Positions 1 to 64,000 of a stretch of DNA of 64,000 bases are shown one piece after another. Source of the DNA: Natranaerobius thermophilus JW/NM-WN-LF (lineage in GTDB: Bacteria > Bacillota > Natranaerobiia > Natranaerobiales > Natranaerobiaceae); assembly GCF_000020005.1 (NCBI RefSeq), contig NC_010718.1:1059001-1123000 (forward strand), read 5' to 3'. The notes under the pieces were generated by a model that made no database searches, was not told the origin of the DNA, and saw only the letters and a program-made list of their open reading frames with translations. Both the position numbers and the translations under genes were made by a program. Positions within the stretch are counted from its first letter, which is position 1. Each line of letters starts with the position of its first letter.

Positions 1-787
1 AAAAGGCCAAGGCACTTTCTCCCAAAGATTCGGGATTATAACCACCTTCCAGTACGGAAAAAATCTTACCTTGACATTGCTCTTTGGCAAATTTTCCCAA
101 CTCTTCACCTATTTCCTGGTACTCTTTAGTATCCAAGCTGCCACCCCAATCATGTATGTGTCGATCAAAGCCTGCAGACACAGCAAGGATATCAGGTGTA
201 TCTTCTGGTATATTATAGAATTTCTTTAAGTATTCTCTTAATTGAGTTACCGGGTGATTTCTAAAGTCCTTATTTCCATTGTTGAGACCAATTAAATCAA
301 TTCCGTTTTCAAGATGATAATAATGAACTTCGGGAGTATCAGCAAAGGAATCAATAGTGCCATCACCTAGATGAAGGTCAAAATCTACGATTACAGCGGA
401 ATTGATTTTTTCTTCTAATATCAACTGTTTTACTGCGATGGCTATATTATTAAAATAACAAAAACCCCAATATGTAGACGGACCTGCATGATGGCCTGGA
501 GGCCTGGCCAGGGAGAAAGCTGCTGTACCAGAATAGGCGAGATCAGCAGCTTTGATGGCTGAACCTGCTGCCAGGCGTGCCATGTGATATATCTGACTTG
601 AGTTTTGAATCTCTTGGACGTGAGAATCAGTATGAATTATTTTGATTTGTTTTTCTGAGGCTAGATAAGGAGTGACTACGGGGTAGTGGTTTGTTAACAA
701 TGCTGCAGCATGATCTAATCTTCCTTTGGATGCCGCTGGATCAAAACTATAGGTTTTGAAAAAATCTTCATGAAATACAATTTTCAT
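1..787 (-). CDS. Histone deacetylase family protein (AcuC/HDAC-like), 3' part outside window
   Basis: The minus-strand frame opens at ATG 787 and runs off the left edge, giving at least 262 residues. Readable arginase/deacetylase-fold motifs are RPPGHHA near residue 100, NNIAIAV, DFDLHLGDGT (Zn-binding Asp/His) and SAGFDRH. In this family a zinc-activated water removes acetyl or similar acyl groups from lysines or small amides; the substrate cannot be read from sequence. It starts 128 bp from the end of typA on the same strand, so co-transcription is possible. No damage is visible in the part seen. Confidence 0.85.
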   Translation of the reverse strand, partial: MKIVFHEDFFKTYSFDPAASKGRLDHAAALLTNHYPVVTPYLASEKQIKIIHTDSHVQEIQNSSQIYHMARLAAGSAIKAADLAYSGTAAFSLARPPGHHAGPSTYWGFCYFNNIAIAVKQLILEEKINSAVIVDFDLHLGDGTIDSFADTPEVHYYHLENGIDLIGLNNGNKDFRNHPVTQLREYLKKFYNIPEDTPDILAVSAGFDRHIHDWGGSLDTKEYQEIGEELGKFAKEQCQGKIFSVLEGGYNPESLGESALAF

Positions 788-818
788 GAATAACACCCCT
801 GTAATTAATTCTTTAAAG

Positions 819-2657
819 CTATTTTCTAAACTGTTTTTTTAATGTTTTCTTTCTTAATCGAATGTTATTTGGAGTTATTTCAACAAGTTCATCCTGATTG
901 ATAAATTCTAGAGCTTCTTCAAGTGATAATAATTTAGGAGGCGCAATTTTTTCAGTATTGTCGGAACCTGCTGCCCTTACATTGGTCAATTGTTTTTGCT
1001 TGCATACATTGATATCTAGATCACCTTCACGATTCCTTTGGCCTACAATCATTCCTTCATAAACTTTAACTCCTGGGGATATGAAAAATTCGCCTCGATC
1101 TTCCATTGCTTGAATACTATAGAAAGTAGCTTCACCGGCTTGATGTGCCACAAGGGCTCCATTCACTCTCGTTGAGAAATCTCCTTTATATGGCTCGTAG
1201 TTAAGGAAATTGTGATAAAATAATCCAGTCCCTCTAGTTAATGTTAAAAATTCTGATCTGAAACCAATTAATCCTCTAGATGGTACTTTGAATTTTAATC
1301 GGGTATTTCCACTGGATAAATTTTTGTATTCTAATAGTTCGCCTTTTCGCTGATTTATTTCTTCAATTACTGTTCCTGAATATTCATCAGGTAAAGTCAC
1401 TACAACTTCTTCAATAGGTTCACATTTCTTTCCATCAATTTCCTTATAAATCACCTGAGGTTTTGATACCTGAAATTCATATCCTTCTCTTCTCAGTTTT
1501 TCAATTACCGTAGAAAGATGGAGTTCACCACGACCTGAAACCTGGAAAAGCTCTGGGTTATCAGTTTCTTCTACTTTTAAACTGATATTAGATTCTTGCT
1601 CTGTAAATAAACGTTCTTTTAACTTTCTTGATGTTAGATATTTACCTTCTTGTCCTGCGAAGGGACTATTATTAATTGAAAAGGTCATGCTAATTGTTGG
1701 TGCTTCAATAGTAGGGCTTGGTAAAGGTTCTGGATAGTTGGGATCAGTAATAGTGGCACCAATATTAATATCATTAAGCCCAGAAATTGCGGCAATGTCT
1801 CCAGCCTCTGCCTTTGGGACTTCAATTTTTTCAAGGTTTTGATATGTGAAAATTTGTCCCGCAGTTTGCTTATCTTTTTTAGGCTCTTGGTCTTCCGTTT
1901 CCTGTTTTTCTAAAATTAAAACTTGATCGTGCTTTGAAATAGTTCCTTGCATGATTTTGCCCACTGCGTATTTTCCAAGATAACTGTCATAATCCGTGCT
2001 GGATACAAGCATTTGGAAAGGAGCATTAGGATCGACTTTTGGGCTTGGTATTACTTCTAAGATGGTATCAAACAATGGTTTTAAGGACCCATTTTCAATA
2101 CTTTGGTTATCTGATTGAAAATCTTCTAGTTGATGGCTGGCAATTCCTTTAAGTGCATCTGTATACAAAATAGGGAATTCCAGTTGATCTTCGTTGGCTT
2201 CTAAGTCAAAAAATAAATCAAGGATTTCATCGGCAACCTCTTGCGGTCTTGCTTGTGGTCTATCAATTTTATTTATGACAACAATGGGGACTAATCCCAT
2301 TGATAAGGCCTTCTCTAAGACAAACTTAGTTTGGGGCATAGGTCCTTCAACAGCATCAACTAATAGTAATCCACCTTCTACCATATTTATTATCCGTTCC
2401 ACTTCTCCACCAAAATCTGCATGACCCGGAGTGTCTACTATGTTGATTTTTGTGTCATTGTATTTGATAGCAGTATTTTTTGAAAGTATTGTAATACCTC
2501 TTTCCCTCTCCTGATCATTTGAATCCATAACCCTTTCTTTTACTTGTTCTTTTTCATGAAAAACTCCACTTTGCTTTAACAAGCTATCTACCAAGGTCGT
2601 TTTTCCATGGTCTACGTGGGCAATTAAAGCTATGTTTCTGATTTTTTGTGTAGTCAT
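819..2657 (-). CDS. typA: Ribosome-associated translational GTPase TypA/BipA
   Basis: The 612-residue protein has the full G-domain set: AHVDHGKTT (G1, about residue 14), RGITI (G2), DTPGHADF (G3) and NKID (G4). EF-G-like domains and the BipA-specific C-terminal domain follow; the length is normal for TypA. The family binds the ribosome as a GTPase and helps 50S assembly and stress adaptation. A strong AAGGAGG-type site precedes ATG 2657. It is transcribed divergently from the GntR/ABC cluster across a 210 bp gap. Confidence 0.95.
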   Translation of the reverse strand: MTTQKIRNIALIAHVDHGKTTLVDSLLKQSGVFHEKEQVKERVMDSNDQERERGITILSKNTAIKYNDTKINIVDTPGHADFGGEVERIINMVEGGLLLVDAVEGPMPQTKFVLEKALSMGLVPIVVINKIDRPQARPQEVADEILDLFFDLEANEDQLEFPILYTDALKGIASHQLEDFQSDNQSIENGSLKPLFDTILEVIPSPKVDPNAPFQMLVSSTDYDSYLGKYAVGKIMQGTISKHDQVLILEKQETEDQEPKKDKQTAGQIFTYQNLEKIEVPKAEAGDIAAISGLNDINIGATITDPNYPEPLPSPTIEAPTISMTFSINNSPFAGQEGKYLTSRKLKERLFTEQESNISLKVEETDNPELFQVSGRGELHLSTVIEKLRREGYEFQVSKPQVIYKEIDGKKCEPIEEVVVTLPDEYSGTVIEEINQRKGELLEYKNLSSGNTRLKFKVPSRGLIGFRSEFLTLTRGTGLFYHNFLNYEPYKGDFSTRVNGALVAHQAGEATFYSIQAMEDRGEFFISPGVKVYEGMIVGQRNREGDLDINVCKQKQLTNVRAAGSDNTEKIAPPKLLSLEEALEFINQDELVEITPNNIRLRKKTLKKQFRK

Positions 2658-2720
2658 TTTGAATTCCTCCTTCTCAACTTTTACAGTATAGCAGATTGTG
2701 GCGATTAATTAAAGCAAGTA

Positions 2721-2749
2721 TTGACTTTTTACACAAATGAGAATATAAT
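2721..2749 (+). promoter_or_regulatory. Sigma-A type promoter for the GntR/ABC operon
   Basis: TTGACT (2721-2726) and TATAAT (2744-2749) are separated by 17 bp, close to a consensus vegetative promoter. The next gene on this strand is the GntR regulator at 2868. The palindrome at 2768-2795 would lie just downstream of the start point. Confidence 0.75.
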
Positions 2750-2767
2750 AATAACCACCAGGTGTAT

Positions 2768-2795
2768 TAGTGTATTAAGACAGTATGTTACACTA
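2768..2795. promoter_or_regulatory. Candidate operator for the GntR/YtrA-type repressor
   Basis: A perfect inverted repeat TAGTGTA ... TACACTA (14 bp between the AGTGTA/TACACT cores) lies between the promoter and the regulator gene. YtrA of Bacillus is known to bind an AGTGTA-spacer-TACACT element, so autorepression is a fair inference; the spacer here appears one base longer than the one I remember. Confidence 0.6.
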
Positions 2796-2867
2796 AAATG
2801 TATATTAGCGCCTTATAAAATGAAATTTCTAATTATTAATTAAAGATTAGATTACGGAGGAACTTAT

Positions 2868-3257
2868 ATGTGGATAAATATTGATCCTCGTGAAGGAACG
2901 CCCATTTTTATACAGATAAAAAGCCAAATTAAAAATGCTATTGCCTCTGGCGCTTTAGAGAAAGGGAAAAAACTCCCATCTGTAAGAAAATTATCCAAAG
3001 ATTTGACAGTTAATCCTAATACTGTATCGAAGGCGTATCAGGAGCTTGAAAACGAAGGTATTATCAAAAAAGAACGAGGCATTGGAATGTTTGTGGCTGA
3101 GACTTCTCAGTATAGTCAAAAGACTGAAGCTAAACAAATTTTTAGTGATAATTTAGAAAAACTATTAGTTGAAGCATATCATTTGAACTTATCCGAGGAA
3201 GAAATCAGATCTTTATTTGAGGAAAAACTATCTAGTTGGAAATCAAAATTTAATTAA
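2868..3257 (+). CDS. GntR-family transcriptional regulator, YtrA subfamily
   Basis: A 129-residue protein with an N-terminal GntR winged helix (residues about 10-75, including the LPSVRKLSKDL and NPNTVSKAYQELE motifs) and only a short C-terminal helical tail. This is the size of YtrA-type repressors, which control their own ABC transporter operon. The start is ATG 2868 after GGAGG. It lies 16 bp before the ABC ATPase gene and behind a good promoter with a palindromic operator, so it is probably the local repressor. Confidence 0.9.
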   Translation: MWINIDPREGTPIFIQIKSQIKNAIASGALEKGKKLPSVRKLSKDLTVNPNTVSKAYQELENEGIIKKERGIGMFVAETSQYSQKTEAKQIFSDNLEKLLVEAYHLNLSEEEIRSLFEEKLSSWKSKFN

Positions 3258-3273
3258 AAGAGGTGGAATTTAA

Positions 3274-4149
3274 ATGAGCGCTATTTGTTTTGAAAATGTT
3301 TCTAAGAAATTTGGTGACTCAAAAATTATCGACGATTTTAATTTAACAATAGAACGTGGCACAGTATTTGGTTTTATCGGACCCAATGGAGCTGGGAAAA
3401 CAACTACCATAAAAATGCTGACAGGGCTTATTAAACCGACGACAGGATCAATAAAAATACTTAACCAAGATATCTCAAATGGATATCAAATTTTAGATCA
3501 CATTGGTTATGTTTCCGAAGAAAGTAATCTTTATAATTACATGACTTTCCAAGGTATTTTAAACTTTGCGAAAGGTTTTTATACTAATTGGGATCCGAGT
3601 CTAGTCGATAAGTATACGGAGTTTTTTCGGCTTCCTTTAAATCAACCTATTAAGGAATTTTCTAAAGGTATGAAAGTAAAAGTTTCTCTCGTTCTAGCAC
3701 TGGCCCATAACCCCAAAATTTTGATATTAGATGAACCAACAAGTGGGCTAGACCCTATTTTTAGAAGGGAATTTTTAAATGTTCTAGTAGAAGAAATGAC
3801 TCAATCAGAGAAAACTATTTTCTTTTCATCTCACATTATTGATGATGTTGAGAGAATTGCTGATCAGATAGGCATAATTAATGATGGGCGGTTGTTGAAA
3901 GTTAGAGATATGGATGAACTTAAAACCAATGAAAAGAAGATTAGAGTTGTTTTTCAAAGAGATATTGAATCAGAATTTTTTGATTTTCCAGGCATAGCAA
4001 AAGTAGAGAAAAGTGATAATGCCTATATTTTAACAGTCTCAGAGAATTTTGAGGAAATTTATCAAAGATGTAAAAGTAAACCTCACTTTACCCTTGATGT
4101 AATTGAACAGAGTCTCGAAGACATTCTAATTAATACTTCTGGGAGGTAA
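3274..4149 (+). CDS. ABC transporter ATP-binding protein (YtrB-like)
   Basis: The 291-residue ATPase has Walker A GPNGAGKTT (about 36-44), a degenerate signature region EFSKGMKVK, Walker B ILILDEPTSGLDP and the H-loop in FFSSHIIDD. It would energise an ABC-2 type exporter or lantibiotic-stress transporter of the YtrBCDEF kind. It sits in an operon with the GntR regulator upstream and a damaged permease 4 bp downstream, so the local transporter may no longer work unless another permease substitutes. Confidence 0.88.
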   Translation: MSAICFENVSKKFGDSKIIDDFNLTIERGTVFGFIGPNGAGKTTTIKMLTGLIKPTTGSIKILNQDISNGYQILDHIGYVSEESNLYNYMTFQGILNFAKGFYTNWDPSLVDKYTEFFRLPLNQPIKEFSKGMKVKVSLVLALAHNPKILILDEPTSGLDPIFRREFLNVLVEEMTQSEKTIFFSSHIIDDVERIADQIGIINDGRLLKVRDMDELKTNEKKIRVVFQRDIESEFFDFPGIAKVEKSDNAYILTVSENFEEIYQRCKSKPHFTLDVIEQSLEDILINTSGR

Positions 4150-4153
4150 ATAT

Positions 4154-4719
4154 ATGATTAAAACTCTTTTGAGAAAAGAAATAATAGAAAATAAATGGAT
4201 TCTGATAATTGGATTACTGTTTTTTACTGTTTCCGCAGCTATAGTGGTGTTTTCTTATAATTTAATGGATGCTTTATCCTTGCCTGAAATAATAGATGCT
4301 TTAGATGATCCACCCCAATTTCTTGTGTCATTTTTGCAAGAATCAGCCGCCTGGATGCAAGATCACACCCTTTATGTCTGGAGTCAATGGCATAGCAATA
4401 ATGTGCTTCAAATCGGATTTATATTAGCCATTATTTTAGGTGCTGTTATGATGGCAAGAGAATTCAATAGGGGTACTATCAGTTTTTTATTAAGTAAACC
4501 TATCAGCCGAGAAATGATTTATATTACAAAAGTTTTGGCAGGTTGCTTAATTATTTTATTATCGATACTGCTTCCAACTATTTTTTTAATTGTACTAAGT
4601 TTGATAATAGGATTAGATATTAATGTATTTAGAATAATTTTGGATTAATTGCCCTTGCTTTACTAAGTCTTGTGATCGGATATTGTGGTATAAATAGTTT
4701 CAAGAATAAAGAATTATAA
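4154..4719 (+). pseudogene. ABC-2 type permease, internally deleted and frameshifted
   Basis: The open frame 4154-4648 encodes 164 residues starting like an ABC-2 permease: a short cytoplasmic start, a membrane segment, a long outside loop, then MMAREFNRGTISFLLSKPISR and two more helices. It stops at 4648. A second frame directly after it reads a typical permease C-terminal helix ending in FKNKEL at 4719. Family members are usually about 250-300 residues, so roughly a third of the middle is missing and the ends are out of frame. Confidence 0.7.
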
Positions 4720-4755
4720 AAATTCGATTGATAAAATCCAAGGAGGGGTTTTGTA

Positions 4756-5058
4756 ATGTTATTGACTACAACTGATTTAAATACCGAGTACGAAGTGTTG
4801 GGGATAGTTAGAGGAAATAGAGTTAAAGCCGTTCATTTAGGAAAAGATATCATAGCTTTTATAAAAAAATTAACTGGAGGGGACATATCGGATTATGAAG
4901 ATCTAATGAAAAAAACAAGAGATAAAGCTGTTGAAGAAATGCTAGAAGAGGCAAATAAAATGGGTGCCAATGCTATAATAGGGATAAAATTTAGTACTTC
5001 ACAAATTTCTTCAGGTGCTTCAGAAATTATGGTTTACGGCACCGCTATCAAGATATAA
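4756..5058 (+). CDS. YbjQ/UPF0145 family heavy-metal-binding-like protein
   Basis: The 100-residue protein has the YbjQ features YEVLGIVRGN near the start, a central ISDYEDLMKKTRDKAVEEM helix and GANAIIGIKF followed by a C-terminal strand with VYGTAIKI. The fold is a small pentameric alpha/beta domain of unknown biochemical role. The start is ATG 4756 after AAGGAGGGG. It follows the broken permease by 37 bp. Confidence 0.9.
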   Translation: MLLTTTDLNTEYEVLGIVRGNRVKAVHLGKDIIAFIKKLTGGDISDYEDLMKKTRDKAVEEMLEEANKMGANAIIGIKFSTSQISSGASEIMVYGTAIKI

Positions 5059-5086
5059 GGAAATATCGGGGAAATATCTGAAAATA

Positions 5087-5281
5087 TTATGTACTAGCTT
5101 CTGGGACCACAAAGTAAGCTATCGCGTAAAAAAGTATTACAGGTAAAATTGCTGTAATTAAAGCTAATAATACAAAGGCCAAGCGAATAACAGTAGAATC
5201 TATATTGAAAAACTCGGCGAAGCCGCCGCAAACACCTGCAATCATTTTGTCGGAATCTGAGCGATATAATTTTTTGCTCAT
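5087..5281 (-). CDS. PspC domain protein (small membrane stress protein)
   Basis: The 64-residue protein has the PspC signature KLYRSDSDKMIAGVCGGFAEFF followed by one long hydrophobic segment that ends in VVPEAS. I start it at ATG 5281 because an AGGAGGC site lies just upstream; an in-frame ATG 18 bp earlier has no such site. PspC-like proteins sit in the inner membrane and take part in envelope-stress signalling. It is divergent from the small lipoprotein gene at 5500. Confidence 0.88.
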   Translation of the reverse strand: MSKKLYRSDSDKMIAGVCGGFAEFFNIDSTVIRLAFVLLALITAILPVILFYAIAYFVVPEAST

Positions 5282-5443
5282 TTTAGGCCTCCTATTCAAT
5301 CAATTACTATATGACAATAGCTAAAACATCAGTAACACATTAATTGATTTGGGATTGTTTAGTAACTTAACTCATTATATCACAAAAATAGTATTTCCAG
5401 TCAAATTAATGTTTACAAAATAGTTAAAAATTGTTGATTTGTA

Positions 5444-5476
5444 TGTTTAATTTATGGATTATAGTATAATTAAACA
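5444..5476. promoter_or_regulatory. Palindrome flanking a -10 box upstream of the small lipoprotein gene
   Basis: Perfect 9-bp arms TGTTTAATT (5444-5452) and AATTAAACA (5468-5476) enclose a TATAAT (5465-5470), giving an operator-like layout over the likely promoter of the lipoprotein gene. The region is shared with the divergent pspC-like gene. Confidence 0.5.
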
Positions 5477-5499
5477 ATCCGAATAAGGAGGTCATTAGC

Positions 5500-5631
5500 A
5501 TGAAAAAAGTTCTGCTTTTAGGCGCAATTTTAGTGTTGTCCACCACAGCTTTAATCGGATGTGGAGATGTTGATGAGCTAGAAAAAGAAGGAGATTTTGA
5601 CGAAGGCCAAGCAATAGTTCAAAAGCTATAA
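5500..5631 (+). CDS. Small lipoprotein, 43 residues
   Basis: ATG 5500 follows AATAAGGAGG with good spacing. The peptide starts MKKVLLLGAILVLSTTALIGC, a clear signal peptide with lipobox LIGC and Cys21, followed by only 22 acidic residues ending in IVQKL. It resembles entericidin-sized lipoproteins in length but I see no sequence match from memory. A strong terminator follows at 5708. Confidence 0.75.
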   Translation: MKKVLLLGAILVLSTTALIGCGDVDELEKEGDFDEGQAIVQKL

Positions 5632-5707
5632 GGGAAGCATTTTGTACCCAGGTTTTAACTAGTAGTATTATAAATAACATAACAATTGATATTTCAATAT
5701 TAGCAAA

Positions 5708-5740
5708 GAAAGCGGGCTTTAAATAGCCCGCTTTCTTTTT
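5708..5740. terminator. Bidirectional intrinsic terminator
   Basis: An 11-bp perfect stem GAAAGCGGGCT / AGCCCGCTTTC is followed by TTTTT. It sits between the lipoprotein gene (+) and the phosphoesterase gene (-). Confidence 0.85.
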
Positions 5741-5750
5741 ATTAATTTGA

Positions 5751-6500
5751 TTATTGTAATATACTTAAATCAATTTTCAAAGGTTTGAAGTCTAAATAGT
5801 CACCAGCAATAAAGTTATAGCTTATATTATTTTTTACTCCTACAAAGGCATTTTCATGATCTTTTCCATGTAAATGTCCGTACAAACAAATCTTGACATT
5901 ATATTTCTCCATAAGTTCTGCAAACTGAGAACAAGGATTGTGTTTATAAAATGGGGGATAATGTAATGTTACTATTAGATTTTCGAATCCCTCATCAATT
6001 GCGGCATTCATAGAAAGTTCCAGTCGATGTAATTCTCTATTAAAGATTTTTTTATTATGTTCCTGTTGTTCACTAAATTGTTCATTATTCTGTTTATAAC
6101 TTTTATCATCAGTTAAAGGAACTTGCCAGCCTCGAGTGCCACAGATAGCGATGCTTTTTTCTCTATCAAAGGGAAAGAAGTTGTTTTGGATTGCTTCTAT
6201 ACTTTCCGGTAAGACTCTTTTGACTTTAGAATAACTTTCCCACCAATAATCATGATTACCTTTAAAAATAATTTTTTTACCGGGAAGTGAATGTATAAAA
6301 TCCAGGTCTAATTTTGCCTCTTCTAATTTCAATGCCCATGAAATATCTCCACCAATGATAACAGTATCCTCATTGCTAACACTATCTTTCCAGAAAGTTT
6401 CTAATTTCTCATGATGGTTTTCCCATGACGGTCCGAAAATATCCATTGGTTTGTCGACTTGGAAGGCTAGATGTAGATCACTGATTGCAAATAATTTCAT
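5751..6500 (-). CDS. Calcineurin-like metallophosphoesterase
   Basis: The 249-residue protein carries the dimetal phosphoesterase motifs in order: SDLHLA (residues 6-11), GGDISW, GNHDYWW, LHYPP and GHLHG. It should hydrolyse phosphomonoesters or diesters in the cytosol; the substrate is unknown. I start it at the ATG at 6500, which has AGGGTGA upstream, rather than the ATG six codons earlier, which has no ribosome site. Confidence 0.88.
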   Translation of the reverse strand: MKLFAISDLHLAFQVDKPMDIFGPSWENHHEKLETFWKDSVSNEDTVIIGGDISWALKLEEAKLDLDFIHSLPGKKIIFKGNHDYWWESYSKVKRVLPESIEAIQNNFFPFDREKSIAICGTRGWQVPLTDDKSYKQNNEQFSEQQEHNKKIFNRELHRLELSMNAAIDEGFENLIVTLHYPPFYKHNPCSQFAELMEKYNVKICLYGHLHGKDHENAFVGVKNNISYNFIAGDYLDFKPLKIDLSILQ

Positions 6501-6799
6501 ATGTATCACCCTGCTCATAATTTTTCACACTTGTCAAAAAACATACATCCGCAAACATAACATCAAACTCATCATCATTACTATTCTTTAGGACTATTAG
6601 AAATCCTGCAAAACTAACAACTTATTTTTAAAACATGGCCATATTACCAATTAATGTTTTTAGCACCAAAATTGATAATAAATAGCTATTCATATAACAG
6701 ATAAAAATAAAAATGATCTAATCTGAATATTATATATATTTGATTTCTCAACGTGCTGTCAAAACGCCTTAATGAAATAATGAAAGGGGTCTAAATAAT

Positions 6800-8461
6800 A
6801 TGGCTGCCAATGATAATAGAAGAAATAGAAATGAGGATCAAGAAATAGATAGAGATAAAATAGAAGAATTATTGTTCAGTAGAAATACAAAGAAATTTGG
6901 TTTTGATTTAAATCCAGTGGTTTCCTTAGGTGCAGGTATAATAATTATAATTTTTTCTGCTTTTGCTTTGATCAATCTTGAAAGAGCTAATATTTTAGTT
7001 AATTCAGTCAATGAAATCATAGTGACAAACTTTGATTGGATTTTTATTCTCTCGAGCAGTTTTTTTATTTTGATTTGCATATATATAGCTTTTTCCAAAT
7101 TAGGTAAAGTCAAAATAGGTGGATTAAATGCCGAGCGAGAATTTAGTAACTTTGCCTGGTATTCCATGCTAATATCAGCAGGGATGGGTATTGGACTGAT
7201 GTTTTGGGCAGTTGGTGAGCCCTTAACTCATTTTGAAGTTTTACCTCCAGTATTTGATAGCCCTTTCGATAAACATACTGCCATGGCCACTACTTTTTTT
7301 CACTGGGGCTTACACCCTTGGGCAGTTTATTCTTTAATAGCTTTAGCTTTAGCCTTTTTCGCTTATAATAAGCATTTGCCATTATCAATTAGATCAGTCT
7401 TTTATCCTTTTTTTAAAGAAAGAGTGTACGGAACCCTAGGTGATGTTATCGATACTTTAGCGGTGCTTTCAACTCTGTTTGGATTAGCTACTTCCTTGGG
7501 TTTAGGGGCTCAACAAATAAACAGTGGTCTTGATTATTTATTTGATATTGGTTTTAGTGTTAACATCCAAGTAGCTTTAATAATTGGAATCACATTATTA
7601 GCTACCATTTCCGTATTATCGGGTATAGATAAAGGAGTAAAGTTTCTGTCAAAAATGAATATTAGATTGGCTGCAATTTTAATGGGAATTATCTTATTAT
7701 TGGGACCTACTGGTTTTATCTTAAGGCTTTTTTCCAATTCTTTGGGCTTATATTTTAATAATATTATTGAATACTCTTTCTTTATTGCAGTAGAAGAAAC
7801 AGGGTGGCAAGCAAATTGGTCGATCTTTTATTTAGCTTGGTGGATATCCTGGTCTCCCTTTGTTGGAATGTTTATTGCAAGAATTTCAAAAGGTAGGACC
7901 ATCAGGGAATTGATCTTAGGAGTAATGATAGTACCGTCACTGTTATCATTTTTATGGTTATCTGTTTTTGGTGGTAGTGCAATTTTTATTAACGAACAAG
8001 TAGGAGGTTTGTATGAAGTAGTTCAGGATGATTTACCTGTAGCCTTGTATGAGTTGGTTAATTTATTAAATTTACCATTATTAGCCGAATTATTTAGAAT
8101 TTTATTGTTTATATTAATAACTTTCTTAGTGGCAGTATATTTCATAACCTCCTCTGATTCGGGGTCACTAGTAGTTAATAAAATTACATCAAGTGGTAAA
8201 CTTAATACTCCGGCAAATCAACGTGCTTTTTGGGCAATTTTAGAGGGTTTGTTAGCAGCAGTTCTGTTATTGATTGGTGGAGAAAAAGCTTTACTTGCTC
8301 TACAGACAGCAGTAATTAGTACTGGACTTCCATTTGCAGTGGTATTAACCGCCATGGCTTTTGCCTTGATTAAGGGAATTGAAGATACTCGTCGAGAACA
8401 AAAACGGAAACGGGAGCGGAGAAAATTTGAAAAACTTTTAAAAGCTCACGACCAAGAATAA
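6800..8461 (+). CDS. BCCT-family betaine/carnitine/choline transporter
   Basis: The 553-residue protein has about twelve membrane helices between a charged N-terminus and a basic C-terminal tail. Typical BCCT stretches are SAGMGIGLMFWAVGEP (about 127-142), FFHWGLHPWAVY and WWISWSPFVGMFIARISKGRTIRE. It should import glycine betaine or a related quaternary amine, most likely with sodium, as an osmoprotectant. AAAGGGG precedes ATG 6800. Its likely biological partners are the carnitine cluster at 26.5-28.9 kb and the OpuAC-type lipoprotein. Confidence 0.93.
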   Translation: MAANDNRRNRNEDQEIDRDKIEELLFSRNTKKFGFDLNPVVSLGAGIIIIIFSAFALINLERANILVNSVNEIIVTNFDWIFILSSSFFILICIYIAFSKLGKVKIGGLNAEREFSNFAWYSMLISAGMGIGLMFWAVGEPLTHFEVLPPVFDSPFDKHTAMATTFFHWGLHPWAVYSLIALALAFFAYNKHLPLSIRSVFYPFFKERVYGTLGDVIDTLAVLSTLFGLATSLGLGAQQINSGLDYLFDIGFSVNIQVALIIGITLLATISVLSGIDKGVKFLSKMNIRLAAILMGIILLLGPTGFILRLFSNSLGLYFNNIIEYSFFIAVEETGWQANWSIFYLAWWISWSPFVGMFIARISKGRTIRELILGVMIVPSLLSFLWLSVFGGSAIFINEQVGGLYEVVQDDLPVALYELVNLLNLPLLAELFRILLFILITFLVAVYFITSSDSGSLVVNKITSSGKLNTPANQRAFWAILEGLLAAVLLLIGGEKALLALQTAVISTGLPFAVVLTAMAFALIKGIEDTRREQKRKRERRKFEKLLKAHDQE

Positions 8462-8497
8462 TATTGCTATTCAAACGGCTAGTCTAGCAATATAAAT

Positions 8498-8535
8498 GAA
8501 CCTCCCAGAGATTCAATAAACTTTCTGGGAGGTTC
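8498..8535. terminator. Stem-loop between the BCCT transporter and iadA
   Basis: A 12-bp perfect stem GAACCTCCCAGA / TCTGGGAGGTTC lies between the convergent genes. A second palindrome ATATTGCTA / TAGCAATAT spans 8461-8493. The T-run after the main stem is poor, so termination strength is uncertain. Confidence 0.6.
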
Positions 8536-8582
8536 TCACTTCTTCTCTTAGTCCACGTGCTTTTGGAGGACTCAGGACTCTA

Positions 8583-9764
8583 TTATTCGAAGGTACCTTT
8601 TTGCAAAATTTCTTTATTTTTAATTAATGTTTTTCCTCGGGAGATAACTGTATCGATTTCTAAAGTATCTTCATCGAGTAGTATTAAGTCACCATCTTTA
8701 CCTTTTGTTAGTTCTCCTTTGTTGTTTAGTCCGTATGCAGAAGCTGGATTTTTTGTGATGACCCTGAGAGCATTTTCTAAGGGTACATTTTCCTCAGTGA
8801 CAGCTTCTTTAACTTCTCTATATAGTGATTCTACACCTCCGACTTTTAAGCCTAAATAATCTCCAGACTCACTAAAATTCGGAAGACTACCTTGACCGTC
8901 AGAAGAAAACGTTACGTTGTCTGGCGTTATCCCATTATCATCAAAATATTTTAGCGCTCGGGAACACTTGATTTCACCGTCTTCTATGAATTTCTGTACT
9001 GTACTAGTCGTTAAGTCTAAAAAGACTCCTTTTTGGGTTAATTCTAATCCTTCATTGAATAAGCCTTGGGTTCGATTGCCATGAGTCACAACAAAGTGAG
9101 AACCGGGAAGCTCAGTTTCTTCAATTATTCTGTCAATATCTTGGAACATTTTAACTCCATCGCCCATGTGTACGTTTATGATACCTTTTTTACCGGATAA
9201 CATAGCTGCTACTCTGGTTTCTGCAACCAATTTTTTCAATTCGGATATTGTTGGTTCGAAGGATCTATGATCTGATAAAGCTATTTCTCCTACACCAAGA
9301 ACTTCTGGAACTAAAACAATATCCTTTTGTACTTCACCGGTTAAGGTTGTTACAGGCACTTTATATGATCCGGACAAGATATATGTAGAAATTCCTTCTT
9401 CTCTTAGTCCACGTGCTTTTGCTAGGAGGTCTTTCATTTCTCGGGTGATACCGTCAGTACCGAGACATCCAATAACAGTGGTAATTCCAGAAGTTATAAT
9501 ATTAGAAAGTTCAATTTCAGGGGTTCGGGTGGCGAAGCCACCTTCGCCACCACCACCAATGAGATGGACATGACCATCTATAAAACCTGGCACAACAAAT
9601 TTGCCGCGAGCATCAATTTCTTCTACAATTCCATCTTGTGAGGAAGGAGATTGTAAGTTGATATTGTCATCGATGTAAGCAATTTTTTCACCTGTTAACA
9701 GGACATCTTTTTTACCTTGATACTCAGGTGTGTAAAGCTGTCCTCCGCGTATTAAAGTAACCAT
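8583..9764 (-). CDS. iadA: Isoaspartyl dipeptidase
   Basis: The 393-residue amidohydrolase carries GFIDGHVHLIGGGGEGG (HxH metal ligands, about 66-70), the INVHMGDG and THGNRT metal-ligand regions and SSDGQGSLP with the catalytic Asp. It hydrolyses beta-aspartyl dipeptides from damaged or degraded protein. I take ATG 9764; a TTG directly before it is also possible. It is the second gene after the YfcC-type transporter on the same strand, under the sigma-54 promoter at 11429. Confidence 0.92.
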   Translation of the reverse strand: MVTLIRGGQLYTPEYQGKKDVLLTGEKIAYIDDNINLQSPSSQDGIVEEIDARGKFVVPGFIDGHVHLIGGGGEGGFATRTPEIELSNIITSGITTVIGCLGTDGITREMKDLLAKARGLREEGISTYILSGSYKVPVTTLTGEVQKDIVLVPEVLGVGEIALSDHRSFEPTISELKKLVAETRVAAMLSGKKGIINVHMGDGVKMFQDIDRIIEETELPGSHFVVTHGNRTQGLFNEGLELTQKGVFLDLTTSTVQKFIEDGEIKCSRALKYFDDNGITPDNVTFSSDGQGSLPNFSESGDYLGLKVGGVESLYREVKEAVTEENVPLENALRVITKNPASAYGLNNKGELTKGKDGDLILLDEDTLEIDTVISRGKTLIKNKEILQKGTFE

Positions 9765-9877
9765 CAATTAACCCCTTTCAATTAGTTCTTATAAATTTAG
9801 AGTTTTGATATTCACAAACTAATTTCGTTTATTTGGTTTTATAATCAATTAAATGCATTTATTAGAGAGTGGACGTT

Positions 9878-11386
9878 TTATTGCAGACCAATCATTACAG
9901 CTGTAATGATTGCTAAGGAAGCCATGACAAATAGGATAATTTGGAACTTAAATATAAATTTAAGCCATTTACTCCAATCCAATCCAGCTACTCCCAATAC
10001 ACCCATAAGAGAGGCCGATGTTGGAACGATCATGTTTGTAAATCCATCTCCCATTTGATATGCCAAAACGGCTACCTGCCTGGCAACACCTGCAAGATCA
10101 GCTAGAGGAGCCATTAATGGCATGACCAGGGCAGCTTGGCCTGAACCGGAGACTACGAAGAAATTGAAAATTGACTGGAATAAATACATAAACCATGCTG
10201 AAATCGCTGCTGGAAAACTTCCAATGGCACCACCAACCCAGTTAAGTACAGTGTTTAGTACTGTTCCGTTTTCGGGATCAGTACCACCTAAAACCAAGAT
10301 AATACCCTGAGCCATACCTACAACTAAGGCTGCTCCTACGAGATCTTTTGCACCATCTTTAAAAGAACCTGCAATATCATTTATTGTCATATCATTTAAC
10401 TTAAAGATGACTCCAATAATCCCTGAAATTATCCCCATAGTGAAAAATTGTGTTGCAATTTCCGGAATATAGTAAGCGTGGTTTACAACACCCCAAATAA
10501 TCCATACTATTCCTAAACCAATAGTAGTAAGTACTAAAGCATGTCCTAAACTAAATCCTTCACTGATTTTTTCTTGACTTTGTCCTTCTTTGATGGAATC
10601 ACTGTGATGTATCCGATCACTCTCATAAGCAATAGATTTGGCTGGGTCTTCTTTAATTTTTCTAGCATAGGAATAAGTATAAGCTATCCCTACAGCTGTG
10701 AAAATAGTCCACAATACCATGCGAAATCCGGCTCCTGAATAAACAGGAACATCTGCCACACCTTGTGCGATTGCCACGCCAAAAGGATTCATCCATGATG
10801 TAGCAAAACCAATTTGAGTGGCTACATAGGTGATACATATTCCTACAATTGAGTCATATCCCATGGCTATAACTATTGGAATGACTATCATGGCGAAGGC
10901 CATAGCTTCTTCACTCATGCCAAAGATGGCTCCACCAAGGGAAAACATAAAAAACAATACAGGTATTAATAAAACTTCTCTACCCTTGGTTTTTTCAATC
11001 ATACTAAGAATTCCTGCATTAACAGCCCCAGTTTTTAAAATAATTCCAAAAGAACCACCAATTACTAGAATAAAGGCGACAACACCAACTGCTGCACCCC
11101 ACTTGTCACCAGCTACCATACCTTCAAACATATAATTTAAAAATCCAACACCACCAAATGGTTCAAACAATGAGATACCTTCTCTAACTTTTTCGCCATC
11201 ATCGTCTGTAACATAACTAAAAGATTCGGGATCAATGACTGTTCTGGTATCGTCTAGCTCTTCGACGGTAACCTCTTCAGTTTCAAAAGAACCGATAGGA
11301 ACGATAAAGGTGAGTAAAGCAGCTGCCAATACCACAAAGAAAATAATTACATAGGTATCGGGAGCCTGAAACTTTGGTTTTGACAT
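9878..11386 (-). CDS. YfcC-family transporter (basic amino acid / peptide-type carrier)
   Basis: The 502-residue membrane protein starts with a short cytoplasmic leader, a first helix, an acidic outer loop, and then about twelve further helices. Recognisable YfcC stretches are FMFSLGGAIFGMSEEAMAF and SGSGQAALVMPLMAPLADL. The family belongs with C4-dicarboxylate/anaerobic carrier-like secondary transporters and is annotated for amino acids; exact cargo is unknown. AGGAGG precedes ATG 11386. It forms an operon with iadA, which suggests uptake of peptides or Asp/Asn products. Confidence 0.88.
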   Translation of the reverse strand: MSKPKFQAPDTYVIIFFVVLAAALLTFIVPIGSFETEEVTVEELDDTRTVIDPESFSYVTDDDGEKVREGISLFEPFGGVGFLNYMFEGMVAGDKWGAAVGVVAFILVIGGSFGIILKTGAVNAGILSMIEKTKGREVLLIPVLFFMFSLGGAIFGMSEEAMAFAMIVIPIVIAMGYDSIVGICITYVATQIGFATSWMNPFGVAIAQGVADVPVYSGAGFRMVLWTIFTAVGIAYTYSYARKIKEDPAKSIAYESDRIHHSDSIKEGQSQEKISEGFSLGHALVLTTIGLGIVWIIWGVVNHAYYIPEIATQFFTMGIISGIIGVIFKLNDMTINDIAGSFKDGAKDLVGAALVVGMAQGIILVLGGTDPENGTVLNTVLNWVGGAIGSFPAAISAWFMYLFQSIFNFFVVSGSGQAALVMPLMAPLADLAGVARQVAVLAYQMGDGFTNMIVPTSASLMGVLGVAGLDWSKWLKFIFKFQIILFVMASLAIITAVMIGLQ

Positions 11387-11428
11387 TACAATACCTCCTA
11401 GATAATTGTGATTTTGATTGAATACTCA

Positions 11429-11446
11429 TTGCATGTTTTATGCCAA
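11429..11446 (-). promoter_or_regulatory. Sigma-54 (-24/-12) promoter of yfcC-iadA
   Basis: On the minus strand the sequence reads TTGGCATAAAACATGCAA: GG at -24 and GC at -12 are 12 bp apart, matching the RpoN consensus layout TGGCAC-N5-TTGC closely. It lies about 43 bp upstream of the yfcC-type start and downstream of an EBP gene. Confidence 0.75.
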
Positions 11447-11541
11447 TGATAAAATTTAATAGTATAATGGGCTTAACTGCTACAAGATAGGGATTTTTCA
11501 AAATAATTTTTCATTGCTCTTGACCAAAGTAACTCTAAAAA

Positions 11542-11567
11542 TGGTCACCTGGTTAACCAGGTGACCA
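11542..11567. promoter_or_regulatory. 26-bp perfect palindrome: enhancer site or activator terminator
   Basis: TGGTCACCTGG-TTAA-CCAGGTGACCA is a perfect inverted repeat about 100 bp upstream of the -24/-12 promoter and 8 bp after the activator stop codon. Position and symmetry fit a UAS for the sigma-54 activator; on the minus strand it is also followed by ATTTTTAG, so it could end the activator transcript. Both roles may apply. Confidence 0.55.
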
Positions 11568-11574
11568 AATCTTG

Positions 11575-13695
11575 TTAACTAATTTCGTTATCACGCAATA
11601 AATTTTTTCCTTTATCTGTTAAATTACATCCACGACCTTTATGTTTCTTCACATAACCTTCCTTGGCTAGATTATTCAACCTGGTTCTGACTTGAGCTTC
11701 AGTTAAATTTTCTTGGTTCTTCTGGCTTAGTTCGGATATTTTCTTTCTACCAGCAACTTTATCGCTCTGAGTTAAATTTTCAATGGCAGCTAAAATAAAT
11801 TTATCTGTTTGTGAAAGAGGAGATATAGCGTTATTTCCTGAAGATGATTCAACACTTGAATGGGTCTTTTGGTCAGAGGTATTACAGCTTAAGTTATCTA
11901 CATTATTTTCAACTGATTTTACGTGGTTGTGACGGTATTCAAAATAGTCTTTGTGTGGAATATCTTCAATAGTTAGGTAGTCATTTTGTCTAACTGCCAG
12001 CATATAACTGACTACATTTTTTAATTCTCTAATATTACCCGGCCAATCATAGTTTTTTAGAATATTCAGGACTTCATCATCAAATTTTATATCAGCAGCT
12101 GTTTCGATTTTAATTAAATAGTCTAACAGCTTTGGAATATCTTCTTTTCTGTCACGAAGAGCAGGTATTTTTATATATCCCATCTTTAAGCGATAGTATA
12201 GATCTTGTCTAAAGTTGCCTTGAGCTATTAATTGTTTTAAGTTTTTATTAGTTGCTGCTACTACTCTTACATTTACCGGTCGTATTTTGGTGGCTCCAAT
12301 TCTCATGACTTCTTTTTCCTGCAGAACTCTCAATAGGCGAGCTTGTACTTTTAGTGAACTGTCTCCAATCTCATCTAAAAAGATAGTTCCTCCATCTGCC
12401 TGTTCAAATAAACCAGGTTTACCACCTTTGGAAGCTCCTGTAAAAGCTCCTTCTTCATAGCCAAAGAGTTCACTTTCAATTAAATTATCAGGTAAGGCAC
12501 TAAAATTAACTGCTAAAAAAGGAGCATCTTTTCTGTGGGAGGAATTGTGAATAGCATTTGCATATAGCTCTTTACCAGTCCCACTTTCTCCTTCTAACAG
12601 GATAGTGAGTTCTGTTTTGGAAAGCTTATGAGCAATATTTTTCGTATAAGTCACAATCGAACTTTTACCAACAATATTGTCAAAAGTGTGTTTGGCAAAA
12701 TGACCCTTTTCAATATTTTTAGCTTCACGATATTCCGTTGAATTTTTTTGGCTTCGAAACCTTCCAACTAGATAATTATTGTCCATCAATTTAATTTTGG
12801 AAACTAAAAGTTTGTCTTTATCCAAATCTATGGATAGTTCTTGTTCTGTATCGTAATTCATGAGAAATTCTTTTAACGGCTTTTGATAGATTACGTCACT
12901 TATTTTGCGACCACGTAAATTTGCTTCTGGTATTTCCATCATTCTGCGAAAATTCTCATTATATACGCTAATTCTGCCTTGGGTGTCAAAAACAACTAAA
13001 CCATCTTGTAGGCCATCAATGACAGTATTTAAATGTTGATTTAATTCGGAAATACAATTTGCGGAATGAGATAGTCTTTTAGCCATTGTAATAATTTTTT
13101 GAAGGTAATTGTTTGAGAATTGTCTTCCACGACTTTCCAACTGACCAATTGATTTGAGTACTTTCATGATAGTAGTAAAATCTAGAAGTCTAGGGCCAAT
13201 ATCGTAGATTTTGTTAATATGCTTTGGCACTCTGTCCTTTTCACCGGGGGTGATGGCAATGTTTATATCCTTTAGTTTAGAATCGCAAAACTCAATACCA
13301 GGGTAATATGGATGAAACTCTAGGTGGTCAATACCGATTTCTTGTAGAGCTTCAATTCCCTCTAAAGCAGATTCTTTAGCATCATTTACAAATAAAACTT
13401 TTGTTCTCGATGGCAGCAATACTATTCGATCAATAAATTCGTAGTTGATAGTTCTATCAGCGATAATTACTTCAGAAGACTTTGGAATATTTAATCCCCA
13501 TATTTCCTCTAGTTCTTGTTTAACTATTGGACTGGAAAATATGACCACATTTCCAAAGTAGGGGGGACCCTTAATTTCATCTAAAGCATATGAATACAAA
13601 TTAATATCTTTACTTTCACAGGTATATTCTTGTAGTTGAGATAACAATGTTTCCAGGGTCTTGCTAGAACCTGTAATTAAAGAAATCTCATGCAT
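11575..13695 (-). CDS. Sigma-54-dependent transcriptional activator with PAS sensor
   Basis: The 706-residue protein has an N-terminal region of about 200 residues I cannot assign, a PAS domain (about 225-310, around VIDGLQDGLVVFDTQGR), and a sigma-54 AAA+ domain with Walker A EGESGTGKE, the contact loop EGAFTGA, Walker B GGTIFLDEIG and the R-finger region. The C-terminus is not the usual Fis-like helix-turn-helix but looks like a winged helix (KISELSQKNQENLTEAQVRTRL). It lies directly upstream of the sigma-54 promoter of yfcC-iadA and most probably activates it. Confidence 0.92.
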   Translation of the reverse strand: MHEISLITGSSKTLETLLSQLQEYTCESKDINLYSYALDEIKGPPYFGNVVIFSSPIVKQELEEIWGLNIPKSSEVIIADRTINYEFIDRIVLLPSRTKVLFVNDAKESALEGIEALQEIGIDHLEFHPYYPGIEFCDSKLKDINIAITPGEKDRVPKHINKIYDIGPRLLDFTTIMKVLKSIGQLESRGRQFSNNYLQKIITMAKRLSHSANCISELNQHLNTVIDGLQDGLVVFDTQGRISVYNENFRRMMEIPEANLRGRKISDVIYQKPLKEFLMNYDTEQELSIDLDKDKLLVSKIKLMDNNYLVGRFRSQKNSTEYREAKNIEKGHFAKHTFDNIVGKSSIVTYTKNIAHKLSKTELTILLEGESGTGKELYANAIHNSSHRKDAPFLAVNFSALPDNLIESELFGYEEGAFTGASKGGKPGLFEQADGGTIFLDEIGDSSLKVQARLLRVLQEKEVMRIGATKIRPVNVRVVAATNKNLKQLIAQGNFRQDLYYRLKMGYIKIPALRDRKEDIPKLLDYLIKIETAADIKFDDEVLNILKNYDWPGNIRELKNVVSYMLAVRQNDYLTIEDIPHKDYFEYRHNHVKSVENNVDNLSCNTSDQKTHSSVESSSGNNAISPLSQTDKFILAAIENLTQSDKVAGRKKISELSQKNQENLTEAQVRTRLNNLAKEGYVKKHKGRGCNLTDKGKNLLRDNEIS

Positions 13696-13939
13696 GATTA
13701 TTACAACCTCCTCTTGCTGCCGATTTCTCCTTTGATAAATTGTGACATTTTCTCGAATGATATATTTCTTACTATCCAGACTTTATCCCTGCTTTTAGCA
13801 AGAAATACTCGTATAGAATTTTTTCCTTCCTTAAAAGGAATTTCATAACTTGTATCTAAATACATTATCTGTATTTTAATAATTGAGAAGGCAATGTAGA
13901 CTAGATATTATTAAATATTATTTAATTAGGAGTGATAAT

Positions 13940-14554
13940 GTGACTAAGTTATACCTTACCAGACATGGTGAAACCGAATGGAATTTGCAGAAGAAAATGC
14001 AGGGATGGCACAATTCACCATTAACACAATTAGGTGAGAAACAAGCCAAATGGCTTGGTGACAGGCTTGCAGAAGTGGAGTTGGAAACTATATACACGAG
14101 TACTAGTGGTAGAACACAAAGAACTGCCGAACTTATTCGAGGTAACAGAAATATTGACTTGATTCCAAAGGATAATTTGAGAGAAATCAACCTGGGAGAT
14201 TGGGAAGGTGAATTTGTCGAAAATATAAAGAAACAGGAAAATGAGGCCTTTAGAAAATTTTGGGAAGAACCACATAATTATCGAAAAGAAACTGGGGAAA
14301 CTTTTTATCAATTAAAAGATCGAGTAGTCCCCTTAATAAAACAGATAATTTCAGATCACAATCCTAATAGCAATATTTTAGTAGTGACTCATGCTGCAGT
14401 TTTAAAAGTTTTGATGGCTCACTTTGAAAATAGACCTATAGAAAAACTGTGGGATCCTCCTTTCATGTATCAAACTTGTTTAAATTTAGTAGAAATAAAT
14501 GAAAATGGGTACAAGGTCCTTTTACACGGTGATACATCTCATTATCAGGAATGA
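13940..14554 (+). CDS. Histidine phosphatase / phosphoglycerate mutase family protein
   Basis: The 204-residue protein starts at GTG 13940 behind TTAGGAGTG and reads TKLYLTRHGETEWN with the catalytic RHG motif at about residue 9. Further motifs are TSTSGRTQRTAE, the acid EINLGDWEG and VTHAAV with the second catalytic His. Members are cofactor-independent-of-PGM phosphatases such as CobC or PhoE; no neighbour points to the substrate. A longer frame starting at 13883 has no ribosome site. Confidence 0.88.
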   Translation: MTKLYLTRHGETEWNLQKKMQGWHNSPLTQLGEKQAKWLGDRLAEVELETIYTSTSGRTQRTAELIRGNRNIDLIPKDNLREINLGDWEGEFVENIKKQENEAFRKFWEEPHNYRKETGETFYQLKDRVVPLIKQIISDHNPNSNILVVTHAAVLKVLMAHFENRPIEKLWDPPFMYQTCLNLVEINENGYKVLLHGDTSHYQE

Positions 14555-14592
14555 GAGTATATTTAATAATATATAGGAATGATGTCTGATAT

Positions 14593-14662
14593 GTTCCCCT
14601 TGAGGTAGACAGATTATGAAGATTATGGAAAGATCCTGTTTAACCTTAAGGGGACTTTTTTT
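14593..14662 (+). terminator. Long stem-loop terminator after the phosphatase gene
   Basis: GTTCCCCTTGAGGT pairs with ACCTTAAGGGGAC (one G-T type pair) around a loop of about 36 bases and is followed by seven T. The large loop could hide further structure. The rest of the 14555-14899 gap shows no gene I can support. Confidence 0.65.
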
Positions 14663-14899
14663 ATGAACAGAAGTGTCGATATTAAGACTAGTACTTTTTT
14701 ATGACAAAATAAGACAGAAGTCACAAAGGAATGAAGAAATTATTTCAAGAAATTTTAAATTAATACGAATTTACAATACAATTTAAATTGATTTTCGAAA
14801 GTATTCGATCATTTTCCTGATAAGGAGGTGGAATCCTATTTAGACCTCTGGGCAGAGTGAAGAAAGGGTTTGATATGTTAGTTAAAGGGGAGGTTTTAC

Positions 14900-16624
14900 A
14901 TGTTGAATAATATGGGAATTAAGCCGAAGTTAATGTTGTTTATAGTGCTCATAATTGTGATCGCCACTGCTTGTTTTTGGGTTTTAAATAATTATACAGT
15001 AAACAATATAGTTGATGAAAGGGCAGCAAACCAACTGGATTCAGAACATAGCATGAGTATGAGACTAATAGATGAACATTCTACTGGGGCTTGGACGCTA
15101 ATGGAAAGGGAAGATCGGACCTATATGTATAAAGGCGGTACTCCCGTCCACACACTTGATGATGTACTTGATGAATTTCATGAAAAGACTGGTTCCGCTT
15201 TTGCAGTTTTCAGACGTGATACCATAGAAGCTACTACTATAGAGGGAGATGATGGTGAAAGAATCATAGGGGCTCAGGCTGAGGAAAGAATTGCTGAAAC
15301 AGTATTAGAAGAAGGGGAAAACTATTCCGGAGAAGTTGAAATTGCAGGAACTTCTTATGAGGCTCGATATGCTCCCCTTGAGGATGAAGATGGTAATATA
15401 GTCGGTATGTGGTTAGTAGGAACACCTGTAGAAGAAATAAATCAAATGGTTAGTCAAGCAGGTCTGAATTTTCTCATGTTTTCTGGATTAATAATTATTA
15501 TTTCCTTAATTATTACTCACTTTATAACAAATAATTTTACCAAACCTATTAAAAATTTAACATCAAATATAAGTAAATTAGCTGATTATGACTTTACTTT
15601 TGATGAGGATAGTGTTACAAATAACTATCTAAACAGAAAAGATGAGATAGGTATCATTACTAATGCTTTGACTAATATGCAAACAAATATTATTTCGTTA
15701 ATAAAAAATATCAATGAAAAGTCGGAACAAGTTGCTTCATCAGCTGAAGAAATGAGTGCCAACAGTGAAGAAAACACCAATGCTGCCAATGAAGTGTCCC
15801 GAGCTGTAGAAGATATAGCAAGCGGTGCAACAAATCAAGCTGAAAAAACTGAGCAAACTTCAGAAAACATTAATAAGCTGGGAGAAATTATTGAAAATGA
15901 CCAAAAACAGGTTATGGAGTTAAGTGATGTTACTGAAGATGTTGATAAATTACGTGAAGAAGGAAGTACTACAGTTTCTGATTTAGCAGATAAAGCAGTA
16001 GAGAGTAATCAAGCAGCTGAAGAGATATTTAATACTGTTAAGGAAACAAAAAACAGTGCTAAAGAGATTGAACAGGCCAGTAGTACAATTCAGGACATTG
16101 CAGAACAGACTAATTTACTAGCTCTAAATGCAAGTATTGAAGCGGCTAGAGCTGGAGAGTCAGGCTCAGGATTTGCCGTTGTAGCCGATGAAATACGCCA
16201 GTTAGCCGAACGATCTAATGAACACTCAGAGGAAATTTCCAAAATAGTACGCGATCTAAATAAAAAGTCCGATAATGCAGTGAGTACAATGGAGACTCTT
16301 GAAGAGGTTGTGAAAGCACAAACTGAAGGTGTTGAAAATACTAAAGAAAAGTTCCAAGGAATTTCTCAAGGGATACAGAAGATTAAAGAAAATGTAGAAT
16401 CGCTACGAGAATCCAGTGAAGAAATGAGAGCTAAAAAGGAAGAAATTACAACTGCTTTACAAGAGTTGTCTGCCATAGCTGAAGAGAATTCATCAAGCAC
16501 TCAGGAAATTTCATCATCAGTAGAAGAACAAACTGCTTCTATGGATGAAATAGCTAAAGCCAGTGATAGTTTGGCACAGTTAGCTGAGGAAATGCAGCAA
16601 CAGGTATCTAAATTTAAATATTAA
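14900..16624 (+). CDS. Methyl-accepting chemotaxis protein
   Basis: The 574-residue receptor has a first membrane helix (about 12-32), an outside sensor of about 155 residues of sCache type, a second helix (about 190-210), HAMP ([18 protein letters not shown]) and a long coiled-coil signalling domain with hairpin tip [21 protein letters not shown]. It senses a small extracellular molecule and controls CheA. AGGGGAGG precedes ATG 14900. The sensor and linker are very acidic, as expected for a salt-adapted surface protein. Confidence 0.93.
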
Positions 16625-16685
16625 TGTTAACCTTTAAATTATTGATTCTTTGATGATTCTCTAATATAGTAGAAATCCGTAGATG

Positions 16686-16722
16686 ATCCCTGCACTTTAA
16701 TTTTAGAGTGCAGGGATTTTTA
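16686..16722 (+). terminator. Intrinsic terminator after the chemoreceptor gene
   Basis: A perfect 11-bp stem ATCCCTGCACT / AGTGCAGGGAT is followed by TTTTTATT. Confidence 0.85.
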
Positions 16723-16808
16723 TTACTAAATAGTAGAAATTAAAGGAGATTGAACCATAGCAGACGAATATAAAAGCAATTAGGAAGTAGTTGAAGGGGG
16801 AAGAAAAA

Positions 16809-17165
16809 ATGCTTGGTTTAACCATTCTAATAGGTTTTGCTTTTTTAGGCGAATTAATGTCTATCTATTTAAATTTACCGCTCCCCGGTAATGTAATCGG
16901 ACTGATCTTATTTATAGTTTCACTATTTTCGGGGATTATTAAATTAGACTGGGTAGAAACTATTTCTTCAGTGATAGTCAAACACCTAGCACTGTTCTTT
17001 ATACCAGTCGTAGTTGCAATCATCTCATTGTTCCCTCTTTTAAGAGAGAACTTATTGGTGATTATTATAAGTCTTACTGTAAGTACAATTCTTGTTTTAT
17101 TAGCTACTGGTATTACTGTCAAACTTGCCATATCTAGTAAATTAAGCAAAAAAGGAGAGAACTGA
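16809..17165 (+). CDS. lrgA: LrgA/CidA family holin-like protein
   Basis: The 118-residue protein has four hydrophobic segments and the family stretch LPLPGNVIGLILF near residue 25. I start it at ATG 16809 after AAGGGGGAAG; the TTG six codons earlier is less likely. LrgA/CidA proteins form holin-like membrane oligomers that affect autolysis and, in some bacteria, pyruvate movement. It sits 1 bp before lrgB, the usual pair. Confidence 0.88.
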   Translation: MLGLTILIGFAFLGELMSIYLNLPLPGNVIGLILFIVSLFSGIIKLDWVETISSVIVKHLALFFIPVVVAIISLFPLLRENLLVIIISLTVSTILVLLATGITVKLAISSKLSKKGEN

Positions 17166-17166
17166 T

Positions 17167-17847
17167 ATGGAATTTCTAAATCAGCCAATTTTTGGTGTAG
17201 GGATGACAATCATCCCGTATATGATTTTTGTGTTATTGAAACAAAGAGTTCCAATGGTAAATCCTTTTATTTTTACTACTACATTGATTATATTACTTTT
17301 ATTAACCTTGGATATACCATATGATGCTTACGAAGAAGGTGGGCGCATCATTGAGTTTATGCTAGCTCCCGCTACTATTGCCCTGGGTGTACCAATCTAC
17401 AAAGAAGCTCAAAGAATTAAGGATAATTTAGTTCCTATTTTGTTAGGAAATACTGTAGGAAGTTTAGTGGGGCTTGTTAGTGCTGGGTTATTGGTCTTTA
17501 TTTTAAGTGGAAATCAGGGATTGATGTTTTCTATGATGCCTAAATCGGCTACTACCCCAATATCAGTAGAAATAGTTGCTAATTTGGGTGGGATGCCATC
17601 TTTAGGAGCTACATTTACTGTACTGACAGGTGTTTTTGGAAGCTTATTTGGTCCTGAGCTACTGAAAAAATGTGGGATCAGTGAAAATGAGTCTATTGGG
17701 GCTGCTATGGGGACATCTTCCCATGGAATTGGAACGGCTAGAGTCGTGGCACAATCAGAAATTCAAGGGAGTATTAGTGCGTTTTCAATGGGTATGACAG
17801 GGATTATTACATCTATAATGGCCATCCCTTTATATTTGGTCTTCTAA
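17167..17847 (+). CDS. lrgB: LrgB/CidB family membrane protein
   Basis: The 226-residue protein has multiple membrane helices and family stretches LLKQRVPMVNPF, PATIALGVPIYK, SMMPKSATTPISVEI and GTSSHGIGTARVV. It is the standard partner of LrgA. AAAGGAGA precedes ATG 17167, and the pair ends at a clear terminator at 17852. Confidence 0.9.
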   Translation: MEFLNQPIFGVGMTIIPYMIFVLLKQRVPMVNPFIFTTTLIILLLLTLDIPYDAYEEGGRIIEFMLAPATIALGVPIYKEAQRIKDNLVPILLGNTVGSLVGLVSAGLLVFILSGNQGLMFSMMPKSATTPISVEIVANLGGMPSLGATFTVLTGVFGSLFGPELLKKCGISENESIGAAMGTSSHGIGTARVVAQSEIQGSISAFSMGMTGIITSIMAIPLYLVF

Positions 17848-17851
17848 TTAT

Positions 17852-17882
17852 TAGTCTTTCAAGTATGAAAGACTATTTTTTT
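17852..17882 (+). terminator. Intrinsic terminator after lrgAB
   Basis: A perfect 10-bp stem TAGTCTTTCA / TGAAAGACTA with a 4-base loop is followed by TTTTTTT. Confidence 0.85.
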
Positions 17883-18008
17883 ACCATTTTTTAATATAAG
17901 CATTTATAAAATTTTAGCGGAAAAAAGTATGGTTTTATAGTATAATAAATATCATGATGATGGTAAATTAATTGTTTGTTAACTAATTCTTTCAGGGAGG
18001 TTAGCTTT

Positions 18009-19295
18009 GTGAAAACAAAAAGTACTTGGTTGGTTGTTGGGATGGCTTTATTATTAACTCTAGCAATAACTGGAATTGGTGTAGCTAGCAATAATGAAAA
18101 TCAAGAAGAAGATCAAAGCATTGGTTTAAAGATTGATGGTCAAGTAGTGGAAGTGGAAATGTACACAGAAGATGGAACTGCCTACGTGGATTCACAGTTC
18201 ATGACAGATGAGGATGGGGAAGACTCCGAGAATGTTTACGTACCTGTTAGAAAGCTGTTTGAAGAGCTTGGTGCCAAAGTAGATTGGGATAGTGAAAGCC
18301 GAACAATTATTATCGAATTGCCTGAAGATCAGGATTTTGGTAGCAACAATAATCATGATGACATGAAAGCAAAGGACATTGCTCTAAAAGCTGAAGAATT
18401 TATGATTGAGCAAAACAGTTATCGGATGCAAGGTGAAGGAATAATTAGTGTAGATTTTTCCATATCTGATATGCCAGAAATCGCATCGGCTGAAACTCTT
18501 CCAAAACTTCAATATCCTATAACCATGGAAGCCGGCTATAGTTATGACCCATTTATTATGCATATTACACAAAAACTAGAACTTCCTGGAGTTGGTTCGG
18601 AATTTGAAGGGGAGATTGAATCAGATCTTGAAGATGGGCTTGAAGAGATTGAAAATATCGATGAAATTGATGAGATCGACATGGGAGTAAGAGGTCAAGA
18701 AGAAATGTTAATAACTGAAGACGGAGTATTTCAAAGAATTAATGAGGATATTTGGGTGGTTAATGATTTCGATGAGCAAGGAATAGCAGATACTATGCAG
18801 TATTTAATCAACTTAGATCCATCAACTTCTCTTGAACTAGCTGAAGATTTAGGGATCTCATACCAATTGGAAGGTGTAGAAGAACTTGAAGGAGAAGATT
18901 ATTACGTATTATATCTAGATATAAATCAAGATGCTTTTGGTGAGATGATTGAACAATACTTTATTAACTATGAAAATGATGAGGAAATGGAAGAACTAAT
19001 TGACGAGATGATGGAAAACCTACAGCTTAACATGGAACAATACTGGTATATTCACCATGAAACTTTTGAAACTTCTCATGTTACAACAAATATGAACTAC
19101 GGAATAGATTTTGTTGAGAAAATGGAAGAACAAGAAATGGAAATGTCTTTTGATACTACCATAGAAATGGAAATGTCATTTTACGATTACGGGGAAGAAA
19201 TTGATTTTCCAGAAATAGAGGATCCAGTGGCATGGGACGATTATCTAGAGAAAATTTTGGAAGAGATAGAACAAATAGAACAGATACAAGAGTAG
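18009..19295 (+). CDS. Secreted stalk-domain protein with acidic C-terminal domain
   Basis: GTG 18009 follows GGGAGGT. The 428-residue protein has a signal peptide (residues 1-25, no lipobox), one copper-amine-oxidase-N-like stalk domain (about 40-110, with VYVPVRKLFEELGAKVDWDSES) and a C-terminal region of about 300 residues very rich in Glu/Asp. The latter resembles the LppX/DUF6612-type lipoprotein fold in strand pattern, but this is a guess. It should be surface-anchored or secreted. The acidic bias fits a halophile. Confidence 0.75.
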   Translation: MKTKSTWLVVGMALLLTLAITGIGVASNNENQEEDQSIGLKIDGQVVEVEMYTEDGTAYVDSQFMTDEDGEDSENVYVPVRKLFEELGAKVDWDSESRTIIIELPEDQDFGSNNNHDDMKAKDIALKAEEFMIEQNSYRMQGEGIISVDFSISDMPEIASAETLPKLQYPITMEAGYSYDPFIMHITQKLELPGVGSEFEGEIESDLEDGLEEIENIDEIDEIDMGVRGQEEMLITEDGVFQRINEDIWVVNDFDEQGIADTMQYLINLDPSTSLELAEDLGISYQLEGVEELEGEDYYVLYLDINQDAFGEMIEQYFINYENDEEMEELIDEMMENLQLNMEQYWYIHHETFETSHVTTNMNYGIDFVEKMEEQEMEMSFDTTIEMEMSFYDYGEEIDFPEIEDPVAWDDYLEKILEEIEQIEQIQE

Positions 19296-19365
19296 AAGTA
19301 TATGTTGTTGTAGAGCTGTTGTAGAAAGGAACTACCATAGAATGATATTCGAAAGATTTTTCCAC

Positions 19366-19402
19366 AAAGTTGCAGTTTTTCATGAGCTGCAACTTTTCTT
19401 AT
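19366..19402 (+). terminator. Intrinsic terminator after the stalk-domain gene
   Basis: AAAGTTGCAG / CTGCAACTTT stem (10 bp) followed by TCTT. Confidence 0.7.
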
Positions 19403-19498
19403 TGTAATAAGCTCACAATTAAACATCAGCTTCTGTAAACGACTCTTTACGAAATTTTAGAATTATTGTAAAATTCAGGCAAAACTGGAGGGATGAGG

Positions 19499-20413
19499 GT
19501 GTGTGAAATCATTAATGTGAAAGGCTTAACTACAGAGGATAGGAGTGGCCAATCATTAAATGATTTAAACTTTACTGTGAACCGAGGAGAAATTTTTGCT
19601 ATCTTAGGTCATTATGGAGCCGGAAAAACAACTTTGTTAGACTGTATGACTAGAATAAATACTCCGAGTCAAGGTTCTATAATTTATAATATTAATAGTA
19701 ACAAGGAAGATATCTATAAACATATAGGTGTGCAGATGCAAGCACAATATTTTGAACATCCATGGTTAACGGTAAAAGAAGTTTGTGAAATGTACAAAGA
19801 AATGTTCCAAAGTGATGTGGAGATAACGCAATTATTAGAAGAATTCAATTTACAGAAGCAAAGTAATACTTTTGTTGAGTATCTCTCAAATGATAATCAA
19901 AGAAAGCTCAATATTTTATTAACCCTTATTAAAGATCCAGAAATTATTTTTTTAGACGAACCGACAACAAATTTGAATCCAGTGCCAAGAAAAGAAGTTT
20001 TGGAAAACATAAAAAAGATACGGACTAATAGAAAAAAGACCATTGTTATGTGCACATACTTGATTAATGAAGTAGCTTATTTGGCCGATAGAACACTGGT
20101 TTTACACAAAGGAGAACAAGTGTGTTTAGATGAAGTATCTTCGATTTTAGAAGACTACTCACTAAAATGGCAGATCATTGAATTTCAGATTAAAGACCAA
20201 AAAGCGAGTTCACAGTTGATGAAATATCAGGTGACTCAATTGAGTGGTGATCGCTATAAATTGTTAACTTCCGACGCCCATAAGATGTTAACACAACTAA
20301 AGCAAGATGTAGATATAGTAGATGAAAAGATTAAAGATCCCACTTTAGAAGATATATTTAGTAAATTTGCCGGGTACAAAATAGATAGAGAGGGGAGGAT
20401 TGTTAATGAATAA
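19499..20413 (+). CDS. Degenerate ABC transporter ATP-binding protein
   Basis: The 304-residue ATPase has Walker A GHYGAGKTT and Walker B IIFLDEPTTNLNP, but the signature loop reads YLSNDNQRKLN in place of LSGGQ-like, and the usual H-loop His is replaced in VMCTYLINEVA. It may therefore bind ATP but hydrolyse it poorly or asymmetrically. I prefer GTG 19499 (7 bases after GGAGG) over ATG 19493, which is too close. It overlaps the permease/beta-lactamase fusion by 8 bp. Confidence 0.8.
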   Translation: MCEIINVKGLTTEDRSGQSLNDLNFTVNRGEIFAILGHYGAGKTTLLDCMTRINTPSQGSIIYNINSNKEDIYKHIGVQMQAQYFEHPWLTVKEVCEMYKEMFQSDVEITQLLEEFNLQKQSNTFVEYLSNDNQRKLNILLTLIKDPEIIFLDEPTTNLNPVPRKEVLENIKKIRTNRKKTIVMCTYLINEVAYLADRTLVLHKGEQVCLDEVSSILEDYSLKWQIIEFQIKDQKASSQLMKYQVTQLSGDRYKLLTSDAHKMLTQLKQDVDIVDEKIKDPTLEDIFSKFAGYKIDREGRIVNE

Positions 20414-22202
20414 CAAATTTGTACCCCTGCTTTCATACCAATTAAGATCTGATTTTAGAGATTATAGAAACTCAATTTTTATCATAGTGATCCCACTATT
20501 GCTAGTAACTTATTTAGTAATTACTGCCGAGGAAATGATGCAAGATGTCACTTCAATGCAATATATTGTTTTTGTAGTGGTTACTTCCATAATAATTAAC
20601 TTTGGAGGCAATCTTGCAAGATATCAAGAGTTTAATTCTTTTGCAAAGTATAAATTATTAGGGGTTCAACCATTCACTTTAGGTTTTAGTTTGTTTCTTA
20701 ATGCATTAATTTTTCAATTATTGAGTATTGCAATCATGATGGTTTATGTTGTAGCTATCTGGGGAGTGGAAATATCTTATGGAAGTATTCATAATATACT
20801 GATAACATTGGTATTAATCAACTTATTTCAAGTGGCCATTGCTTTTTTCATGACTAATATAGTTAATAATCAAAGAAATTATAATCGACTGGCTAAGATT
20901 ATTTCTTGTTACCAAATAATTTTACTAATATTCTACGTAAATTTCCAAATAGGGCCAGTTAGTACCATGATTCTGGAGATAATCAACCCTGTAGTGAACA
21001 GTTACATGACAATATCGGTAACATGGGTAGAAGGGCTAAGTATTTTTGAAGTTCTCAGGGAAATTGTTATTATTTTAGCCCTAACTGCCATATTGTTGGG
21101 ATTAAGTTCTAAATATTTTAAAGGTAAAGTAGGATTAAGAGTGCTAGTTCTAATTTTAAGTTTAGCAATAATTACCCCAGGTGTATCGGGCTATTTTCAG
21201 GAACCTGCTATAGCTACTAAATGGGAAGCTTCTTCACCAGAAGCAGAAGGATTTGATCCTCAGAAATTAGAAGAATTTATACAAAGCCTGGATCATTGGG
21301 GTAATGTTGACAGTCTGGTAATTATAAGAGAAGGGCAAGTAGTCGAAGAATACTACAGATATCCTCGCCTATTAGATAGTTATCCAATGTATTCTGTGAC
21401 AAAACCAATTACAGGATTTTTAGTAGGAATTGCTATTGATGAAGGTTATATCGATAGTGTTGACGAGAAAATAGGGACATACTTTCCAGAGCTTGAAGAA
21501 AAAAATCCTGAGATGAGAGAGATAACAATCGAAAATTTATTGCAAATGACAAGTGGAGTAGAATGGAACGAGGAAAATGTACGCTATTATGTTAAGAATA
21601 AAGAAGGAGAATTTAGAAATGATTGGACTCGTGCAGAAGTTTCAGGGGATCCCCTGGGTTATTATTTTTCAAAATCTATGGATGAAAGCCCTGGAGAAGC
21701 ATACTATTACAACTCCGCCGATAGTCATGTATTGTCACATATAATCGAAAAGGCTACAGGTATGAAGCCTTATGAGTTCGCTGATAAGTATCTGTTTGAA
21801 CCACTTGATATTAATATGTCATATCTCAGCTGGATAGCTGATGACTATGGAGTTAACTTAGGTGGCAGTGGAATTAAAATGCACACAAAGGATATGGCCA
21901 AAATTGGAGATCTAGCTTTAAATGATGGATCCTATAATGGAAAAGATGTGGTACCAGAAGAATGGATTGAAAGAACATTTCAAGATGGATCCGAGGTTAG
22001 TGATGATGTTAAATATGGCTATCACTGGTATATATACGAAGATTATCCGGATATCGAGTATAAATTTTATGGTCATACCGGATCGTTTGGCCAAGGGCTT
22101 TTTGTAGTGCCAGAACTAGACTTAGTTTTAGCATACAATTCGGATTCTAATCTCCGTAGACCCGTGATTACTGAACTTTTAGAAACAGTTGAAAAAGAAT
22201 GA
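20406..22202 (+). CDS. Fusion of ABC-2 type permease with class C beta-lactamase-like serine hydrolase
   Basis: The 598-residue protein begins at ATG 20406 (GAGGGGAGG upstream). Residues 1-265 hold about six hydrophobic helices in ABC-2 permease order. Residues about 275-598 are a beta-lactamase/PBP-like domain with SVTK (Ser330), a YYN/YNS second motif (about 434-437) and HTG near the end, so all three active-site elements are present. The last helix places the hydrolase outside. It could trim peptidoglycan peptides or an exported ester/peptide handled by the linked ATPase. Confidence 0.85.
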   Translation: MNNKFVPLLSYQLRSDFRDYRNSIFIIVIPLLLVTYLVITAEEMMQDVTSMQYIVFVVVTSIIINFGGNLARYQEFNSFAKYKLLGVQPFTLGFSLFLNALIFQLLSIAIMMVYVVAIWGVEISYGSIHNILITLVLINLFQVAIAFFMTNIVNNQRNYNRLAKIISCYQIILLIFYVNFQIGPVSTMILEIINPVVNSYMTISVTWVEGLSIFEVLREIVIILALTAILLGLSSKYFKGKVGLRVLVLILSLAIITPGVSGYFQEPAIATKWEASSPEAEGFDPQKLEEFIQSLDHWGNVDSLVIIREGQVVEEYYRYPRLLDSYPMYSVTKPITGFLVGIAIDEGYIDSVDEKIGTYFPELEEKNPEMREITIENLLQMTSGVEWNEENVRYYVKNKEGEFRNDWTRAEVSGDPLGYYFSKSMDESPGEAYYYNSADSHVLSHIIEKATGMKPYEFADKYLFEPLDINMSYLSWIADDYGVNLGGSGIKMHTKDMAKIGDLALNDGSYNGKDVVPEEWIERTFQDGSEVSDDVKYGYHWYIYEDYPDIEYKFYGHTGSFGQGLFVVPELDLVLAYNSDSNLRRPVITELLETVEKE

Positions 22203-22291
22203 TATGAAAATGATGTGATCCGAATAAATTTGGTTTAATTTAAATTGTATAAACTGTATTAAAAAATTGAAATTGTTGAAACAGTTAAAGC

Positions 22292-22347
22292 AAAAAGGGA
22301 CTGTCCCCAAACTAAATGATAATTTTGGGTTACAGTCCCTTTTTTCT
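22292..22347. terminator. Bidirectional terminator between the fusion gene and pmbA
   Basis: A 13-bp perfect stem AAAAAGGGACTGT / ACAGTCCCTTTTT serves the convergent genes on both sides. Confidence 0.85.
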
Positions 22348-22363
22348 TATATTAATAATTAAA

Positions 22364-23680
22364 TTACTCTCCTACAATACTAGCTTCACTGAACAATACC
22401 ATGGGAGAATAGCCCATGTAATAGAATATACTTCTCATGGCTTCATATTCTGTGCCGACAGCTTCTACTTTTTGAAAGAGATCATAAATATTACCAGCAA
22501 TCATGCTACCTTTTACTTCTCCCACTAATTCACCGTTTTCAATCAGATAACCTGAGGAAATGTTCATAGAAAAGTCACCTTGATTTATATTACCAGTATG
22601 AGCTCCCATTACGCCTGTTATTAACAGGCCTCTATCTACATTCTTGATAAGCTCTGCATCTGATTTTGACTTACCTTCAACTACCAGGTTTGAGTCGAAA
22701 ACTGAAGGTTTATCTTCAATTTCTTTAGAGAATAAGGTCCTTTTAAATGCATTACCTGTTGGCTTTAAGTCTAATTCTTTAGTTTGACTGAGACCTAGTA
22801 AGTAATTCTTCAGGACTCCCTTATCATATAAGATGGTATTTTGTGCTGGGGTCCCTTCATCGTCAAAGGGACAAGAATTACATCCGTAGGGCATTTTACC
22901 GTCATCTCTAATCGTGATGTTTTCTGAAAACAGCTGTTCACCTAGTTTGTCTTTTACTGGAGAAATCCCTTTATTTATATTTTCACCATTAACACCAGCT
23001 AAGACTCTCAACATTAAAGCACCCATGGTTTTGCCACTGAATATCACTGGCATTTGTTCGTTTTCTAATGAAACAGGGTGATCACCTAAACGGTGTCGCT
23101 TGATTAGATTCTGAATACTTTCATTGCTAACTTTAGGTAGCTTTGCACTGGAATACTCTTTGTTTGCGCCTGTAAAGCCTTTATCTGTTAGTGTGTTTAA
23201 ACCTAATGAAAAATTAGTGTAATCATAGCTGTTATTGAAACCAGTACTGTTTAGTAAATGAATTTTCTTAAATGATTTTTGGAGCTTAACATCAAACTTA
23301 ATATCTGGACCGGCCTCTTTTAATCGATTGTAATAATCAAAAGCAAGTTGGGATAATTCTTTACTGCTCATATTTTTAACTTCTTCAGAATATGTAGGGA
23401 CTTCATGATAGTTTTCATTAGGAAAGGATACCGCCTCGGATTTTTGGTTTTCTAAAGCTATAACTGCTCGGTCGATGATACTATCATCCTCTAAAGATGT
23501 GGAAACTGCAGCTCCCATATTTCCATCTCTGATAATCCTCAAAGCTACTTCTGTTTTTTTCTCTGAATTTATTCCTTTCATTTCACCCATTTTAACTGAA
23601 GCAGAAGTATTAAAAACTTCTCTCATGTAAACTTCAGCTTCATCGGCAACTTTTAAGGCTTTATTTAACAAATTTTCCAT
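22364..23680 (-). CDS. pmbA: TldE/PmbA family protein
   Basis: The 438-residue protein is the catalytically inactive partner type of the TldD/TldE metalloprotease: it lacks HExxxH but has the GVNGENINKGISPVKDKLGE and YGCNSCPFDDEGTPAQ stretches typical of the family. It should form a heterodimer with TldD that degrades unfolded or modified peptides. It begins 1 bp after the tldD stop codon, so the two are translationally coupled. Confidence 0.92.
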   Translation of the reverse strand: MENLLNKALKVADEAEVYMREVFNTSASVKMGEMKGINSEKKTEVALRIIRDGNMGAAVSTSLEDDSIIDRAVIALENQKSEAVSFPNENYHEVPTYSEEVKNMSSKELSQLAFDYYNRLKEAGPDIKFDVKLQKSFKKIHLLNSTGFNNSYDYTNFSLGLNTLTDKGFTGANKEYSSAKLPKVSNESIQNLIKRHRLGDHPVSLENEQMPVIFSGKTMGALMLRVLAGVNGENINKGISPVKDKLGEQLFSENITIRDDGKMPYGCNSCPFDDEGTPAQNTILYDKGVLKNYLLGLSQTKELDLKPTGNAFKRTLFSKEIEDKPSVFDSNLVVEGKSKSDAELIKNVDRGLLITGVMGAHTGNINQGDFSMNISSGYLIENGELVGEVKGSMIAGNIYDLFQKVEAVGTEYEAMRSIFYYMGYSPMVLFSEASIVGE

Positions 23681-23681
23681 G

Positions 23682-25034
23682 TTATTTTCCCCCTATGCCC
23701 ATATTTTTAACTTTGATTGGGGCTGAACCCTTTCCGGATTGGATTAAAATTTGACCGGCTTTTCCGCAACCACCGGATTTAGAAAACTCAACTTTGTTAC
23801 CAATCATTTCTATATTTTTCAAAGTGGTAAATAAATGGCCAGTTAGAGCAATATCTCTAACTAGTCCTTTGATCTCTCCATTTTCTATTTTATAACCACC
23901 CTGGACTGCGAAGGTAAAAGTTTCGCCACTGGTTTGACCACCGGCAGAACCAAAAAGATATAGGCCATTATCAATTGATTTGACCATTTCATCAAAAGAG
24001 TGTTTATCTTTATCTATATAAATATTACCCATACGGACAATTGGAGTAAAACCAAAGTTTTTTGCCCTGGCATGGCCGGTAAGTTCTTCTTCCATTAGAT
24101 TTGCACTTTCTAAAGAATGAAGCCGCCCGCTTAACTTGCCATTTTTGATTAAGTAAGTCGGTTTGGCCTTGATCCCTTCGTGATCGTAAATATAGCTACC
24201 CGGATGTCCCTTTTTGGTTGGATCGTCAATAACATTGAACTCTTCTACTGCAAATTCAGAACCTAAAGTCATAGTTTCAGCTAGAGTTTTGTTGCCAATA
24301 AGATTATCCGCTTCACTTAAATGCCCAAAGGCTTCATGTATGAAAAGACCTCCCACATCACTGTCCAAGATAACATCATAATTACCTCCGGAAATTGGCT
24401 CGGCATCTAAGAGATCCACAGTCTGCTGGGCTTTGGCAGAAACAATATCTTCTTGCTCAAGGAGCCCTGAGTAGTCGTCACTACCGCCCAAGGAAAGTCG
24501 TGTAGTTTGAGTTAAGTTATCCTTTTTCGAAGTAATTTTAAATGAAATCCCACAGATCAGTTCTTCCTGACGGACTTCCGTTCCGCGATTATTCAAAATT
24601 AAAGTATCGGTAAACTGTTCAAAGTAGTTAGAATCAAGATCCACAATATTATCTTTTTCCATTATAATGTTTATGTATTTTTCTAATAAGGCTTTTTTGT
24701 CTTCAATAGAGACTTGACGGGGATCTATCTTGGGATTGATTTTTACATGGTCTTTGTTCACCTCAACATTCTTTAGTTCCGAGTTACCACTAATCAAATC
24801 ACTAGCAGTTTTGGCTTCTTTGACGGCAAAATTGATATCCTTTGGATCTGTAAAAGAAAATGTACCAAAACCACCGCCGGATAATACCCGGACATTCCCT
24901 CCACTTTTCCTAATTTCTGAAACCTCATCAATCTCTTTGTTGGTTCCTTTGATAGAAGTTAAGGAAAAATCTTGATACCTGAGATCACAAAAGTCTTCTT
25001 GTAAAAGAGAATCCTTTAAAAATTTTAAATCCAT
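23682..25034 (-). CDS. tldD: Metalloprotease TldD
   Basis: The 450-residue protein has the zinc site GGLFIHEAFGHLSEAD (HExxxH at about residue 233) and the conserved C-terminal GGCGKAGQ segment. AGGAGGAAGAGT precedes ATG 25034. Together with PmbA it forms a proteolytic chamber acting on peptides, including some RiPP precursors and CcdA-like antitoxins in other bacteria. Nothing nearby looks like a RiPP precursor. Confidence 0.93.
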   Translation of the reverse strand: MDLKFLKDSLLQEDFCDLRYQDFSLTSIKGTNKEIDEVSEIRKSGGNVRVLSGGGFGTFSFTDPKDINFAVKEAKTASDLISGNSELKNVEVNKDHVKINPKIDPRQVSIEDKKALLEKYINIIMEKDNIVDLDSNYFEQFTDTLILNNRGTEVRQEELICGISFKITSKKDNLTQTTRLSLGGSDDYSGLLEQEDIVSAKAQQTVDLLDAEPISGGNYDVILDSDVGGLFIHEAFGHLSEADNLIGNKTLAETMTLGSEFAVEEFNVIDDPTKKGHPGSYIYDHEGIKAKPTYLIKNGKLSGRLHSLESANLMEEELTGHARAKNFGFTPIVRMGNIYIDKDKHSFDEMVKSIDNGLYLFGSAGGQTSGETFTFAVQGGYKIENGEIKGLVRDIALTGHLFTTLKNIEMIGNKVEFSKSGGCGKAGQILIQSGKGSAPIKVKNMGIGGK

Positions 25035-25050
25035 ACTCTTCCTCCTCGAT

Positions 25051-25089
25051 ATGTGATATTTCTGAAAATTCTACTTCATTGTATCACAT
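25051..25089. promoter_or_regulatory. Inverted repeat upstream of tldD
   Basis: ATGTGATA (25051-25058) and TATCACAT (25082-25089) form a perfect 8-bp repeat 23 bp apart just before the tldD start; it could be an operator. The rest of 25035-25327 shows no gene. Confidence 0.35.
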
Positions 25090-25327
25090 TTTATTAAATT
25101 TTAAACCAGATTATAGTAGATGTAGGTAGAAACTGTTAGTCAAATTCCAGATAGGTATATAAATAGCCAAAAGGTGTGCAGATGTATATATTCCTGCTAG
25201 ATATTTCAACGGTTTAATCACTCAAAGTGATTTTAGAGATTTGCTATTATTTCTTTTCATTGATACATTAGTAAACATATCTTTAAAACCATATAATCTA
25301 ACAAAAACGGAAAGGAGATTCAGTTTT

Positions 25328-26224
25328 ATGTGTAAAAAGTTACTTGTTACACTAACTATTCTTTTACTAACAGCAAGTTTTGCGGTTGGTTGTGATGGGG
25401 GTTCAGAAGAAGACGGAGATGCGTCAGTTCCTGAACGATTTGATAATGAAATTGTAGGTATAGACTCTGGTGCTGAGATTATGGGCACAGTAGAAAATGA
25501 AGTCATGGTGGAATACGGCCTGGATGAGTACGATCTTGTTGAATCTAGTGAAGCTGGTATGATTACTGAAATTGATTCTAGGGTAGATGACGAGGAATGG
25601 GTAGTGGGGATCGGTTGGACACCTCACTGGAAAATCCCAGAATATGATATGAAATTTTTAGAAGATCCTAAAGGTATATTTGGTGAAGCGGAAAATATCA
25701 AAGCATTAAGTAGAGCAGGTTTTACTGATGACATGCCTGAAGTTAGTCAAACTTTACAAAATTTTTATTTGACAGAAGATCAACTTGGTGAGTTGATGGC
25801 ATTAGTAGAAGACACAGATAGTAACGAGAGGGAAGTTGTTAAAGAGTGGGCTGAAGACAATCAAGATGTAATTTCTGAATGGGTGCCAGAAGATCCCGAT
25901 GGGGAAGGCGAGACAGTAGAGCTTTTATACAATAACTGGACTGATGCTATTGCTTCCACTAATCTAATAGCTTATGTCTTGGAAGAGGAAATGAATTATG
26001 AAGTAGAAATGGAAATGGTGGATGTGGCTTTTGTTTTTGAAGGCTTAGCTAGTGGAGACTACGATGCCATGGTTTGTGCCTGGTTACCATTAACTCAAGC
26101 AAATTATTGGGAAGAATACGGAGATGACTTGGAAGACTTGGGTCCTATCTTTGAAGGAGCAAAATTAGGGTTGGTAGTTCCCGATTATGTTGAAATAGAC
26201 TCCATTGAAGAAATGGCTGAATAA
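25328..26224 (+). CDS. Glycine-betaine/carnitine-type ABC substrate-binding lipoprotein (OpuAC-like)
   Basis: ATG 25328 follows AAAGGAG. The 298-residue protein has a signal peptide with lipobox FAVGC (Cys21-23 region), then the OpuAC halves in Bacillus order: the IDSGAEIMG lobe with WTPHW and EDPKGIFG, followed by the NNWTDAIAST lobe with CAWLPLTQANYW. The Trp residues fit the aromatic cage for quaternary ammonium. No ABC ATPase or permease gene is adjacent, so it must use a transporter encoded elsewhere. It precedes the carnitine operon. Confidence 0.9.
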   Translation: MCKKLLVTLTILLLTASFAVGCDGGSEEDGDASVPERFDNEIVGIDSGAEIMGTVENEVMVEYGLDEYDLVESSEAGMITEIDSRVDDEEWVVGIGWTPHWKIPEYDMKFLEDPKGIFGEAENIKALSRAGFTDDMPEVSQTLQNFYLTEDQLGELMALVEDTDSNEREVVKEWAEDNQDVISEWVPEDPDGEGETVELLYNNWTDAIASTNLIAYVLEEEMNYEVEMEMVDVAFVFEGLASGDYDAMVCAWLPLTQANYWEEYGDDLEDLGPIFEGAKLGLVVPDYVEIDSIEEMAE

Positions 26225-26310
26225 ATTTTATCAAGTTTTAGAGGTGCTATTAGGAAAATTTAATAGCCAAGTTAAGTATAATTTAGTTTTATTGTCACAG
26301 GATTAAAAGG

Positions 26311-26345
26311 GAACCTCCTGTCAAAATCGGGAGGTTCTTTCTTAA
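26311..26345 (+). terminator. Intrinsic terminator after the OpuAC-like gene
   Basis: GAACCTCC / GGAGGTTC stem followed by TTTCTTAATT. Confidence 0.75.
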
Positions 26346-26363
26346 TTAATATTTACAGTTAGA

Positions 26364-26426
26364 CAATTGTTTCTGTTAGATAATTGTTTCTGATGCAATT
26401 GTTTCGGATTATTTATCCAATTGTTT
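26364..26426. promoter_or_regulatory. Four direct repeats of (C/T)AATTGTTT before the carnitine operon
   Basis: Copies lie at 26364-26372, 26381-26389, 26396-26404 and 26418-26426, starting 17, 15 and 22 bp apart, directly upstream of the first operon gene. This looks like a cluster of binding sites for one regulator, probably responsive to carnitine or osmolarity; no regulator gene is adjacent. Confidence 0.5.
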
Positions 26427-26466
26427 ATTAAGAAGAGTATTAATGAGTACAAAGGAGGTAAGTTAT

Positions 26467-27348
26467 ATGCCTAAAAAACCTGTATTAACCTGCGCAATCA
26501 CAGGAGCTGGAGATACAATTAGTAAAAATAAACATGTTCCAGTGACTCCTAAAGAAATTGCTGATTCAGCTATCGCAGCAGCAAAAGCTGGTGCAACTGT
26601 TGCCCATATTCATGCCCGTGATCCTGAAACTGGTGGTGTGAGTCATAATGTGGAGTATTACCGTGAAACTGTTTCACGAATTAGGGAAGCGGAAACTGAT
26701 GTTATCGTTAATATCACAGCTGGGGGTGGAGGAGATTTAATCTTAAATGCTGCTGATCCTACCAAGGCTGGACCTGGTTCTGATATTCAAACCCCTGAAG
26801 AACGCCATGAGCCTATTAAAGAACTGTTACCAGAGATGTGTAGCTTGGACTGTGGTAGTACCAATATGGGGGATATGATCTATGTAAATCCAGCTGAATG
26901 GGTACGTAAACAAGCCAAATTGATTCAAGAATCGGGGGTAAAACCAGAAATAGAGTGTTTTGACACAGGTCACATTCACTTGTCAAAACAAATAATTCAA
27001 GAAGGATTGGTGGATGGAACACCATTATATCAATTTTGTTTGGGAATTCCATGGGGCGCGGAAGCAGACATAGAGACTTTAGTAAGTATGAAGAATAAAA
27101 TACCAGCAAACGCTGAATGGTCTGCCTTTGGTATCGGAAGGATGCAGTTCCCCATTGCCGCTCATTCAGCATTAATGGGTGGTAATATCCGTGTAGGTTT
27201 AGAAGATAATTTGTATTTAAAAAAAGGTGTACTTGCGACTAATGAACAACTGGTGGATAAAGCTATAGATTTACTGGGCCACTTCGGAATGGAACCCATG
27301 ACACCAGCAGAAGCTAGAGAGCATTATAATTTACTGGATCCAAAATAA
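26467..27348 (+). CDS. BKACE-family beta-keto acid cleavage enzyme (3-dehydrocarnitine cleavage)
   Basis: The 293-residue TIM-barrel enzyme has TCAITGAGDT at the start, the Zn-binding HIHARDPETGG (HxH) and the NITAGGGGD and FDTGHIHLS regions. BKACE enzymes transfer or cleave beta-keto acids with acetyl-CoA, giving acetoacetate plus a CoA ester. Next to a carnitine dehydrogenase and a thioesterase, the expected reaction is 3-dehydrocarnitine + acetyl-CoA to betainyl-CoA + acetoacetate. I start it at ATG 26467 after AAAGGAGG; the ATG at 26443 lies upstream of that site. Confidence 0.88.
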   Translation: MPKKPVLTCAITGAGDTISKNKHVPVTPKEIADSAIAAAKAGATVAHIHARDPETGGVSHNVEYYRETVSRIREAETDVIVNITAGGGGDLILNAADPTKAGPGSDIQTPEERHEPIKELLPEMCSLDCGSTNMGDMIYVNPAEWVRKQAKLIQESGVKPEIECFDTGHIHLSKQIIQEGLVDGTPLYQFCLGIPWGAEADIETLVSMKNKIPANAEWSAFGIGRMQFPIAAHSALMGGNIRVGLEDNLYLKKGVLATNEQLVDKAIDLLGHFGMEPMTPAEAREHYNLLDPK

Positions 27349-27376
27349 ATTCAATAAAGAAAGCAGGTGATTACAA

Positions 27377-28372
27377 ATGTCCGCAAATAAATTAGCAGTA
27401 GTTGGAACAGGAGTAATTGGTAACGGATGGATTGCTAGAGGATTAGCAAAAGGATATGATGTGATAGCTTATGATCCGGCTGAAGGGGCAAAAGAGCAAA
27501 CTCATAAAGCTATCGAAAATGCCTGGCCTGCATTGGAAAAAATTGGACTAGCCCCAGGTGCATCAAAGGAGAGATTGAAATTTGTAGATGATTTGCCTTC
27601 TGCAGTGACAGGAGCGGATTTGATTCAGGAAAATGTTCCTGAGAGAGAGCAGCTTAAAAGACAAGTTTTAGCTGAAATAGATGAACATGCTCATTCAGAA
27701 GCTATTATAGCTTCTAGTACTTCTGGGATTATTCCTAGTACTTTGCAAAAAGATTGTCGGCATAATCCTGAACGTGTTATTGTAGCCCATCCTTTTAATC
27801 CCGTTCATTTATTGCCATTGGTTGAGCTAGTAGGTGGTGAGCAAACTAGTTCAGTCGTAATTAATCAAGCTTATGAATTTTATCAACGGTTGGAAATGCG
27901 TCCATTGGTAGTAAAACAAGAAATTGAAGGTCATATAGCTGACCGTCTGATGGAAGCATTATGGCGCGAAGCTCTTCATATCGTCAATGACGGTGTGGCT
28001 ACAACTAAAGATGTAGATGATGCTGTAGTATACGGGCCCGGTTTGCGATGGGCATTGATGGGCACGTTTATGACATTTCACTTGGCAGGAGGAGAAGGTG
28101 GAATGAGACATATGTTGCATCAATTTGGACCTGCCTTAAAAAAACCTTGGACTAAACTTGAAGCTCCGGAATTGACAGATGAATTAGCTGATAGAGTTAT
28201 CAACGGTTGTGAAAGTCAAGCTGGTGATACCTCTATTAAAGAATGGGAACGACAAAGGGATGAATTTTTAGTAAAACTTCTTGACCTGGTTAAAGAGTAT
28301 TGGCCAGAGCAAGAGGACAAGCCCTTAGACGGTCAAAATGAGCCATACGACAGTAACTCTATGTCAGGTTAG
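27377..28372 (+). CDS. L-carnitine 3-dehydrogenase
   Basis: The 331-residue protein belongs to the 3-hydroxyacyl-CoA dehydrogenase fold: NAD-binding GTGVIGNGW at residue 9, NVPEREQLKRQ, STSGIIPS and HPFNPVHLLPLVELV. The length and the HPFNP-x-HLLPLVE motif fit L-carnitine dehydrogenases, which oxidise carnitine to 3-dehydrocarnitine with NAD. In several proteobacteria this enzyme is fused to the thioesterase; here they are separate adjacent genes. Confidence 0.88.
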   Translation: MSANKLAVVGTGVIGNGWIARGLAKGYDVIAYDPAEGAKEQTHKAIENAWPALEKIGLAPGASKERLKFVDDLPSAVTGADLIQENVPEREQLKRQVLAEIDEHAHSEAIIASSTSGIIPSTLQKDCRHNPERVIVAHPFNPVHLLPLVELVGGEQTSSVVINQAYEFYQRLEMRPLVVKQEIEGHIADRLMEALWREALHIVNDGVATTKDVDDAVVYGPGLRWALMGTFMTFHLAGGEGGMRHMLHQFGPALKKPWTKLEAPELTDELADRVINGCESQAGDTSIKEWERQRDEFLVKLLDLVKEYWPEQEDKPLDGQNEPYDSNSMSG

Positions 28373-28383
28373 GGGGAGTAAAC

Positions 28384-28911
28384 ATGCCAATTTCCAATTA
28401 CGGTGAGTGTCCCATTGTAACTACTGAAGTTAAACCCAAGTGGGTGGATTACAATGGCCATATGAATGATGCCCCTTATGTAGAAGTTTTCACCCTAGCA
28501 GTTAACACAATGATTGCACAAGACTTGGGTCTAGACGAAAATGCCAGGGAAGAACTGGGCTATTCAATATATACCCTGGAAAACCATATTTGTTATCTGC
28601 GAGAAGCTCTTGAAGGTATGACTCTTTCGGTATATTATCAGGTATTGGATTGTGATGAAAAAAGGATGCATATGTTCTTCGAAATGGAAGATCAAGATGG
28701 AAATCTTTTGGCGACAAGTGAACAGATGCTTATGGGGATGGATATGGAGCAAGGACGACCAGCCCCTTTTCCAAAACCAGAGACGAGGGAAGGGAATGAT
28801 AATAATTCAGTCAATGTGGCAGAAAATGTAAACAAGCTATACGCCAAAGATAAAGACAAGGAACTTCCAAAACAAGCTGGTCGCACAATTAAAATTACCA
28901 GGAAAAAATAA
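28384..28911 (+). CDS. Hotdog-fold thioesterase (betainyl-CoA thioesterase)
   Basis: The 175-residue protein shows the hotdog pattern VDYNGHMNDAPYVEVF (residues about 21-36) and the strands ENHICYLREALEGM and VYYQVLDCDEKRMHMFFEM. In carnitine clusters this enzyme hydrolyses betainyl-CoA to glycine betaine. It is 11 bp after the dehydrogenase gene, completing a three-step carnitine to betaine route whose product serves as osmolyte or electron acceptor. Confidence 0.88.
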   Translation: MPISNYGECPIVTTEVKPKWVDYNGHMNDAPYVEVFTLAVNTMIAQDLGLDENAREELGYSIYTLENHICYLREALEGMTLSVYYQVLDCDEKRMHMFFEMEDQDGNLLATSEQMLMGMDMEQGRPAPFPKPETREGNDNNSVNVAENVNKLYAKDKDKELPKQAGRTIKITRKK

Positions 28912-28936
28912 TAAATAATATAAAATTAAGATTGAG

Positions 28937-28976
28937 GAGTGGATTGCGCTAGGCAAGGCAATTCACTCTTTTTTTT
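28937..28976 (+). terminator. Terminator of the carnitine operon
   Basis: GAGTGGATTGC / GCAATTCACTC (one G-T pair) followed by eight T. Confidence 0.85.
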
Positions 28977-29036
28977 GGACAGTAATTCCAATTTTTGATA
29001 CATTAATATTTAAAATTCATTTAAATATTAGATTTT

Positions 29037-29069
29037 ATCCCCAATTCATCATCAATTGGGGGATTTTTA
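29037..29069 (+). terminator. Second stem-loop with T-run in the 28912-29270 gap
   Basis: ATCCCCAATT / AATTGGGGGAT followed by TTTTTAT. No gene is visible in the rest of this 359-bp gap. Confidence 0.65.
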
Positions 29070-29270
29070 TCTTTTAATCATAACAGGAATTATATAGAAA
29101 TTTGTCGAATAAATTCCAAATCAGGGTCGATAGTTATTAAGTTCTATCTAACTGATATCTAACTGAAATTGTACTTGGTTTCGCACTATTATAGTTTCAA
29201 TTTAACCACACCAATTAAGTTATTAAGTTTTCAGTCTAACTACATTAATTAGGTAAGGAGTGTATAAAAG

Positions 29271-30716
29271 ATGAAACAGTTAAAATTAATTTTCACAATT
29301 GGATTGTCTTTACTATTGTTTACTACGGGAGTTTCAGCCACAGCTACGCAGGACCGGGTTGATGTAGAAATTGACGGAGAAATGGTAGTATTTGATGATG
29401 AAGTAGAAGCTTTAGTAGATGAACAGGGACGAACTATGGTTCCCGTTCGCTTTATTTCAGAAGAACTGGGTGCTAAAGTGGAATGGTATCCTGACCATGA
29501 AAGTGACGGTCTTGTGAAGATTGAGCATGCTAATCAAAAGATAGAGCTATTTATAGGTAACCAAGAATACCAGAACAATGGTATGAACGAACAAATGGAT
29601 ACTGCCCCGAGAATATTGGAAGGAAGAACAGTAGTCCCATTACGTTTCGTTTCAGAAGCTTTAGGTGCTGAAGTTAATTGGGATGGTGAAAAAAAATTGG
29701 TTTCTATAGTAACAGACGATGACTTAGGTGATGCTGCTGAGGGTTTAGAACAAGCCAAAGATGATAGAAATGATAAAGATGACAAAGAAGAACAAAAGGA
29801 TAAAAAGGATGATAAAGATGATGAAGAAAAACAAAATCCTCAAATGAAATTAAGTATTAGCGAAGAAAAATTTAGGGCAGATGAGCCTGTAGAATTTGAA
29901 TTAACTAATACTGGAAATACAGAGCTGCGCCCTATGCGAGTAGCCGATGTAGAATATTATGACGAATCGGAAGATGAATGGCAAGAGATATACTTTAGTA
30001 TCAACTGGTTTCAAGAAGATGAAAAGCAGGAGCCTGGAGAAACTTGGACCTTTGAAACAGTTATGACAGAGAATTATCCCGGCTGGCCCAAAAGTGGTAA
30101 ATACAGAGCAGAACAAGAATTTGAGTGTATGGATTCATGGCAAGAATTTACAGTAGATTTGGAATTTGAAACTATTGACCCTGTCGATGAATATCATCCA
30201 GACGAGTTACCTGATGAATTAACAGAGAATGAACTTAAGTTGGCAGAAAAAATAAATGAATACCGTGAATCTAAAGGATTGGAACCATTCAAGGTATCTA
30301 AATCACTAACTACAGTTGCTAGATACCACGTATATGATAGTAACCAAAATCAACCGGAAAACTGTAAAGATGAAGACGGTAATGAAGGAAATTTACATAG
30401 CTGGTCCGATGAAGGCCCCTGGGAAGAAGTTTGCTATACCCCCGATCATGAGCACGCAGAACTTATGTGGAGTAAGCCTTCAGAACTAACTGATTATAAA
30501 GGTAATGGTTATGAAATTTCGGCTATGCGTTCGGGTGGGGCCGAACCTGATAATGTTTTGGAAGGTTGGCAGAACTCGCCGCCTCATAAAGACGTCATAG
30601 TAGGCAAAGGTAGCTGGAAAGATTTAGAAGTTATGGGCATAGGTATAGCTGGCCAGTATTCTCATGTCTGGTTTGGAATGGAAGATGATCCTGCAGGATA
30701 TTACTTAGAACCTTAG
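29271..30716 (+). CDS. Secreted stalk-domain protein with CAP (SCP/YkwD) domain
   Basis: The 481-residue protein has a signal peptide (about 1-24), two stalk-type repeats (MVPVRFISEELGAKVEW and VVPLRFVSEALGAEVNWDG), a Lys/Asp-rich linker, an Ig-like BsuPI-type region (about 195-305, PGETWTFETVMTENYPGWP) and a C-terminal CAP domain (about 320-480, with LAEKINEYRESKGLEPF and the metal-site-like DHEHAELMW). CAP proteins in Firmicutes are wall-associated and of unclear enzymatic role. It is strongly acidic, suggesting a surface location in brine. Confidence 0.85.
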   Translation: MKQLKLIFTIGLSLLLFTTGVSATATQDRVDVEIDGEMVVFDDEVEALVDEQGRTMVPVRFISEELGAKVEWYPDHESDGLVKIEHANQKIELFIGNQEYQNNGMNEQMDTAPRILEGRTVVPLRFVSEALGAEVNWDGEKKLVSIVTDDDLGDAAEGLEQAKDDRNDKDDKEEQKDKKDDKDDEEKQNPQMKLSISEEKFRADEPVEFELTNTGNTELRPMRVADVEYYDESEDEWQEIYFSINWFQEDEKQEPGETWTFETVMTENYPGWPKSGKYRAEQEFECMDSWQEFTVDLEFETIDPVDEYHPDELPDELTENELKLAEKINEYRESKGLEPFKVSKSLTTVARYHVYDSNQNQPENCKDEDGNEGNLHSWSDEGPWEEVCYTPDHEHAELMWSKPSELTDYKGNGYEISAMRSGGAEPDNVLEGWQNSPPHKDVIVGKGSWKDLEVMGIGIAGQYSHVWFGMEDDPAGYYLEP

Positions 30717-30839
30717 TCTTTTAGTTTTTTTTGAGTTTAATCAGTATTAGGTATTTTATATATAAAATACGCTCCCTTTAAGTAAAATATTTTCTTTTCG
30801 CCTTGTAGGTTCCAAAAGCTCTAAAACATAAGTTAGTTT

Positions 30840-31285
30840 CATATAATCATCCTGTCTCTTTTGATTATATTTGTCTATCAATATAGTGCCTAATAGTTTC
30901 TGAACTAACATTTCCTGCTGTTGCGACAAAATAAGATCTAGTCCAAACAGAGCCTTTAATGTTCAAATCGGGAAACTGTTTAGATATTCTTTTAGCGGTA
31001 GTTCCTTTAATGATATTCATTAATTTGCTAGGAGAATATTCAGGCAAAGCTGATACAAAAAGATGTATATGATCTGGCATTATTTCAAGAGCTAAAATGT
31101 CAAATTTGTGTTTTTCCGACAACTCTTTAACAGTATCATCTATTATTTCTTTGATCTCTGGACCATCTAAAATGCCTTTTCTGTACTTGGGTATCCAAAC
31201 AAAATGATAATTTAAAAGAATTCGGCGCAAATCATTAATTCATCCTCGCCTGTTTACACAGGCGAGGATGAATTAATTGAATTCT
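30840..31285 (-). mobile_element. IS200/IS605-type element
   Basis: A Y1 transposase gene is flanked by subterminal hairpins typical of this group: a perfect 20-bp stem with loop TTAC at 31234-31277 at the left end, and an ATATAATCA / TGATTATAT stem at about 30841-30871. No tnpB or IscB gene accompanies it. Exact tips cannot be fixed from sequence alone. Confidence 0.7.
30865..31230 (-). CDS. tnpA: IS200-like Y1 transposase TnpA
   Basis: The 121-residue protein has the HUH motif PDHIHLFVSA (about 62-71) and the catalytic Tyr in ETIRHYIDRQ near the C-terminus, with the family start LLNYHFVWIPKYRK. It moves single-stranded DNA. The start is a TTG at 31230, inside the arm of the left-end hairpin, since no ATG is in frame. 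It ends a little short of the usual 130-150 residues. Confidence 0.88.
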   Translation of the reverse strand: MRRILLNYHFVWIPKYRKGILDGPEIKEIIDDTVKELSEKHKFDILALEIMPDHIHLFVSALPEYSPSKLMNIIKGTTAKRISKQFPDLNIKGSVWTRSYFVATAGNVSSETIRHYIDRQI

Positions 31286-31351
31286 GTAATGGCTAGCCCT
31301 GAGTCAAAGGATAACTGTTAATCAATAGATGGTTAATCTAAAATCAAGATG

Positions 31352-33289
31352 TTAGTCAATGGACCATCCAGCGAAAAATCCATTCCTAACTGCGCTACCA
31401 ATTTGTGCGACTTCAACACAGTCTCCGATCAATCGTGACGTAGGGTATTTTTTCCAAATACTTTCGGCCAGTTCACTTTCAGATTGCGTTCCAAAGGCTG
31501 CAACAACAGTATCTGCTTTGAGTTCAACTTTCGTTCCGTCTGCTTTTTCGGCTGTTAAACCAGTATCTGTAAACTCTATCACTTTGTGTCCTGTTAATTG
31601 TTCTACATTATATTCATTTAATTTAAATAGTAATGGGTTACGATTATCCATTAGTTCCGTAGCCGCAAGTTCATCTAACATTTCAACAATACTAACTTTC
31701 TTCCCTTCCATTGCCATTTCAAGTGCAAAATCACAGCCAGATAAACCACCTCCAGCAACTACGATATTGTCTCCTTTTACAAACTCAGGATTTTGATGTG
31801 CACTGATAACTTCAACTACATTTTCTTTATCAATCCCCTTAATTTTAGGTAGTAAGGGTTTTGCACCCACTGCAACGATGATTTGGTCTACATTCTCTAA
31901 TTCTGAAGATTCCTCAGTGATTTTGTGGTTTAAGCGGATATCTACTCCAAATTTGTTCAGTTGTCTTTCTTGCCAATCAATCAGATCTTGTAATCTTTTT
32001 TTGAAAGGTGGTGTTGCAGCGGCATTAATTTGGCCACCTAGTTTATCAGACTTTTCGTATAGCGTGACCCTGTGACCTTTTTTTGCTGCTATTCTTGCTG
32101 CTTCCATTCCGCCAGGACCACCCCCGACTACAACAACTTTTTTAGGGAGCTCCGTTTTTGTCATAGGATATTTTTTCTCAAATGCGGCGTGGGGATTAAT
32201 TGCACATGATATGGTTCTATTTTGATATAATCTTCCAACACAAACTTCATTACAGAAAAGACAAGGTTTGATTTCTTCTGGACCTTCAAGTCTGAGTTTA
32301 TTTACCCAATCAGGGTCTGCAATAAGTGGTCGTCCTAGCATGATAAAATCAGCTTTTTCATTTTCTATAGTTTCAACTGCTGTTTCAGGTGTGTGCGTAC
32401 CTGAATTGAGTACAGGAACGTTTACTTCTTTTTTTATTGCGGCAGCGGCATCCGCCATACATCCTAGTCCTGTATAAATAGAAGGAACTATCCATTGTTT
32501 TTGTTCATAACAGCCTAAATCTATATCAAAGGCATCCATTCCTAATTTTTCTAGATACTTTACAATTTCGATACTTTCTTCTACAGTTCTTCCACCTTCA
32601 AAATCGTGGTCGGCTGCCATTCTGATTAAGATAGGGAAGTTAGGGCCAACTTCATCTCTCATCGCCTGATATATTTCGGTAACTAGACGCATGCGGTTTT
32701 CAAAACTTCCTCCGTATTCATCGGTTCGTTTATTCCAAATTGGTGTCATAAACTGATCAATGATATAACCACCATGGGCATGAATTTCTAAAGCATCCAC
32801 TTCTGCAACTAGAGCCATTCTTGCAGCATTCCGATATGATTCTACAATGTCTTTAATTTCGTCTTTTTCTAAGGGACGGCATAATTGATCTGGAAAGAAG
32901 AATGAAGGAACTGCTGAAGCTGAGACCATCTGTCTTGAGTCAAAGGGGAAAGCGTTTCTTCCAAGACCACAACTTAACTGTAGACAAATTTTAGCACCAT
33001 GAGCATGTACTGCTTCTGCCATACGTGCCCAGCCTTTCATTTGAATATCAGTACCAACAGCTGTCATTGATTCAATCCAAGGGTCGGTTTTGTTAGTGAC
33101 GTATTGAGCTTCGGCAATTATCATACCAACTCCGCCTTTAGCTCTGGCTTCATAATAATCAATCTGTTCTTGTGAAATACTTCCATCATAGTTTTCGTTG
33201 AAGGTACCCATAGGTGACATTACAAGTCGGTTTCTTAATTTCATATCACCTATCTTAACACCTTCAAATAATCTTGAATACTTGTCCAT
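31352..33289 (-). CDS. Old-yellow-enzyme family NADH:flavin oxidoreductase with Fe-S and FAD domains
   Basis: The 645-residue protein has an FMN TIM barrel (about 1-340, RLVMSPMGTF and EIHAHGGYIIDQF), a four-Cys cluster site (CLFCNEVC...C around 340-360) and two Rossmann motifs (VVVVGGGPGGMEAAR and VVAGGGLSGCD). This is the layout of 2,4-dienoyl-CoA reductase, BaiCD-type enoate reductases and trimethylamine dehydrogenase. The substrate is open: an enoate, or, given the methylamine-type context, an amine. It is divergent from a PucR-type regulator. Confidence 0.87.
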   Translation of the reverse strand: MDKYSRLFEGVKIGDMKLRNRLVMSPMGTFNENYDGSISQEQIDYYEARAKGGVGMIIAEAQYVTNKTDPWIESMTAVGTDIQMKGWARMAEAVHAHGAKICLQLSCGLGRNAFPFDSRQMVSASAVPSFFFPDQLCRPLEKDEIKDIVESYRNAARMALVAEVDALEIHAHGGYIIDQFMTPIWNKRTDEYGGSFENRMRLVTEIYQAMRDEVGPNFPILIRMAADHDFEGGRTVEESIEIVKYLEKLGMDAFDIDLGCYEQKQWIVPSIYTGLGCMADAAAAIKKEVNVPVLNSGTHTPETAVETIENEKADFIMLGRPLIADPDWVNKLRLEGPEEIKPCLFCNEVCVGRLYQNRTISCAINPHAAFEKKYPMTKTELPKKVVVVGGGPGGMEAARIAAKKGHRVTLYEKSDKLGGQINAAATPPFKKRLQDLIDWQERQLNKFGVDIRLNHKITEESSELENVDQIIVAVGAKPLLPKIKGIDKENVVEVISAHQNPEFVKGDNIVVAGGGLSGCDFALEMAMEGKKVSIVEMLDELAATELMDNRNPLLFKLNEYNVEQLTGHKVIEFTDTGLTAEKADGTKVELKADTVVAAFGTQSESELAESIWKKYPTSRLIGDCVEVAQIGSAVRNGFFAGWSID

Positions 33290-33321
33290 TATGATTCCTC
33301 CCTGTACAATAGAATTGAACT

Positions 33322-33341
33322 CTTGTTAATTAACTAACAAG
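33322..33341. promoter_or_regulatory. Inverted repeat between the OYE-type gene and its divergent regulator
   Basis: CTTGTTA-N6-TAACAAG lies in the 152-bp divergent region 33290-33441 and could be the regulator's operator. Confidence 0.45.
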
Positions 33342-33441
33342 TCAAGCTTATCATAACTGAATTTTCTGTACATTGTTGTAGTTAACGAAAATAGCAGAGT
33401 GATATTGTTCATTTTGCATCCTATAAAATGAGGTGAGCTAT

Positions 33442-34998
33442 GTGAGTATTAATATTGACATTATCCAGGCGGAGCTAAGCAGGTTAAATAAATATAATTT
33501 AAAGCTGATCAAAAATTGCTCAAGGCATGTTCGATTAAAATCAGCAAAATTAGTTACTGGCATCAATATGGAGTACGAAAAGAATATTATTTATGTTGGA
33601 ACTGCCTCTATGATTCCACAGGACCTTTATCAAATAGAAGGGATAAACCTTGTTGTTATTAATGATTATGAGGATTTGGAGTTTGACAATTTGAATACAA
33701 AAGGAGATATTATTGAGGTTGATGAAAAAGCAGAACTTTTTACGCTTTTCAATGATGTACAAAATATCTTTATTTCAATAAATCGTTATCAAGAAAGCTC
33801 CGCAGCCCTGTTAAATTCACTAATTAGGGGGAGGGGATTAAATTATATTGTAAAAATAGGATCACAAATTTTAGGTAATCCAGTAATACTTGCAGATAGC
33901 TCGTATAAACTTTTGGCATATTATGCGGAAAATGAAGTAATTGACCCTGTGTGGAAAGATCTAACAACAAAAGGGTATTGCTCTCACAATTTTGTTAATT
34001 TATTTAAAAGACAAAAGTTAATCGAAAAGGTTGCAAAAAGCCCTGAACCAATTTTAGTTAAAACTGGATTGGCAAAAGATATCCGTAGATACTTAGGTAA
34101 AATTTTAATAGATGATAAAATAGTGGGTCATTTAGGCGTATTAGAATATGATCAAAATTTTAAAGAGGAAGATCACGAGATCACAAAGCTTCTTTGTGAT
34201 GTCATTTCTTCTGAAATGCAAAAAAACAATTTGTTTAGAAATTTTAAGGGAGTTATGTATGAAAGTTTGATACTTGACCTTTTGGATAAGAGGGTTAATG
34301 ATAGGAGAATAATGGAAGAAAGGTTAAAATCTTCACAATGGGAGCCCTCTGATTACTATAAAGTTGTTACAATAAATGTGCCCAAGGATAATACTACTTC
34401 TCATATTGTGAACTACCTCAGAGATAGAATTGAGAGACTGATTCCATTTTGTAAGTCCGTATGTTACGAGGGTAATATAGTTTTATTGCTCGATTTTAAA
34501 GAAACTGATGATATAGAAAATATCGACAGGAAATTAAAAGATTTTTTAAATTCTAATAATCTCACAGCAGGGGTTAGCTTTACATTTAATGATTTAATGA
34601 AATTGGGGATTTATTATAACCAATCTGTAAATGCGCTTCAATTTGGTGAAACTTTAGATACAAAAGGACCATTGTTTTATTTTGAGTCCTATTATATATA
34701 TAATCTTCTGTCAGAGGTATCAACTCGTCAAAATTTAAGTAGTTACTGCCATCCTGCTATATATAAAATCATAGCGTATGATAAAACAAATGGTACTGAT
34801 TATTATAAGACTTTATATGAGTACTTCTTAAACTGCAATAATATAACAATGACAGCTAAAAAACTATATATCCACAGAAACACTATGGCACATCGGTTAG
34901 AAAAATTGAAAGAAATAACTGGACTTAATTTTGATGATGGAGAACAATGTTTTCGTTTATTTCTTTCATATAAAATACTTGAGCTTGAAAAAATTTAA
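33442..34998 (+). CDS. PucR/CdaR-type transcriptional regulator
   Basis: GTG 33442 follows GAGGTGA with 5-base spacing; an in-frame GTG nine bases earlier overlaps that site. The 518-residue protein has a PucR-like N-terminal half, a middle domain with GAF-like strands, and a C-terminal helix-turn-helix (NCNNITMTAKKLYIHRNTMAHRLEKLKEITG) of the PucR C-terminal type. It most likely controls the divergent flavoenzyme gene. Confidence 0.83.
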   Translation: MSINIDIIQAELSRLNKYNLKLIKNCSRHVRLKSAKLVTGINMEYEKNIIYVGTASMIPQDLYQIEGINLVVINDYEDLEFDNLNTKGDIIEVDEKAELFTLFNDVQNIFISINRYQESSAALLNSLIRGRGLNYIVKIGSQILGNPVILADSSYKLLAYYAENEVIDPVWKDLTTKGYCSHNFVNLFKRQKLIEKVAKSPEPILVKTGLAKDIRRYLGKILIDDKIVGHLGVLEYDQNFKEEDHEITKLLCDVISSEMQKNNLFRNFKGVMYESLILDLLDKRVNDRRIMEERLKSSQWEPSDYYKVVTINVPKDNTTSHIVNYLRDRIERLIPFCKSVCYEGNIVLLLDFKETDDIENIDRKLKDFLNSNNLTAGVSFTFNDLMKLGIYYNQSVNALQFGETLDTKGPLFYFESYYIYNLLSEVSTRQNLSSYCHPAIYKIIAYDKTNGTDYYKTLYEYFLNCNNITMTAKKLYIHRNTMAHRLEKLKEITGLNFDDGEQCFRLFLSYKILELEKI

Positions 34999-35088
34999 TA
35001 CAACGATTTTTAAATTAAAATTCATTGAAACCAGTAGATCCGGAAGCACACACAGCTCTGTTAGCCATAAAATACTCTTATTTATACA

Positions 35089-36363
35089 TTACTCAATAGG
35101 CTTTTGAAGATTGGGCCTTGATGGTAAAGCCTGTTCTAGCTGTAGAGATAACAAATCATGTTCTTCAGCAAATTCTAATAGTTCCTGGGCTTCGCCGTAA
35201 ACTAAAACTCCAAAAACATTAACTCCATTTTTATCAATATAATTTAAAGCATGTTCATAGTATTCAACTTTACCAGGATCATAATCTAAAGCTTTAATAA
35301 AATCTTCTCGATCCGTCATGTATTTCAATAGTGAACGATAATGGGTTTCATATATTTCAGCCCATGATTCTGGACCACTATCTCGTGGTTCTTTTGTTGC
35401 GTCAACCAGCTGAAACAATGGATATTTATCAGGATTAGGACGAGCATCACTAATGGAACCTGTTATATTAGGGTTAAAACCAGTTAGATAATTTCTGTTG
35501 TTACCATGACTTTTGTCCTTATTATGGTCATCATGAGTTCTAACCCCTGCCCATTGGATATCTAAGTCTTCAAGTTCTAGCTTCATCTTTGCAAATTCTT
35601 TCAAATCCATATCTTCTTCAAAAGTCAGGTAAACTGAGACATATGAGACGGGTGATAAAGATTCAAGATGTTCCATCATTTTCTCTGGTTGATTTTCGTA
35701 TACACCTTGCTCATAGAGTGAAGGATTTTTTACAACTTCAAACCCGAATGAATGAGAACTGGGCCCTATTCCTTCCAATGTTCCGATAAAATCACCTTGT
35801 TTAAGTTTAATAGTTTGGCTATCCATTTCATCTATAAATGGATCATGTTTCGAATAACTAATGGAATAGTTACCAAATCCCTCGGATTCTACATAATTTA
35901 TTCCTGCCATATTAACACCAGGTACATTAAGCTCTGATAATGCTTTAAAATCAAACTTGATATCCGGAGAATCTTCCCCCATGGATGTTTCTGAAGGATT
36001 GTAAAAAAACATGCCTACTAAAGGTGACAACACAAAGAAAATACTTGTATACAAAATAACTACAATTATTACAGCAGTAAAGACCACCTTTCTAAGTCGT
36101 TGATTAACTAGTTTGTTGATATTCATACTTAGCGTATTTTTAGTTTCTTTTATAGTATTATTTTCTTCATAAGAGTTAATTTTTTTATTATCTTTCTCAT
36201 CAAACTTATCTTCTTCATCTTTTGAATTAGCAAGTGATAAAAAGTTTTCAGTATAATAATCTTCAATTGCTTCGAATTTTTCTAATTCCTGCTCCACAAG
36301 CTTTATTTCATCTTTAGTAGCTTTACCTTTCTTATATTTTTCTAATAAATGTTTAAAACTCAT
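35089..36363 (-). CDS. Membrane anti-sigma factor with sigma-regulator C-terminal domain
   Basis: The 424-residue protein has a cytoplasmic N-terminal part (about 1-95), one membrane helix (about 96-118, VVFTAVIIVVILYTSIFF) and an outside domain of about 300 residues with acidic loops and the KMKLELEDLDIQWAGVRTH stretch. This matches anti-sigma factors such as YhdL type that hold an ECF sigma factor at the membrane. It overlaps the sigma gene by 11 bp. Confidence 0.83.
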   Translation of the reverse strand: MSFKHLLEKYKKGKATKDEIKLVEQELEKFEAIEDYYTENFLSLANSKDEEDKFDEKDNKKINSYEENNTIKETKNTLSMNINKLVNQRLRKVVFTAVIIVVILYTSIFFVLSPLVGMFFYNPSETSMGEDSPDIKFDFKALSELNVPGVNMAGINYVESEGFGNYSISYSKHDPFIDEMDSQTIKLKQGDFIGTLEGIGPSSHSFGFEVVKNPSLYEQGVYENQPEKMMEHLESLSPVSYVSVYLTFEEDMDLKEFAKMKLELEDLDIQWAGVRTHDDHNKDKSHGNNRNYLTGFNPNITGSISDARPNPDKYPLFQLVDATKEPRDSGPESWAEIYETHYRSLLKYMTDREDFIKALDYDPGKVEYYEHALNYIDKNGVNVFGVLVYGEAQELLEFAEEHDLLSLQLEQALPSRPNLQKPIE

Positions 36364-36859
36364 AAATATCCTCCTTCATCAGTCTTTTTAGTTTCTTTCG
36401 CGCTCTATGTAAAGTTGTTTTAATGGTTGAAGGATTGGAATTCAAAGTGACAGCAATTTCTTTTATACTTAAACCTCCATAATAATAGAGGATTATAATT
36501 TCACGGTAATTATTAGGAGTGAGAGATAATATTTTTTTGTATATTTCATGATCCCTTTCATTTTTTATAATTTTTTTCAAAGGTGAATCTTGATTTTGAT
36601 TATCCAAAATTATTTCATAATCTTCTAGTGAAAAATGATATTTGCTTGTTCGTTGATAATCAATAAATAAATTTTTTAAAACCCTAAAAAGCCAGAATTT
36701 TATATTATTATCGGGTGTCTCTAAAGTTAAGAAGGCTTTATAAAAAGTTTCGCTTACTAGATCTTTAGCTAATTCTTCGTGTCTGCAAAGTGATAAGGCG
36801 TAGAAGTAAAGTTCTCTATGGTATTTTTTATAGGCTAATTCAAATGGATTTTTTTTCAT
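36353..36859 (-). CDS. ECF RNA polymerase sigma factor
   Basis: The 168-residue protein has sigma region 2 (ELYFYALSLCRHEELAKDLVSETFYKAF, about 14-41) and region 4 (NYREIIILYYYGGLSIKEIAVTLNS and STIKTTLHRARKKLKRL). I start it at ATG 36859 with AGAGGG upstream; an earlier in-frame start at 36892 lacks a site. It is paired with the overlapping membrane anti-sigma factor, so release of the sigma factor likely follows an envelope signal. Confidence 0.9.
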   Translation of the reverse strand: MKKNPFELAYKKYHRELYFYALSLCRHEELAKDLVSETFYKAFLTLETPDNNIKFWLFRVLKNLFIDYQRTSKYHFSLEDYEIILDNQNQDSPLKKIIKNERDHEIYKKILSLTPNNYREIIILYYYGGLSIKEIAVTLNSNPSTIKTTLHRARKKLKRLMKEDIYEF

Positions 36860-37128
36860 TAAAGTACCCTCTTTCTCATAAAGTGCCTCCACTAAAAAAA
36901 CGAATGTAAACGTAAAAGGTTACACTTATTTTTAAAAAAGTGAATTGATTAAAAAATTGATTTTTTATTAACAAGCTATTCATGTAGGTCTCGCAGACAG
37001 AGTTTGTCCAACATATTTAGAACGTGAAATTTTAGTTCTAAATTTAAAAGGGTTTTTTCCTAAAAAATGGAATATAATATAATAATAACTTAGATACGCA
37101 TTTAATGAAGAGGAGACAATAGAAAAAG

Positions 37129-38220
37129 ATGACCATTCTTATTGAAAGACACTCGGATTCCGAATTGACCGTTAAATTCGATTATACTAAAGAGAGGGTT
37201 GAATTGTTAAATTAGTTTCCAGGAAGAAGATATGATCGCAATAGTAGATGTTGGTTTGTACCCAATACATCAAAAGCAATAAAAACGCTTAAACAATTAT
37301 TTGTAAAAGAGAAAATTATAGATGCTATCGAAGCTACAGACCAGCTTGACCTAAACCAAAAGAAGATAATGCGAGAATTTGAAAAAACCTTGAAATTAAA
37401 AGGTTATACTGAAAAAACTATAAAAGCTTATATAGGTCACATAAAACGTTTCTTGAAAGTGGGATTAAATATAAATAATAAAGAAGATATCCAATCTCAT
37501 ATAATTTTTCTTCTCGAAAATAATAATTCTCATTCCTATGTAAATCAAGCCATAAGTGCACTGAAGCTTTTAAATAATGAAATTACGAAAAAAGGTTATG
37601 TAGATGTTCATGGAATTAAAACTTGTGTGAATCAGCAAATAAAAGTTAATAGACCTAAAAAAGAAAGGAAATTACCAAATGTTTTGAGTCAGAAAGAAGT
37701 TTTAGAACTACTTACCGTAACAACTAATATTAAACACAAAGCTATTTTGTGCATAATTTATTCAAGTGGTCTCAGGGTTGGTGAAGCAGTCAGGTTAAAA
37801 CCAGAAGATTTAGATGGAGAGCAAAAAATAATTCATATAAAACAAGGAAAAGGAAGGAAGGACCGTTATACTATTTTATCGGATAATGCTCTAAAAATAT
37901 TAAGAAATTACTATAAAATTTATCAACCTAAGAAATGGCTTTTTCCTGGACAAAATGAAAATCTGCATTTGAGCGAAAGATCAGTTCAAAAGATATTTCA
38001 AAAAGCTAAGCAGAAAGCTAATATAAATAAAAAAGTATCAGTTCATTCTTTGAGACATTCGTTTGCGACTCATTTACTAGAAGCTGGAACTGATTTAAGG
38101 TATATTCAAAAACTGCTAGGTCATGAAAGTTCTAAAACTACTGAAATTTACACACATATTACGACTCAAAATATTTCAAGAATTGAAAGCCCACTAGACA
38201 AGTTAATGGAGGAAATATAG
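37129..38220 (+). CDS. Tyrosine recombinase of the cassette array, with in-frame TAG at codon 29
   Basis: From ATG 37129 (AGAGGAGA upstream) the frame is open to 38220 except for TAG at 37213-37215. The N-terminal extension carries FPGRRYDRNSRCWFVP, seen in IntI/Xer-like recombinases; from ATG 37369 a 283-residue core has all catalytic residues: Arg136 (SSGLRVGEA), Lys161 (GKGRKD), His226-x-x-Arg229, His252 and Tyr261. The end IESPLDKL resembles the SPLD tail of integron integrases, but the IntI-specific insert before the HxxR box is absent. It lies directly before the repeat array and is its obvious recombinase candidate. Confidence 0.85.
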
Positions 38221-38380
38221 TAAGACAAAACTTTAAGCTCAATATATAAAAAGCTAAAAAAGTTCAATTTGAAAAAGCTAAAAAGCCCAATAAATGTTTT
38301 TATTAACTATTAACTTTAGCACTATAATTGGTATTAACGAAATAAACATCGCAAACCCATTTAAATATGAAGTATTCGCG

Positions 38381-38421
38381 AACACTTCAATCAGCGCTTC
38401 GCTAATTACGAAGTTATGTGA
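38381..38421 (+). repeat. Short hairpin site next to the recombinase gene (attI-like candidate)
   Basis: AACACTTC (38381-38388) pairs with GAAGTTATG (38411 on) around an inner AGCGCTTCGCT hairpin. Its right end GTTATGTGA is the exact reverse complement of TCACATAAC at site A, as expected if it is the 5' junction of the first cassette. It lacks the long body of the other sites. Confidence 0.55.
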
Positions 38422-38457
38422 AATCGGGCAAAAAAATACTGCTATTAGTGGTAGCAG

Positions 38458-38853
38458 TTATAATTTAAAGCCATTATCTCTAGCAAGATTAATAATATAC
38501 TTCTTTATATGGGTGCAATACTCAAGAGCTTTATCAGCTTCTTCATTAGTCACAGTTGAGAACTGACCAGGATATCTTGCTTCAACAGCAAACTCATTCA
38601 AATATTCTGCAGCTTCCATAATATCATTAGGGATGTTTTTGTCTAATAACTCAAGAAGATAACTTAGATTATGAGATTTCTTAAAATCTATTTGGAGTAA
38701 TACCAACAATCCTTTGATATATTTTTCAGCAGATTGCTGACAGTGAAAACAAGTAATATGATTTATTTCTTTAAAAAGCATTTTAGCTGCTTGTAGGTCT
38801 TTCTCAGCAAATTCGAACCATTCCTTAGCTAGCGACTGTACGTCCTTGGTCAT
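38458..38853 (-). CDS. HEPN domain protein (toxin-type partner)
   Basis: The 131-residue all-helical protein has AKEWFEFAEKDLQAAKMLF, CFHCQQSAEKYIKGLL and EARYPGQF, the pattern of HEPN (PF05168-like) proteins paired with minimal nucleotidyltransferases. I start it at ATG 38853 because of AGGAGGG upstream. It overlaps the MNT gene by 29 bp and is read against the general array direction. The role as a toxin is inferred from the pair. Confidence 0.82.
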   Translation of the reverse strand: MTKDVQSLAKEWFEFAEKDLQAAKMLFKEINHITCFHCQQSAEKYIKGLLVLLQIDFKKSHNLSYLLELLDKNIPNDIMEAAEYLNEFAVEARYPGQFSTVTNEEADKALEYCTHIKKYIINLARDNGFKL

Positions 38854-39160
38854 AAAGTAATTTTCCCTCCTTTTTAACATGGTAGGCAATTGTACCCTTA
38901 ATCTTACATTCATTAGTAAATTCATTTGGAGTGTATATCAGAATATCAACGGGATAATAATTTTGACCACGTAATTGTTTTCTGAATTCTAAAGCACGAA
39001 ATCTTTTTGGTTTTGAAGTTTCAGTAACAACCAGAAAATCTATGTCACTATTTTCATTTGCTTCATTTTTAGCTTGAGAACCAAACAGGTATATTTTATC
39101 TGGATCATAGAAGGAAACTAATTTATTTAAAACAAAATCAATATATTCTTCAACCGACAT
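38825..39160 (-). CDS. MNT-type nucleotidyltransferase (antitoxin-type partner)
   Basis: The 111-residue protein has the pol-beta motif LFGSQAKNEANENSDIDFLVV (GS-x-DxD; about 26-46) and a third Asp in VDILIY. MNT proteins AMPylate or otherwise silence their HEPN partner. GGAGGTG precedes ATG 39160. With the HEPN gene it forms a complete two-gene cassette between the 38381 site and site A. Confidence 0.85.
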   Translation of the reverse strand: MSVEEYIDFVLNKLVSFYDPDKIYLFGSQAKNEANENSDIDFLVVTETSKPKRFRALEFRKQLRGQNYYPVDILIYTPNEFTNECKIKGTIAYHVKKEGKLLYDQGRTVAS

Positions 39161-39249
39161 TGTTACACCTCCAAACTTGTAGGTTATTATATTATTATTT
39201 CAATAACATTCTGTTAATATCCTTTAATACATTTAAGGTTTGCCCGACC

Positions 39250-39437
39250 TCACATAACACGATTGTTTGCGTTGCTCCTTGCAGTCGCACCCTCCGGGAC
39301 ATTGCCTTTTGTCACGACTTTTGCAGTTAGCGGTTGAGGTAGTATGGCAGCAAAAGTCGTGCCAAACCCCTTAGTATTTTGTTTGGGCTTGTTATGCCGG
39401 GGCCGGCAACGTCGCAAACAACGGGAACGTTATATGA
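39250..39437 (+). repeat. attC-like site A
   Basis: Left end TCACATAAC, core AACACGATTGTTTGCG, right arm CGCAAACAACGGGAAC and right end GTTATATGA. Inside, CACGACTTTTGC pairs perfectly with GCAAAAGTCGTG, and CCAAAC with GTTTGG. About 150 bp are identical to site B. Confidence 0.8.
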
Positions 39438-39511
39438 AATACCTCGCTAGTAATTTGGGATGTTATTCCAAAGCATTCAATGATATAATAGATTTGACAG
39501 GAGGTGTTGTT

Positions 39512-39757
39512 ATGCAATGGTCTGAAGTAAGAAAGCAATACCCTAATAAATTTGTTAAGTTTGAAGTGCTAGATTATCATACTGATGATAATAAAAGGGT
39601 TGTAGATGAAGTTTCAATAATTAAAGTGATTGAAGACTCAAAAGAAGCAATGCAAGAGTTTTCTAAATGTAAAGAAGGCCAATTTGTTTACAATACAAAA
39701 CATGAAAAGGTAATTATAGACGTAGTAAAACATATAGGAATTCGGAGGACTTCATAA
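39512..39757 (+). CDS. Small conserved partner of a retropepsin-like protease (copy 1)
   Basis: ATG 39512 follows CAGGAGGTG; a longer frame running back through site A to 39344 has no ribosome site. The 81-residue protein starts MQWSEVRKQYPNKFVKFEVL and looks like a small alpha/beta domain. I cannot name a family. Copy 2 at 45179 and a broken copy at 46080 share the WxEVRKxYPxxxVKxEIL start. It ends 2 bp before the protease gene. Confidence 0.75.
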   Translation: MQWSEVRKQYPNKFVKFEVLDYHTDDNKRVVDEVSIIKVIEDSKEAMQEFSKCKEGQFVYNTKHEKVIIDVVKHIGIRRTS

Positions 39758-39759
39758 CA

Positions 39760-40146
39760 ATGTATAATTTACGGTTTGAAAATGGGTTGTTATATGCTGA
39801 CGCTACGATCTATCATGAGAAAAAAGAAATTACAATACCTGATGTAATAATTGATACTGGTTCAAGTCACACAATAATCTTGACAGACTTTTTATATGAC
39901 TTGGATATTGGATTTGATGACTCTGATGAATTAGTTGTGATGTCTGGCATAGGAGGAGCAGAGTCCCCTGCAGTGAGAAAACAAATTAATAGTATTTCTA
40001 TAGGCGATATTTCCGTAGAAAATTTGAAGACAGATTTTGGAGTGATAGATCCAAAAGGTAGTATTAATGGGCTTGTAGGAATGGATTTTCTGATACTAGG
40101 AAAAGTAACTATTGATACATACAATATGACCCTAAATGTGAGATGA
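39760..40146 (+). CDS. Retropepsin-like aspartic protease (copy 1)
   Basis: The 128-residue protein has the active-site motif IIDTGSSHTIIL (about 29-40) and a GLVGMDFLI second half, the single-lobe clan AA pattern that works as a homodimer. There is no membrane segment, so it is cytosolic. Together with the 81-residue protein it fills one cassette. A function in regulated cleavage of the partner or a toxin-antitoxin role is inference only. Confidence 0.82.
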   Translation: MYNLRFENGLLYADATIYHEKKEITIPDVIIDTGSSHTIILTDFLYDLDIGFDDSDELVVMSGIGGAESPAVRKQINSISIGDISVENLKTDFGVIDPKGSINGLVGMDFLILGKVTIDTYNMTLNVR

Positions 40147-40158
40147 GGGTCTTTTTTT
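40128..40158 (+). terminator. Terminator overlapping the end of the protease gene
   Basis: GACCCT / AGGGTC stem around the stop codon followed by seven T. Confidence 0.65.
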
Positions 40159-40180
40159 ATAAGTTATAATGCTCGGTCCA

Positions 40181-40369
40181 TCAGCTAACACGATTGTTTG
40201 CGCTGCTCCCTTGCGGTCGCGCCCTTCGGGACATTGCCTTTTGTCACGACTTTTGCAGTTAGCGGTTGAGGTAGTATGGCAGCAAAAGTCGTGCCAAACC
40301 CCTTAGTATTTTGTTTGGGCTTGTTATGCCGGGGCCGGCAACGTCGCAAACAACGGGAACGTTAGCTGA
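40181..40369 (+). repeat. attC-like site B
   Basis: Left end TCAGCTAAC, right end GTTAGCTGA; body nearly identical to site A. Left end pairs with A right end at 7 of 9 bases. Confidence 0.8.
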
Positions 40370-40393
40370 CATTTTGCAAGTGCGTTGAAAAAG

Positions 40394-40423
40394 GAAAACA
40401 GTGGCTCAAGGGCCACTGTTTAA
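40394..40423 (-). terminator. Stem-loop terminator of the HigBA-like pair
   Basis: AAACAGTGGC / GCCACTGTTT stem; on the minus strand a TTTTCCTTTTTC tract follows. Confidence 0.6.
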
Positions 40424-40689
40424 TCAAATTTAATATGAAGATCTCTGTCGCAAGCTTTGGCTATTTTATATAAAAGCTCTATACTTGGATTGTAGCTTTC
40501 GTTTTCTAATCGGGAGATTGCAGATTGTTTTGTTCCTATTTTTTCAGCTAATTCTTTTTGACTTAAACCTTTTTCCTTGCGAAGCTTAATAACTTGTCGT
40601 TTGATATCATAAAGGACTTCTAAGTTATCATATTCTTTTTTAACATTAGGGTTGTTAAATAGTTTTTCTTTAACTTTCTTATGGTTCAT
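40420..40689 (-). CDS. HTH antitoxin (HigA/XRE-like)
   Basis: The 89-residue protein carries an XRE helix-turn-helix (LRKEKGLSQKELAEKIGTKQSAISRLENESYNPS, about 42-75). GAGGTGAT precedes ATG 40689. It is the second gene after a RelE/HigB-like toxin, the usual HigBA order. The antitoxin frame is intact. Confidence 0.85.
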   Translation of the reverse strand: MNHKKVKEKLFNNPNVKKEYDNLEVLYDIKRQVIKLRKEKGLSQKELAEKIGTKQSAISRLENESYNPSIELLYKIAKACDRDLHIKFD

Positions 40690-41031
40690 AATTATCACCT
40701 CTTTCAAGATACTTTTTTAACCTTTTTAAAGCCATATTCAAATCTTTTTTAGGGGTTTTGTTATCTTTCTTTTGAAAACCGTGGAGTAAAACAAAGGTAT
40801 TATTATAATCTTTGAAAAGTATTCGAAATATGTTAGAACTATGTTTGATCCTTAATTCCCAAAGTTCTGTATTTTTAATTTTACGAATATGTGGCATCCC
40901 TAGAGAAAGTCCAAATTCTTCAAGAAGATCAATTTCTCGTAATATTTGGCCTGTTCTTTAGCGTATTGTTTTAAGATAAAGTTTACAACAGGTGATTCAT
41001 TATATTCTTCAAAATATATTATTTCATACAT
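40679..41031 (-). pseudogene. RelE/HigB-like toxin, frameshifted
   Basis: From ATG 41031 (AGGTG upstream) the frame reads MYEIIYFEEYNESPVVNFIL... then leaves register near 40937. After one missing base it resumes as ILREIDLLEEFGLSLGMPHIRKIK and runs to 40679 with the RelE strands LWELRIKHSSNIFRILF and LLHGFQKK. One deleted A in an A-run explains it. An internal ATG at 40897 would give only the C-terminal part. Confidence 0.75.
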
Positions 41032-41111
41032 GACTTCACCTCACACCTGTTAGTAATAAAATTATATCACATATATGTTATATAAACAATAAATTAAAAG
41101 AAATGCAAAAC

Positions 41112-41120
41112 GTCAGATAA
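41112..41120 (+). repeat. Left end of site C, cut off by the IS110 insertion
   Basis: GTCAGATAA matches the left end of a site (compare TCAGATAAC at site J) and 8 of 9 bases of the B right-end complement. The rest of the site continues at 42724 on the other side of the element. Confidence 0.55.
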
Positions 41121-41261
41121 ACCAGCTAATATTTGTCAAGGTTTTATTAATAATTTATCAATATAAGAAAATAATCCATGCCAAATAAACCTACCCAGCA
41201 AGTAAGTTTTTTTAGTGTAATACTGCTCTTTCAAAATAGATTCAAATAGAGTAATATTGTA

Positions 41262-42470
41262 TCAAGAGGTCGAGAAAATGGTTCTACTCTTCAACATGCC
41301 ATAAATTATTCTTAATAGCTTGTTAGAAGCTGCAATAATTGCAACATTAGGCGCCTTACCCTCGGAAAGCTTTTTAGAATAGAACTCAAATATCACGGGG
41401 TTTACAGGCTTTCCTTTTCTCTTTCTAATACCTGCAACAGTAGCCTGATAAAGAGCTTTTCTAAGATGATTCGATCCTCTTTTAGATATCTTGTTTTTAG
41501 TAGCCTTAAACCTTCCTGACTGAAAAACGCTGGGATCTAGTCCTGAAAAAGCGACTAGTTGTTTAACAGTAGGGAAGTTAAGGACGTCACCGATTTCAGA
41601 AAGAATGGTGGCAGCTGTCACTTCTCCTACCCCTGGGATGGAGAGGAGGAGCTCAAATTGAGGTGAAAGCCTAGCAAGCTTAACCATTCGATCCCGCATA
41701 CGGGTCAAATTGTCTCTTAAGTTATTGAGGATAGAAATATAATCCTTGATAGCTTCTTCAAAAGGCCCTTGGGACAGGTTAACAGATAGGCTTTCTCTGG
41801 CAGCATTGTAAAGCATGTCCACCTTATCTTGGTACCACTTTTTAGGCATGTTAGCCAATTTCAAAGCTTTGATTATCTCTTCTCTAGAAGCTTCAAGTAC
41901 AGCATTTGGAGAAGGGAAATGATAAAGTACATTTAGAGAAGTTTTAGAACAAAAATCAGAAAAAATCCCATTATACATAGGAAAGACCATTTCAACAAAG
42001 TCTCTAAATTTAAGCTGCGTTTCGCTAAACACCTCACAAATACCATCATACTGTCTACACATAGTTCGTAGATTTCTAGCCTGATCATCCATCCTAAACT
42101 GTAATTGATCTCCTTTAAGATAATAAACATTGGCAATTCTAACGACATCAATAGCATCAGTTTTAACCTTTCTTACAGCTTTATTTTTTTGTAAGTGGGT
42201 TTCAATGGGATTCAATGATATAACTTTAAATCCATTAGTTTCAAAAAAACTGACAATAGGGGTGGAGTAGTTTCCGGTGGCCTCTAGAACAACTTTAGCT
42301 TTAGAACCAGTTTCTATTTCAGTAGACTTAAGGATCTCCAAAACTTCAGATAACTCCTTATGGGTGTGCTTAAAGGTGAAGGTTTTGTCTTTCAAATTAC
42401 CTTGAGAAAGAAACAGAGCAGCAGTACTATTTTCTTTTGAAACATCGATACTTAGTACAGGATCAGTCAT
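41262..42470 (-). CDS. IS110-family DEDD transposase/recombinase
   Basis: The 402-residue protein starts at ATG 42470 (AAAGGAGGAG upstream; the frame is open further upstream). It has the RuvC-like half with IDVSKENS, LEATGNY and KTDAIDVVRIA, and the C-terminal half with IPGVGEVTAATILSEIGD, AFSGLDPSVFQSG and the Ser region SKRGSNHLRKALY. It should act with a bridge RNA made from the element end. The protein looks complete. Confidence 0.92.
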   Translation of the reverse strand: MTDPVLSIDVSKENSTAALFLSQGNLKDKTFTFKHTHKELSEVLEILKSTEIETGSKAKVVLEATGNYSTPIVSFFETNGFKVISLNPIETHLQKNKAVRKVKTDAIDVVRIANVYYLKGDQLQFRMDDQARNLRTMCRQYDGICEVFSETQLKFRDFVEMVFPMYNGIFSDFCSKTSLNVLYHFPSPNAVLEASREEIIKALKLANMPKKWYQDKVDMLYNAARESLSVNLSQGPFEEAIKDYISILNNLRDNLTRMRDRMVKLARLSPQFELLLSIPGVGEVTAATILSEIGDVLNFPTVKQLVAFSGLDPSVFQSGRFKATKNKISKRGSNHLRKALYQATVAGIRKRKGKPVNPVIFEFYSKKLSEGKAPNVAIIAASNKLLRIIYGMLKSRTIFSTS

Positions 42471-42479
42471 AGAACTCCT

Positions 42480-42715
42480 CCTTTGTATTTGGGGGACCGA
42501 AGCTTTCCATCCTTCACAAGTTCGCTCGGTGATGCGGGTTAAAATACCCAACCAGCTTAATCGGGATATGGATGTAAGCTTAGGCTTGGACACTTTATTC
42601 GACGGGATCTAGTCCCAACACGATTGACGTCCTTCACCCCAGGGCTTTCTTAAGTATAGACTTTTTAGAAAAAATAAAAAAGGTTCATAGCCCAGACTAA
42701 GCTGGTTATGAACCA
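42480..42715 (-). ncRNA. Candidate bridge RNA region of the IS110 element
   Basis: The non-coding stretch upstream of the transposase starts with a hairpin (GGTTCATA 42682-42689 / TATGAACC 42707-42714) and then holds several short stems. At 42617-42626 it contains AACACGATTG, identical to the core of the site into which the element is inserted (42724-42733). That is what a target-guide segment of a bridge RNA would look like. RNA ends are not determined. Confidence 0.45.
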
Positions 42716-42723
42716 ATAATACG

Positions 42724-42888
42724 AACACGATTGTTTGCGCTGCACTTCCTGCGGTCGCTTGCCCTTTGGGACATGCCCTCTGTCACGGAGGTTGCAATAA
42801 GTGAGTAGAATTAATGGAGGGGCAACCTCCGCGCCAGGCCGACTGTTGTCGGCCCGGGCACGTTGCAAACAACGGGAACGTTATCTGA
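42724..42888 (+). repeat. attC-like site C (right part), second subfamily
   Basis: Starts AACACGATTGTTTGCG, ends GTTATCTGA. The inner stem is GGAGGTTGC / GCAACCTCC instead of the A/B type, and the second hairpin is GGCCGAC / GTCGGCC. Confidence 0.75.
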
Positions 42889-43009
42889 AACATTGGGCAA
42901 AGCGTCTGCCCGCGTCCTGCGGGCAGTTGGGAAGACCTATTTGATGTAATGGTAAAAGTCATGAATTGATTTAACTACTAGAAAGGAAGAAAAGCAAGAG
43001 TTAAATGGG

Positions 43010-43258
43010 GTGATATTGATTTTTTCTCCTGGCGCAGGGAGCATTGGTTTTGATTTTATATCTTTTGTGTTACTTGTGATTGGAATTTCTTTAATAATTA
43101 AACCTAGATTGTCATTGCAATTGATAAAAGATAAAATTAATACTTTTGGTTTTTTAAATGTTTCTACTGAAACGACTGAAGTTCAGGTTATTACCATAGT
43201 AATAACAGGAATTATATTAATTTTACTAGGATTTCTTTATTTAGTTTCTTTTAGATAA
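43010..43258 (+). CDS. Small membrane protein, two helices
   Basis: The 82-residue protein has hydrophobic segments at about 16-30 and 60-80 and no family I recognise. The start may be GTG 43010 or TTG 43016; the ribosome site is weak. It is the only gene in the C-D cassette. Confidence 0.55.
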   Translation: MILIFSPGAGSIGFDFISFVLLVIGISLIIKPRLSLQLIKDKINTFGFLNVSTETTEVQVITIVITGIILILLGFLYLVSFR

Positions 43259-43328
43259 AGAAGGTAACGAAGATATCCAAGAAATTTATCAGCCTCCGCC
43301 GTCCATGGCTTTGGCTGGACCTATAGCA

Positions 43329-43486
43329 TCATATAACACGATTGACATTGCCTTTGTCACGTCTTTTGCAACCAAGAAAGCAAAAACTATGGGGGAGCAA
43401 AAGCCGTGCCAAGCTTCTTTGTAGAAGGATTAGGGTTAACATCTGATGGAGCCGGCATCGTCGCAAACAACGGGAACGTTAGACGA
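43329..43486 (+). repeat. attC-like site D
   Basis: Left end TCATATAAC, right end GTTAGACGA. About 35 bp of the left arm are missing after AACACGATTG. The right end is the exact complement of the left end of site E. Confidence 0.75.
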
Positions 43487-43560
43487 AAGACTAGTCAGTT
43501 TAGAATGTGGGTATAATATGTGGTAAAATATAGTAAACACTTTTAAAAGGAAGTGAGAAT

Positions 43561-43851
43561 ATGGACAAAAAGAAAATACTTATAACCCTTCAAAATAATA
43601 AAGACAAACTACAAAAACTTGGGGTAAGGAATATAGGTTTATTTGGGTCTTTTGTTAAAGAGCATCAGAAAGACAACAGCGACCTTGATTTTGTAGTTGA
43701 GTTTAAAAAAGGACAGAAAAATTATGATAACTATATAGAACTCAAGTTCTTTTTAGAAGAATTATTTGATAAAGAAATTGATTTAGTTACATCCGAATCA
43801 ATAAAACCTGAATTAAAGGCAGAGATAATGGAGAGTGTTGAATATGCGTGA
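43561..43851 (+). CDS. mntA: MNT-type nucleotidyltransferase antitoxin
   Basis: The 96-residue protein has IGLFGSFVKEHQKDNSDLDFVVE (GS-x-DxD) at about 24-46 and a third acid in EIDLVT. AAGGAAGTGAG precedes ATG 43561. It overlaps hepT by 8 bp. MntA-type enzymes AMPylate HepT. Confidence 0.88.
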   Translation: MDKKKILITLQNNKDKLQKLGVRNIGLFGSFVKEHQKDNSDLDFVVEFKKGQKNYDNYIELKFFLEELFDKEIDLVTSESIKPELKAEIMESVEYA

Positions 43852-44176
43852 CTACAGAGTTTATTTACAAGATATATTGAAATGTATTGAAAAAATAGAA
43901 AGCTATGTGAACAACATAACTTACAAAGCTTTTAGTTCAAACAATATGGTTCAAGATGCTGTGATTCGTAATTTAGAGATTATTGGGGAAGCTTCTAAAA
44001 GAATTCCAGAAGAAGTTAAGGAAAATGCTTCTCATATTGAGTGGAGAAAGATAGCTGGAATTAGAGATGTGTTAATTCATGACTACGCGGAGGTAGATTT
44101 AGAAATAGTATGGGATGTTGTACAGAACAAGTTACCGATTTTAAAAGATGGAATTAAAGATTTATTGAATAATTAG
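43844..44176 (+). CDS. hepT: HepT-type HEPN ribonuclease toxin
   Basis: The 110-residue protein has the active motif GIRDVLIHDYAEVD (R-x4-HxY) and the family stretch NLEIIGEASKRIPEEV. I start it at ATG 43844, inside the end of mntA. HepT cleaves RNA and is blocked by MntA. Both fill the D-E cassette. Confidence 0.88.
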   Translation: MRDYRVYLQDILKCIEKIESYVNNITYKAFSSNNMVQDAVIRNLEIIGEASKRIPEEVKENASHIEWRKIAGIRDVLIHDYAEVDLEIVWDVVQNKLPILKDGIKDLLNN

Positions 44177-44180
44177 TCCA

Positions 44181-44367
44181 TCGTCTAACACGTTTGTTTG
44201 CGCTAGCTCCTTTCAGTCGCGCCCTACGGGACATTGCCTTTGTCACGTCTTTTGCAATTAATTGGGTTAGGGTTTAAGTAGCAAAAGTCGCGCCAAACCC
44301 CTTGGTATTTGTTTGGGTTTGCTATGGCGGGTCCGGCAACGTCGCAAACAACGGGAACATTATATGC
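44181..44367 (+). repeat. attC-like site E
   Basis: Left end TCGTCTAAC, right end ATTATATGC (first G of GTT replaced by A). Core AACACGTTTGTTTGCG. Confidence 0.75.
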
Positions 44368-44437
44368 AATGCCGTGATTGAGTTCTTCAATGTGTGGTAA
44401 AATATTGGTAGAACAAATTAGAAGGTGCATATTTATT

Positions 44438-44911
44438 ATGGATGATAAAACCTTGAGTTAAAAAAGATATTTCATCAATAGAGTTTGAATTAAACCAGAT
44501 TGAAAAACACCTAAACTCGTATGAAACTTTAATTAAGAAAGCAAAAAATGGAAAACCGGATTTAATTGAGATGACAGCACTAGCTTCTGTTCTACATTCA
44601 TTTTATAACGGAATAGAGAATTTGTTTGTAGCTGTTGCAAAAAACATTGATAAATATGTACCCAAAAGTTCCAATTGGCACAAAGAGTTACTTAAACAAA
44701 TGTTAAAAGAAAATGAAGTTAGAGGACCTTTGATTTCAGAAGACTTGAGAAATAAATTAATTGAATATTTAGCATTTAGACATTTTTATCGCATTCATAT
44801 TCTTTTTATCTTGATTAGGAAGAATTAGAAAGCTTAGTAGTGTCACTCAATGATACATGGGAACAAGTAAAAAAAGAAATGACGGAATTTATAAGTGAAC
44901 AAAATACATAA
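44438..44911 (+). pseudogene. HEPN-type toxin gene broken by two frameshifts
   Basis: ATG 44438 starts MDDKTLS then stops. The next frame reads KDISSIEFELNQIEKHL to LAFRHFYRIHILFI (the R-x4-6-H region), and a third frame ends EELESLVVSLNDTWEQVKKEM at 44911. Together they make a normal HepT-like helical protein of about 155 residues. No MNT partner is in this cassette. Confidence 0.65.
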
Positions 44912-44918
44912 TGGCACA

Positions 44919-45090
44919 GCATATAACACGATTGTTTACGCTGCACTCCCTGCTTTCGTTTGCCCTTTGGGACATGCCCTTCTGTTACGGAGGTTGCAGT
45001 TGATGAGTAGAATTAATGGAGGAGCAACCTCCGCACCAGGCCGACTGTGGTTGGCTCGGGCACGTCGCAAACAACGGGAGCGTTATCTGA
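44919..45090 (+). repeat. attC-like site F, second subfamily
   Basis: Left end GCATATAAC, right end GTTATCTGA; inner stem GGAGGTTGC / GCAACCTCC as in sites C and H. Confidence 0.75.
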
Positions 45091-45178
45091 AATGCTCAGT
45101 ATGGTTATTTAAGCATATAGGAATGAGCCACGATTGTTGATATAATATGGTCAAAAGATCACCAGGGGAGTGATAAGA

Positions 45179-45427
45179 ATGAAGTGGGATGAAGTAAGAA
45201 AGCTTTATCCAGGTCAATTTGTTAAGGTAGAAATTTTAGAGTCTGAAATAAGAGGAAATAAAAAATATGTTACTGATGTGGCTGTTATAAAACCTATTAG
45301 TGATAAAAAAGAGGCAACTCAAGAACTTATAAACTCAAAGGGAGACACTGTAGTTTATCATACTGACAATGAAGAAATTGTCTTGGAGATAAAGAATATT
45401 AAAGGATATAGAGGTATAGTTCAATGA
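45179..45427 (+). CDS. Small conserved partner of a retropepsin-like protease (copy 2)
   Basis: ATG 45179 follows AGGGGAGTG; a TATAAT box lies at 45141-45146, so the cassette has its own promoter. The 82-residue protein reads MKWDEVRKLYPGQFVKVEIL and then the alternating strand/helix pattern of copy 1. Its stop codon overlaps the next start (ATGA), so translation is coupled. Function unknown. Confidence 0.75.
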   Translation: MKWDEVRKLYPGQFVKVEILESEIRGNKKYVTDVAVIKPISDKKEATQELINSKGDTVVYHTDNEEIVLEIKNIKGYRGIVQ

Positions 45428-45804
45428 AGATAGAATATAGAGAAGGTTTATTGTTCACTAGTGTTGATTTAGTTTATCAAGGCAGGAGAAAAAAGATTAA
45501 TAATATAGTAATAGATACAGGAGCGTCTGAAACTATTATTTCTTCTGATATAGTAGAAGACTTGGATATTTTTGCAGATCCAAATGATAAAATAGTAAGT
45601 TATTATGGGGTTGGAGGATCAATACATAATGCTTTTGTTAAAACAATAGATGAAATAAAAATCGGGGAGTCCAAAATCAAGAAAGCTGAACTTGATTTTG
45701 GACTTATTGATATAAATGGTGAAATAAATGGGTTACTAGGGCTTGATATTTTGATAGATACAGAAGTTATTATTGATTTAAAAAATATGATACTTAAATT
45801 TTAG
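45424..45804 (+). CDS. Retropepsin-like aspartic protease (copy 2)
   Basis: The 126-residue protein has VIDTGASETIIS (about 30-41) and NGLLGLDILID, like copy 1 but clearly diverged. Overlap of 4 bp with the partner gene supports a functional pair. Confidence 0.83.
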   Translation: MKIEYREGLLFTSVDLVYQGRRKKINNIVIDTGASETIISSDIVEDLDIFADPNDKIVSYYGVGGSIHNAFVKTIDEIKIGESKIKKAELDFGLIDINGEINGLLGLDILIDTEVIIDLKNMILKF

Positions 45805-45822
45805 TAATAAATGTTTAGTCCT

Positions 45823-45994
45823 TCGTCTAACACGATTGTTTGCGCTGCTCCCTTTTCCCGCCTTCGGAAATTATCTTTTGTCACGACTTTTGCAGTTAGA
45901 GGTTAAAGTTAGTAAGTAGCAAAAGTCGCGCCAATCCCCTTGTATCTTGTATGTCGGGCTCGGCAACGTCGCAAACAACGGGAACGTTATCTGA
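45823..45994 (+). repeat. attC-like site G
   Basis: Left end TCGTCTAAC, right end GTTATCTGA; inner stem CACGACTTTTGC / GCAAAAGTCGCG, A/B subfamily, with the left arm shortened. Confidence 0.75.
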
Positions 45995-46079
45995 AATGCT
46001 AAGTGTGGTTATTTCAGCAATATATGAGTGCCCCCCGATTGTAGATATAATAAGAAAGATCACTAGGAGAGTGATAAGA

Positions 46080-46175
46080 ATGAAGTGGGATGAAGTAAGA
46101 AAGCTTTATCCAGGTCTATATGTAAAGTTAGAAATTCTAGAGGAGTGTAATGATGAGAAAAAGAATTACTTCTAA
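46080..46175 (+). pseudogene. Truncated third copy of the protease partner gene
   Basis: The first 31 codons (MKWDEVRKLYPGLYVKLEILE...) and the upstream promoter/ribosome-site segment match copy 2 almost exactly, then the frame ends. No protease gene follows before site H. It marks a decayed cassette. Confidence 0.65.
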
Positions 46176-46296
46176 GTTTAAGTTTGTACTACAAAATAAG
46201 GTGACTATAATAAAGTTTATTTGATTTTTGATATTAGATATAAGGGGAATATACGACAAAAAATAAGCTTCGTCGTTTATGATTCCGCCTATTGCA

Positions 46297-46464
46297 TCAT
46301 CTAACACGCTTGTTTACACAGCTCCCTGACGGTCGCGCACTAAGGGACATGCCCTTCTGTCACGGAGGTTGCAGCTAGTGGATAGAATAAATGGAGGGGC
46401 AACCTCCGCGCCAGGCCGACTGAGTCGGCCCGGGTATGTTGCAAACAACGGGAACGTTAGGCGA
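46297..46464 (+). repeat. attC-like site H, second subfamily
   Basis: Left end TCATCTAAC, right end GTTAGGCGA, the closest here to the canonical integron GTTRRRY end. Stem GGAGGTTGC / GCAACCTCC. Confidence 0.75.
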
Positions 46465-46494
46465 CATATAACTCAATAAGGAGGGAGGATAGCT

Positions 46495-47082
46495 ATGGGT
46501 AAACAGGAAGAAATCAAATTCTTTAATGATCAAGCAAAAGTGTGGGATAACAAGATTACGCAAGAACATATAAAAGTAGCTAAAGATTTTATTTCAGAAT
46601 ATAATATTGGGGCTAATAATGCGGTTCTTGATGTAGGTGCTGGAACAGGAATAATTTACACTATCATTGATAATAAAAACTTAACCGACTACGTTGGAAT
46701 TGATATTGCTGAAAATATGGTTAAAGAATTTAGAAAAAAACACCCAGAAGCTGATATTAGGTGTGATGATTTTGAACTGGAATGTCAGTTAGAGAAAGCA
46801 TTTGATTTTGTTATAATTTTTGATGGTATACCTCACTTCAGAAATTTAAGCAAGTTGTTTGAAAATGCATATAACAACTTGAATAAAAATGGGAAGTTTA
46901 TAATCGTACATTCCAAAACTAGGAAAGAATTTAAAGCAAATCAAGAGAAAAACGGATATAATTCTGAAAAATCACTTATACCAACTGATGCCGAACTAAT
47001 CTATCATAGTAAAGAAAAAAGTTTTACAAATATAATTGTCGAAGATGATAGATACTTTAAGTTTGTATGTGAAAAAAACTGA
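46495..47082 (+). CDS. SAM-dependent methyltransferase (class I)
   Basis: The 195-residue protein has motif I VLDVGAGTGII (about 44-54), VGIDIAENM and FDFVIIFDGIPHF. The substrate is not evident. AGGAGGGAGG precedes ATG 46495. First gene after site H, read in array direction. Confidence 0.85.
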   Translation: MGKQEEIKFFNDQAKVWDNKITQEHIKVAKDFISEYNIGANNAVLDVGAGTGIIYTIIDNKNLTDYVGIDIAENMVKEFRKKHPEADIRCDDFELECQLEKAFDFVIIFDGIPHFRNLSKLFENAYNNLNKNGKFIIVHSKTRKEFKANQEKNGYNSEKSLIPTDAELIYHSKEKSFTNIIVEDDRYFKFVCEKN

Positions 47083-47424
47083 GAGATTTGGCGAAACAAA
47101 ATACTCTATTGTTGATGTTGTTAAGGTCGTAAGGGAAGAAACTCATAAAAATAACAATAAAGAATAGTTAATGAAGAGGGAGGTAATAAGCTTTACACCT
47201 AATATATGGTAAAATAATAGTAATAATAAAAGGTAAATAATAAAAAGGTGAAGAGGGGTCTAAATATGCTAAGAATAATCTAATTCAGTTAAGATGCTTA
47301 ATTTTAATTACGGAAGCAGGAATGTTTCGTTTGACAAGCATTGCACAATTAATAAGGAATATTTAATTTAAGGTCGAAGAAAAAATCAAAACATATTTAA
47401 ATGTTGCTTTGGAGGCGGATAATT
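47083..47424 (+). other. Intergenic stretch before the GrdE-type gene
   Basis: A 26-codon tail-like fragment (FGETKYSIVDVV...) lies at about 47090-47167 without a start, probably a gene remnant. TAAAAT boxes near 47210 could form a promoter. I see no intact gene or site, although a cassette boundary would be expected here. Confidence 0.4.
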
Positions 47425-48711
47425 ATGAAACTGACTTTGGAAAAAGTAAGAGTTGATGATTTAGTTTTTGGTGATCACACCATGATTAACGGTACCACTT
47501 TAATCGTTAACAAAAACGAAATCATTAAAAAAGTTAAGGAAGATGATCGGATTGCTAAAGTAAACATAGACATTGTGAAGCCAGGTGAATCTGCTCGCTT
47601 ATTTTCTGTAAGAGATGTAATTGAACCTAGAGTAAAAGTGGACGATACGTGTGAACTGTTTCCTGGTACGATTGGCAGTGTTGACCAGGTGGGAGAAGGG
47701 GTTACCAAAGTGTTTAAAGGTGCAACGATAGTAACCACCGGGAAAATTGTTGGAGTTAAGGAAGGTATTATAGACATGTCTGGTCCAGGAGCAGAGTACA
47801 CACCTTTCTCTCATACGAATAACCTTGTACTAGACTGCGATCCGATTTCTGGCCTGGAAAGTCGCCAGTACGAAGAGGCTTTACGGCTGGCTGGCTTGAA
47901 AATCGCCCATTACATTGGTGAAAAATGTCAAGAGGCGACAGCCCAGGAAAAAGTCGCCTATGAAACGCTACCCATAGATCAACAGAAGCAAAAGTACCCT
48001 GAGCTACCGAAGGTGGGATACATCTATATGCTTCAAAGCCAGGGACTATTACACGATACTTATTTCTATGGTGTGGACGCTAAAGAGATACTACCTACTT
48101 ATATTTATCCAACAGAAGTCATGGACGGTGCTATTGTCAACGGAAATAGTATTATAGCTTGCGACAAGAACACCACCTACCATCATTTGAATAATCCTAT
48201 CATTGAAGATTTATTTGAATATCACGGTAAAGAAATTAATTTCTGCGGGGTCATTATTACAAATGAAAACGTTACTTTAGAGGATAAAGAGCGTTCTTCA
48301 AATTACACTGCTAAATTGTCGGAGCAATTTGGGTTTGATGGTGTCATCATTTCAAAAGAAGAGTACGGAAACACAGACACCGATTTGATTATGAATTGCA
48401 AGAAGATTGAGGAAAAGGGGATCAAAACGGTACTTGTAACGGACGAGTATGCAGGCCGGGATGGTTCTTCCCAATCCCTAGCAGACGCTGACCCGAAAGC
48501 AGATGCTGTAGTGACTACTGGAAATGCCAACGAAACGATCATATTACCCCCTATGGACAAAATTATTGGTAAAATCGATTCAGAGGATCTGGATGCTGGT
48601 AATTATGAAGGGAACCTCAAGCATGATCAGAGTATCGAAATAGAGATACAAGCTATTATTGGGGCAACCAATGAATTAGGTTTCAACAAGATGGGTGCAA
48701 CCGAATTCTAA
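47425..48711 (+). CDS. Glycine/sarcosine/betaine reductase component B alpha/beta proprotein (GrdE/GrdI type)
   Basis: ATG 47425 follows TTGGAGGCGG. The 428-residue protein has IEPRVKVDD, the LLHDTYFYGVDAKEILPTY stretch and NSIIACDKNTTYHH with Cys246, where GrdE-type proproteins are cleaved to form a pyruvoyl group that binds the amine substrate. Length is normal. The selenoprotein subunit and components A and C are not nearby, so it is an orphan copy. Its base composition looks less AT-rich than its neighbours. Confidence 0.85.
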   Translation: MKLTLEKVRVDDLVFGDHTMINGTTLIVNKNEIIKKVKEDDRIAKVNIDIVKPGESARLFSVRDVIEPRVKVDDTCELFPGTIGSVDQVGEGVTKVFKGATIVTTGKIVGVKEGIIDMSGPGAEYTPFSHTNNLVLDCDPISGLESRQYEEALRLAGLKIAHYIGEKCQEATAQEKVAYETLPIDQQKQKYPELPKVGYIYMLQSQGLLHDTYFYGVDAKEILPTYIYPTEVMDGAIVNGNSIIACDKNTTYHHLNNPIIEDLFEYHGKEINFCGVIITNENVTLEDKERSSNYTAKLSEQFGFDGVIISKEEYGNTDTDLIMNCKKIEEKGIKTVLVTDEYAGRDGSSQSLADADPKADAVVTTGNANETIILPPMDKIIGKIDSEDLDAGNYEGNLKHDQSIEIEIQAIIGATNELGFNKMGATEF

Positions 48712-48875
48712 ATGATCCATTTAGACTCGGAAAACCTGTCATAAATACTAGTTTACGTTTACCGCCTTCCTTTTTAAGGATGCAGTGTAGTAATTTAGAG
48801 ATTATAGGGAGGGGAAGCTTTTAAAATAATGTCAGAGGAATTTAAGGGAAATTTTTTTTTGAGTTAAGAAAGATA

Positions 48876-49024
48876 GCCCTACGGGGACATGCCTTCTGTC
48901 ACGCCTTTTGCAGTTATGGATAGAGTTTTTAAAGGGCAGAAGTCGCGCCAACCCCTTGGTATTTTGTTTGGGTTTGTTATGCCGGAGCCGGTAACGTCGC
49001 ATATAACGGGAACGTTATCACCTG
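48876..49024 (+). repeat. attC-like site I, left arm lost
   Basis: Begins within the body (GCCCTACGGGGACATGCC) and keeps the TTTTGC stem, CCAACCCC hairpin and right arm; right end GTTATCACCTGA. The rest of the 48712-49162 gap shows no gene. Confidence 0.65.
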
Positions 49025-49162
49025 AAAAACATTGAGTAAAACAGCAAAACATAGATCTGCCCGCCTTCTACCGCGGTAAAAACTGGATTTCGTAGTAGAT
49101 ATTTTATGTTCCTCTTCAATAGGACATATCATTTTAAAACTTATTAGAGAGAGGTGGTAAAA

Positions 49163-50977
49163 GTGTCAGGAAGAAAATTAGTTTATTTAGTAATAGTAAT
49201 AAGCTTAATGGTTTTAACAGTTTTTGTGACAGGCTGTACTCAAGAGAAAAAAGCAGGAGATGAACAGGCTAAACAGGATGAAGATGAACCAAATGAATAC
49301 AAAGTAGAGGTACAAGCTAATCCTGAAGAAGCTGGTGAGATAACAGGAGAAGGTACTTATGAAGAGGGGGAAAAGGTTGAACTAGAAGCAGTATCAAAAG
49401 AAGGTTATGAATTTAAGAAATGGCATTTAGAAGGAGAAGATATTAGTGAGGATAAAAAATATAATTTTACAATGGAAAAAGATAAAAAGTTCCAGGCAGT
49501 ATTTGAGACAGAATATAATTCGGATAAGTTTGAACAGATAACCACAGAAACAGATGATGGTACTATTAAAGAAACTATCATGGGAGCAAATTTAATAGAT
49601 GAATTAGACCCTGTAAAATCAAATGCATTAACTGACGAGCCAATTTATATAGGAGAAAATTATATTGCTCAACCTGATGAAGAAAAAGGTGACTTGGTCA
49701 TTTACCAAAAAGATAATTTAGAACATTTTGATACCGTAGAAGGAATAGTTACAAAAGAAGGGACTAATGAGAAATGTGTAATTATTGAAGATCAGTTGAT
49801 TTATATACCAAATACCGGTCAAAGAGCGTATTTTTATAGTCTCGAAGAGGAACAAGCTTCAAAAGAAAAAAAATTAAATATACAAGATTTAGAATGGGAC
49901 ATACCAGAGGGTTTAGAGAAGGATGGGAGAGGAAAATTCTTTATAAACATACATAACAATCTACACTTTCAAACTAGTGTTATTGGCAATCACCTATTTC
50001 TTTACGCAGATCATTCTTGGGTAGTAAGGCATGAAAAACCACCCAGAGTTGAAAAACCTTTTTTAAAAGTATTCGAGTTATCTGAAGATGGATTTAAACA
50101 AAAAGAGATAAATTTTGAAGAGGAGTTTGAAGAGTCCCCGTTAATTACGGATATAGCAATATACGATGATAATAGCGCTATTATAGCTAGTGGTGATAAA
50201 GGATTTAGTTTAATAGATTTAAACAATTTCTCTATAGAACATTTGGAGGTAGGCGGTACTAGTCATGAGGGGGAAGTCCCTGGCGAAGGTGATTCAAATT
50301 TTGTGTCCCATAAAATTTTAGGAGTCAATGAATATGGCATTTTACTTACTAAAAGTGAAGTGCCAATACATGCCTGTTCTGCTAGAAGTATAGAAATATG
50401 GGCTCCGGATAGCAATAATTCCCTCGATTTAACAGCAAGCACTGTACAGCACCTTCCCGGTGGTTTTGAAGAGGAAAAAGATGATGTAATGTTGGTAGGT
50501 GCTATCCCAGATGAAAAAGGGATTAAAAACAATTTATGGCCTACTAATATGACTGAATCTGAGCAAATTGAGGAAGGCAAAAGAAAATCTTCATTACAGA
50601 TATCTGCTTTTGTAAGTTTAGATAATAATAAAGTGATGAAAGATGTTGGTGAAAATAATTCTAAATTGAGTGAGTACCTACACAAAGAATTAGATTTTGC
50701 TCAAACATTAGATAATGGAGAGATAGACCAGCTTCCGGTTATTGTAAAAGATACAGATAAAGATCATTTACACCATACATTTGACGATCCGCGTCCTCCT
50801 ATTGAAGCTCCTGTTTTTGCGTCAACTAATCTAAACGCGAATAGTTTAGATATAGAATTGGTTTATCTTAAAGATAATATTAAGCTTATCCAAATTGATC
50901 CTGAAGATCAGGATATTTACTTAAAGAAAGATGATTCAGTTTATCAGATAGAGTATGATTCTTTGTTTAGTCATTAA
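49163..50977 (+). CDS. Lipoprotein with InlB-type repeat and large acidic domain
   Basis: GTG 49163 follows GAGAGGTGG. The 604-residue protein has a signal peptide with lipobox FVTGC (about residue 25), one InlB/Flg_new-type repeat (VEVQANPEEAGEITGEGTYEEGE, about 45-115) and a C-terminal region of about 470 residues with beta-strand spacing that may be a propeller. It shares the repeat with the next lipoprotein. Confidence 0.75.
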   Translation: MSGRKLVYLVIVISLMVLTVFVTGCTQEKKAGDEQAKQDEDEPNEYKVEVQANPEEAGEITGEGTYEEGEKVELEAVSKEGYEFKKWHLEGEDISEDKKYNFTMEKDKKFQAVFETEYNSDKFEQITTETDDGTIKETIMGANLIDELDPVKSNALTDEPIYIGENYIAQPDEEKGDLVIYQKDNLEHFDTVEGIVTKEGTNEKCVIIEDQLIYIPNTGQRAYFYSLEEEQASKEKKLNIQDLEWDIPEGLEKDGRGKFFINIHNNLHFQTSVIGNHLFLYADHSWVVRHEKPPRVEKPFLKVFELSEDGFKQKEINFEEEFEESPLITDIAIYDDNSAIIASGDKGFSLIDLNNFSIEHLEVGGTSHEGEVPGEGDSNFVSHKILGVNEYGILLTKSEVPIHACSARSIEIWAPDSNNSLDLTASTVQHLPGGFEEEKDDVMLVGAIPDEKGIKNNLWPTNMTESEQIEEGKRKSSLQISAFVSLDNNKVMKDVGENNSKLSEYLHKELDFAQTLDNGEIDQLPVIVKDTDKDHLHHTFDDPRPPIEAPVFASTNLNANSLDIELVYLKDNIKLIQIDPEDQDIYLKKDDSVYQIEYDSLFSH

Positions 50978-51021
50978 TAAAAAATTTAATTTGAAGATCT
51001 TAAAGTGAATGAGGTGATACC

Positions 51022-52092
51022 TTGTCAGTAAGAAGGTCATTTCAATTATTATTGATCACATGCTTGTCTGTTTCAGTAACTTTTATGACAGGTTGCACAC
51101 CAGAGTACGAAGTGGAGATACAAGCTGATCCTGAAGAAGCAGGAGAAATTGAAGGTGAAGGCACTTACGAAGAAGGAGAAGAGGTTACAGTTGAAGCTGA
51201 ACCTAATGAAGGTTATGAATTTAAAAAATGGGAAAAAGAAGGTGAAGAAGTAAGTCAAGATCAAGAATATAAATTTGAAATTGAAGAAAGTATAGAATTA
51301 GTTGCTGAATTTGCAGAAACTGTAAACATTCCTGATGAAAACTTAGAAGCAGCTATTAAGGAAGAGTTAGGTGTAGATCAAGTGACAAAAGAAAATATTA
51401 AACAGTTAACATCTTTGGAGGCGAGAAGAGAAGGGATTAGCGATCTGATTAACTTGGGAAAGGCAGAAAATCTTAAAAACTTAAACCTTTCGGGCAATAA
51501 AATTCAAGATATAACCGCTTTAACTGAACTTACGGGACTAGAGAAGTTAAACTTAAACAATAATGAGATAACAGATATTAAAGCACTACATGAATTGACT
51601 AATCTTAAAGAAGTCAACCTTATAGGAAATGAAATCGATGAAATAAACTTTTTAGGAGAATTAAATGATCTCAAAAAACTTTCTGTAAGGGATAATGAGA
51701 TGAATTTGACATTGGTTGATTTTGACCAATCTCCTGGAGATGACTATATAGCTTATAGGGTAAAAAGCCCATTACCCTTAACTGTCGATGTTCAGGTAGT
51801 AAACATAAATGAAGACTTAAGCGTTGAACAGGTATTTGAACCAAATAGTGTTACTGATCGGGGCGAGCTTTATAGTTTTACTGAAGCGTCTTCCTATGAA
51901 GACCCATTTGTTCAGCATGTTCCCAAAAAACATCCATTTGACGTTTATAAAGACCATGAATGGAAAAATACACAAGTTTTAAAGGTTGTTGTTCGTGAAG
52001 AACATGAAGAGGGTAAGGATGGAGAGCACAAGTTACCTGGAGAGTATAAAATCGATTTTAAAAACAGAGAGATTATTGAAATTAATAATTAA
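51022..52092 (+). CDS. Lipoprotein with InlB-type repeat and leucine-rich repeats
   Basis: TTG 51022 follows GAGGTGATA. The 356-residue protein has lipobox FMTGC (Cys25), the repeat VEIQADPEEAGEIEGEGTY (about 33-95) and about five leucine-rich repeats (LKNLNLSGNKIQDI, LEKLNLNNNEITDI and so on, about 140-240), then a strand-rich tail. Internalin-like layout; probably an adhesion or envelope protein. Confidence 0.83.
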   Translation: MSVRRSFQLLLITCLSVSVTFMTGCTPEYEVEIQADPEEAGEIEGEGTYEEGEEVTVEAEPNEGYEFKKWEKEGEEVSQDQEYKFEIEESIELVAEFAETVNIPDENLEAAIKEELGVDQVTKENIKQLTSLEARREGISDLINLGKAENLKNLNLSGNKIQDITALTELTGLEKLNLNNNEITDIKALHELTNLKEVNLIGNEIDEINFLGELNDLKKLSVRDNEMNLTLVDFDQSPGDDYIAYRVKSPLPLTVDVQVVNINEDLSVEQVFEPNSVTDRGELYSFTEASSYEDPFVQHVPKKHPFDVYKDHEWKNTQVLKVVVREEHEEGKDGEHKLPGEYKIDFKNREIIEINN

Positions 52093-52224
52093 TTTATTTA
52101 TGAGGAAGCTTACAATTCATGTATAGTATGTCTATTATCAAGGGGGTTTTTATTGATTGACAAAAAGAATATCTTTAGTGAACATCATCTGATTTATGTG
52201 TACTAGAATTTCTGAAAAGCTGAA

Positions 52225-52257
52225 GGAATGGGTTAAAATTTTCCCCATTCTTTTTTA
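52225..52257 (+). terminator. Intrinsic terminator after the LRR lipoprotein
   Basis: GAATGGG / CCCCATTC stem followed by TTTTTT. Confidence 0.75.
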
Positions 52258-52356
52258 AAATCAAAAGGATTATCTAGATCCAAATGGAAATATATGGTAT
52301 AATTTAAAAAACATTTAGCCTTCGCCGTCCTTGGCTTCGCTTGAAATCCCAATGCA

Positions 52357-52450
52357 TCAGATAACACGCTTGCTTAAACAGCTCCCTGACGGTCGCGTAC
52401 TAAGGGACATGCCCTTCTGTCACAGAAGTTACAGTTGTTGATCAATCCTT
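52357..52450 (+). repeat. attC-like site J, right half lost
   Basis: Left end TCAGATAAC and core ACGCTTGCTTAAACAGCTCCCTGACGG resemble site H; after CACAGAAGTTACAG the repeat can no longer be followed. Confidence 0.6.
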
Positions 52451-52502
52451 AACTAGGTTGCAAACTGGATTGCATGATAAATTTCAATAAAAGGAGAATT
52501 TC

Positions 52503-52907
52503 ATGAACAGCAAGGTAGGTTTAATTTTATCCAACATTTTAACTATAATATTGTTCATATCAATTGCGAGTTTAGGGTTAGGTATAATTGGAGCAATTTC
52601 GTCATTTTTTATAGAAGAAGAGATTGCCCCTCTTAATTTTGTTGGGACTCTAATTCGGTCTGTTCTTTGGGTTCTTATTTACCTCATTTTACTTAGAATT
52701 TTACAAAATTCAGAAACTAAATTAATTACTAAAGAAAATATACAAAGACTCCAATATATAGGATATCTTTTGATTCTGGTGTTTTTACTTGAAGGTGCAT
52801 TGACTTACACTCAGGTACTAGAACAAGGAGGGAATCTACGCATTCTTGTAGCAGGTTTATTTTCAATATTTCTTTCAGAATCCCTTGGAAAAGAAGTGAC
52901 ATCTTAA
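52503..52907 (+). CDS. Four-helix membrane protein (DUF2975-like)
   Basis: The 134-residue protein has four hydrophobic segments with the spacing and the LRILQNSET loop of DUF2975-type proteins. AAAGGAGA precedes ATG 52503. Function unknown; such proteins are often next to an XRE regulator, which is absent here. Confidence 0.65.
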   Translation: MNSKVGLILSNILTIILFISIASLGLGIIGAISSFFIEEEIAPLNFVGTLIRSVLWVLIYLILLRILQNSETKLITKENIQRLQYIGYLLILVFLLEGALTYTQVLEQGGNLRILVAGLFSIFLSESLGKEVTS

Positions 52908-53037
52908 TAAAGTCGCGTCTTACTGACTTTTTAGAGGTGTTAAGAGAAAAACTATAAGCAAATATTAAATGTTTTGTTAGATAATCGTTACTATCATTTT
53001 ATCAAAACCACATTACATGAAGGAAGGAGAATGTTTA

Positions 53038-53295
53038 GTGGGTATAGAGACAATATTATTTCAACAGAATTTTGGCTATATAACAGCTAATATAATAGCT
53101 ATTTGTATTACCACAATTTTTATAAGTCTAGTTTTTTCCTTCTTGTGTATTAGTTTTTTCAGAGGTTCCAATATAGGCTTTGATATAATTAATAATAAGA
53201 ACACCAGAAAAATGTTTCTACTATCGATTACTGTTTTTGGCATTGTATTTATGATAATTAATACCGTCAACTTCTTATCTAGATATCCTTGTTAA
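53038..53295 (+). CDS. Small membrane protein, two helices
   Basis: GTG 53038 follows AAGGAAGGAGA; an ATG at 53017 lies upstream of that site. The 85-residue protein has helices at about 15-35 and 60-80. No family recognised. Confidence 0.6.
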   Translation: MGIETILFQQNFGYITANIIAICITTIFISLVFSFLCISFFRGSNIGFDIINNKNTRKMFLLSITVFGIVFMIINTVNFLSRYPC

Positions 53296-53307
53296 ATTTA
53301 TCGGGGA

Positions 53308-53746
53308 GTGATCTCTATCCAACTCACAAAAATTTTGCCTTATGTTTTATTTTTTGGCATAGGAATTGTAATGCTGAATTTATCTGCGGAATTTTATTTA
53401 GAAGGACAAAGGGCTTCAGATCATCTGGATTATTCAGGAGTTATAAGATCACATATATTTAGAGTGATGTGTGGATTTATAATAGGTGCTTCAGTTAATT
53501 GGAGAAAAGTAAAAGGTTATTTTGAAGGCAATATAAATTTTGGCATACAACTGCTACCAGGGATATTAATTCTAGGTATAAGTTTATTACCTACTATATG
53601 GATTAGTGAAAATTTTGGCGTTCTTCAACCTTTTGGGGATAGATTGATAGACTGGTTGTTTGCACCTTTGCAGTGGGGGGTCGAATCAAATGATTTTGAG
53701 TGGGCTTGCCGGGGTACTCGTTACAAAAGGATTATATAGAGAATAA
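53308..53746 (+). pseudogene. Membrane protein gene with a frameshift in a G6 run
   Basis: The frame from 53308 encodes helices up to LFAPLQWG, then a run of six G (53676 region) shifts it into a short tail ending at 53739. With one G fewer it reads SNQMILSGLAGVLVTKGLYRE, a normal last helix, to 53746. The start is unclear: GTG 53308 lacks a site, while ATC 53317 lies 6 bases after GGGGAG. Confidence 0.55.
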
Positions 53747-53762
53747 ATAAACAGTCGTCTTG

Positions 53763-53783
53763 CTATCACGGAAGTTGCAATTA
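53763..53783 (+). repeat. Remnant of an attC-like site
   Basis: CTATCACGGAAGTTGCAATT matches the inner left stem of the C/F/H subfamily; nothing else of the site remains. Confidence 0.4.
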
Positions 53784-53866
53784 TTTTTTAAAAATGATAT
53801 TAATCTAATTTAGAACTTTAGAACTTAGTTCGATAATATAATGGCATTCAAGGGGGTTATTATGAT

Positions 53867-54544
53867 TTGTATAAGGTAGATTTTAAAAAAGATCACCTTA
53901 TAGGAATAGTCTATGTCATATTATTTATTATATATGCCGGTATACTGAATTACTTTTCATGGGCCGACGGAGTAGTTGAACAACTCAATCCAATTTACGT
54001 AATTTCCTGGATCTTGTTATATCTTCCTTTTTTGTATTATTCATTTTTTAGAAAAGAAAAAGACTGGAGTATTAGTGATTTTGGTTTTGTAATAAATTAT
54101 CAAGTTTTCATAACTGTTGCAGTTTATATGATATTTATTATTTTAAATTTTGAGCTTTTTTCTTTCAAAGACTGGCAATCCTCAGGTATCGAAATCTTTG
54201 CGAGAACTGGTGAAGAGGTGTTTTTTCGTGGATACTTATATGTACTACTATTGAGGATTTTTAAATATACTGAGAAACCTTGGGTATGGGCGGTTCTAAT
54301 ATCGAGTTTAGCTTTCGCAGCAGTTCATACACAAACTTTACTCCCAGATTACGGAGCAAACATGTTTGATATTTTTATTTTAGCAATAGTGTTAGCTCTT
54401 TTAAGAAAATGGACTGAATCACTTTTGCCGGCTATTTTGATTCATGTTACCTTAAGAACCATATTTGAAGCAGATTTTTTTGTGGTTATTTTAAGTATAA
54501 CTTGGTATTTTATTTTTGTTTTATTGGCATACTCACGAAAATAA
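53867..54544 (+). CDS. CPBP-family intramembrane metalloprotease
   Basis: The 225-residue membrane protein has GEEVFFRGYLY (EExxxR, about 118-128), FAAVHTQ and HVTLRT, the CAAX-protease/bacteriocin-processing motifs. It should cleave within the membrane; in bacteria it often supports bacteriocin immunity or processing. The start is TTG 53867 with GGGGG 11 bases upstream; it is not a convincing start. Confidence 0.8.
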   Translation: MYKVDFKKDHLIGIVYVILFIIYAGILNYFSWADGVVEQLNPIYVISWILLYLPFLYYSFFRKEKDWSISDFGFVINYQVFITVAVYMIFIILNFELFSFKDWQSSGIEIFARTGEEVFFRGYLYVLLLRIFKYTEKPWVWAVLISSLAFAAVHTQTLLPDYGANMFDIFILAIVLALLRKWTESLLPAILIHVTLRTIFEADFFVVILSITWYFIFVLLAYSRK

Positions 54545-54597
54545 TTTTAGGAGAAATTCCAATATATGTTTTAGAAAATTCAAAGGGAGATGAATCC

Positions 54598-54741
54598 ATG
54601 AGTAAAGTTCAGATTTTTTTAATACCAACTTGGGAGGGAGGAATGATATTAACCTGGATTAGAGAATTACTGACACTGGTAGGTCATTTAGCCCTTGTTG
54701 TAGGCTTTTATAAAAGTTCTAAAGCAGAAATGGCTGAGTAG
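54598..54741 (+). CDS. Small membrane protein, 47 residues
   Basis: ATG 54598 follows GGGAGATG. One hydrophobic segment in the middle; no family recognised. Confidence 0.5.
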   Translation: MSKVQIFLIPTWEGGMILTWIRELLTLVGHLALVVGFYKSSKAEMAE

Positions 54742-54868
54742 GTTCTTGCTAATTGCATTTGCAAGTACTAATACGTAGTAGATAGTTTTGCTAAACAGAA
54801 CGTATATTGAGAGTGGTTGTAAGTCTGGTACAGCCCTATGGACTTCTCTTTGTAAGGAGTGATATGGA

Positions 54869-55042
54869 ATGAAGGACTTTAGCACAATTTGGTATACTTT
54901 TATTCTTTTCATACTTGGTGTAGCGTCTTTCTTTACTGGGGAAGTAGTAACTTTTTTTATGCTAGGTTTTATAATATTGATACTGACAAATATCTATAAT
55001 GCACTTAAAAAAATATTAGAGAAACTTGATAAACTTCATTGA
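54869..55042 (+). CDS. Small membrane protein, 57 residues
   Basis: ATG 54869 follows AAGGAGTG. Two hydrophobic stretches then an amphipathic end NALKKILEKLDKLH. Shape resembles small phage or toxin membrane peptides; not recognised. Confidence 0.55.
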   Translation: MKDFSTIWYTFILFILGVASFFTGEVVTFFMLGFIILILTNIYNALKKILEKLDKLH

Positions 55043-55121
55043 ACTGTGGCATTGAAATGTGGCATTGAAATGTGGCAGTTTGGTATCTATAAGTTTAGCT
55101 GAAAGTGAGTGAGGTGATATT

Positions 55122-55916
55122 TTGAAAAAAGAAGACATATATAACTTACCTAAATATTATGATATAGCCTTTTCGTGGGACTTATCAGAGGAAATATATT
55201 TTTTACTTGATGTATTTAAGAAAAACGTACCTTTTGAAGTTAATAACGTTTTGGAACCTGCATGTGGAACGGGACGTTACTTAATTGAACTGCCTAAATA
55301 CAAAAATTTTAGTAAGATAGTAGGCTATGATTTGAACCCAGAGATGGTTGAATACAGTAATGATAAAATAAAAGATAAAAGACTTCAGGAAATTGCCTCT
55401 GTAGCTAAAGATGATATGATTACAGCAAAATTTAGTGAGCAATTTGATCTAGCCATCAATATGATAAATAGCATTGGTTACATAACAAAAGATGAAGATA
55501 TACTCCAACATTTTAGGAACACAGGTGAATGTGTTAAAAAGGATGGTTTGTATATTGTTCAATTAAACTGCGCATATTCCAGTTTTGAAAAGCCAATGTT
55601 TGTTGAATGGGAAATGCAAAGCCAAGGAACTAAAGTGAAAATGAAATGGACTATTAATAGCGAAGATAGAAAAAACAAACTAAGTTACCAATCTTCTAAA
55701 ATGGAAGTTATAGATATAGATAAAGATAAAAAATTCAAAATTGAAGATGAACATGTTATGAGACTTTGGTTATTTGAGGATTTGAAGAATTTATTTCAGA
55801 AGTCTGGTTTATTTAAATTAATAAGTATATATGATAAAGAATTTAAAGAAGTAAATATGACTAAAGAAATAAATGGAGAAATGGGTAATCTATATTTTGT
55901 TTTGAAAAGAATATAG
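55122..55916 (+). CDS. SAM-dependent methyltransferase (class I)
   Basis: TTG 55122 follows GAGGTGAT. The 264-residue protein has VLEPACGTGRYL (about 43-54), VGYDLNPEMVEY and DLAINMINSIGYI, plus a C-terminal strand region typical of small-molecule methyltransferases. Substrate unknown. A 13-base direct repeat (GTGGCATTGAAAT) lies just upstream at about 55046-55073. Confidence 0.85.
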   Translation: MKKEDIYNLPKYYDIAFSWDLSEEIYFLLDVFKKNVPFEVNNVLEPACGTGRYLIELPKYKNFSKIVGYDLNPEMVEYSNDKIKDKRLQEIASVAKDDMITAKFSEQFDLAINMINSIGYITKDEDILQHFRNTGECVKKDGLYIVQLNCAYSSFEKPMFVEWEMQSQGTKVKMKWTINSEDRKNKLSYQSSKMEVIDIDKDKKFKIEDEHVMRLWLFEDLKNLFQKSGLFKLISIYDKEFKEVNMTKEINGEMGNLYFVLKRI

Positions 55917-56037
55917 AAAACCTACACTACAGCCATTATTTGACGGACAGACAAATCATAAGCAACGGTAATATTATAAAAAATGCTAATCTTAAGAATT
56001 TTTGGTACAAAAGATCGATGATAAGGAGGTATTTTTG

Positions 56038-56976
56038 TTGTTAGGTAAAACATTTTGGGGATCATTAACATTAATGTTTACGATTAGTTTTTTATTAATT
56101 GCAGTTGGTTGCAACGAAACTGAAGTCACTGAAATTGAAGAAAGTGAATATTTCTTCTATGAAATAGCTGGGGGAGAAAATGACATGTATATATTAGGAA
56201 CTGTTCATATCGGCCATCCAGATATGTATCCTTTGGATGACAGCATTTACGAAGCTTTTGATGAATCTGATGTTCTAGCTATGGAAATTGATCCTATGAA
56301 TACGCCCATGGACTCCATACAAGATGAATATGGAACTTACCAGGATGAGACCAAAGTAACAGATGTTATATCAGAAGAACTGTTTTATGAGTCTTTTGAA
56401 TTAATTAAACAACATAATACTTCAATTTCAGAAGAAGAACTCAAAAATTATAAACCTTGGAGAATCAACTCATTATTGGAAAGAGCAGCAACTCAAGAAT
56501 CGAAATATTCCTATGATCATGGTGTGGAACCGTATTTTATAGGAAAAGCCTTTGAAGAAGATATGGAACTAGTAGAACTCGAAGACTATGAAGAAGATCT
56601 GGTTAAAAATTACGAACTTTTATCTGAAGAATCCCAGGAAAAAATGCTTGAAAATACCCTCGATGGCTTCGAAGATTATGAAGAAGGATCTACTGAGTTG
56701 ATAACAGACTGGGAAGAAGGAAATGTATCAGCGGAAGCAAAAAAACGAGAAGAACGTATCAATGAAGCGGAAACAGATTCCATGGCTGAATAGTGGGAAG
56801 CTCATTTAAGTGGCCGCGATGCCGATATGACTGATGAGTTAGAAAAATTGCTGAATGAATCGGAGGATCAGACGTATTTTATCCTTGTTGGTTATGCTCA
56901 TTTGGCAGGAGAAGATAGCATATTAGAACGGCTTATGGAAAGAGGTTATGAAGTAATAAGTGTGAATGAGGTGTAG
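56038..56976 (+). pseudogene. TraB/GumN-family lipoprotein interrupted by an in-frame TAG
   Basis: TTG 56038 (or 56035) follows AAGGAGG. The N-terminus is a signal peptide with lipobox IAVGC; then MYILGTVHIGHPDMYPL, the TraB start motif. At 56791-56793 a TAG interrupts; the same frame continues WEAHLSGRDADMTDELEKLL and TYFILVGYAHLAGEDS to 56976, the normal TraB end. If TAG is a true stop, the essential last part is lost. Confidence 0.7.
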
Positions 56977-56979
56977 TAT

Positions 56980-57204
56980 ATGAGGTTTTACGAGATTTTT
57001 GGTGCTGTTTGTGATTACTTGGGGGTATTAGTTAGGTTTATATTTGTGATTATAGCAGTTATTAAAATTTTTGCTATTTGTATTGTATTACCTATTTATT
57101 TGTTTTCTACAAATCATCCAGTGGCAATTTTAATGAGCATAGTACTTATCGCGGCGGTCATATTACTTGCAGTTTCAAAATTTACTCATAGAGGTGGAAT
57201 TTAG
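56980..57204 (+). CDS. Small membrane protein, 74 residues
   Basis: ATG 56980 starts 3 bp after the TraB-like end; GAATGAGGTG lies upstream. Two hydrophobic helices (about 14-40 and 48-66). Not recognised. Confidence 0.55.
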   Translation: MRFYEIFGAVCDYLGVLVRFIFVIIAVIKIFAICIVLPIYLFSTNHPVAILMSIVLIAAVILLAVSKFTHRGGI

Positions 57205-57275
57205 AAAGAAAAGGTTAAGCCAAAATCGCTTACAAATTGTAGCATTTAAACAAATTTTTATATTTTGGGTTTATG

Positions 57276-57317
57276 TCGGGACTGGGGTGGCAATCAAACA
57301 ACGGAAACGCTAGCTGC
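57276..57317 (+). repeat. Right-end remnant of an attC-like site
   Basis: TCGGGACTGGGG-TGGCAATC-AAACAACGGAAACGCTAGCTGC matches the right arm of the sites; the left part is gone. Confidence 0.5.
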
Positions 57318-57339
57318 TATACTCTTTAGGGGGAATTTT

Positions 57340-58053
57340 TTGAGATTTTCAGAAAGGTTTAAAATAATTTGGTGGATAGTTTTAATTGTTTTAGCTACTT
57401 CATTTCTTTATAGCAGACGTGATTACTTACTAGACGAACAAGTTCATATATTGGAATTTAGTATTTTTATAATCTGGGTAGGATTATTATTAATTCCATT
57501 ATTTAATGAATTTGAAATGTTTGGATTTAGGTTAAGACAGGAAATAAAAGGCTTAAAAACTGAAGTTAAAGGTCTCCAGAACCTCATACAAAATTTCGTT
57601 AATGTTAATAAGCAGATAGGACCTAGTATTTATATGACCCCTCCATCTGACGCTAGTATTCCGGTAATTGAAGAAAGATCAAGAAGTATATTGAATGAAG
57701 TACAAAAAAATTTAGATATTAATGAAAATGTAAAATCAAAGAATATCCCCGAAATTTCGGATAATGTTAGTTATCTTTTTGCCGTAAGATATCATATTGA
57801 AAGAGAGCTTAGAAGAATCTGGAATCATAGATTTAGTACAGAAGAACATAGGAAAAGAACCATTTCTATACAAAATATACTACAACAGTTAGTAAGTGCG
57901 GAGGTAATTGATTTTAGATTTGCTAATGTAATAAGTGAAGTGTATTCAATCTGTTCACCTGCAATTCATGGAGAAGAGGTATCTGAAAGACGAATTAATT
58001 TTGTTAGAGATATTGCATCCGATTTGATTAACACTTTAAATGCAATTGAGTAA
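57340..58053 (+). CDS. Membrane protein with C-terminal HEPN/DUF4145-like helical domain
   Basis: TTG 57340 follows TAGGGGGAA. The 237-residue protein has two N-terminal helices (about 10-28 and 40-60), a short coiled coil (EIKGLKTEVKGLQNLIQ) and a cytosolic domain with VRYHIERELRRIWNHR and CSPAIHGEEVSERR, similar to DUF4145/HEPN proteins seen in defence and accessory islands. Function unknown. Confidence 0.65.
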   Translation: MRFSERFKIIWWIVLIVLATSFLYSRRDYLLDEQVHILEFSIFIIWVGLLLIPLFNEFEMFGFRLRQEIKGLKTEVKGLQNLIQNFVNVNKQIGPSIYMTPPSDASIPVIEERSRSILNEVQKNLDINENVKSKNIPEISDNVSYLFAVRYHIERELRRIWNHRFSTEEHRKRTISIQNILQQLVSAEVIDFRFANVISEVYSICSPAIHGEEVSERRINFVRDIASDLINTLNAIE

Positions 58054-58096
58054 TTGAGTAATAAATATTTTATCGCCAGTACAGGAGGTATTTATT

Positions 58097-58240
58097 ATGT
58101 ATCCCTTATTTCAAATTTTGCCTTTTGCAATTTTGTTAGCTTTTTGGAGTTACTTTGACATTTCACAAAATTCGTTCAATCGAAGAGTTCAACTATCAAC
58201 AACGGAGTATAGAAGAGTCAAATTAATAAGTAGAAATTGA
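58097..58240 (+). CDS. Small membrane protein, 47 residues, perhaps frameshifted
   Basis: ATG 58097 follows CAGGAGGT. One hydrophobic segment then VQLSTTEYRRVKLISRN. A helical tail TETTKTIKRNLDVLKSIKAIGR follows in another frame up to about 58321, so the end may be a frameshift. Confidence 0.45.
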   Translation: MYPLFQILPFAILLAFWSYFDISQNSFNRRVQLSTTEYRRVKLISRN

Positions 58241-58439
58241 CTGAGACTACCAAAACAATTAAAAGAAATTTAGATGTATTAAAATCAATAAAAGCAATTG
58301 GAAGAACACAAAGGCTAAATTAGATTAGTGATTTAACTTTTTAATAAAGGAAGTCAAACTATGGTCTTTTCGGTTTTGATGTGGGTGGTTATTGGAGCTG
58401 ATAATTTCACTAAATTTTTTAGGGGGGAGTGTGAGTTAG

Positions 58440-59042
58440 TTGAAACTTGACCAGTCAAAATATGAAAATGAGGTATTTGATGATCTTGATCTGAGTTGCA
58501 GGGAGTTTAAAAATCTCACTTTTACGAATTGTAGTTTTGTTGATACTAACTTGGAAGAATTGAAAACTGATGGATGTATTTTTAATCAGTGTGACTTTAC
58601 AAACGCCAGGTTCAATGAGTCGAAACATCATGAATCAGCATTTTTGAATTGTGACTTTGGGGGTACTAATTTATTCTGTGTTTCTTTTTCTGATTGCAAA
58701 ATGGTTGGGACAGATTTTACAGAAAGTAAAACAATAGCCATGTATATATTTGGAGGAGACTGGTCTTATACTAATTTAAGACTCAGCAATTTAAAAGGGT
58801 TAGATTTTAGTAGAACCAAACTTTCTCATGCCGATCTGTATGGAGCTAACTTAGAAAATGCAGTTTTTAAAGAAGCAGATTTAACAGGTGTAAATTTAGC
58901 AAAAGCCAAGCTTCAGGGCTGTGATCTTAGAGGAGCTAAAATTGAGGATATTGACTTTAGAAACCTGGACTTAAAAAATGTTAGACTAGATTTAACTCAA
59001 GCAGCAATAATCGTAGAGTCTTTTGGTGCTAAATTGGAATAA
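58440..59042 (+). CDS. Pentapeptide-repeat protein (Qnr/MfpA-like size)
   Basis: TTG 58440; GGGGGGAG lies upstream. The 200-residue protein consists of A(D/N)LxX repeats in two blocks (about 15-85 and 110-185, e.g. SHADLYGANLENAVF) that form a right-handed helix. The size and the two-block layout resemble Qnr/MfpA DNA-mimic proteins that protect gyrase, but this is only a shape argument. Confidence 0.85.
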   Translation: MKLDQSKYENEVFDDLDLSCREFKNLTFTNCSFVDTNLEELKTDGCIFNQCDFTNARFNESKHHESAFLNCDFGGTNLFCVSFSDCKMVGTDFTESKTIAMYIFGGDWSYTNLRLSNLKGLDFSRTKLSHADLYGANLENAVFKEADLTGVNLAKAKLQGCDLRGAKIEDIDFRNLDLKNVRLDLTQAAIIVESFGAKLE

Positions 59043-59135
59043 GAAGAAATAGCCAAAATATACAAATTATATAATCAGATTATGCCTTTGATTATTAAAC
59101 TATGGGAGAATGAAAAAAATTGGGGGATACTTTGT

Positions 59136-59678
59136 ATGACCATTAATATTGAAATTAAAGCAAAATGTTCAAATCCCGAAAAAGTAAGAGAAATTTTAAA
59201 AGTTGAAGGTGCGATTTACAAAGGAATTGATCATCAAGTGGACACTTATTTTAATGTAAATAATGGCAGGTTAAAATTAAGAGAAGGAACTATCGAGAAT
59301 AATCTTATAAGTTATCAGAGAGAAGAAAAAAAAGGTCCTAAAGAATCTGATTACATTTTATATAAAACAGAACCTAATACAACATTGAAGGATGTCCTTA
59401 TTCGTAGTTTGGGTATTCATATTGTTGTAGACAAGCAAAGAGAAATTTACTTTATTGATAATTTGAAATTTCATATCGATAGTGTGGAAAATCTAGGGAA
59501 CTTTATTGAAATTGAAGCTATCGATAAAGGTGGTAGTATCGGTAAAGAGAAACTGTTGAAGCAGTGTAAACAGTATATGAATTTGTTTGGAGTTTGTGAA
59601 GAAGACTTGTTGTCTAACTCTTATAGTGATTTATTAGAGGAAGTCTCTTATAATAAGGCGAAAAAACAGAATAGATGA
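59136..59678 (+). CDS. CYTH-domain protein (class IV adenylate cyclase / thiamine-triphosphatase type)
   Basis: ATG 59136 follows TGGGGGATA. The 180-residue protein starts with the NIEIKAKC (ExExK-like) motif and has RLKLREG, SYQREEKKGPKESDY and FIEIEAIDK. CYTH enzymes bind triphosphates with divalent metal in a tunnel; substrate may be ThTP, PPPi or ATP. Confidence 0.85.
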   Translation: MTINIEIKAKCSNPEKVREILKVEGAIYKGIDHQVDTYFNVNNGRLKLREGTIENNLISYQREEKKGPKESDYILYKTEPNTTLKDVLIRSLGIHIVVDKQREIYFIDNLKFHIDSVENLGNFIEIEAIDKGGSIGKEKLLKQCKQYMNLFGVCEEDLLSNSYSDLLEEVSYNKAKKQNR

Positions 59679-59720
59679 AAGATGACCTTATTGACCTTGT
59701 AATTTGATGGAGGTGGTACT

Positions 59721-60389
59721 ATTACGTCTCCCAAATACTCATTAACATTTTTAGTGATTTCACTCTTAACTATGGCATTAATTTCTGGCTGTAGTTCATC
59801 GGGACATGTTGAAAATGAAAAAATAATTTTCGAAGACAGTGAATTTGAAAAAACAGTAAAGGTGAGTTTAGGATATTTTGAGGATAATGCGGTTTTGCCT
59901 AAAGCGGATGATGATAAAGAAATATATCTTTCGGATCTAAAAGATATCGAAAAATTATCAGTCCATCCTAAATATAATGAAATAGAAAACATAGCTGGAA
60001 TAGAGCATATGGAAAACTTGAAGGTTCTAGAATTAAACAGAACAGAAGTATCAAATATTGATCCTTTGAAAAGCTTAAGGAAACTTGAACAACTTACCTT
60101 GAGGGATAATCAGATAGAAGATATAAAAGCAATAGAAAACTTAAATAAATTAAGATTTTTAGATTTAGCTAATAATAGTATAGATAATATTGACCCAGTT
60201 AAAAACCTTAATAATTTAGAGGTTTTAAATTTGTCAAATAATGAAATAAATGACATTACTCCGATAAAAGAACTTGAACATTTGGAAAAAGTTTATATGA
60301 AGAGTATAGAAGAATTGCAATCTGATCCTAAAAATATGGAAGTGATAGATTCATTGGAAGACAGAGGTGTTGAAGTTATTTGTGACTAA
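59721..60389 (+). CDS. Leucine-rich-repeat lipoprotein
   Basis: The protein has a signal peptide with lipobox LISGC and about five LRR units (LKVLELNRTEVSNI, LEQLTLRDNQIEDI, LRFLDLANNSIDNI). Full signal peptide including its Lys is only obtained from ATT 59721, which lies 7 bases after GGAGGT; otherwise GTG 59754. It resembles the 51022 lipoprotein without its InlB repeat. Confidence 0.75.
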   Translation: MTSPKYSLTFLVISLLTMALISGCSSSGHVENEKIIFEDSEFEKTVKVSLGYFEDNAVLPKADDDKEIYLSDLKDIEKLSVHPKYNEIENIAGIEHMENLKVLELNRTEVSNIDPLKSLRKLEQLTLRDNQIEDIKAIENLNKLRFLDLANNSIDNIDPVKNLNNLEVLNLSNNEINDITPIKELEHLEKVYMKSIEELQSDPKNMEVIDSLEDRGVEVICD

Positions 60390-60411
60390 AGTTAGGGGGT
60401 AGGTATAAATA

Positions 60412-60537
60412 ATGCTTATATATATTCTATTTATGTTTTTGTTTTTATTTCTACTTTTGATTAGTGCTAAGTTAAATGAAGTAAAAAAGCAAAACGAAAA
60501 GGTTATTAAACTATTAGAAGATAAAAGTGTAGAATAA
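60412..60537 (+). CDS. Small membrane-anchored peptide, 41 residues
   Basis: ATG 60412 follows TAGGGGGTAGG. A single hydrophobic helix (MLIYILFMFLFLFLLLI) then a charged coiled tail NEVKKQNEKVIKLLEDKS. Not recognised. Confidence 0.5.
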   Translation: MLIYILFMFLFLFLLLISAKLNEVKKQNEKVIKLLEDKSVE

Positions 60538-60634
60538 GTTTCGAAATATAGTTGAAAACAGTAAGAGCGAAAATAGAATATCATGCGACAGATGAGAAGT
60601 GAGTCTTTTAATTAGATTTTCTGGAGGGAACTTT

Positions 60635-61144
60635 ATGGATCATACAATACGTTGGGCCAAGAAGGAAGACTGTAAAGAGCTTGGGAAAATTCACACAAAA
60701 TCTTGGCAGATGGCTTATAAAAACATAATTCCCGATGAAATTCTTAAAAGGTTAAATCCAACTAAGCGAGCTGAATATTTCCAAAACTCTTTAGAGCAAG
60801 GAACGGAAAAAACAGGTGTAATTAAAGTTGATGATAAAATAATTGGATTTATAACTATAGGTGAATGTAGAGATGACGATTATAAGTCGGAAACAGGTGA
60901 GATTTGGGGAATGTACTTACTACCTGATTATTGGAGACAAGGGTACGGAAAAGCATTAATCTCTTGGGGAATTGAAAAGCTGAAGGAAAAAGGATATAGA
61001 AAAGCGACTTTGTGGGTTCTTGAAAAAAGTAAAGGACCGAGGAAATTTTATGAACGCATGGGGTTTATAGAAGAAGGAAAAGTGAATCAGATAGAGATAG
61101 GAAAGAAATTGAATAAAGTGAGATATATAAAAAAATTGATATGA
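60635..61144 (+). CDS. GNAT-family N-acetyltransferase
   Basis: I start it at ATG 60635 after CTGGAGGGA. The 169-residue protein has the acetyl-CoA loop LPDYWRQGYGKALISWG (about 97-113) and KGPRKFYERMGFIEEGK. Substrate unknown; a common cassette-type gene. Confidence 0.88.
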   Translation: MDHTIRWAKKEDCKELGKIHTKSWQMAYKNIIPDEILKRLNPTKRAEYFQNSLEQGTEKTGVIKVDDKIIGFITIGECRDDDYKSETGEIWGMYLLPDYWRQGYGKALISWGIEKLKEKGYRKATLWVLEKSKGPRKFYERMGFIEEGKVNQIEIGKKLNKVRYIKKLI

Positions 61145-61165
61145 AACAACGGAAACGTTAGGATC
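61142..61165 (+). repeat. Right-end remnant of an attC-like site
   Basis: AAACAACGGAAACGTTAGGATC matches the right arm and GTTAGG end of the sites and lies at the gene boundary. Confidence 0.5.
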
Positions 61166-61198
61166 AAAGCTTCTGAATTCCAAGGAGGTTTGTTGGTC

Positions 61199-62362
61199 AT
61201 GAATTATCGAAAACATAGAGATTTTGAACTTTCGGAAATAGGTATTGGTACTTATTCATTAAGTGGTGTTTATGGAAATGTAGATATTAATATGTTCAAG
61301 GAAATGCTTAAGAGGGCTTATGATTTAGGGATAAATTTTTTTGATACGGCAGAAGCATATGATGAAGCCGAAGAAATTTTAGGAGATGCTGTTAAAGATT
61401 TTCGAAAGGATATTTATATTTCAAGTAAGGTGGGGGTCAAAGGGGGGAATAAACCAAACCTCTCTAAAGAGTATATAAAGTCAGCTTGCGAAGAAAGCTT
61501 GAGAAAATTACAAACTGATTATATAGATATTTACCATGTACACTTTAATGATCCTTATACTCCTGTTGAAGAAACTATTAGTGCATTAGAACAGTTAGTG
61601 AAAGAAGGTAAAATAAGAAAATATGGTCTGGGACATCTAAGTAAAGATGTATTCAAAAAATATTTTAGTGAAGGAAATGTTTTTTCCGTTATTATGGAAA
61701 TGAATCCACTTTATTATGACAAAGAGGTACTCACACTATGCCGAAAGTATAATGTAGCTATAATCCCTTTTAGCGTAACAGGGAGAGGACTTTTAACAGA
61801 TGAGTTTTGGAACAAAGATGATTATGAGTTTGAGTCGGGAGATATAAGGAATATAGACCCTCAATTCTTTAAAGATAATTTTGAATTTGCTAAAAAAGTG
61901 AGTGGTAAGTTTAAAAAAATTGCAGATAAGTATAATAAAACATTGGTTCAAGTGACAATTTCTTGGATATTAAATCAAAATGGAGTAGTTAGTGCGTTAA
62001 CAGGACCATCAAAGATTACCCATTTGGAAGAAAATATTGGTGGTAGTGGTTGGCAATTAAAATCAGAAGATTTAGCTGAACTTGATGATTTTCTTAGAGC
62101 AGAACAAAAAAATTTAGAGGTTAAACAAAAAGAAACTATAAATAATATACTAGGGAAATCTTTGCCAAAAGATGTTGAACAGTCTTTTGTAGATTTAATA
62201 TATGTAATTGAAACTTCAATAAAGCTGAAATTAATAACTGAGAAGGACATACTGCCCATTTTTTACGATTTGTTTGCCCTAAAGTCAAACCTTGCCAAAG
62301 ATGATATTTCAGAGTTGGAACAGATAAAATTTAAATTACAAAATTTAATAGAAACAAAATAA
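61199..62362 (+). CDS. Aldo/keto reductase with helical C-terminal extension
   Basis: ATG 61199 lies 10 bases after AAGGAGG. The 387-residue protein has the AKR tetrad regions FDTAEAYDEAE, ISSKVG and YIDIYHVHF, and SALTGPSKITHLEENI. NADPH-dependent carbonyl reduction is expected. About 75 residues after LDDFLRAEQ form a Lys/Glu-rich helical tail not usual in this family. Confidence 0.87.
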   Translation: MNYRKHRDFELSEIGIGTYSLSGVYGNVDINMFKEMLKRAYDLGINFFDTAEAYDEAEEILGDAVKDFRKDIYISSKVGVKGGNKPNLSKEYIKSACEESLRKLQTDYIDIYHVHFNDPYTPVEETISALEQLVKEGKIRKYGLGHLSKDVFKKYFSEGNVFSVIMEMNPLYYDKEVLTLCRKYNVAIIPFSVTGRGLLTDEFWNKDDYEFESGDIRNIDPQFFKDNFEFAKKVSGKFKKIADKYNKTLVQVTISWILNQNGVVSALTGPSKITHLEENIGGSGWQLKSEDLAELDDFLRAEQKNLEVKQKETINNILGKSLPKDVEQSFVDLIYVIETSIKLKLITEKDILPIFYDLFALKSNLAKDDISELEQIKFKLQNLIETK

Positions 62363-62440
62363 AGAAAAAATAACAGGTATGTAGCAAATAAGTGTTATAT
62401 GCCAGATTAGTTAGTATAGAAAGGGAAAGGTGACTTGAAA

Positions 62441-63298
62441 ATGAGAATTTTGACTTTATTATTGAATATTTTTATTGTTATAACTGGTTTTATAGGTTGT
62501 ACTGAAGATGTTGAAGAAATATCAGATGATAAAATTATAAATCTTGAACAAGTAGAGACAGCAATTGAAAATGAAGGGTTAGATATAAGCATTATAGAAG
62601 AAACTTCACCTGAAGAAATTTCTATATCTCATGATACATTTCAAATACCAAAACAAGAGGAAGTATCTGTATCCCATGAGGCATATCAAATTAATGAGGG
62701 AAAGGAAAAAATATATATTTATGAATTTGATACTATTAAAGAAAGAAAGGAATATTTTCCAGATAATTTAGGTGGCTTTTCTGTTGAAGGTGATGAGAGT
62801 ACCAGATATTCTTCATATGCCACTAAGAATGTTGCAATCATATATGAATTAACTGATGTATCAGGAACGGAAATATTAGAAACTACGACAAAACTAGGTG
62901 AGGCTGTGTTTTATAACATGCATGAAACTAAAAATAAAAAATTTCAAGGTGAAGGTGACTACTGGGATATTAATTTTGATATGGAATTTTTTGAATATCA
63001 ATGGGAAGATGAAAAAGGAGATAAGAATCTTGAATTTTTTGGATACTATAATTTTGAATTAGAATATTTAGACCAAGATCCTGAAGAAGTTTCTGAAATT
63101 GCTTTAGAATATTCATTTCATGAACATTATGGTTCAGGAAGTTCGGCGAGCACGAAGGATGGAAGTAGTATACTAGAAGATGAAAGTTTTTATAATACAG
63201 GTGGTCACATTGATAAACCGATAGAAAAAGAAAAGATAAAGACTACTGTGAAATGGTTTGATAAGGAAGAAGAGATTGATTTAAAAGAAATTAACTAA
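62441..63298 (+). CDS. Acidic lipoprotein of unknown function
   Basis: ATG 62441 follows AAAGGTGA. The 285-residue protein has a signal peptide with lipobox GFIGC (about residue 21) and a duplicated short stretch (ISISHDTFQIPKQEE / VSVSHEAYQINEG, about 65-90). The rest is acidic and strand-rich. I do not recognise a domain. Confidence 0.65.
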   Translation: MRILTLLLNIFIVITGFIGCTEDVEEISDDKIINLEQVETAIENEGLDISIIEETSPEEISISHDTFQIPKQEEVSVSHEAYQINEGKEKIYIYEFDTIKERKEYFPDNLGGFSVEGDESTRYSSYATKNVAIIYELTDVSGTEILETTTKLGEAVFYNMHETKNKKFQGEGDYWDINFDMEFFEYQWEDEKGDKNLEFFGYYNFELEYLDQDPEEVSEIALEYSFHEHYGSGSSASTKDGSSILEDESFYNTGGHIDKPIEKEKIKTTVKWFDKEEEIDLKEIN

Positions 63299-63635
63299 AT
63301 TATTTCTAATTGATTTTTATGTCTGGGTACAGCTATAGCTTAAGTAAAGATAGATTTTAAAGTCGAATAGGGTTATTTAAAACCGAACTTTGTGGTCCTA
63401 TCGGACGATGGTGGAGGATGATCGTATGGGTAATTTAAAAAGACGGAATATAAAACGAAGAGTGGGAAGTCTGTACTCATAAGGAATGCAGAAACAAACA
63501 CAATATGATGAAAGAAATGATCATTGAGCAATTTGATTTAGGAATTAATATAAATAAATAATATTGGCTGAGAGTCTGTTAAGTTGTTATGAAAAATAAG
63601 CTCATTTGCTCGCAAGATTTCAAAAGATTTGGCAG
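63299..63635. other. Intergenic stretch before the transposase gene
   Basis: No gene with a convincing ribosome site and length is visible. A short open frame near 63426 (MGNLKRRNIKRR...) is only 18 codons. The transposon end should lie in the last 60 bases, but I cannot place it. Confidence 0.4.
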
Positions 63636-64000
63636 TCAAGCGGCATTATTACTATGTAAAAGCCAAAAAGTCCTATTACGATTAGAGTAATTAATCCCAG
63701 CAACTTGAGCAGGAGTAGACTGATTCAAAACATTGCTTGTCCTAACAAAGTTAAAAGCAAACACAAATACCGCAATCAACTTGTTGGCTGACTGGAAAGA
63801 AGCAAATCCTCTGCGTTGCTTAACCCAGCTTTTGAAAATCTGAAAAAAAGATTCAATTAAGTTATTAGAGATATCATCTTGAAAAGACTCGACTCTGATG
63901 TGATTAGAGTTTGGAAACAGAACTTTAATTGGAGCATTGTAAGCCCAGTATCTATCTGTAACGATACTATGAGGCTGTCCAAAATGTTTCTTAGCATAGT
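63636..64000 (-). CDS. DDE transposase (IS6/IS240-like), C-terminal part
   Basis: On the minus strand a frame open at the window edge ends at 63636. It contains SIVTDRYWAYNAPI with the second catalytic Asp and NNLIESFFQIFKSWVKQRRGF with the catalytic Glu, followed by the tail of an IS6/IS240-type transposase (NQSTPAQVAGI). The start lies outside the window. No frameshift is seen in this part. Confidence 0.8.
   Translation of the reverse strand, partial: YAKKHFGQPHSIVTDRYWAYNAPIKVLFPNSNHIRVESFQDDISNNLIESFFQIFKSWVKQRRGFASFQSANKLIAVFVFAFNFVRTSNVLNQSTPAQVAGINYSNRNRTFWLLHSNNAA

Follow-up and report, generated by a model that had tools for sequence, protein, structure and literature searches.

Two genes of Natranaerobius thermophilus JW/NM-WN-LF (3,191,453 bp, 3 contigs), one for an ABC ATPase and one for a permease joined to a hydrolase, raise the question of whether such a pair still transports, only anchors an enzyme or has become something else. 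They lie in a 64,000-nucleotide stretch (contig NC_010718.1, positions 1,059,001 to 1,123,000), which we call the window and whose own numbering is used here. The pair was picked out by a model that had read the letters and open reading frames, and we followed up this sequence-only reading with homology searches, structure prediction and comparison with related loci.

A permease and a serine hydrolase in one open frame

The fusion gene (20406-22202, + strand) encodes a protein of 598 aa that begins as an ABC-2 (type V) permease with six transmembrane (TM) helices and continues through a seventh TM segment into a serine hydrolase of PF00144, an architecture that is unusual. Its frame was listed from TTG 20400; the real start is likely ATG 20406, behind GGGGAGGA, where the ribosome-binding site (RBS) duplex (−12.7 kcal/mol) lies outside the 1% quantile of the background for this gene. 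The permease half occupies 20406-21128 (residues 1-241), the junction with the seventh TM segment 21129-21188 (residues 242-261) and the hydrolase domain 21216-22199 (residues 271-598), all on the + strand. The seven hydrophobic segments fall at residues 23-41, 53-71, 100-118, 131-149, 171-189, 213-231 and 242-260. The fused frame is more than chance, because its 598 codons are open while the other two frames are interrupted by 71 and 59 stops, and because each half has homologues. Permease and hydrolase are thus one protein, as had been claimed from the sequence, and the ATPase frame overlaps it by 8 bp (20406-20413). The structure model of the whole fusion has a mean pLDDT of 84.1, with most of the hydrolase above 90; residues 182-217 and 255-265 fall below 50, so that TM7 and the linker are a low-confidence prediction.

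The permease half matches PF01061 weakly (E 0.088), while its unfused homologues in Alkaliphilus serpentinus (locus L049) and genome G233 (L047) pass the cut-off for that model and the homologue in the same genome (L044) has no Pfam match. Modelled alone (mean pLDDT 77.5), it yielded type V TM domains in 50 of the 50 VIA-align matches listed (top Z 23.7, rmsd 2.4 over 237 residues), from the families ABCH, ABCA, ABCG, NosDFY, Wzm, KpsM and TarGH, all of which we take to be type V; no FtsX-like type VII fold was among the structural matches listed. The Foldseek matches fell in the same families, at modest E-values of which the best was 1.5e-3 (7o0y, NosDFY). The six-TM ABC-2 fold and an ABC ATPase encoded alongside are both present. 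This half is the most diverged part of the pair (31-33% identity), and the stretch KYKLLG between its second and third hydrophobic segments, common to all four permeases aligned, is by position presumably the ATPase-docking loop.

The hydrolase half matches PF00144 with E 4e-29 over fusion residues of about 304-581. All three motifs read from the sequence are there (SVTK at 330-333, YYN at 434-436 and HTG at 557-559), and none of the 19 aligned hydrolases departs from the Ser and Lys of SxxK or the Tyr of YxN; HTG, on the other hand, is the fusion's own version of a position that reads ANG, ASG, AQG and the like in relatives. The fold is beta-lactamase-like and carries both SxxK and YxN, as expected of a PF00144 serine hydrolase. 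The best Foldseek match was Lsa45 (1.5e-18), followed by 6-aminohexanoate-dimer hydrolases, PIB-1 and EstG, and a sequence search agreed on Lsa45 (E 4e-25). The earlier term 'beta-lactamase' thus describes the fold family and not the enzyme, since the scores of lactamase models fall well short of their cut-offs. A class C beta-lactamase was ruled out (the best-scoring lactamase model gave 16.6 bits where 870 is required; HTG, not KTG), and a role as a beta-lactam resistance gene was rejected, the nearest solved relatives being of esterase/amidase type.

The partner ATPase has kept some motifs and lost others

The ATPase frame runs from ATG 19493 to 20413, and its real start is likely GTG 19499, 7 nt 3' of GGAGG, which gives a protein of 304 aa (19499-20413, + strand). 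It matches PF00005 well (E 9e-26; 91.5 bits against a cut-off of 25). Motif retention was scored on the residues that are invariant in three intact ATPases, namely the paralogue in the same genome and those of A. serpentinus and G233, to which the fusion-linked ATPase is 47%, 45% and 44% identical, respectively, compared with 66-69% among the three themselves. Walker A (7/8 invariant residues), the Q-loop (7/7), Walker B with its catalytic Glu (4/4) and the ADR motif (5/5) are retained. By contrast, the signature (2/4) reads LSNDN against LSGG in the intact relatives, with loss of the glycines, the D-loop (3/6) reads NLN against GLD, with loss of the Asp, and in the H-loop (1/7) a Tyr replaces the His. 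The sequence-only reading was therefore right about the signature and the H-loop His, and the D-loop is a further loss. Pooled, the three damaged motifs retain 6/17 invariant residues against 99/155 elsewhere (Fisher p 0.034), a weak result given that the motifs were chosen after the loss was known. The end branch of this ATPase (0.65) is two to three times longer than those of the intact ones (0.21-0.28), in a small tree with unresolved forks. The intact signature, D-loop and H-loop that mark ATP-driven transport are absent here, and we infer from the damaged motifs that hydrolysis has probably been lost.

Surroundings of the pair

A terminator-like hairpin with a 13-pair stem and a T-rich tail (19366-19396, + strand) stands 3' of the upstream gene, and a strong hairpin (22289-22348; MFE −31.9, z −4.3, 0/200 shuffles as stable) lies between the fusion gene and the convergent tldE. 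The latter is built on GGGACTGTCCCC and is a probable bidirectional terminator; similar GGGACTGTCCCC hairpin elements may be repeated elsewhere in the genome. Terminator-like sites in the region number six, against a shuffle mean of 1.1. With hairpins before and after it, the ATPase-fusion pair is probably a separate transcription unit. Its neighbours are a Cu_amine_oxidN1 protein and tldE/tldD, and among the neighbouring genes scanned there were no biosynthetic genes and no adjoining GHKL kinase or LytTR regulator. The pair therefore lacks the adjacent kinase and regulator that define a LytTR-regulated ABC operon, frames which are present in L044, L047 and L049.

In L049, a crude direct-repeat scan showed two copies of GGGATTGAAA at 21 bp ahead of the ATPase, within 3945-4099, and a similar pair was seen by eye in L047 (10565-10711); both are candidate LytTR operators. 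A direct repeat of this type was absent from the window's leader (0 against 0.14 in shuffles), a difference too weak to conclude loss.

Other features of the neighbourhood were also seen. The convergent tldE/tldD pair (22364-25034, − strand) is one of three in the genome, and its tldD is 57% identical to the A. serpentinus orthologue, against 37% to the next copy in its own genome. In A. serpentinus, the tldE/tldD orthologue (L049 about 1-2114) adjoins the intact kinase-regulator-ABC operon, and TldD/E may have an old connection with this ABC family. Upstream of the ATPase-fusion pair in the window is an lrgA/lrgB-like holin-type pair (16791-17847).

Origin of the fusion and orientation of the enzyme

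Unfused relatives of both halves are encoded in the same genome. L044 contains a GHKL-type kinase, a LytTR-type regulator, an intact ATPase and a permease in a row (the kinase and regulator domain names were scanned on the homologous L049 proteins and carried over), and L045 contains a free lipoprotein-like hydrolase (7395-8567) that is 44-46% identical to the fused one and its sister in the tree, with support of 96/94. In the permease alignment, the fusion's permease half stops where the C-termini of its homologues stop, and the sequence that follows aligns with the signal peptides of free hydrolases. Loss of the stop codon between two adjacent genes would yield such a fusion. Since the join is at the usual C-terminus of the permease and the usual signal peptide of the hydrolase, an outward-facing enzyme is expected: in type V permeases TM6 ends in the cytoplasm, so TM7 is predicted to carry the hydrolase outside.

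Distribution of the fusion in relatives

We searched for the same fusion in other genomes, as the sequence-only reading had proposed, and found no second example. The whole fusion, sought in 61 genomes and in five genomes from the family of G233, occurred only in the window. The permease half, searched in 398 genomes of the phylum, gave matches in eight genomes at nine places, of which the window's frame is the only one fused to a hydrolase; a 504-aa frame in L034 has no hydrolase match. The hydrolase half matched in 85 genomes of a 398-genome draw of the phylum. Among the hydrolase frames fetched, from loci for part of these matches, only the window's own frames place two or more hydrophobic segments ahead of the hydrolase, and L027 shows the reverse order, with one such segment before it and three after. 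Two scans of genome contigs, which need short conserved patterns and miss distant kin, yielded 37 stretches with no relative and, with the permease alignment, 246 stretches with one relative, unfused. Plasmid records matched in 322 of 72,556 cases, none over 80% of the query, and the 15 matches listed were all to the hydrolase side only. Word searches of the literature found no publication on such a permease-hydrolase fusion, going by the search listings.

In L043, L044, L045, L047 and L049, the permease and hydrolase genes are separate and do not adjoin each other, which leaves no conserved linkage as an argument that they work together. It had been argued beforehand that two separate genes in all relatives would point to an accidental fusion. 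They are indeed separate in every relative found and inspected, and an accidental origin is possible: the fusion is a singleton, with no orthologue to show selection on it. The retained ATP-binding motifs and fitting topology nevertheless speak against simple junk.

A further observation concerns genome G056, where three similar tandem secreted serine hydrolases and a CAAX-type protease lie beside YcaO, nitroreductase-like, ThiF-like and ABC exporter genes (L043 7871-17881). A YcaO peptide link was considered on account of this triplet and rejected, as a YcaO match is absent from the window's genome.

A possible switch, and the alternatives

From the computed features (a fused frame that is open, the homologies, the predicted fold, the state of the motifs and the kinship of the halves) we infer a scheme whose topology, dimer, loss of hydrolysis and mode of joining are to be read conditionally. 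An ABC-2 exporter copy that had diverged, consisting of ATPase and six-TM permease, would have fused with the gene of a secreted serine hydrolase, the join falling at the permease stop codon or close to it and the hydrolase signal peptide becoming the seventh TM helix. A permease dimer with two degenerate ATPases would then carry a pair of hydrolase domains on the outside of the membrane. Instead of pumping, the cassette may bind ATP and act as a switch, static or slow, since the nucleotide-binding motifs are kept while the residues for dimer closure and hydrolysis are lost, and would position, perhaps gate, an envelope-facing esterase/amidase. We tentatively favour this reading, in which a former exporter has become a platform that binds ATP, hydrolyses it poorly and holds or gates an enzyme on the outside, although we would not call it probable.

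Less likely in our view, but still to be taken seriously, is that the ABC part is vestigial, a decaying exporter copy whose permease is a mere membrane anchor in place of a lost lipoprotein anchor. The lipobox-like Cys of the closest free hydrolases is indeed missing from the fusion, the ATPase and permease are fast-evolving and the kinase and regulator genes are absent beside this copy. Such decay sits poorly with two frames still open despite roughly 53-69% protein divergence, with the almost perfect retention of Walker A/B and the Q-loop, and with an ATPase/permease gene overlap that persists as in translational coupling.

A serious rival too, though unlikely in our view, is that the pair is still an exporter, slow or energized by the intact paralogous ATPase, with the hydrolase trimming or deacylating the emerging molecule. 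The type V fold is typical of exporters, the same genome encodes the 47% identical ATPase needed, and the nearest free hydrolases from outside the genome, those of G056, adjoin YcaO, nitroreductase-like and ABC genes in what looks like a peptide-product setting. However, a homodimer would be without signature, D-loop and H-loop at every site, a heterodimer with the paralogue would still be damaged on one side of each site, and this genome has neither a YcaO match nor biosynthetic genes among the neighbours scanned.

More doubtful again is that two adjacent genes look like one through an error of sequencing or assembly, or through a mutation particular to this strain. This is conceivable because stops in the other frames (21119, 21125 and 21130) lie by the junction, so that one wrong base there or one misread stop would suffice; there is one record only, and a GTG at 21141 could start the second gene. 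Yet the RBS of that GTG is average (−4.7 kcal/mol, against −4.3 for the 25% quantile of the background), the resulting signal peptide would have no positive N-terminus and an indel would have to fall in a short stretch. An internal start at the same GTG, yielding free hydrolase from an intact fusion gene, is possible, but the RBS is just as ordinary for it.

If the switch is real and functional, it would offer a compact natural test of whether the ABC fold can, by binding ATP and without transporting anything, switch an enzyme on the outside, because output and permease are one chain and the unfused relatives of both halves in the same genome serve as controls. If the permease is only an anchor, the locus would be a clean example of a signal peptide turned into a TM helix by gene fusion.

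Comparison with known systems

Among the closest systems are the GHKL kinase-LytTR-ATPase-permease operons of the same genome, A. serpentinus and G233, which resemble the window in ATPase and permease family, gene order and ATPase-permease gene overlap. They differ in that their ATPase motifs are intact, the permease ends after TM6, a kinase and regulator are present and there is no hydrolase. The free secreted PF00144 hydrolases (that of L045 and the G056 triplet) are the closest sequences to the fused enzyme and have the same catalytic residues, but they carry their own signal peptide and lipobox-like Cys and no permease. The solved structures of Lsa45, NylB, PIB-1 and EstG have the hydrolase fold in common with the fusion, and in the entries listed they all lack a fused transporter. 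NosDFY, which acts on an extracytoplasmic partner, has the type V permease fold in common with it; its ATPase NosF is active, and the partner on the outside is a protein of its own.

In its way of working, the proposed switch resembles FtsEX with a peptidoglycan hydrolase, in that an ABC pair may set the activity of an outside hydrolase. FtsEX is described as an ABC pair able to control such a hydrolase (PMC12505981, PMC11627006, PMC6355983), through an outside conformational change driven by ATP binding (PMC12505981), with FtsX as a type VII protein that recruits the hydrolase non-covalently and FtsE as an active ATPase (PMC11627006). The fusion differs in its type V matches, its covalently attached enzyme and its damaged ATPase, so we liken it to FtsEX and do not place it as a member. 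By this analogy a type V exporter might have become an ATP-binding, non-hydrolysing transmembrane switch with the attached extracellular hydrolase as its output, a single-chain type V analogue of FtsEX-hydrolase control, which we regard as a long shot worth stating.

What the first reader, a model, noticed from the sequence alone, without database searches (positions are those of the whole stretch)
41112..42733. IS110 element inside an attC-like site, with a target-core copy in its non-coding end
The flanks join to a normal site start. The non-coding region upstream of the transposase contains AACACGATTG (42617-42626), the same ten bases as the target core at 42724-42733. IS110 elements use a bridge RNA whose loop matches the target, and some IS1111-group elements are known to target integron attC sites. 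This would be an independent RNA-guided attC targeting case.
Basis: partly seen in the sequence, partly recalled or inferred. Interest (0 to 1): 0.8.

Follow-up and report, generated by a model that had tools for sequence, protein, structure and literature searches.

The report
Jumping gene RNA-guided into integron sites
A bacterial jumping gene of the IS110 type carries a predicted guide RNA whose two target-reading stretches match the integron recombination site it sits in, and its relatives across Bacillota do the same with guides that change in step with their hosts' own integron sites.

Summary
A 1,603-bp IS110-type element (41121-42723, transposase on the minus strand) sits in the R-box of one site in an eight-site attC-like array, with a shared AA/TT core. 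The ten-base match is the left target guide of a predicted bridge RNA. I also found the right target guide, the donor guides and both guide-bearing loops, in the published IS110 order.

The decisive evidence is comparative. The transposase falls in a well-supported Bacillota clade (99/97). Of 25 insertions examined in it, 24 end at a GTT R-box and 20 of those show an attC-type paired arm and AAC box automatically. Left guides match their own flank at 6.06 of 7 variable positions, against 3.21 when guides are shuffled (0 of 100,000 as high). Right guides also track, more weakly. In its own genome YAACACGATTG occurs six times: five attC sites of this array and the guide itself. The sister Bacillus clade has the same RNA layout with other guides and targets.

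So an IS110-type lineage specialises on attC by bridge RNA, apparently independently of the known IS1111-attC group: a new variant of a known kind. The RNA itself and transposition are not shown.

The parts
41121..42723 (-). IS110-type insertion sequence (1,603 bp), left end (LE) at 42723, right end (RE) at 41121
   Evidence: Boundaries from the attC empty site and from conserved ends of relatives: LE CGTATTAT.., RE ..TTAGCTGGT
41262..42470 (-). DEDD transposase (RNA-guided recombinase), 402 aa
   Evidence: PF01548 6.7e-22, PF02371 2e-26; NF033542 'IS110 family RNA-guided transposase' 202 bits over cut-off 140; homologous to IS621 8wt6
41119..41120 (.). core dinucleotide AA (TT on the transposase strand), RE side
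   Evidence: shared by both flanks; empty site CGTCAGATAACACGATTG
42724..42725 (.). core dinucleotide AA, LE side
42471..42723 (-). non-coding LE region upstream of the transposase (253 bp) encoding the predicted bridge RNA
   Evidence: conserved architecture in relatives
42617..42626 (-). left target guide (RNA CAAUCGUGUU), 10/10 to left target plus core at 42724-42733
   Evidence: covariation
42604..42616 (-). terminal hairpin of the target-binding loop GGGACUAGAUCCC
42595..42603 (-). right target guide (RNA GUCGAAUAA), 7/9 to the reverse complement of core plus right target (41112-41120)
42588..42632 (-). target-binding loop with closing stem GGACG/GUGUCC
   Evidence: compensatory changes across 19 sequences
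42550..42557 (-). left donor guide AGCUGGUU, matches the RE end AGCTGGT plus core T
42536..42549 (-). terminal hairpin of the donor-binding loop GGGUAUUUUAACCC
42521..42524 (-). right donor guide CGAA, complementary to core TT plus LE start CG; is CCAA in relatives whose LE starts GG
41108..41120 (+). outer half of the interrupted attC-like site (R-box side, GTCAGATAA)
42724..42891 (+). rest of the interrupted attC-like site (AACACGATTGTTTGC ... GCAAACAACGGGAACGTTATCTGA)
39249..46466 (+). array of eight attC-like sites starting at 39249, 40180, 41110/42724, 43328, 44180, 44918, 45822, 46296

Best explanation
This is an IS110-type insertion sequence whose non-coding left end encodes a bridge RNA aimed at the R-box end of attC-like integron cassette sites. 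The left target guide reads the host-lineage-specific bases between R-box and arm plus the core (CAATCGTG-TT). The right target guide reads the core plus the more general R-box motif (TTANNYGA). The donor loop reads the joined ends of the excised element (AGCTGGT-TT-CG). The transposase, guided by this RNA, would exchange strands at the TT core, placing the element inside the attC so that the cassette is likely frozen. Shown by sequence: ends, core, guides, loop positions, guide/target and donor covariation, clade-wide insertion at attC-like sites. Inferred: RNA production, circular intermediate, catalysis, effect on cassette recombination.
For: Ten-mer and array context. Second target guide and donor guides in the order expected from IS621 (order from PMC11208160). 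Conserved loop structure with compensatory stem changes: 13 double-changed cells against 2.8 shuffled, 96% of cells paired against at most 51% for slid partners. Guides match own flanks 6.06/7 against 3.21 permuted, 0/100,000; right guide 6.47/9 against 5.92, 59/100,000. 24 of 25 clade insertions end at a GTT R-box and the other is a tandem; 16 of 25 show an inverted arm of at least 8 bp plus AAC box (20 counting 7-bp arms), against 0 of 33 (strict rule) in the sister clade and 5 of 300 random places. Clade one group at 99/97. Genome-wide the motif YAACACGATTG occurs only in five attC sites of this array and in the guide. Right donor guide CGAA/CCAA follows LE start TTCG/TTGG. Joined ends would create TTGACA-17-TATTAT.
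Against: No experimental RNA or transposition data. The right guide of the window element has two mismatched positions (UC for CU). Single-sequence folding is only mildly more stable than shuffles (z -1.45) and pairs three bases of the two guides with each other. Rfam has no matching family. Only one copy in this genome, so recent activity is not shown. The right donor guide does not fully match in two relatives (L028, L038). Four clade sites (L031, L039, L051, L052) do not pass the automatic arm-plus-box test.
Confidence: 0.93

Rival explanations
1. The element belongs to the known IS1111-attC group (such as ISKpn4, ISPst6, ISPa21), so this is a known case.
For: Same kind of target, one end of attC sites; that group also uses a non-coding guide RNA (PMC11187229).
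Against: Non-coding region is upstream of the gene, not downstream; transposase 402 aa against 330-350; only a 7-bp shared end motif ACCAGCT instead of 11-13 bp subterminal repeats; the guide that matches the bottom strand comes first, the reverse of the IS1111 order; IS5075, an IS1111 member, lies on a very long separate branch.
Confidence: 0.03
2. The ten-base copy is a leftover of attC sequence picked up by the element, or chance, with no guide role.
For: The ten-mer is abundant in this array, so capture of a fragment is conceivable.
Against: Chance 5/20,000. At the homologous position relatives carry different sequences that match their own flanks, with a second guide and a conserved loop around it.
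Confidence: 0.02
3. The element was placed in the attC by the array's tyrosine recombinase, like a cassette.
For: It lies in an attC-like site of an array with an IntI-like recombinase gene nearby (37369-38220).
Against: The element has no attC of its own and its junction is at the AA/TT core inside the left R-box; ends and core are the same in all relatives; sister-clade elements with the same ends insert outside attC.
Confidence: 0.02

Closest known systems
IS621 and IS110-group bridge RNA elements (PMC11208160, PMC11208158)
   Same: DEDD/RuvC plus Tnp recombinase with the catalytic motifs, long LE with the RNA, target loop before donor loop, left guide pairs bottom strand and right guide top strand, core dinucleotide flanking both ends
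   Different: Transposase about 75 aa longer and distantly related; core TT instead of CT; right target guide is the long type; target is an attC R-box
IS1111-attC group: ISKpn4, ISPst6, ISPa25, ISPa21 (PMC11187229, PMC11616780)
   Same: RNA-guided insertion at one end of integron attC sites, suspected of freezing cassettes
   Different: Different branch of the family: RNA downstream of the gene, reversed guide order, 11-13 bp subterminal repeats, shorter transposase; in the papers read, known from integrons of Gram-negative bacteria
Sister IS110 clade in Bacillus and relatives (L054-L120)
   Same: Same ends (CGTATTAT / TTAGCTGGT), same loop layout, 33-41% identical transposase
   Different: Other guides (such as CTGCCCGT, CGCACCCGT, CGGGTGCGT) matching other recurrent targets, at least one of them palindromic; not attC

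Membership tests
IS110 group (IS110 family, bridge-RNA type) | DEDD RuvC domain plus Tnp domain with catalytic serine | tested here: met
   PF01548 and PF02371, NF033542 over cut-off; aligned to IS621, motifs IDVSK, LEATG, KTDAID and SGRFK present (catalytic residues from PMC11208158)
IS110 group (IS110 family, bridge-RNA type) | long non-coding region upstream of the transposase, short RE | tested here: met
   253 bp upstream, 141 bp downstream
IS110 group (IS110 family, bridge-RNA type) | two internal loops, target first, whose halves match bottom and top strands of target and donor | tested here: met
IS110 group (IS110 family, bridge-RNA type) | core dinucleotide shared by both flanks | tested here: met
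   AA/TT; AT at both ends in one relative, L089
IS110 group (IS110 family, bridge-RNA type) | circular intermediate with a junction promoter | tested here: inconclusive
   Joined ends give TTGACA-17-TATTAT; circle not observed
IS110 group (IS110 family, bridge-RNA type) | RNA bound by the transposase and needed for transposition | not testable with these tools
   needs experiment
IS1111-attC group | target is one end of attC sites | tested here: met
IS1111-attC group | non-coding RNA region downstream of tnp | tested here: not met
   it is upstream
IS1111-attC group | subterminal inverted repeats of 11-13 bp | tested here: not met
   only ACCAGCT shared
IS1111-attC group | transposase of the IS1111 branch (330-350 aa) | tested here: not met
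   402 aa; IS5075 far off in the tree; ISKpn4 itself was not at hand
attC recombination site | R-boxes RYYYAAC and GTTRRRY with paired inner arms, repeated along an array of cassettes | tested here: met
   eight sites in the window, with degenerate boxes in some; arms in relatives
attC recombination site | recombined by an integron integrase IntI | tested here: inconclusive
   No TIGR02249 match above cut-off in the own genome or 16 others searched; an IntI-like recombinase without the profile stretch 178-230 lies beside the array

The most novel reading that the evidence does not exclude
A whole IS110-type lineage has become a specialist of integron cassette sites in Bacillota, independently of the IS1111-attC group. 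It uses a two-part RNA key: one guide for the general R-box and one re-tuned to each host lineage's attC spacer. The arrays it tracks are run by a non-standard, IntI-like recombinase lacking part of the IntI profile.
Probability: 0.6. Interest if true: 0.75.

Novelty: new variant of a known kind. Interest (0 to 1): 0.65.

Why it matters
It is a natural series of IS110 guide RNAs retargeted to a changing target, with covariation visible on both target guides and on the donor guide. It indicates that both branches of the IS110/IS1111 family reached attC. The series gives ready-made guide and target pairs for testing reprogramming rules, and a way to ask whether such elements freeze integron cassettes in Bacillota, where I found little published on integron-like arrays.

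Tried and rejected
Rfam scan: no bridge-RNA family; best hit is an sRNA below its gathering score over the LE hairpin. Pattern scans with the window transposase alone in genome and viral collections found nothing; the alignment query did. IS1111-attC reference transposases could not be obtained: plasmid searches returned IS5075/IS4321 copies, and Tetu and Holmes 2008 is not held. One yardstick hit (ISEc20) turned out to lie on a Shigella plasmid beside effector genes; it was not used. The sister-clade guide test is weaker (4.75 against 3.26 of 7; 0 of 20,000) because some flanks carry one-base shifts that an ungapped comparison misses. In the tree the far outgroups have very long branches, so their placement is not relied on. 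A regular expression for the right donor guide caught few attC-clade rows; those pairs were read by eye.

Full report
WHAT IS THERE. The window lies in a 3,191,453-bp, three-contig Bacillota genome. The chromosome of 3,165,557 bp and that total agree, from memory, with Natranaerobius thermophilus JW/NM-WN-LF; the tools did not name it. At 39.2-46.5 kb there are eight attC-like sites, each with AACACG.TTG at its left R-box and GGGARCRTTANNYG at its right end, separated by small cassette genes. In the third site an element interrupts the left R-box. Left flank CGTCAGAT-AA and right flank AA-CACGATTGTTTGCGC join to a normal site start. The element is 41121-42723, with a core of AA (TT on the transposase strand) at both ends.

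THE TRANSPOSASE. The gene 41262-42470 (-) encodes 402 aa with both IS110 domains, passes the NCBIfam cut-off for 'IS110 family RNA-guided transposase' and aligns with the solved IS621 and ISCro4 transposases. Motifs IDVSK, LEATG, KTDAID and SGRFK correspond to the DEDD and serine catalytic positions described for IS621. The element is single-copy in this genome; the other IS110-like genes there are 24-27% identical.

THE GUIDE RNA. On the transposase strand the non-coding region reads GGACG-U-CAAUCGUGUU-GGGACUAGAUCCC-GUCGAAUAA-AGUGUCC, and further on AGCUGGUU-GGGUAUUUUAACCC-...GCGAA. The first unit is a closed internal loop. Its 5' side is identical to the left target plus core (10/10) and its 3' side matches the reverse complement of core plus right target at 7 of 9. 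The second unit has AGCUGGUU, identical to the RE end AGCTGGT plus the first T of the core, and CGAA, complementary to core plus LE start TTCG. This is the order and strand logic published for IS621. The ten-mer appeared in 5 of 20,000 shuffles of this region. In the whole genome YAACACGATTG occurs six times, all on one strand within 6.6 kb: five attC sites and the guide itself; the backward control pattern occurs once.

RELATIVES. Protein and profile searches gave relatives with the same ends and RNA layout. The tree joins 16 of them, including the window, in one group (99/97; 100% of 200 bootstrap trees). Of 25 insertion sites of this clade, 24 end at GTT of an R-box; the remaining one (L029, with L037) is a tandem insertion. 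Twenty of the 24 carry a paired arm and an AAC box automatically: 16 with an arm of at least 8 bp and four with a 7-bp arm. Four (L031, L039, L051, L052) do not pass automatically. With the strict rule (arm of at least 8 bp plus AAC box) the counts are 16/25 here, 0/33 in the sister clade and 5/300 at random places.

COVARIATION. With one row per guide (16 guides), left guides match their own flanks at 6.06 of 7 variable positions against 3.21 (sd 0.33) when permuted; none of 100,000 permutations reached it. Right guides match 6.47 of 9 against 5.92 (59 of 100,000 as high); the three most variable positions give 1.79 against 1.22 (10 of 100,000). The right guide is expected to be looser because R-boxes differ from cassette to cassette within a genome. 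The loop itself is supported by compensatory changes in the closing stem (GGAC/GUCC, GAAC/GUUC, UAAC/GUUA): 13 doubly changed cells against 2.8 in shuffles, 96% of cells paired against 26-51% for slid partners. The right donor guide changes from CGAA to CCAA in exactly the four Paenibacillaceae elements examined whose LE starts GG instead of CG (read); two other relatives (L028, L038) have an unmatched base there.

WHAT IT WORKS LIKE AND WHAT IT IS. It works like, and on all features testable here is, an IS110-group element with a bridge RNA. It is not an IS1111-attC element: the RNA region is upstream, the guide order is that of IS110, the shared end motif is only 7 bp and the transposase is longer. 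In the papers searched, attC targeting is reported only for the IS1111 branch, so attC targeting appears to have arisen at least twice. That independence is an inference, since ISKpn4-type transposases could not be placed in the tree.

LIKELY EFFECT. The insertion splits the R-box of the attC that would mobilise the cassette at 40420-40897 (an HTH antitoxin-like and Gp49/HigB-like pair by Pfam), so it probably fixes that cassette in place, as proposed for ISPa21 in class 1 integrons (PMC11616780). This is inference.

LIMITS. No RNA, circle or transposition is shown. The window's right guide carries a UC/CU mismatch. Single-sequence folding alone would not have been convincing (z -1.45). The literature library is open-access only, so prior description elsewhere cannot be excluded.

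Noticed in passing
37369-38220 (+): Tyrosine recombinase beside the array: best TIGR02249 (integron integrase) match in the genome but below cut-off and without profile stretch 178-230; best PDB match is Vibrio IntI4. Relatives at 43-56% identity occur in 12 of 16 genomes searched because they carry the attC-clade IS (one sister-clade genome included), several within a few kb of the IS copies. Possibly the integrase of a non-standard integron class in Bacillota.
   Followed up: partly
L054-L120 (Bacillus and relatives): Sister IS110 clade with the same ends and loop layout but guides for other recurrent targets, at least one of them a palindrome (such as TTATTCAACTAAACTGCCCAGTTTAGTTCAACAA, L056).
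   Followed up: partly
42675-42723 (-): Hairpin GGTTCATAACCAG...CTATGAACC followed by T runs at the very start of the LE in the transposase direction, then a conserved TATACT box before the guide loops; could be a terminator against read-through plus an internal promoter for the RNA.
   Followed up: no
L037 and L029 (same contig G012:C37): Tandem insertion: one copy's LE abuts another copy's RE (AGCTGGTT-CGTATAAT), the junction expected of an excised circle.
   Followed up: no
48880-49017: Lone degenerate attC-like remnant (AACGGGAACGTTATCACCTG) beyond the array, without a recognisable left R-box.
   Followed up: no
40420-40897, 43561-44176, 39760-40146, 45424-45804: Cassette cargo: HTH plus Gp49/HigB-like pair, nucleotidyltransferase/HepT pair, and two similar ORFs that look like retropepsin-type proteases (the last by eye only).
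   Followed up: no
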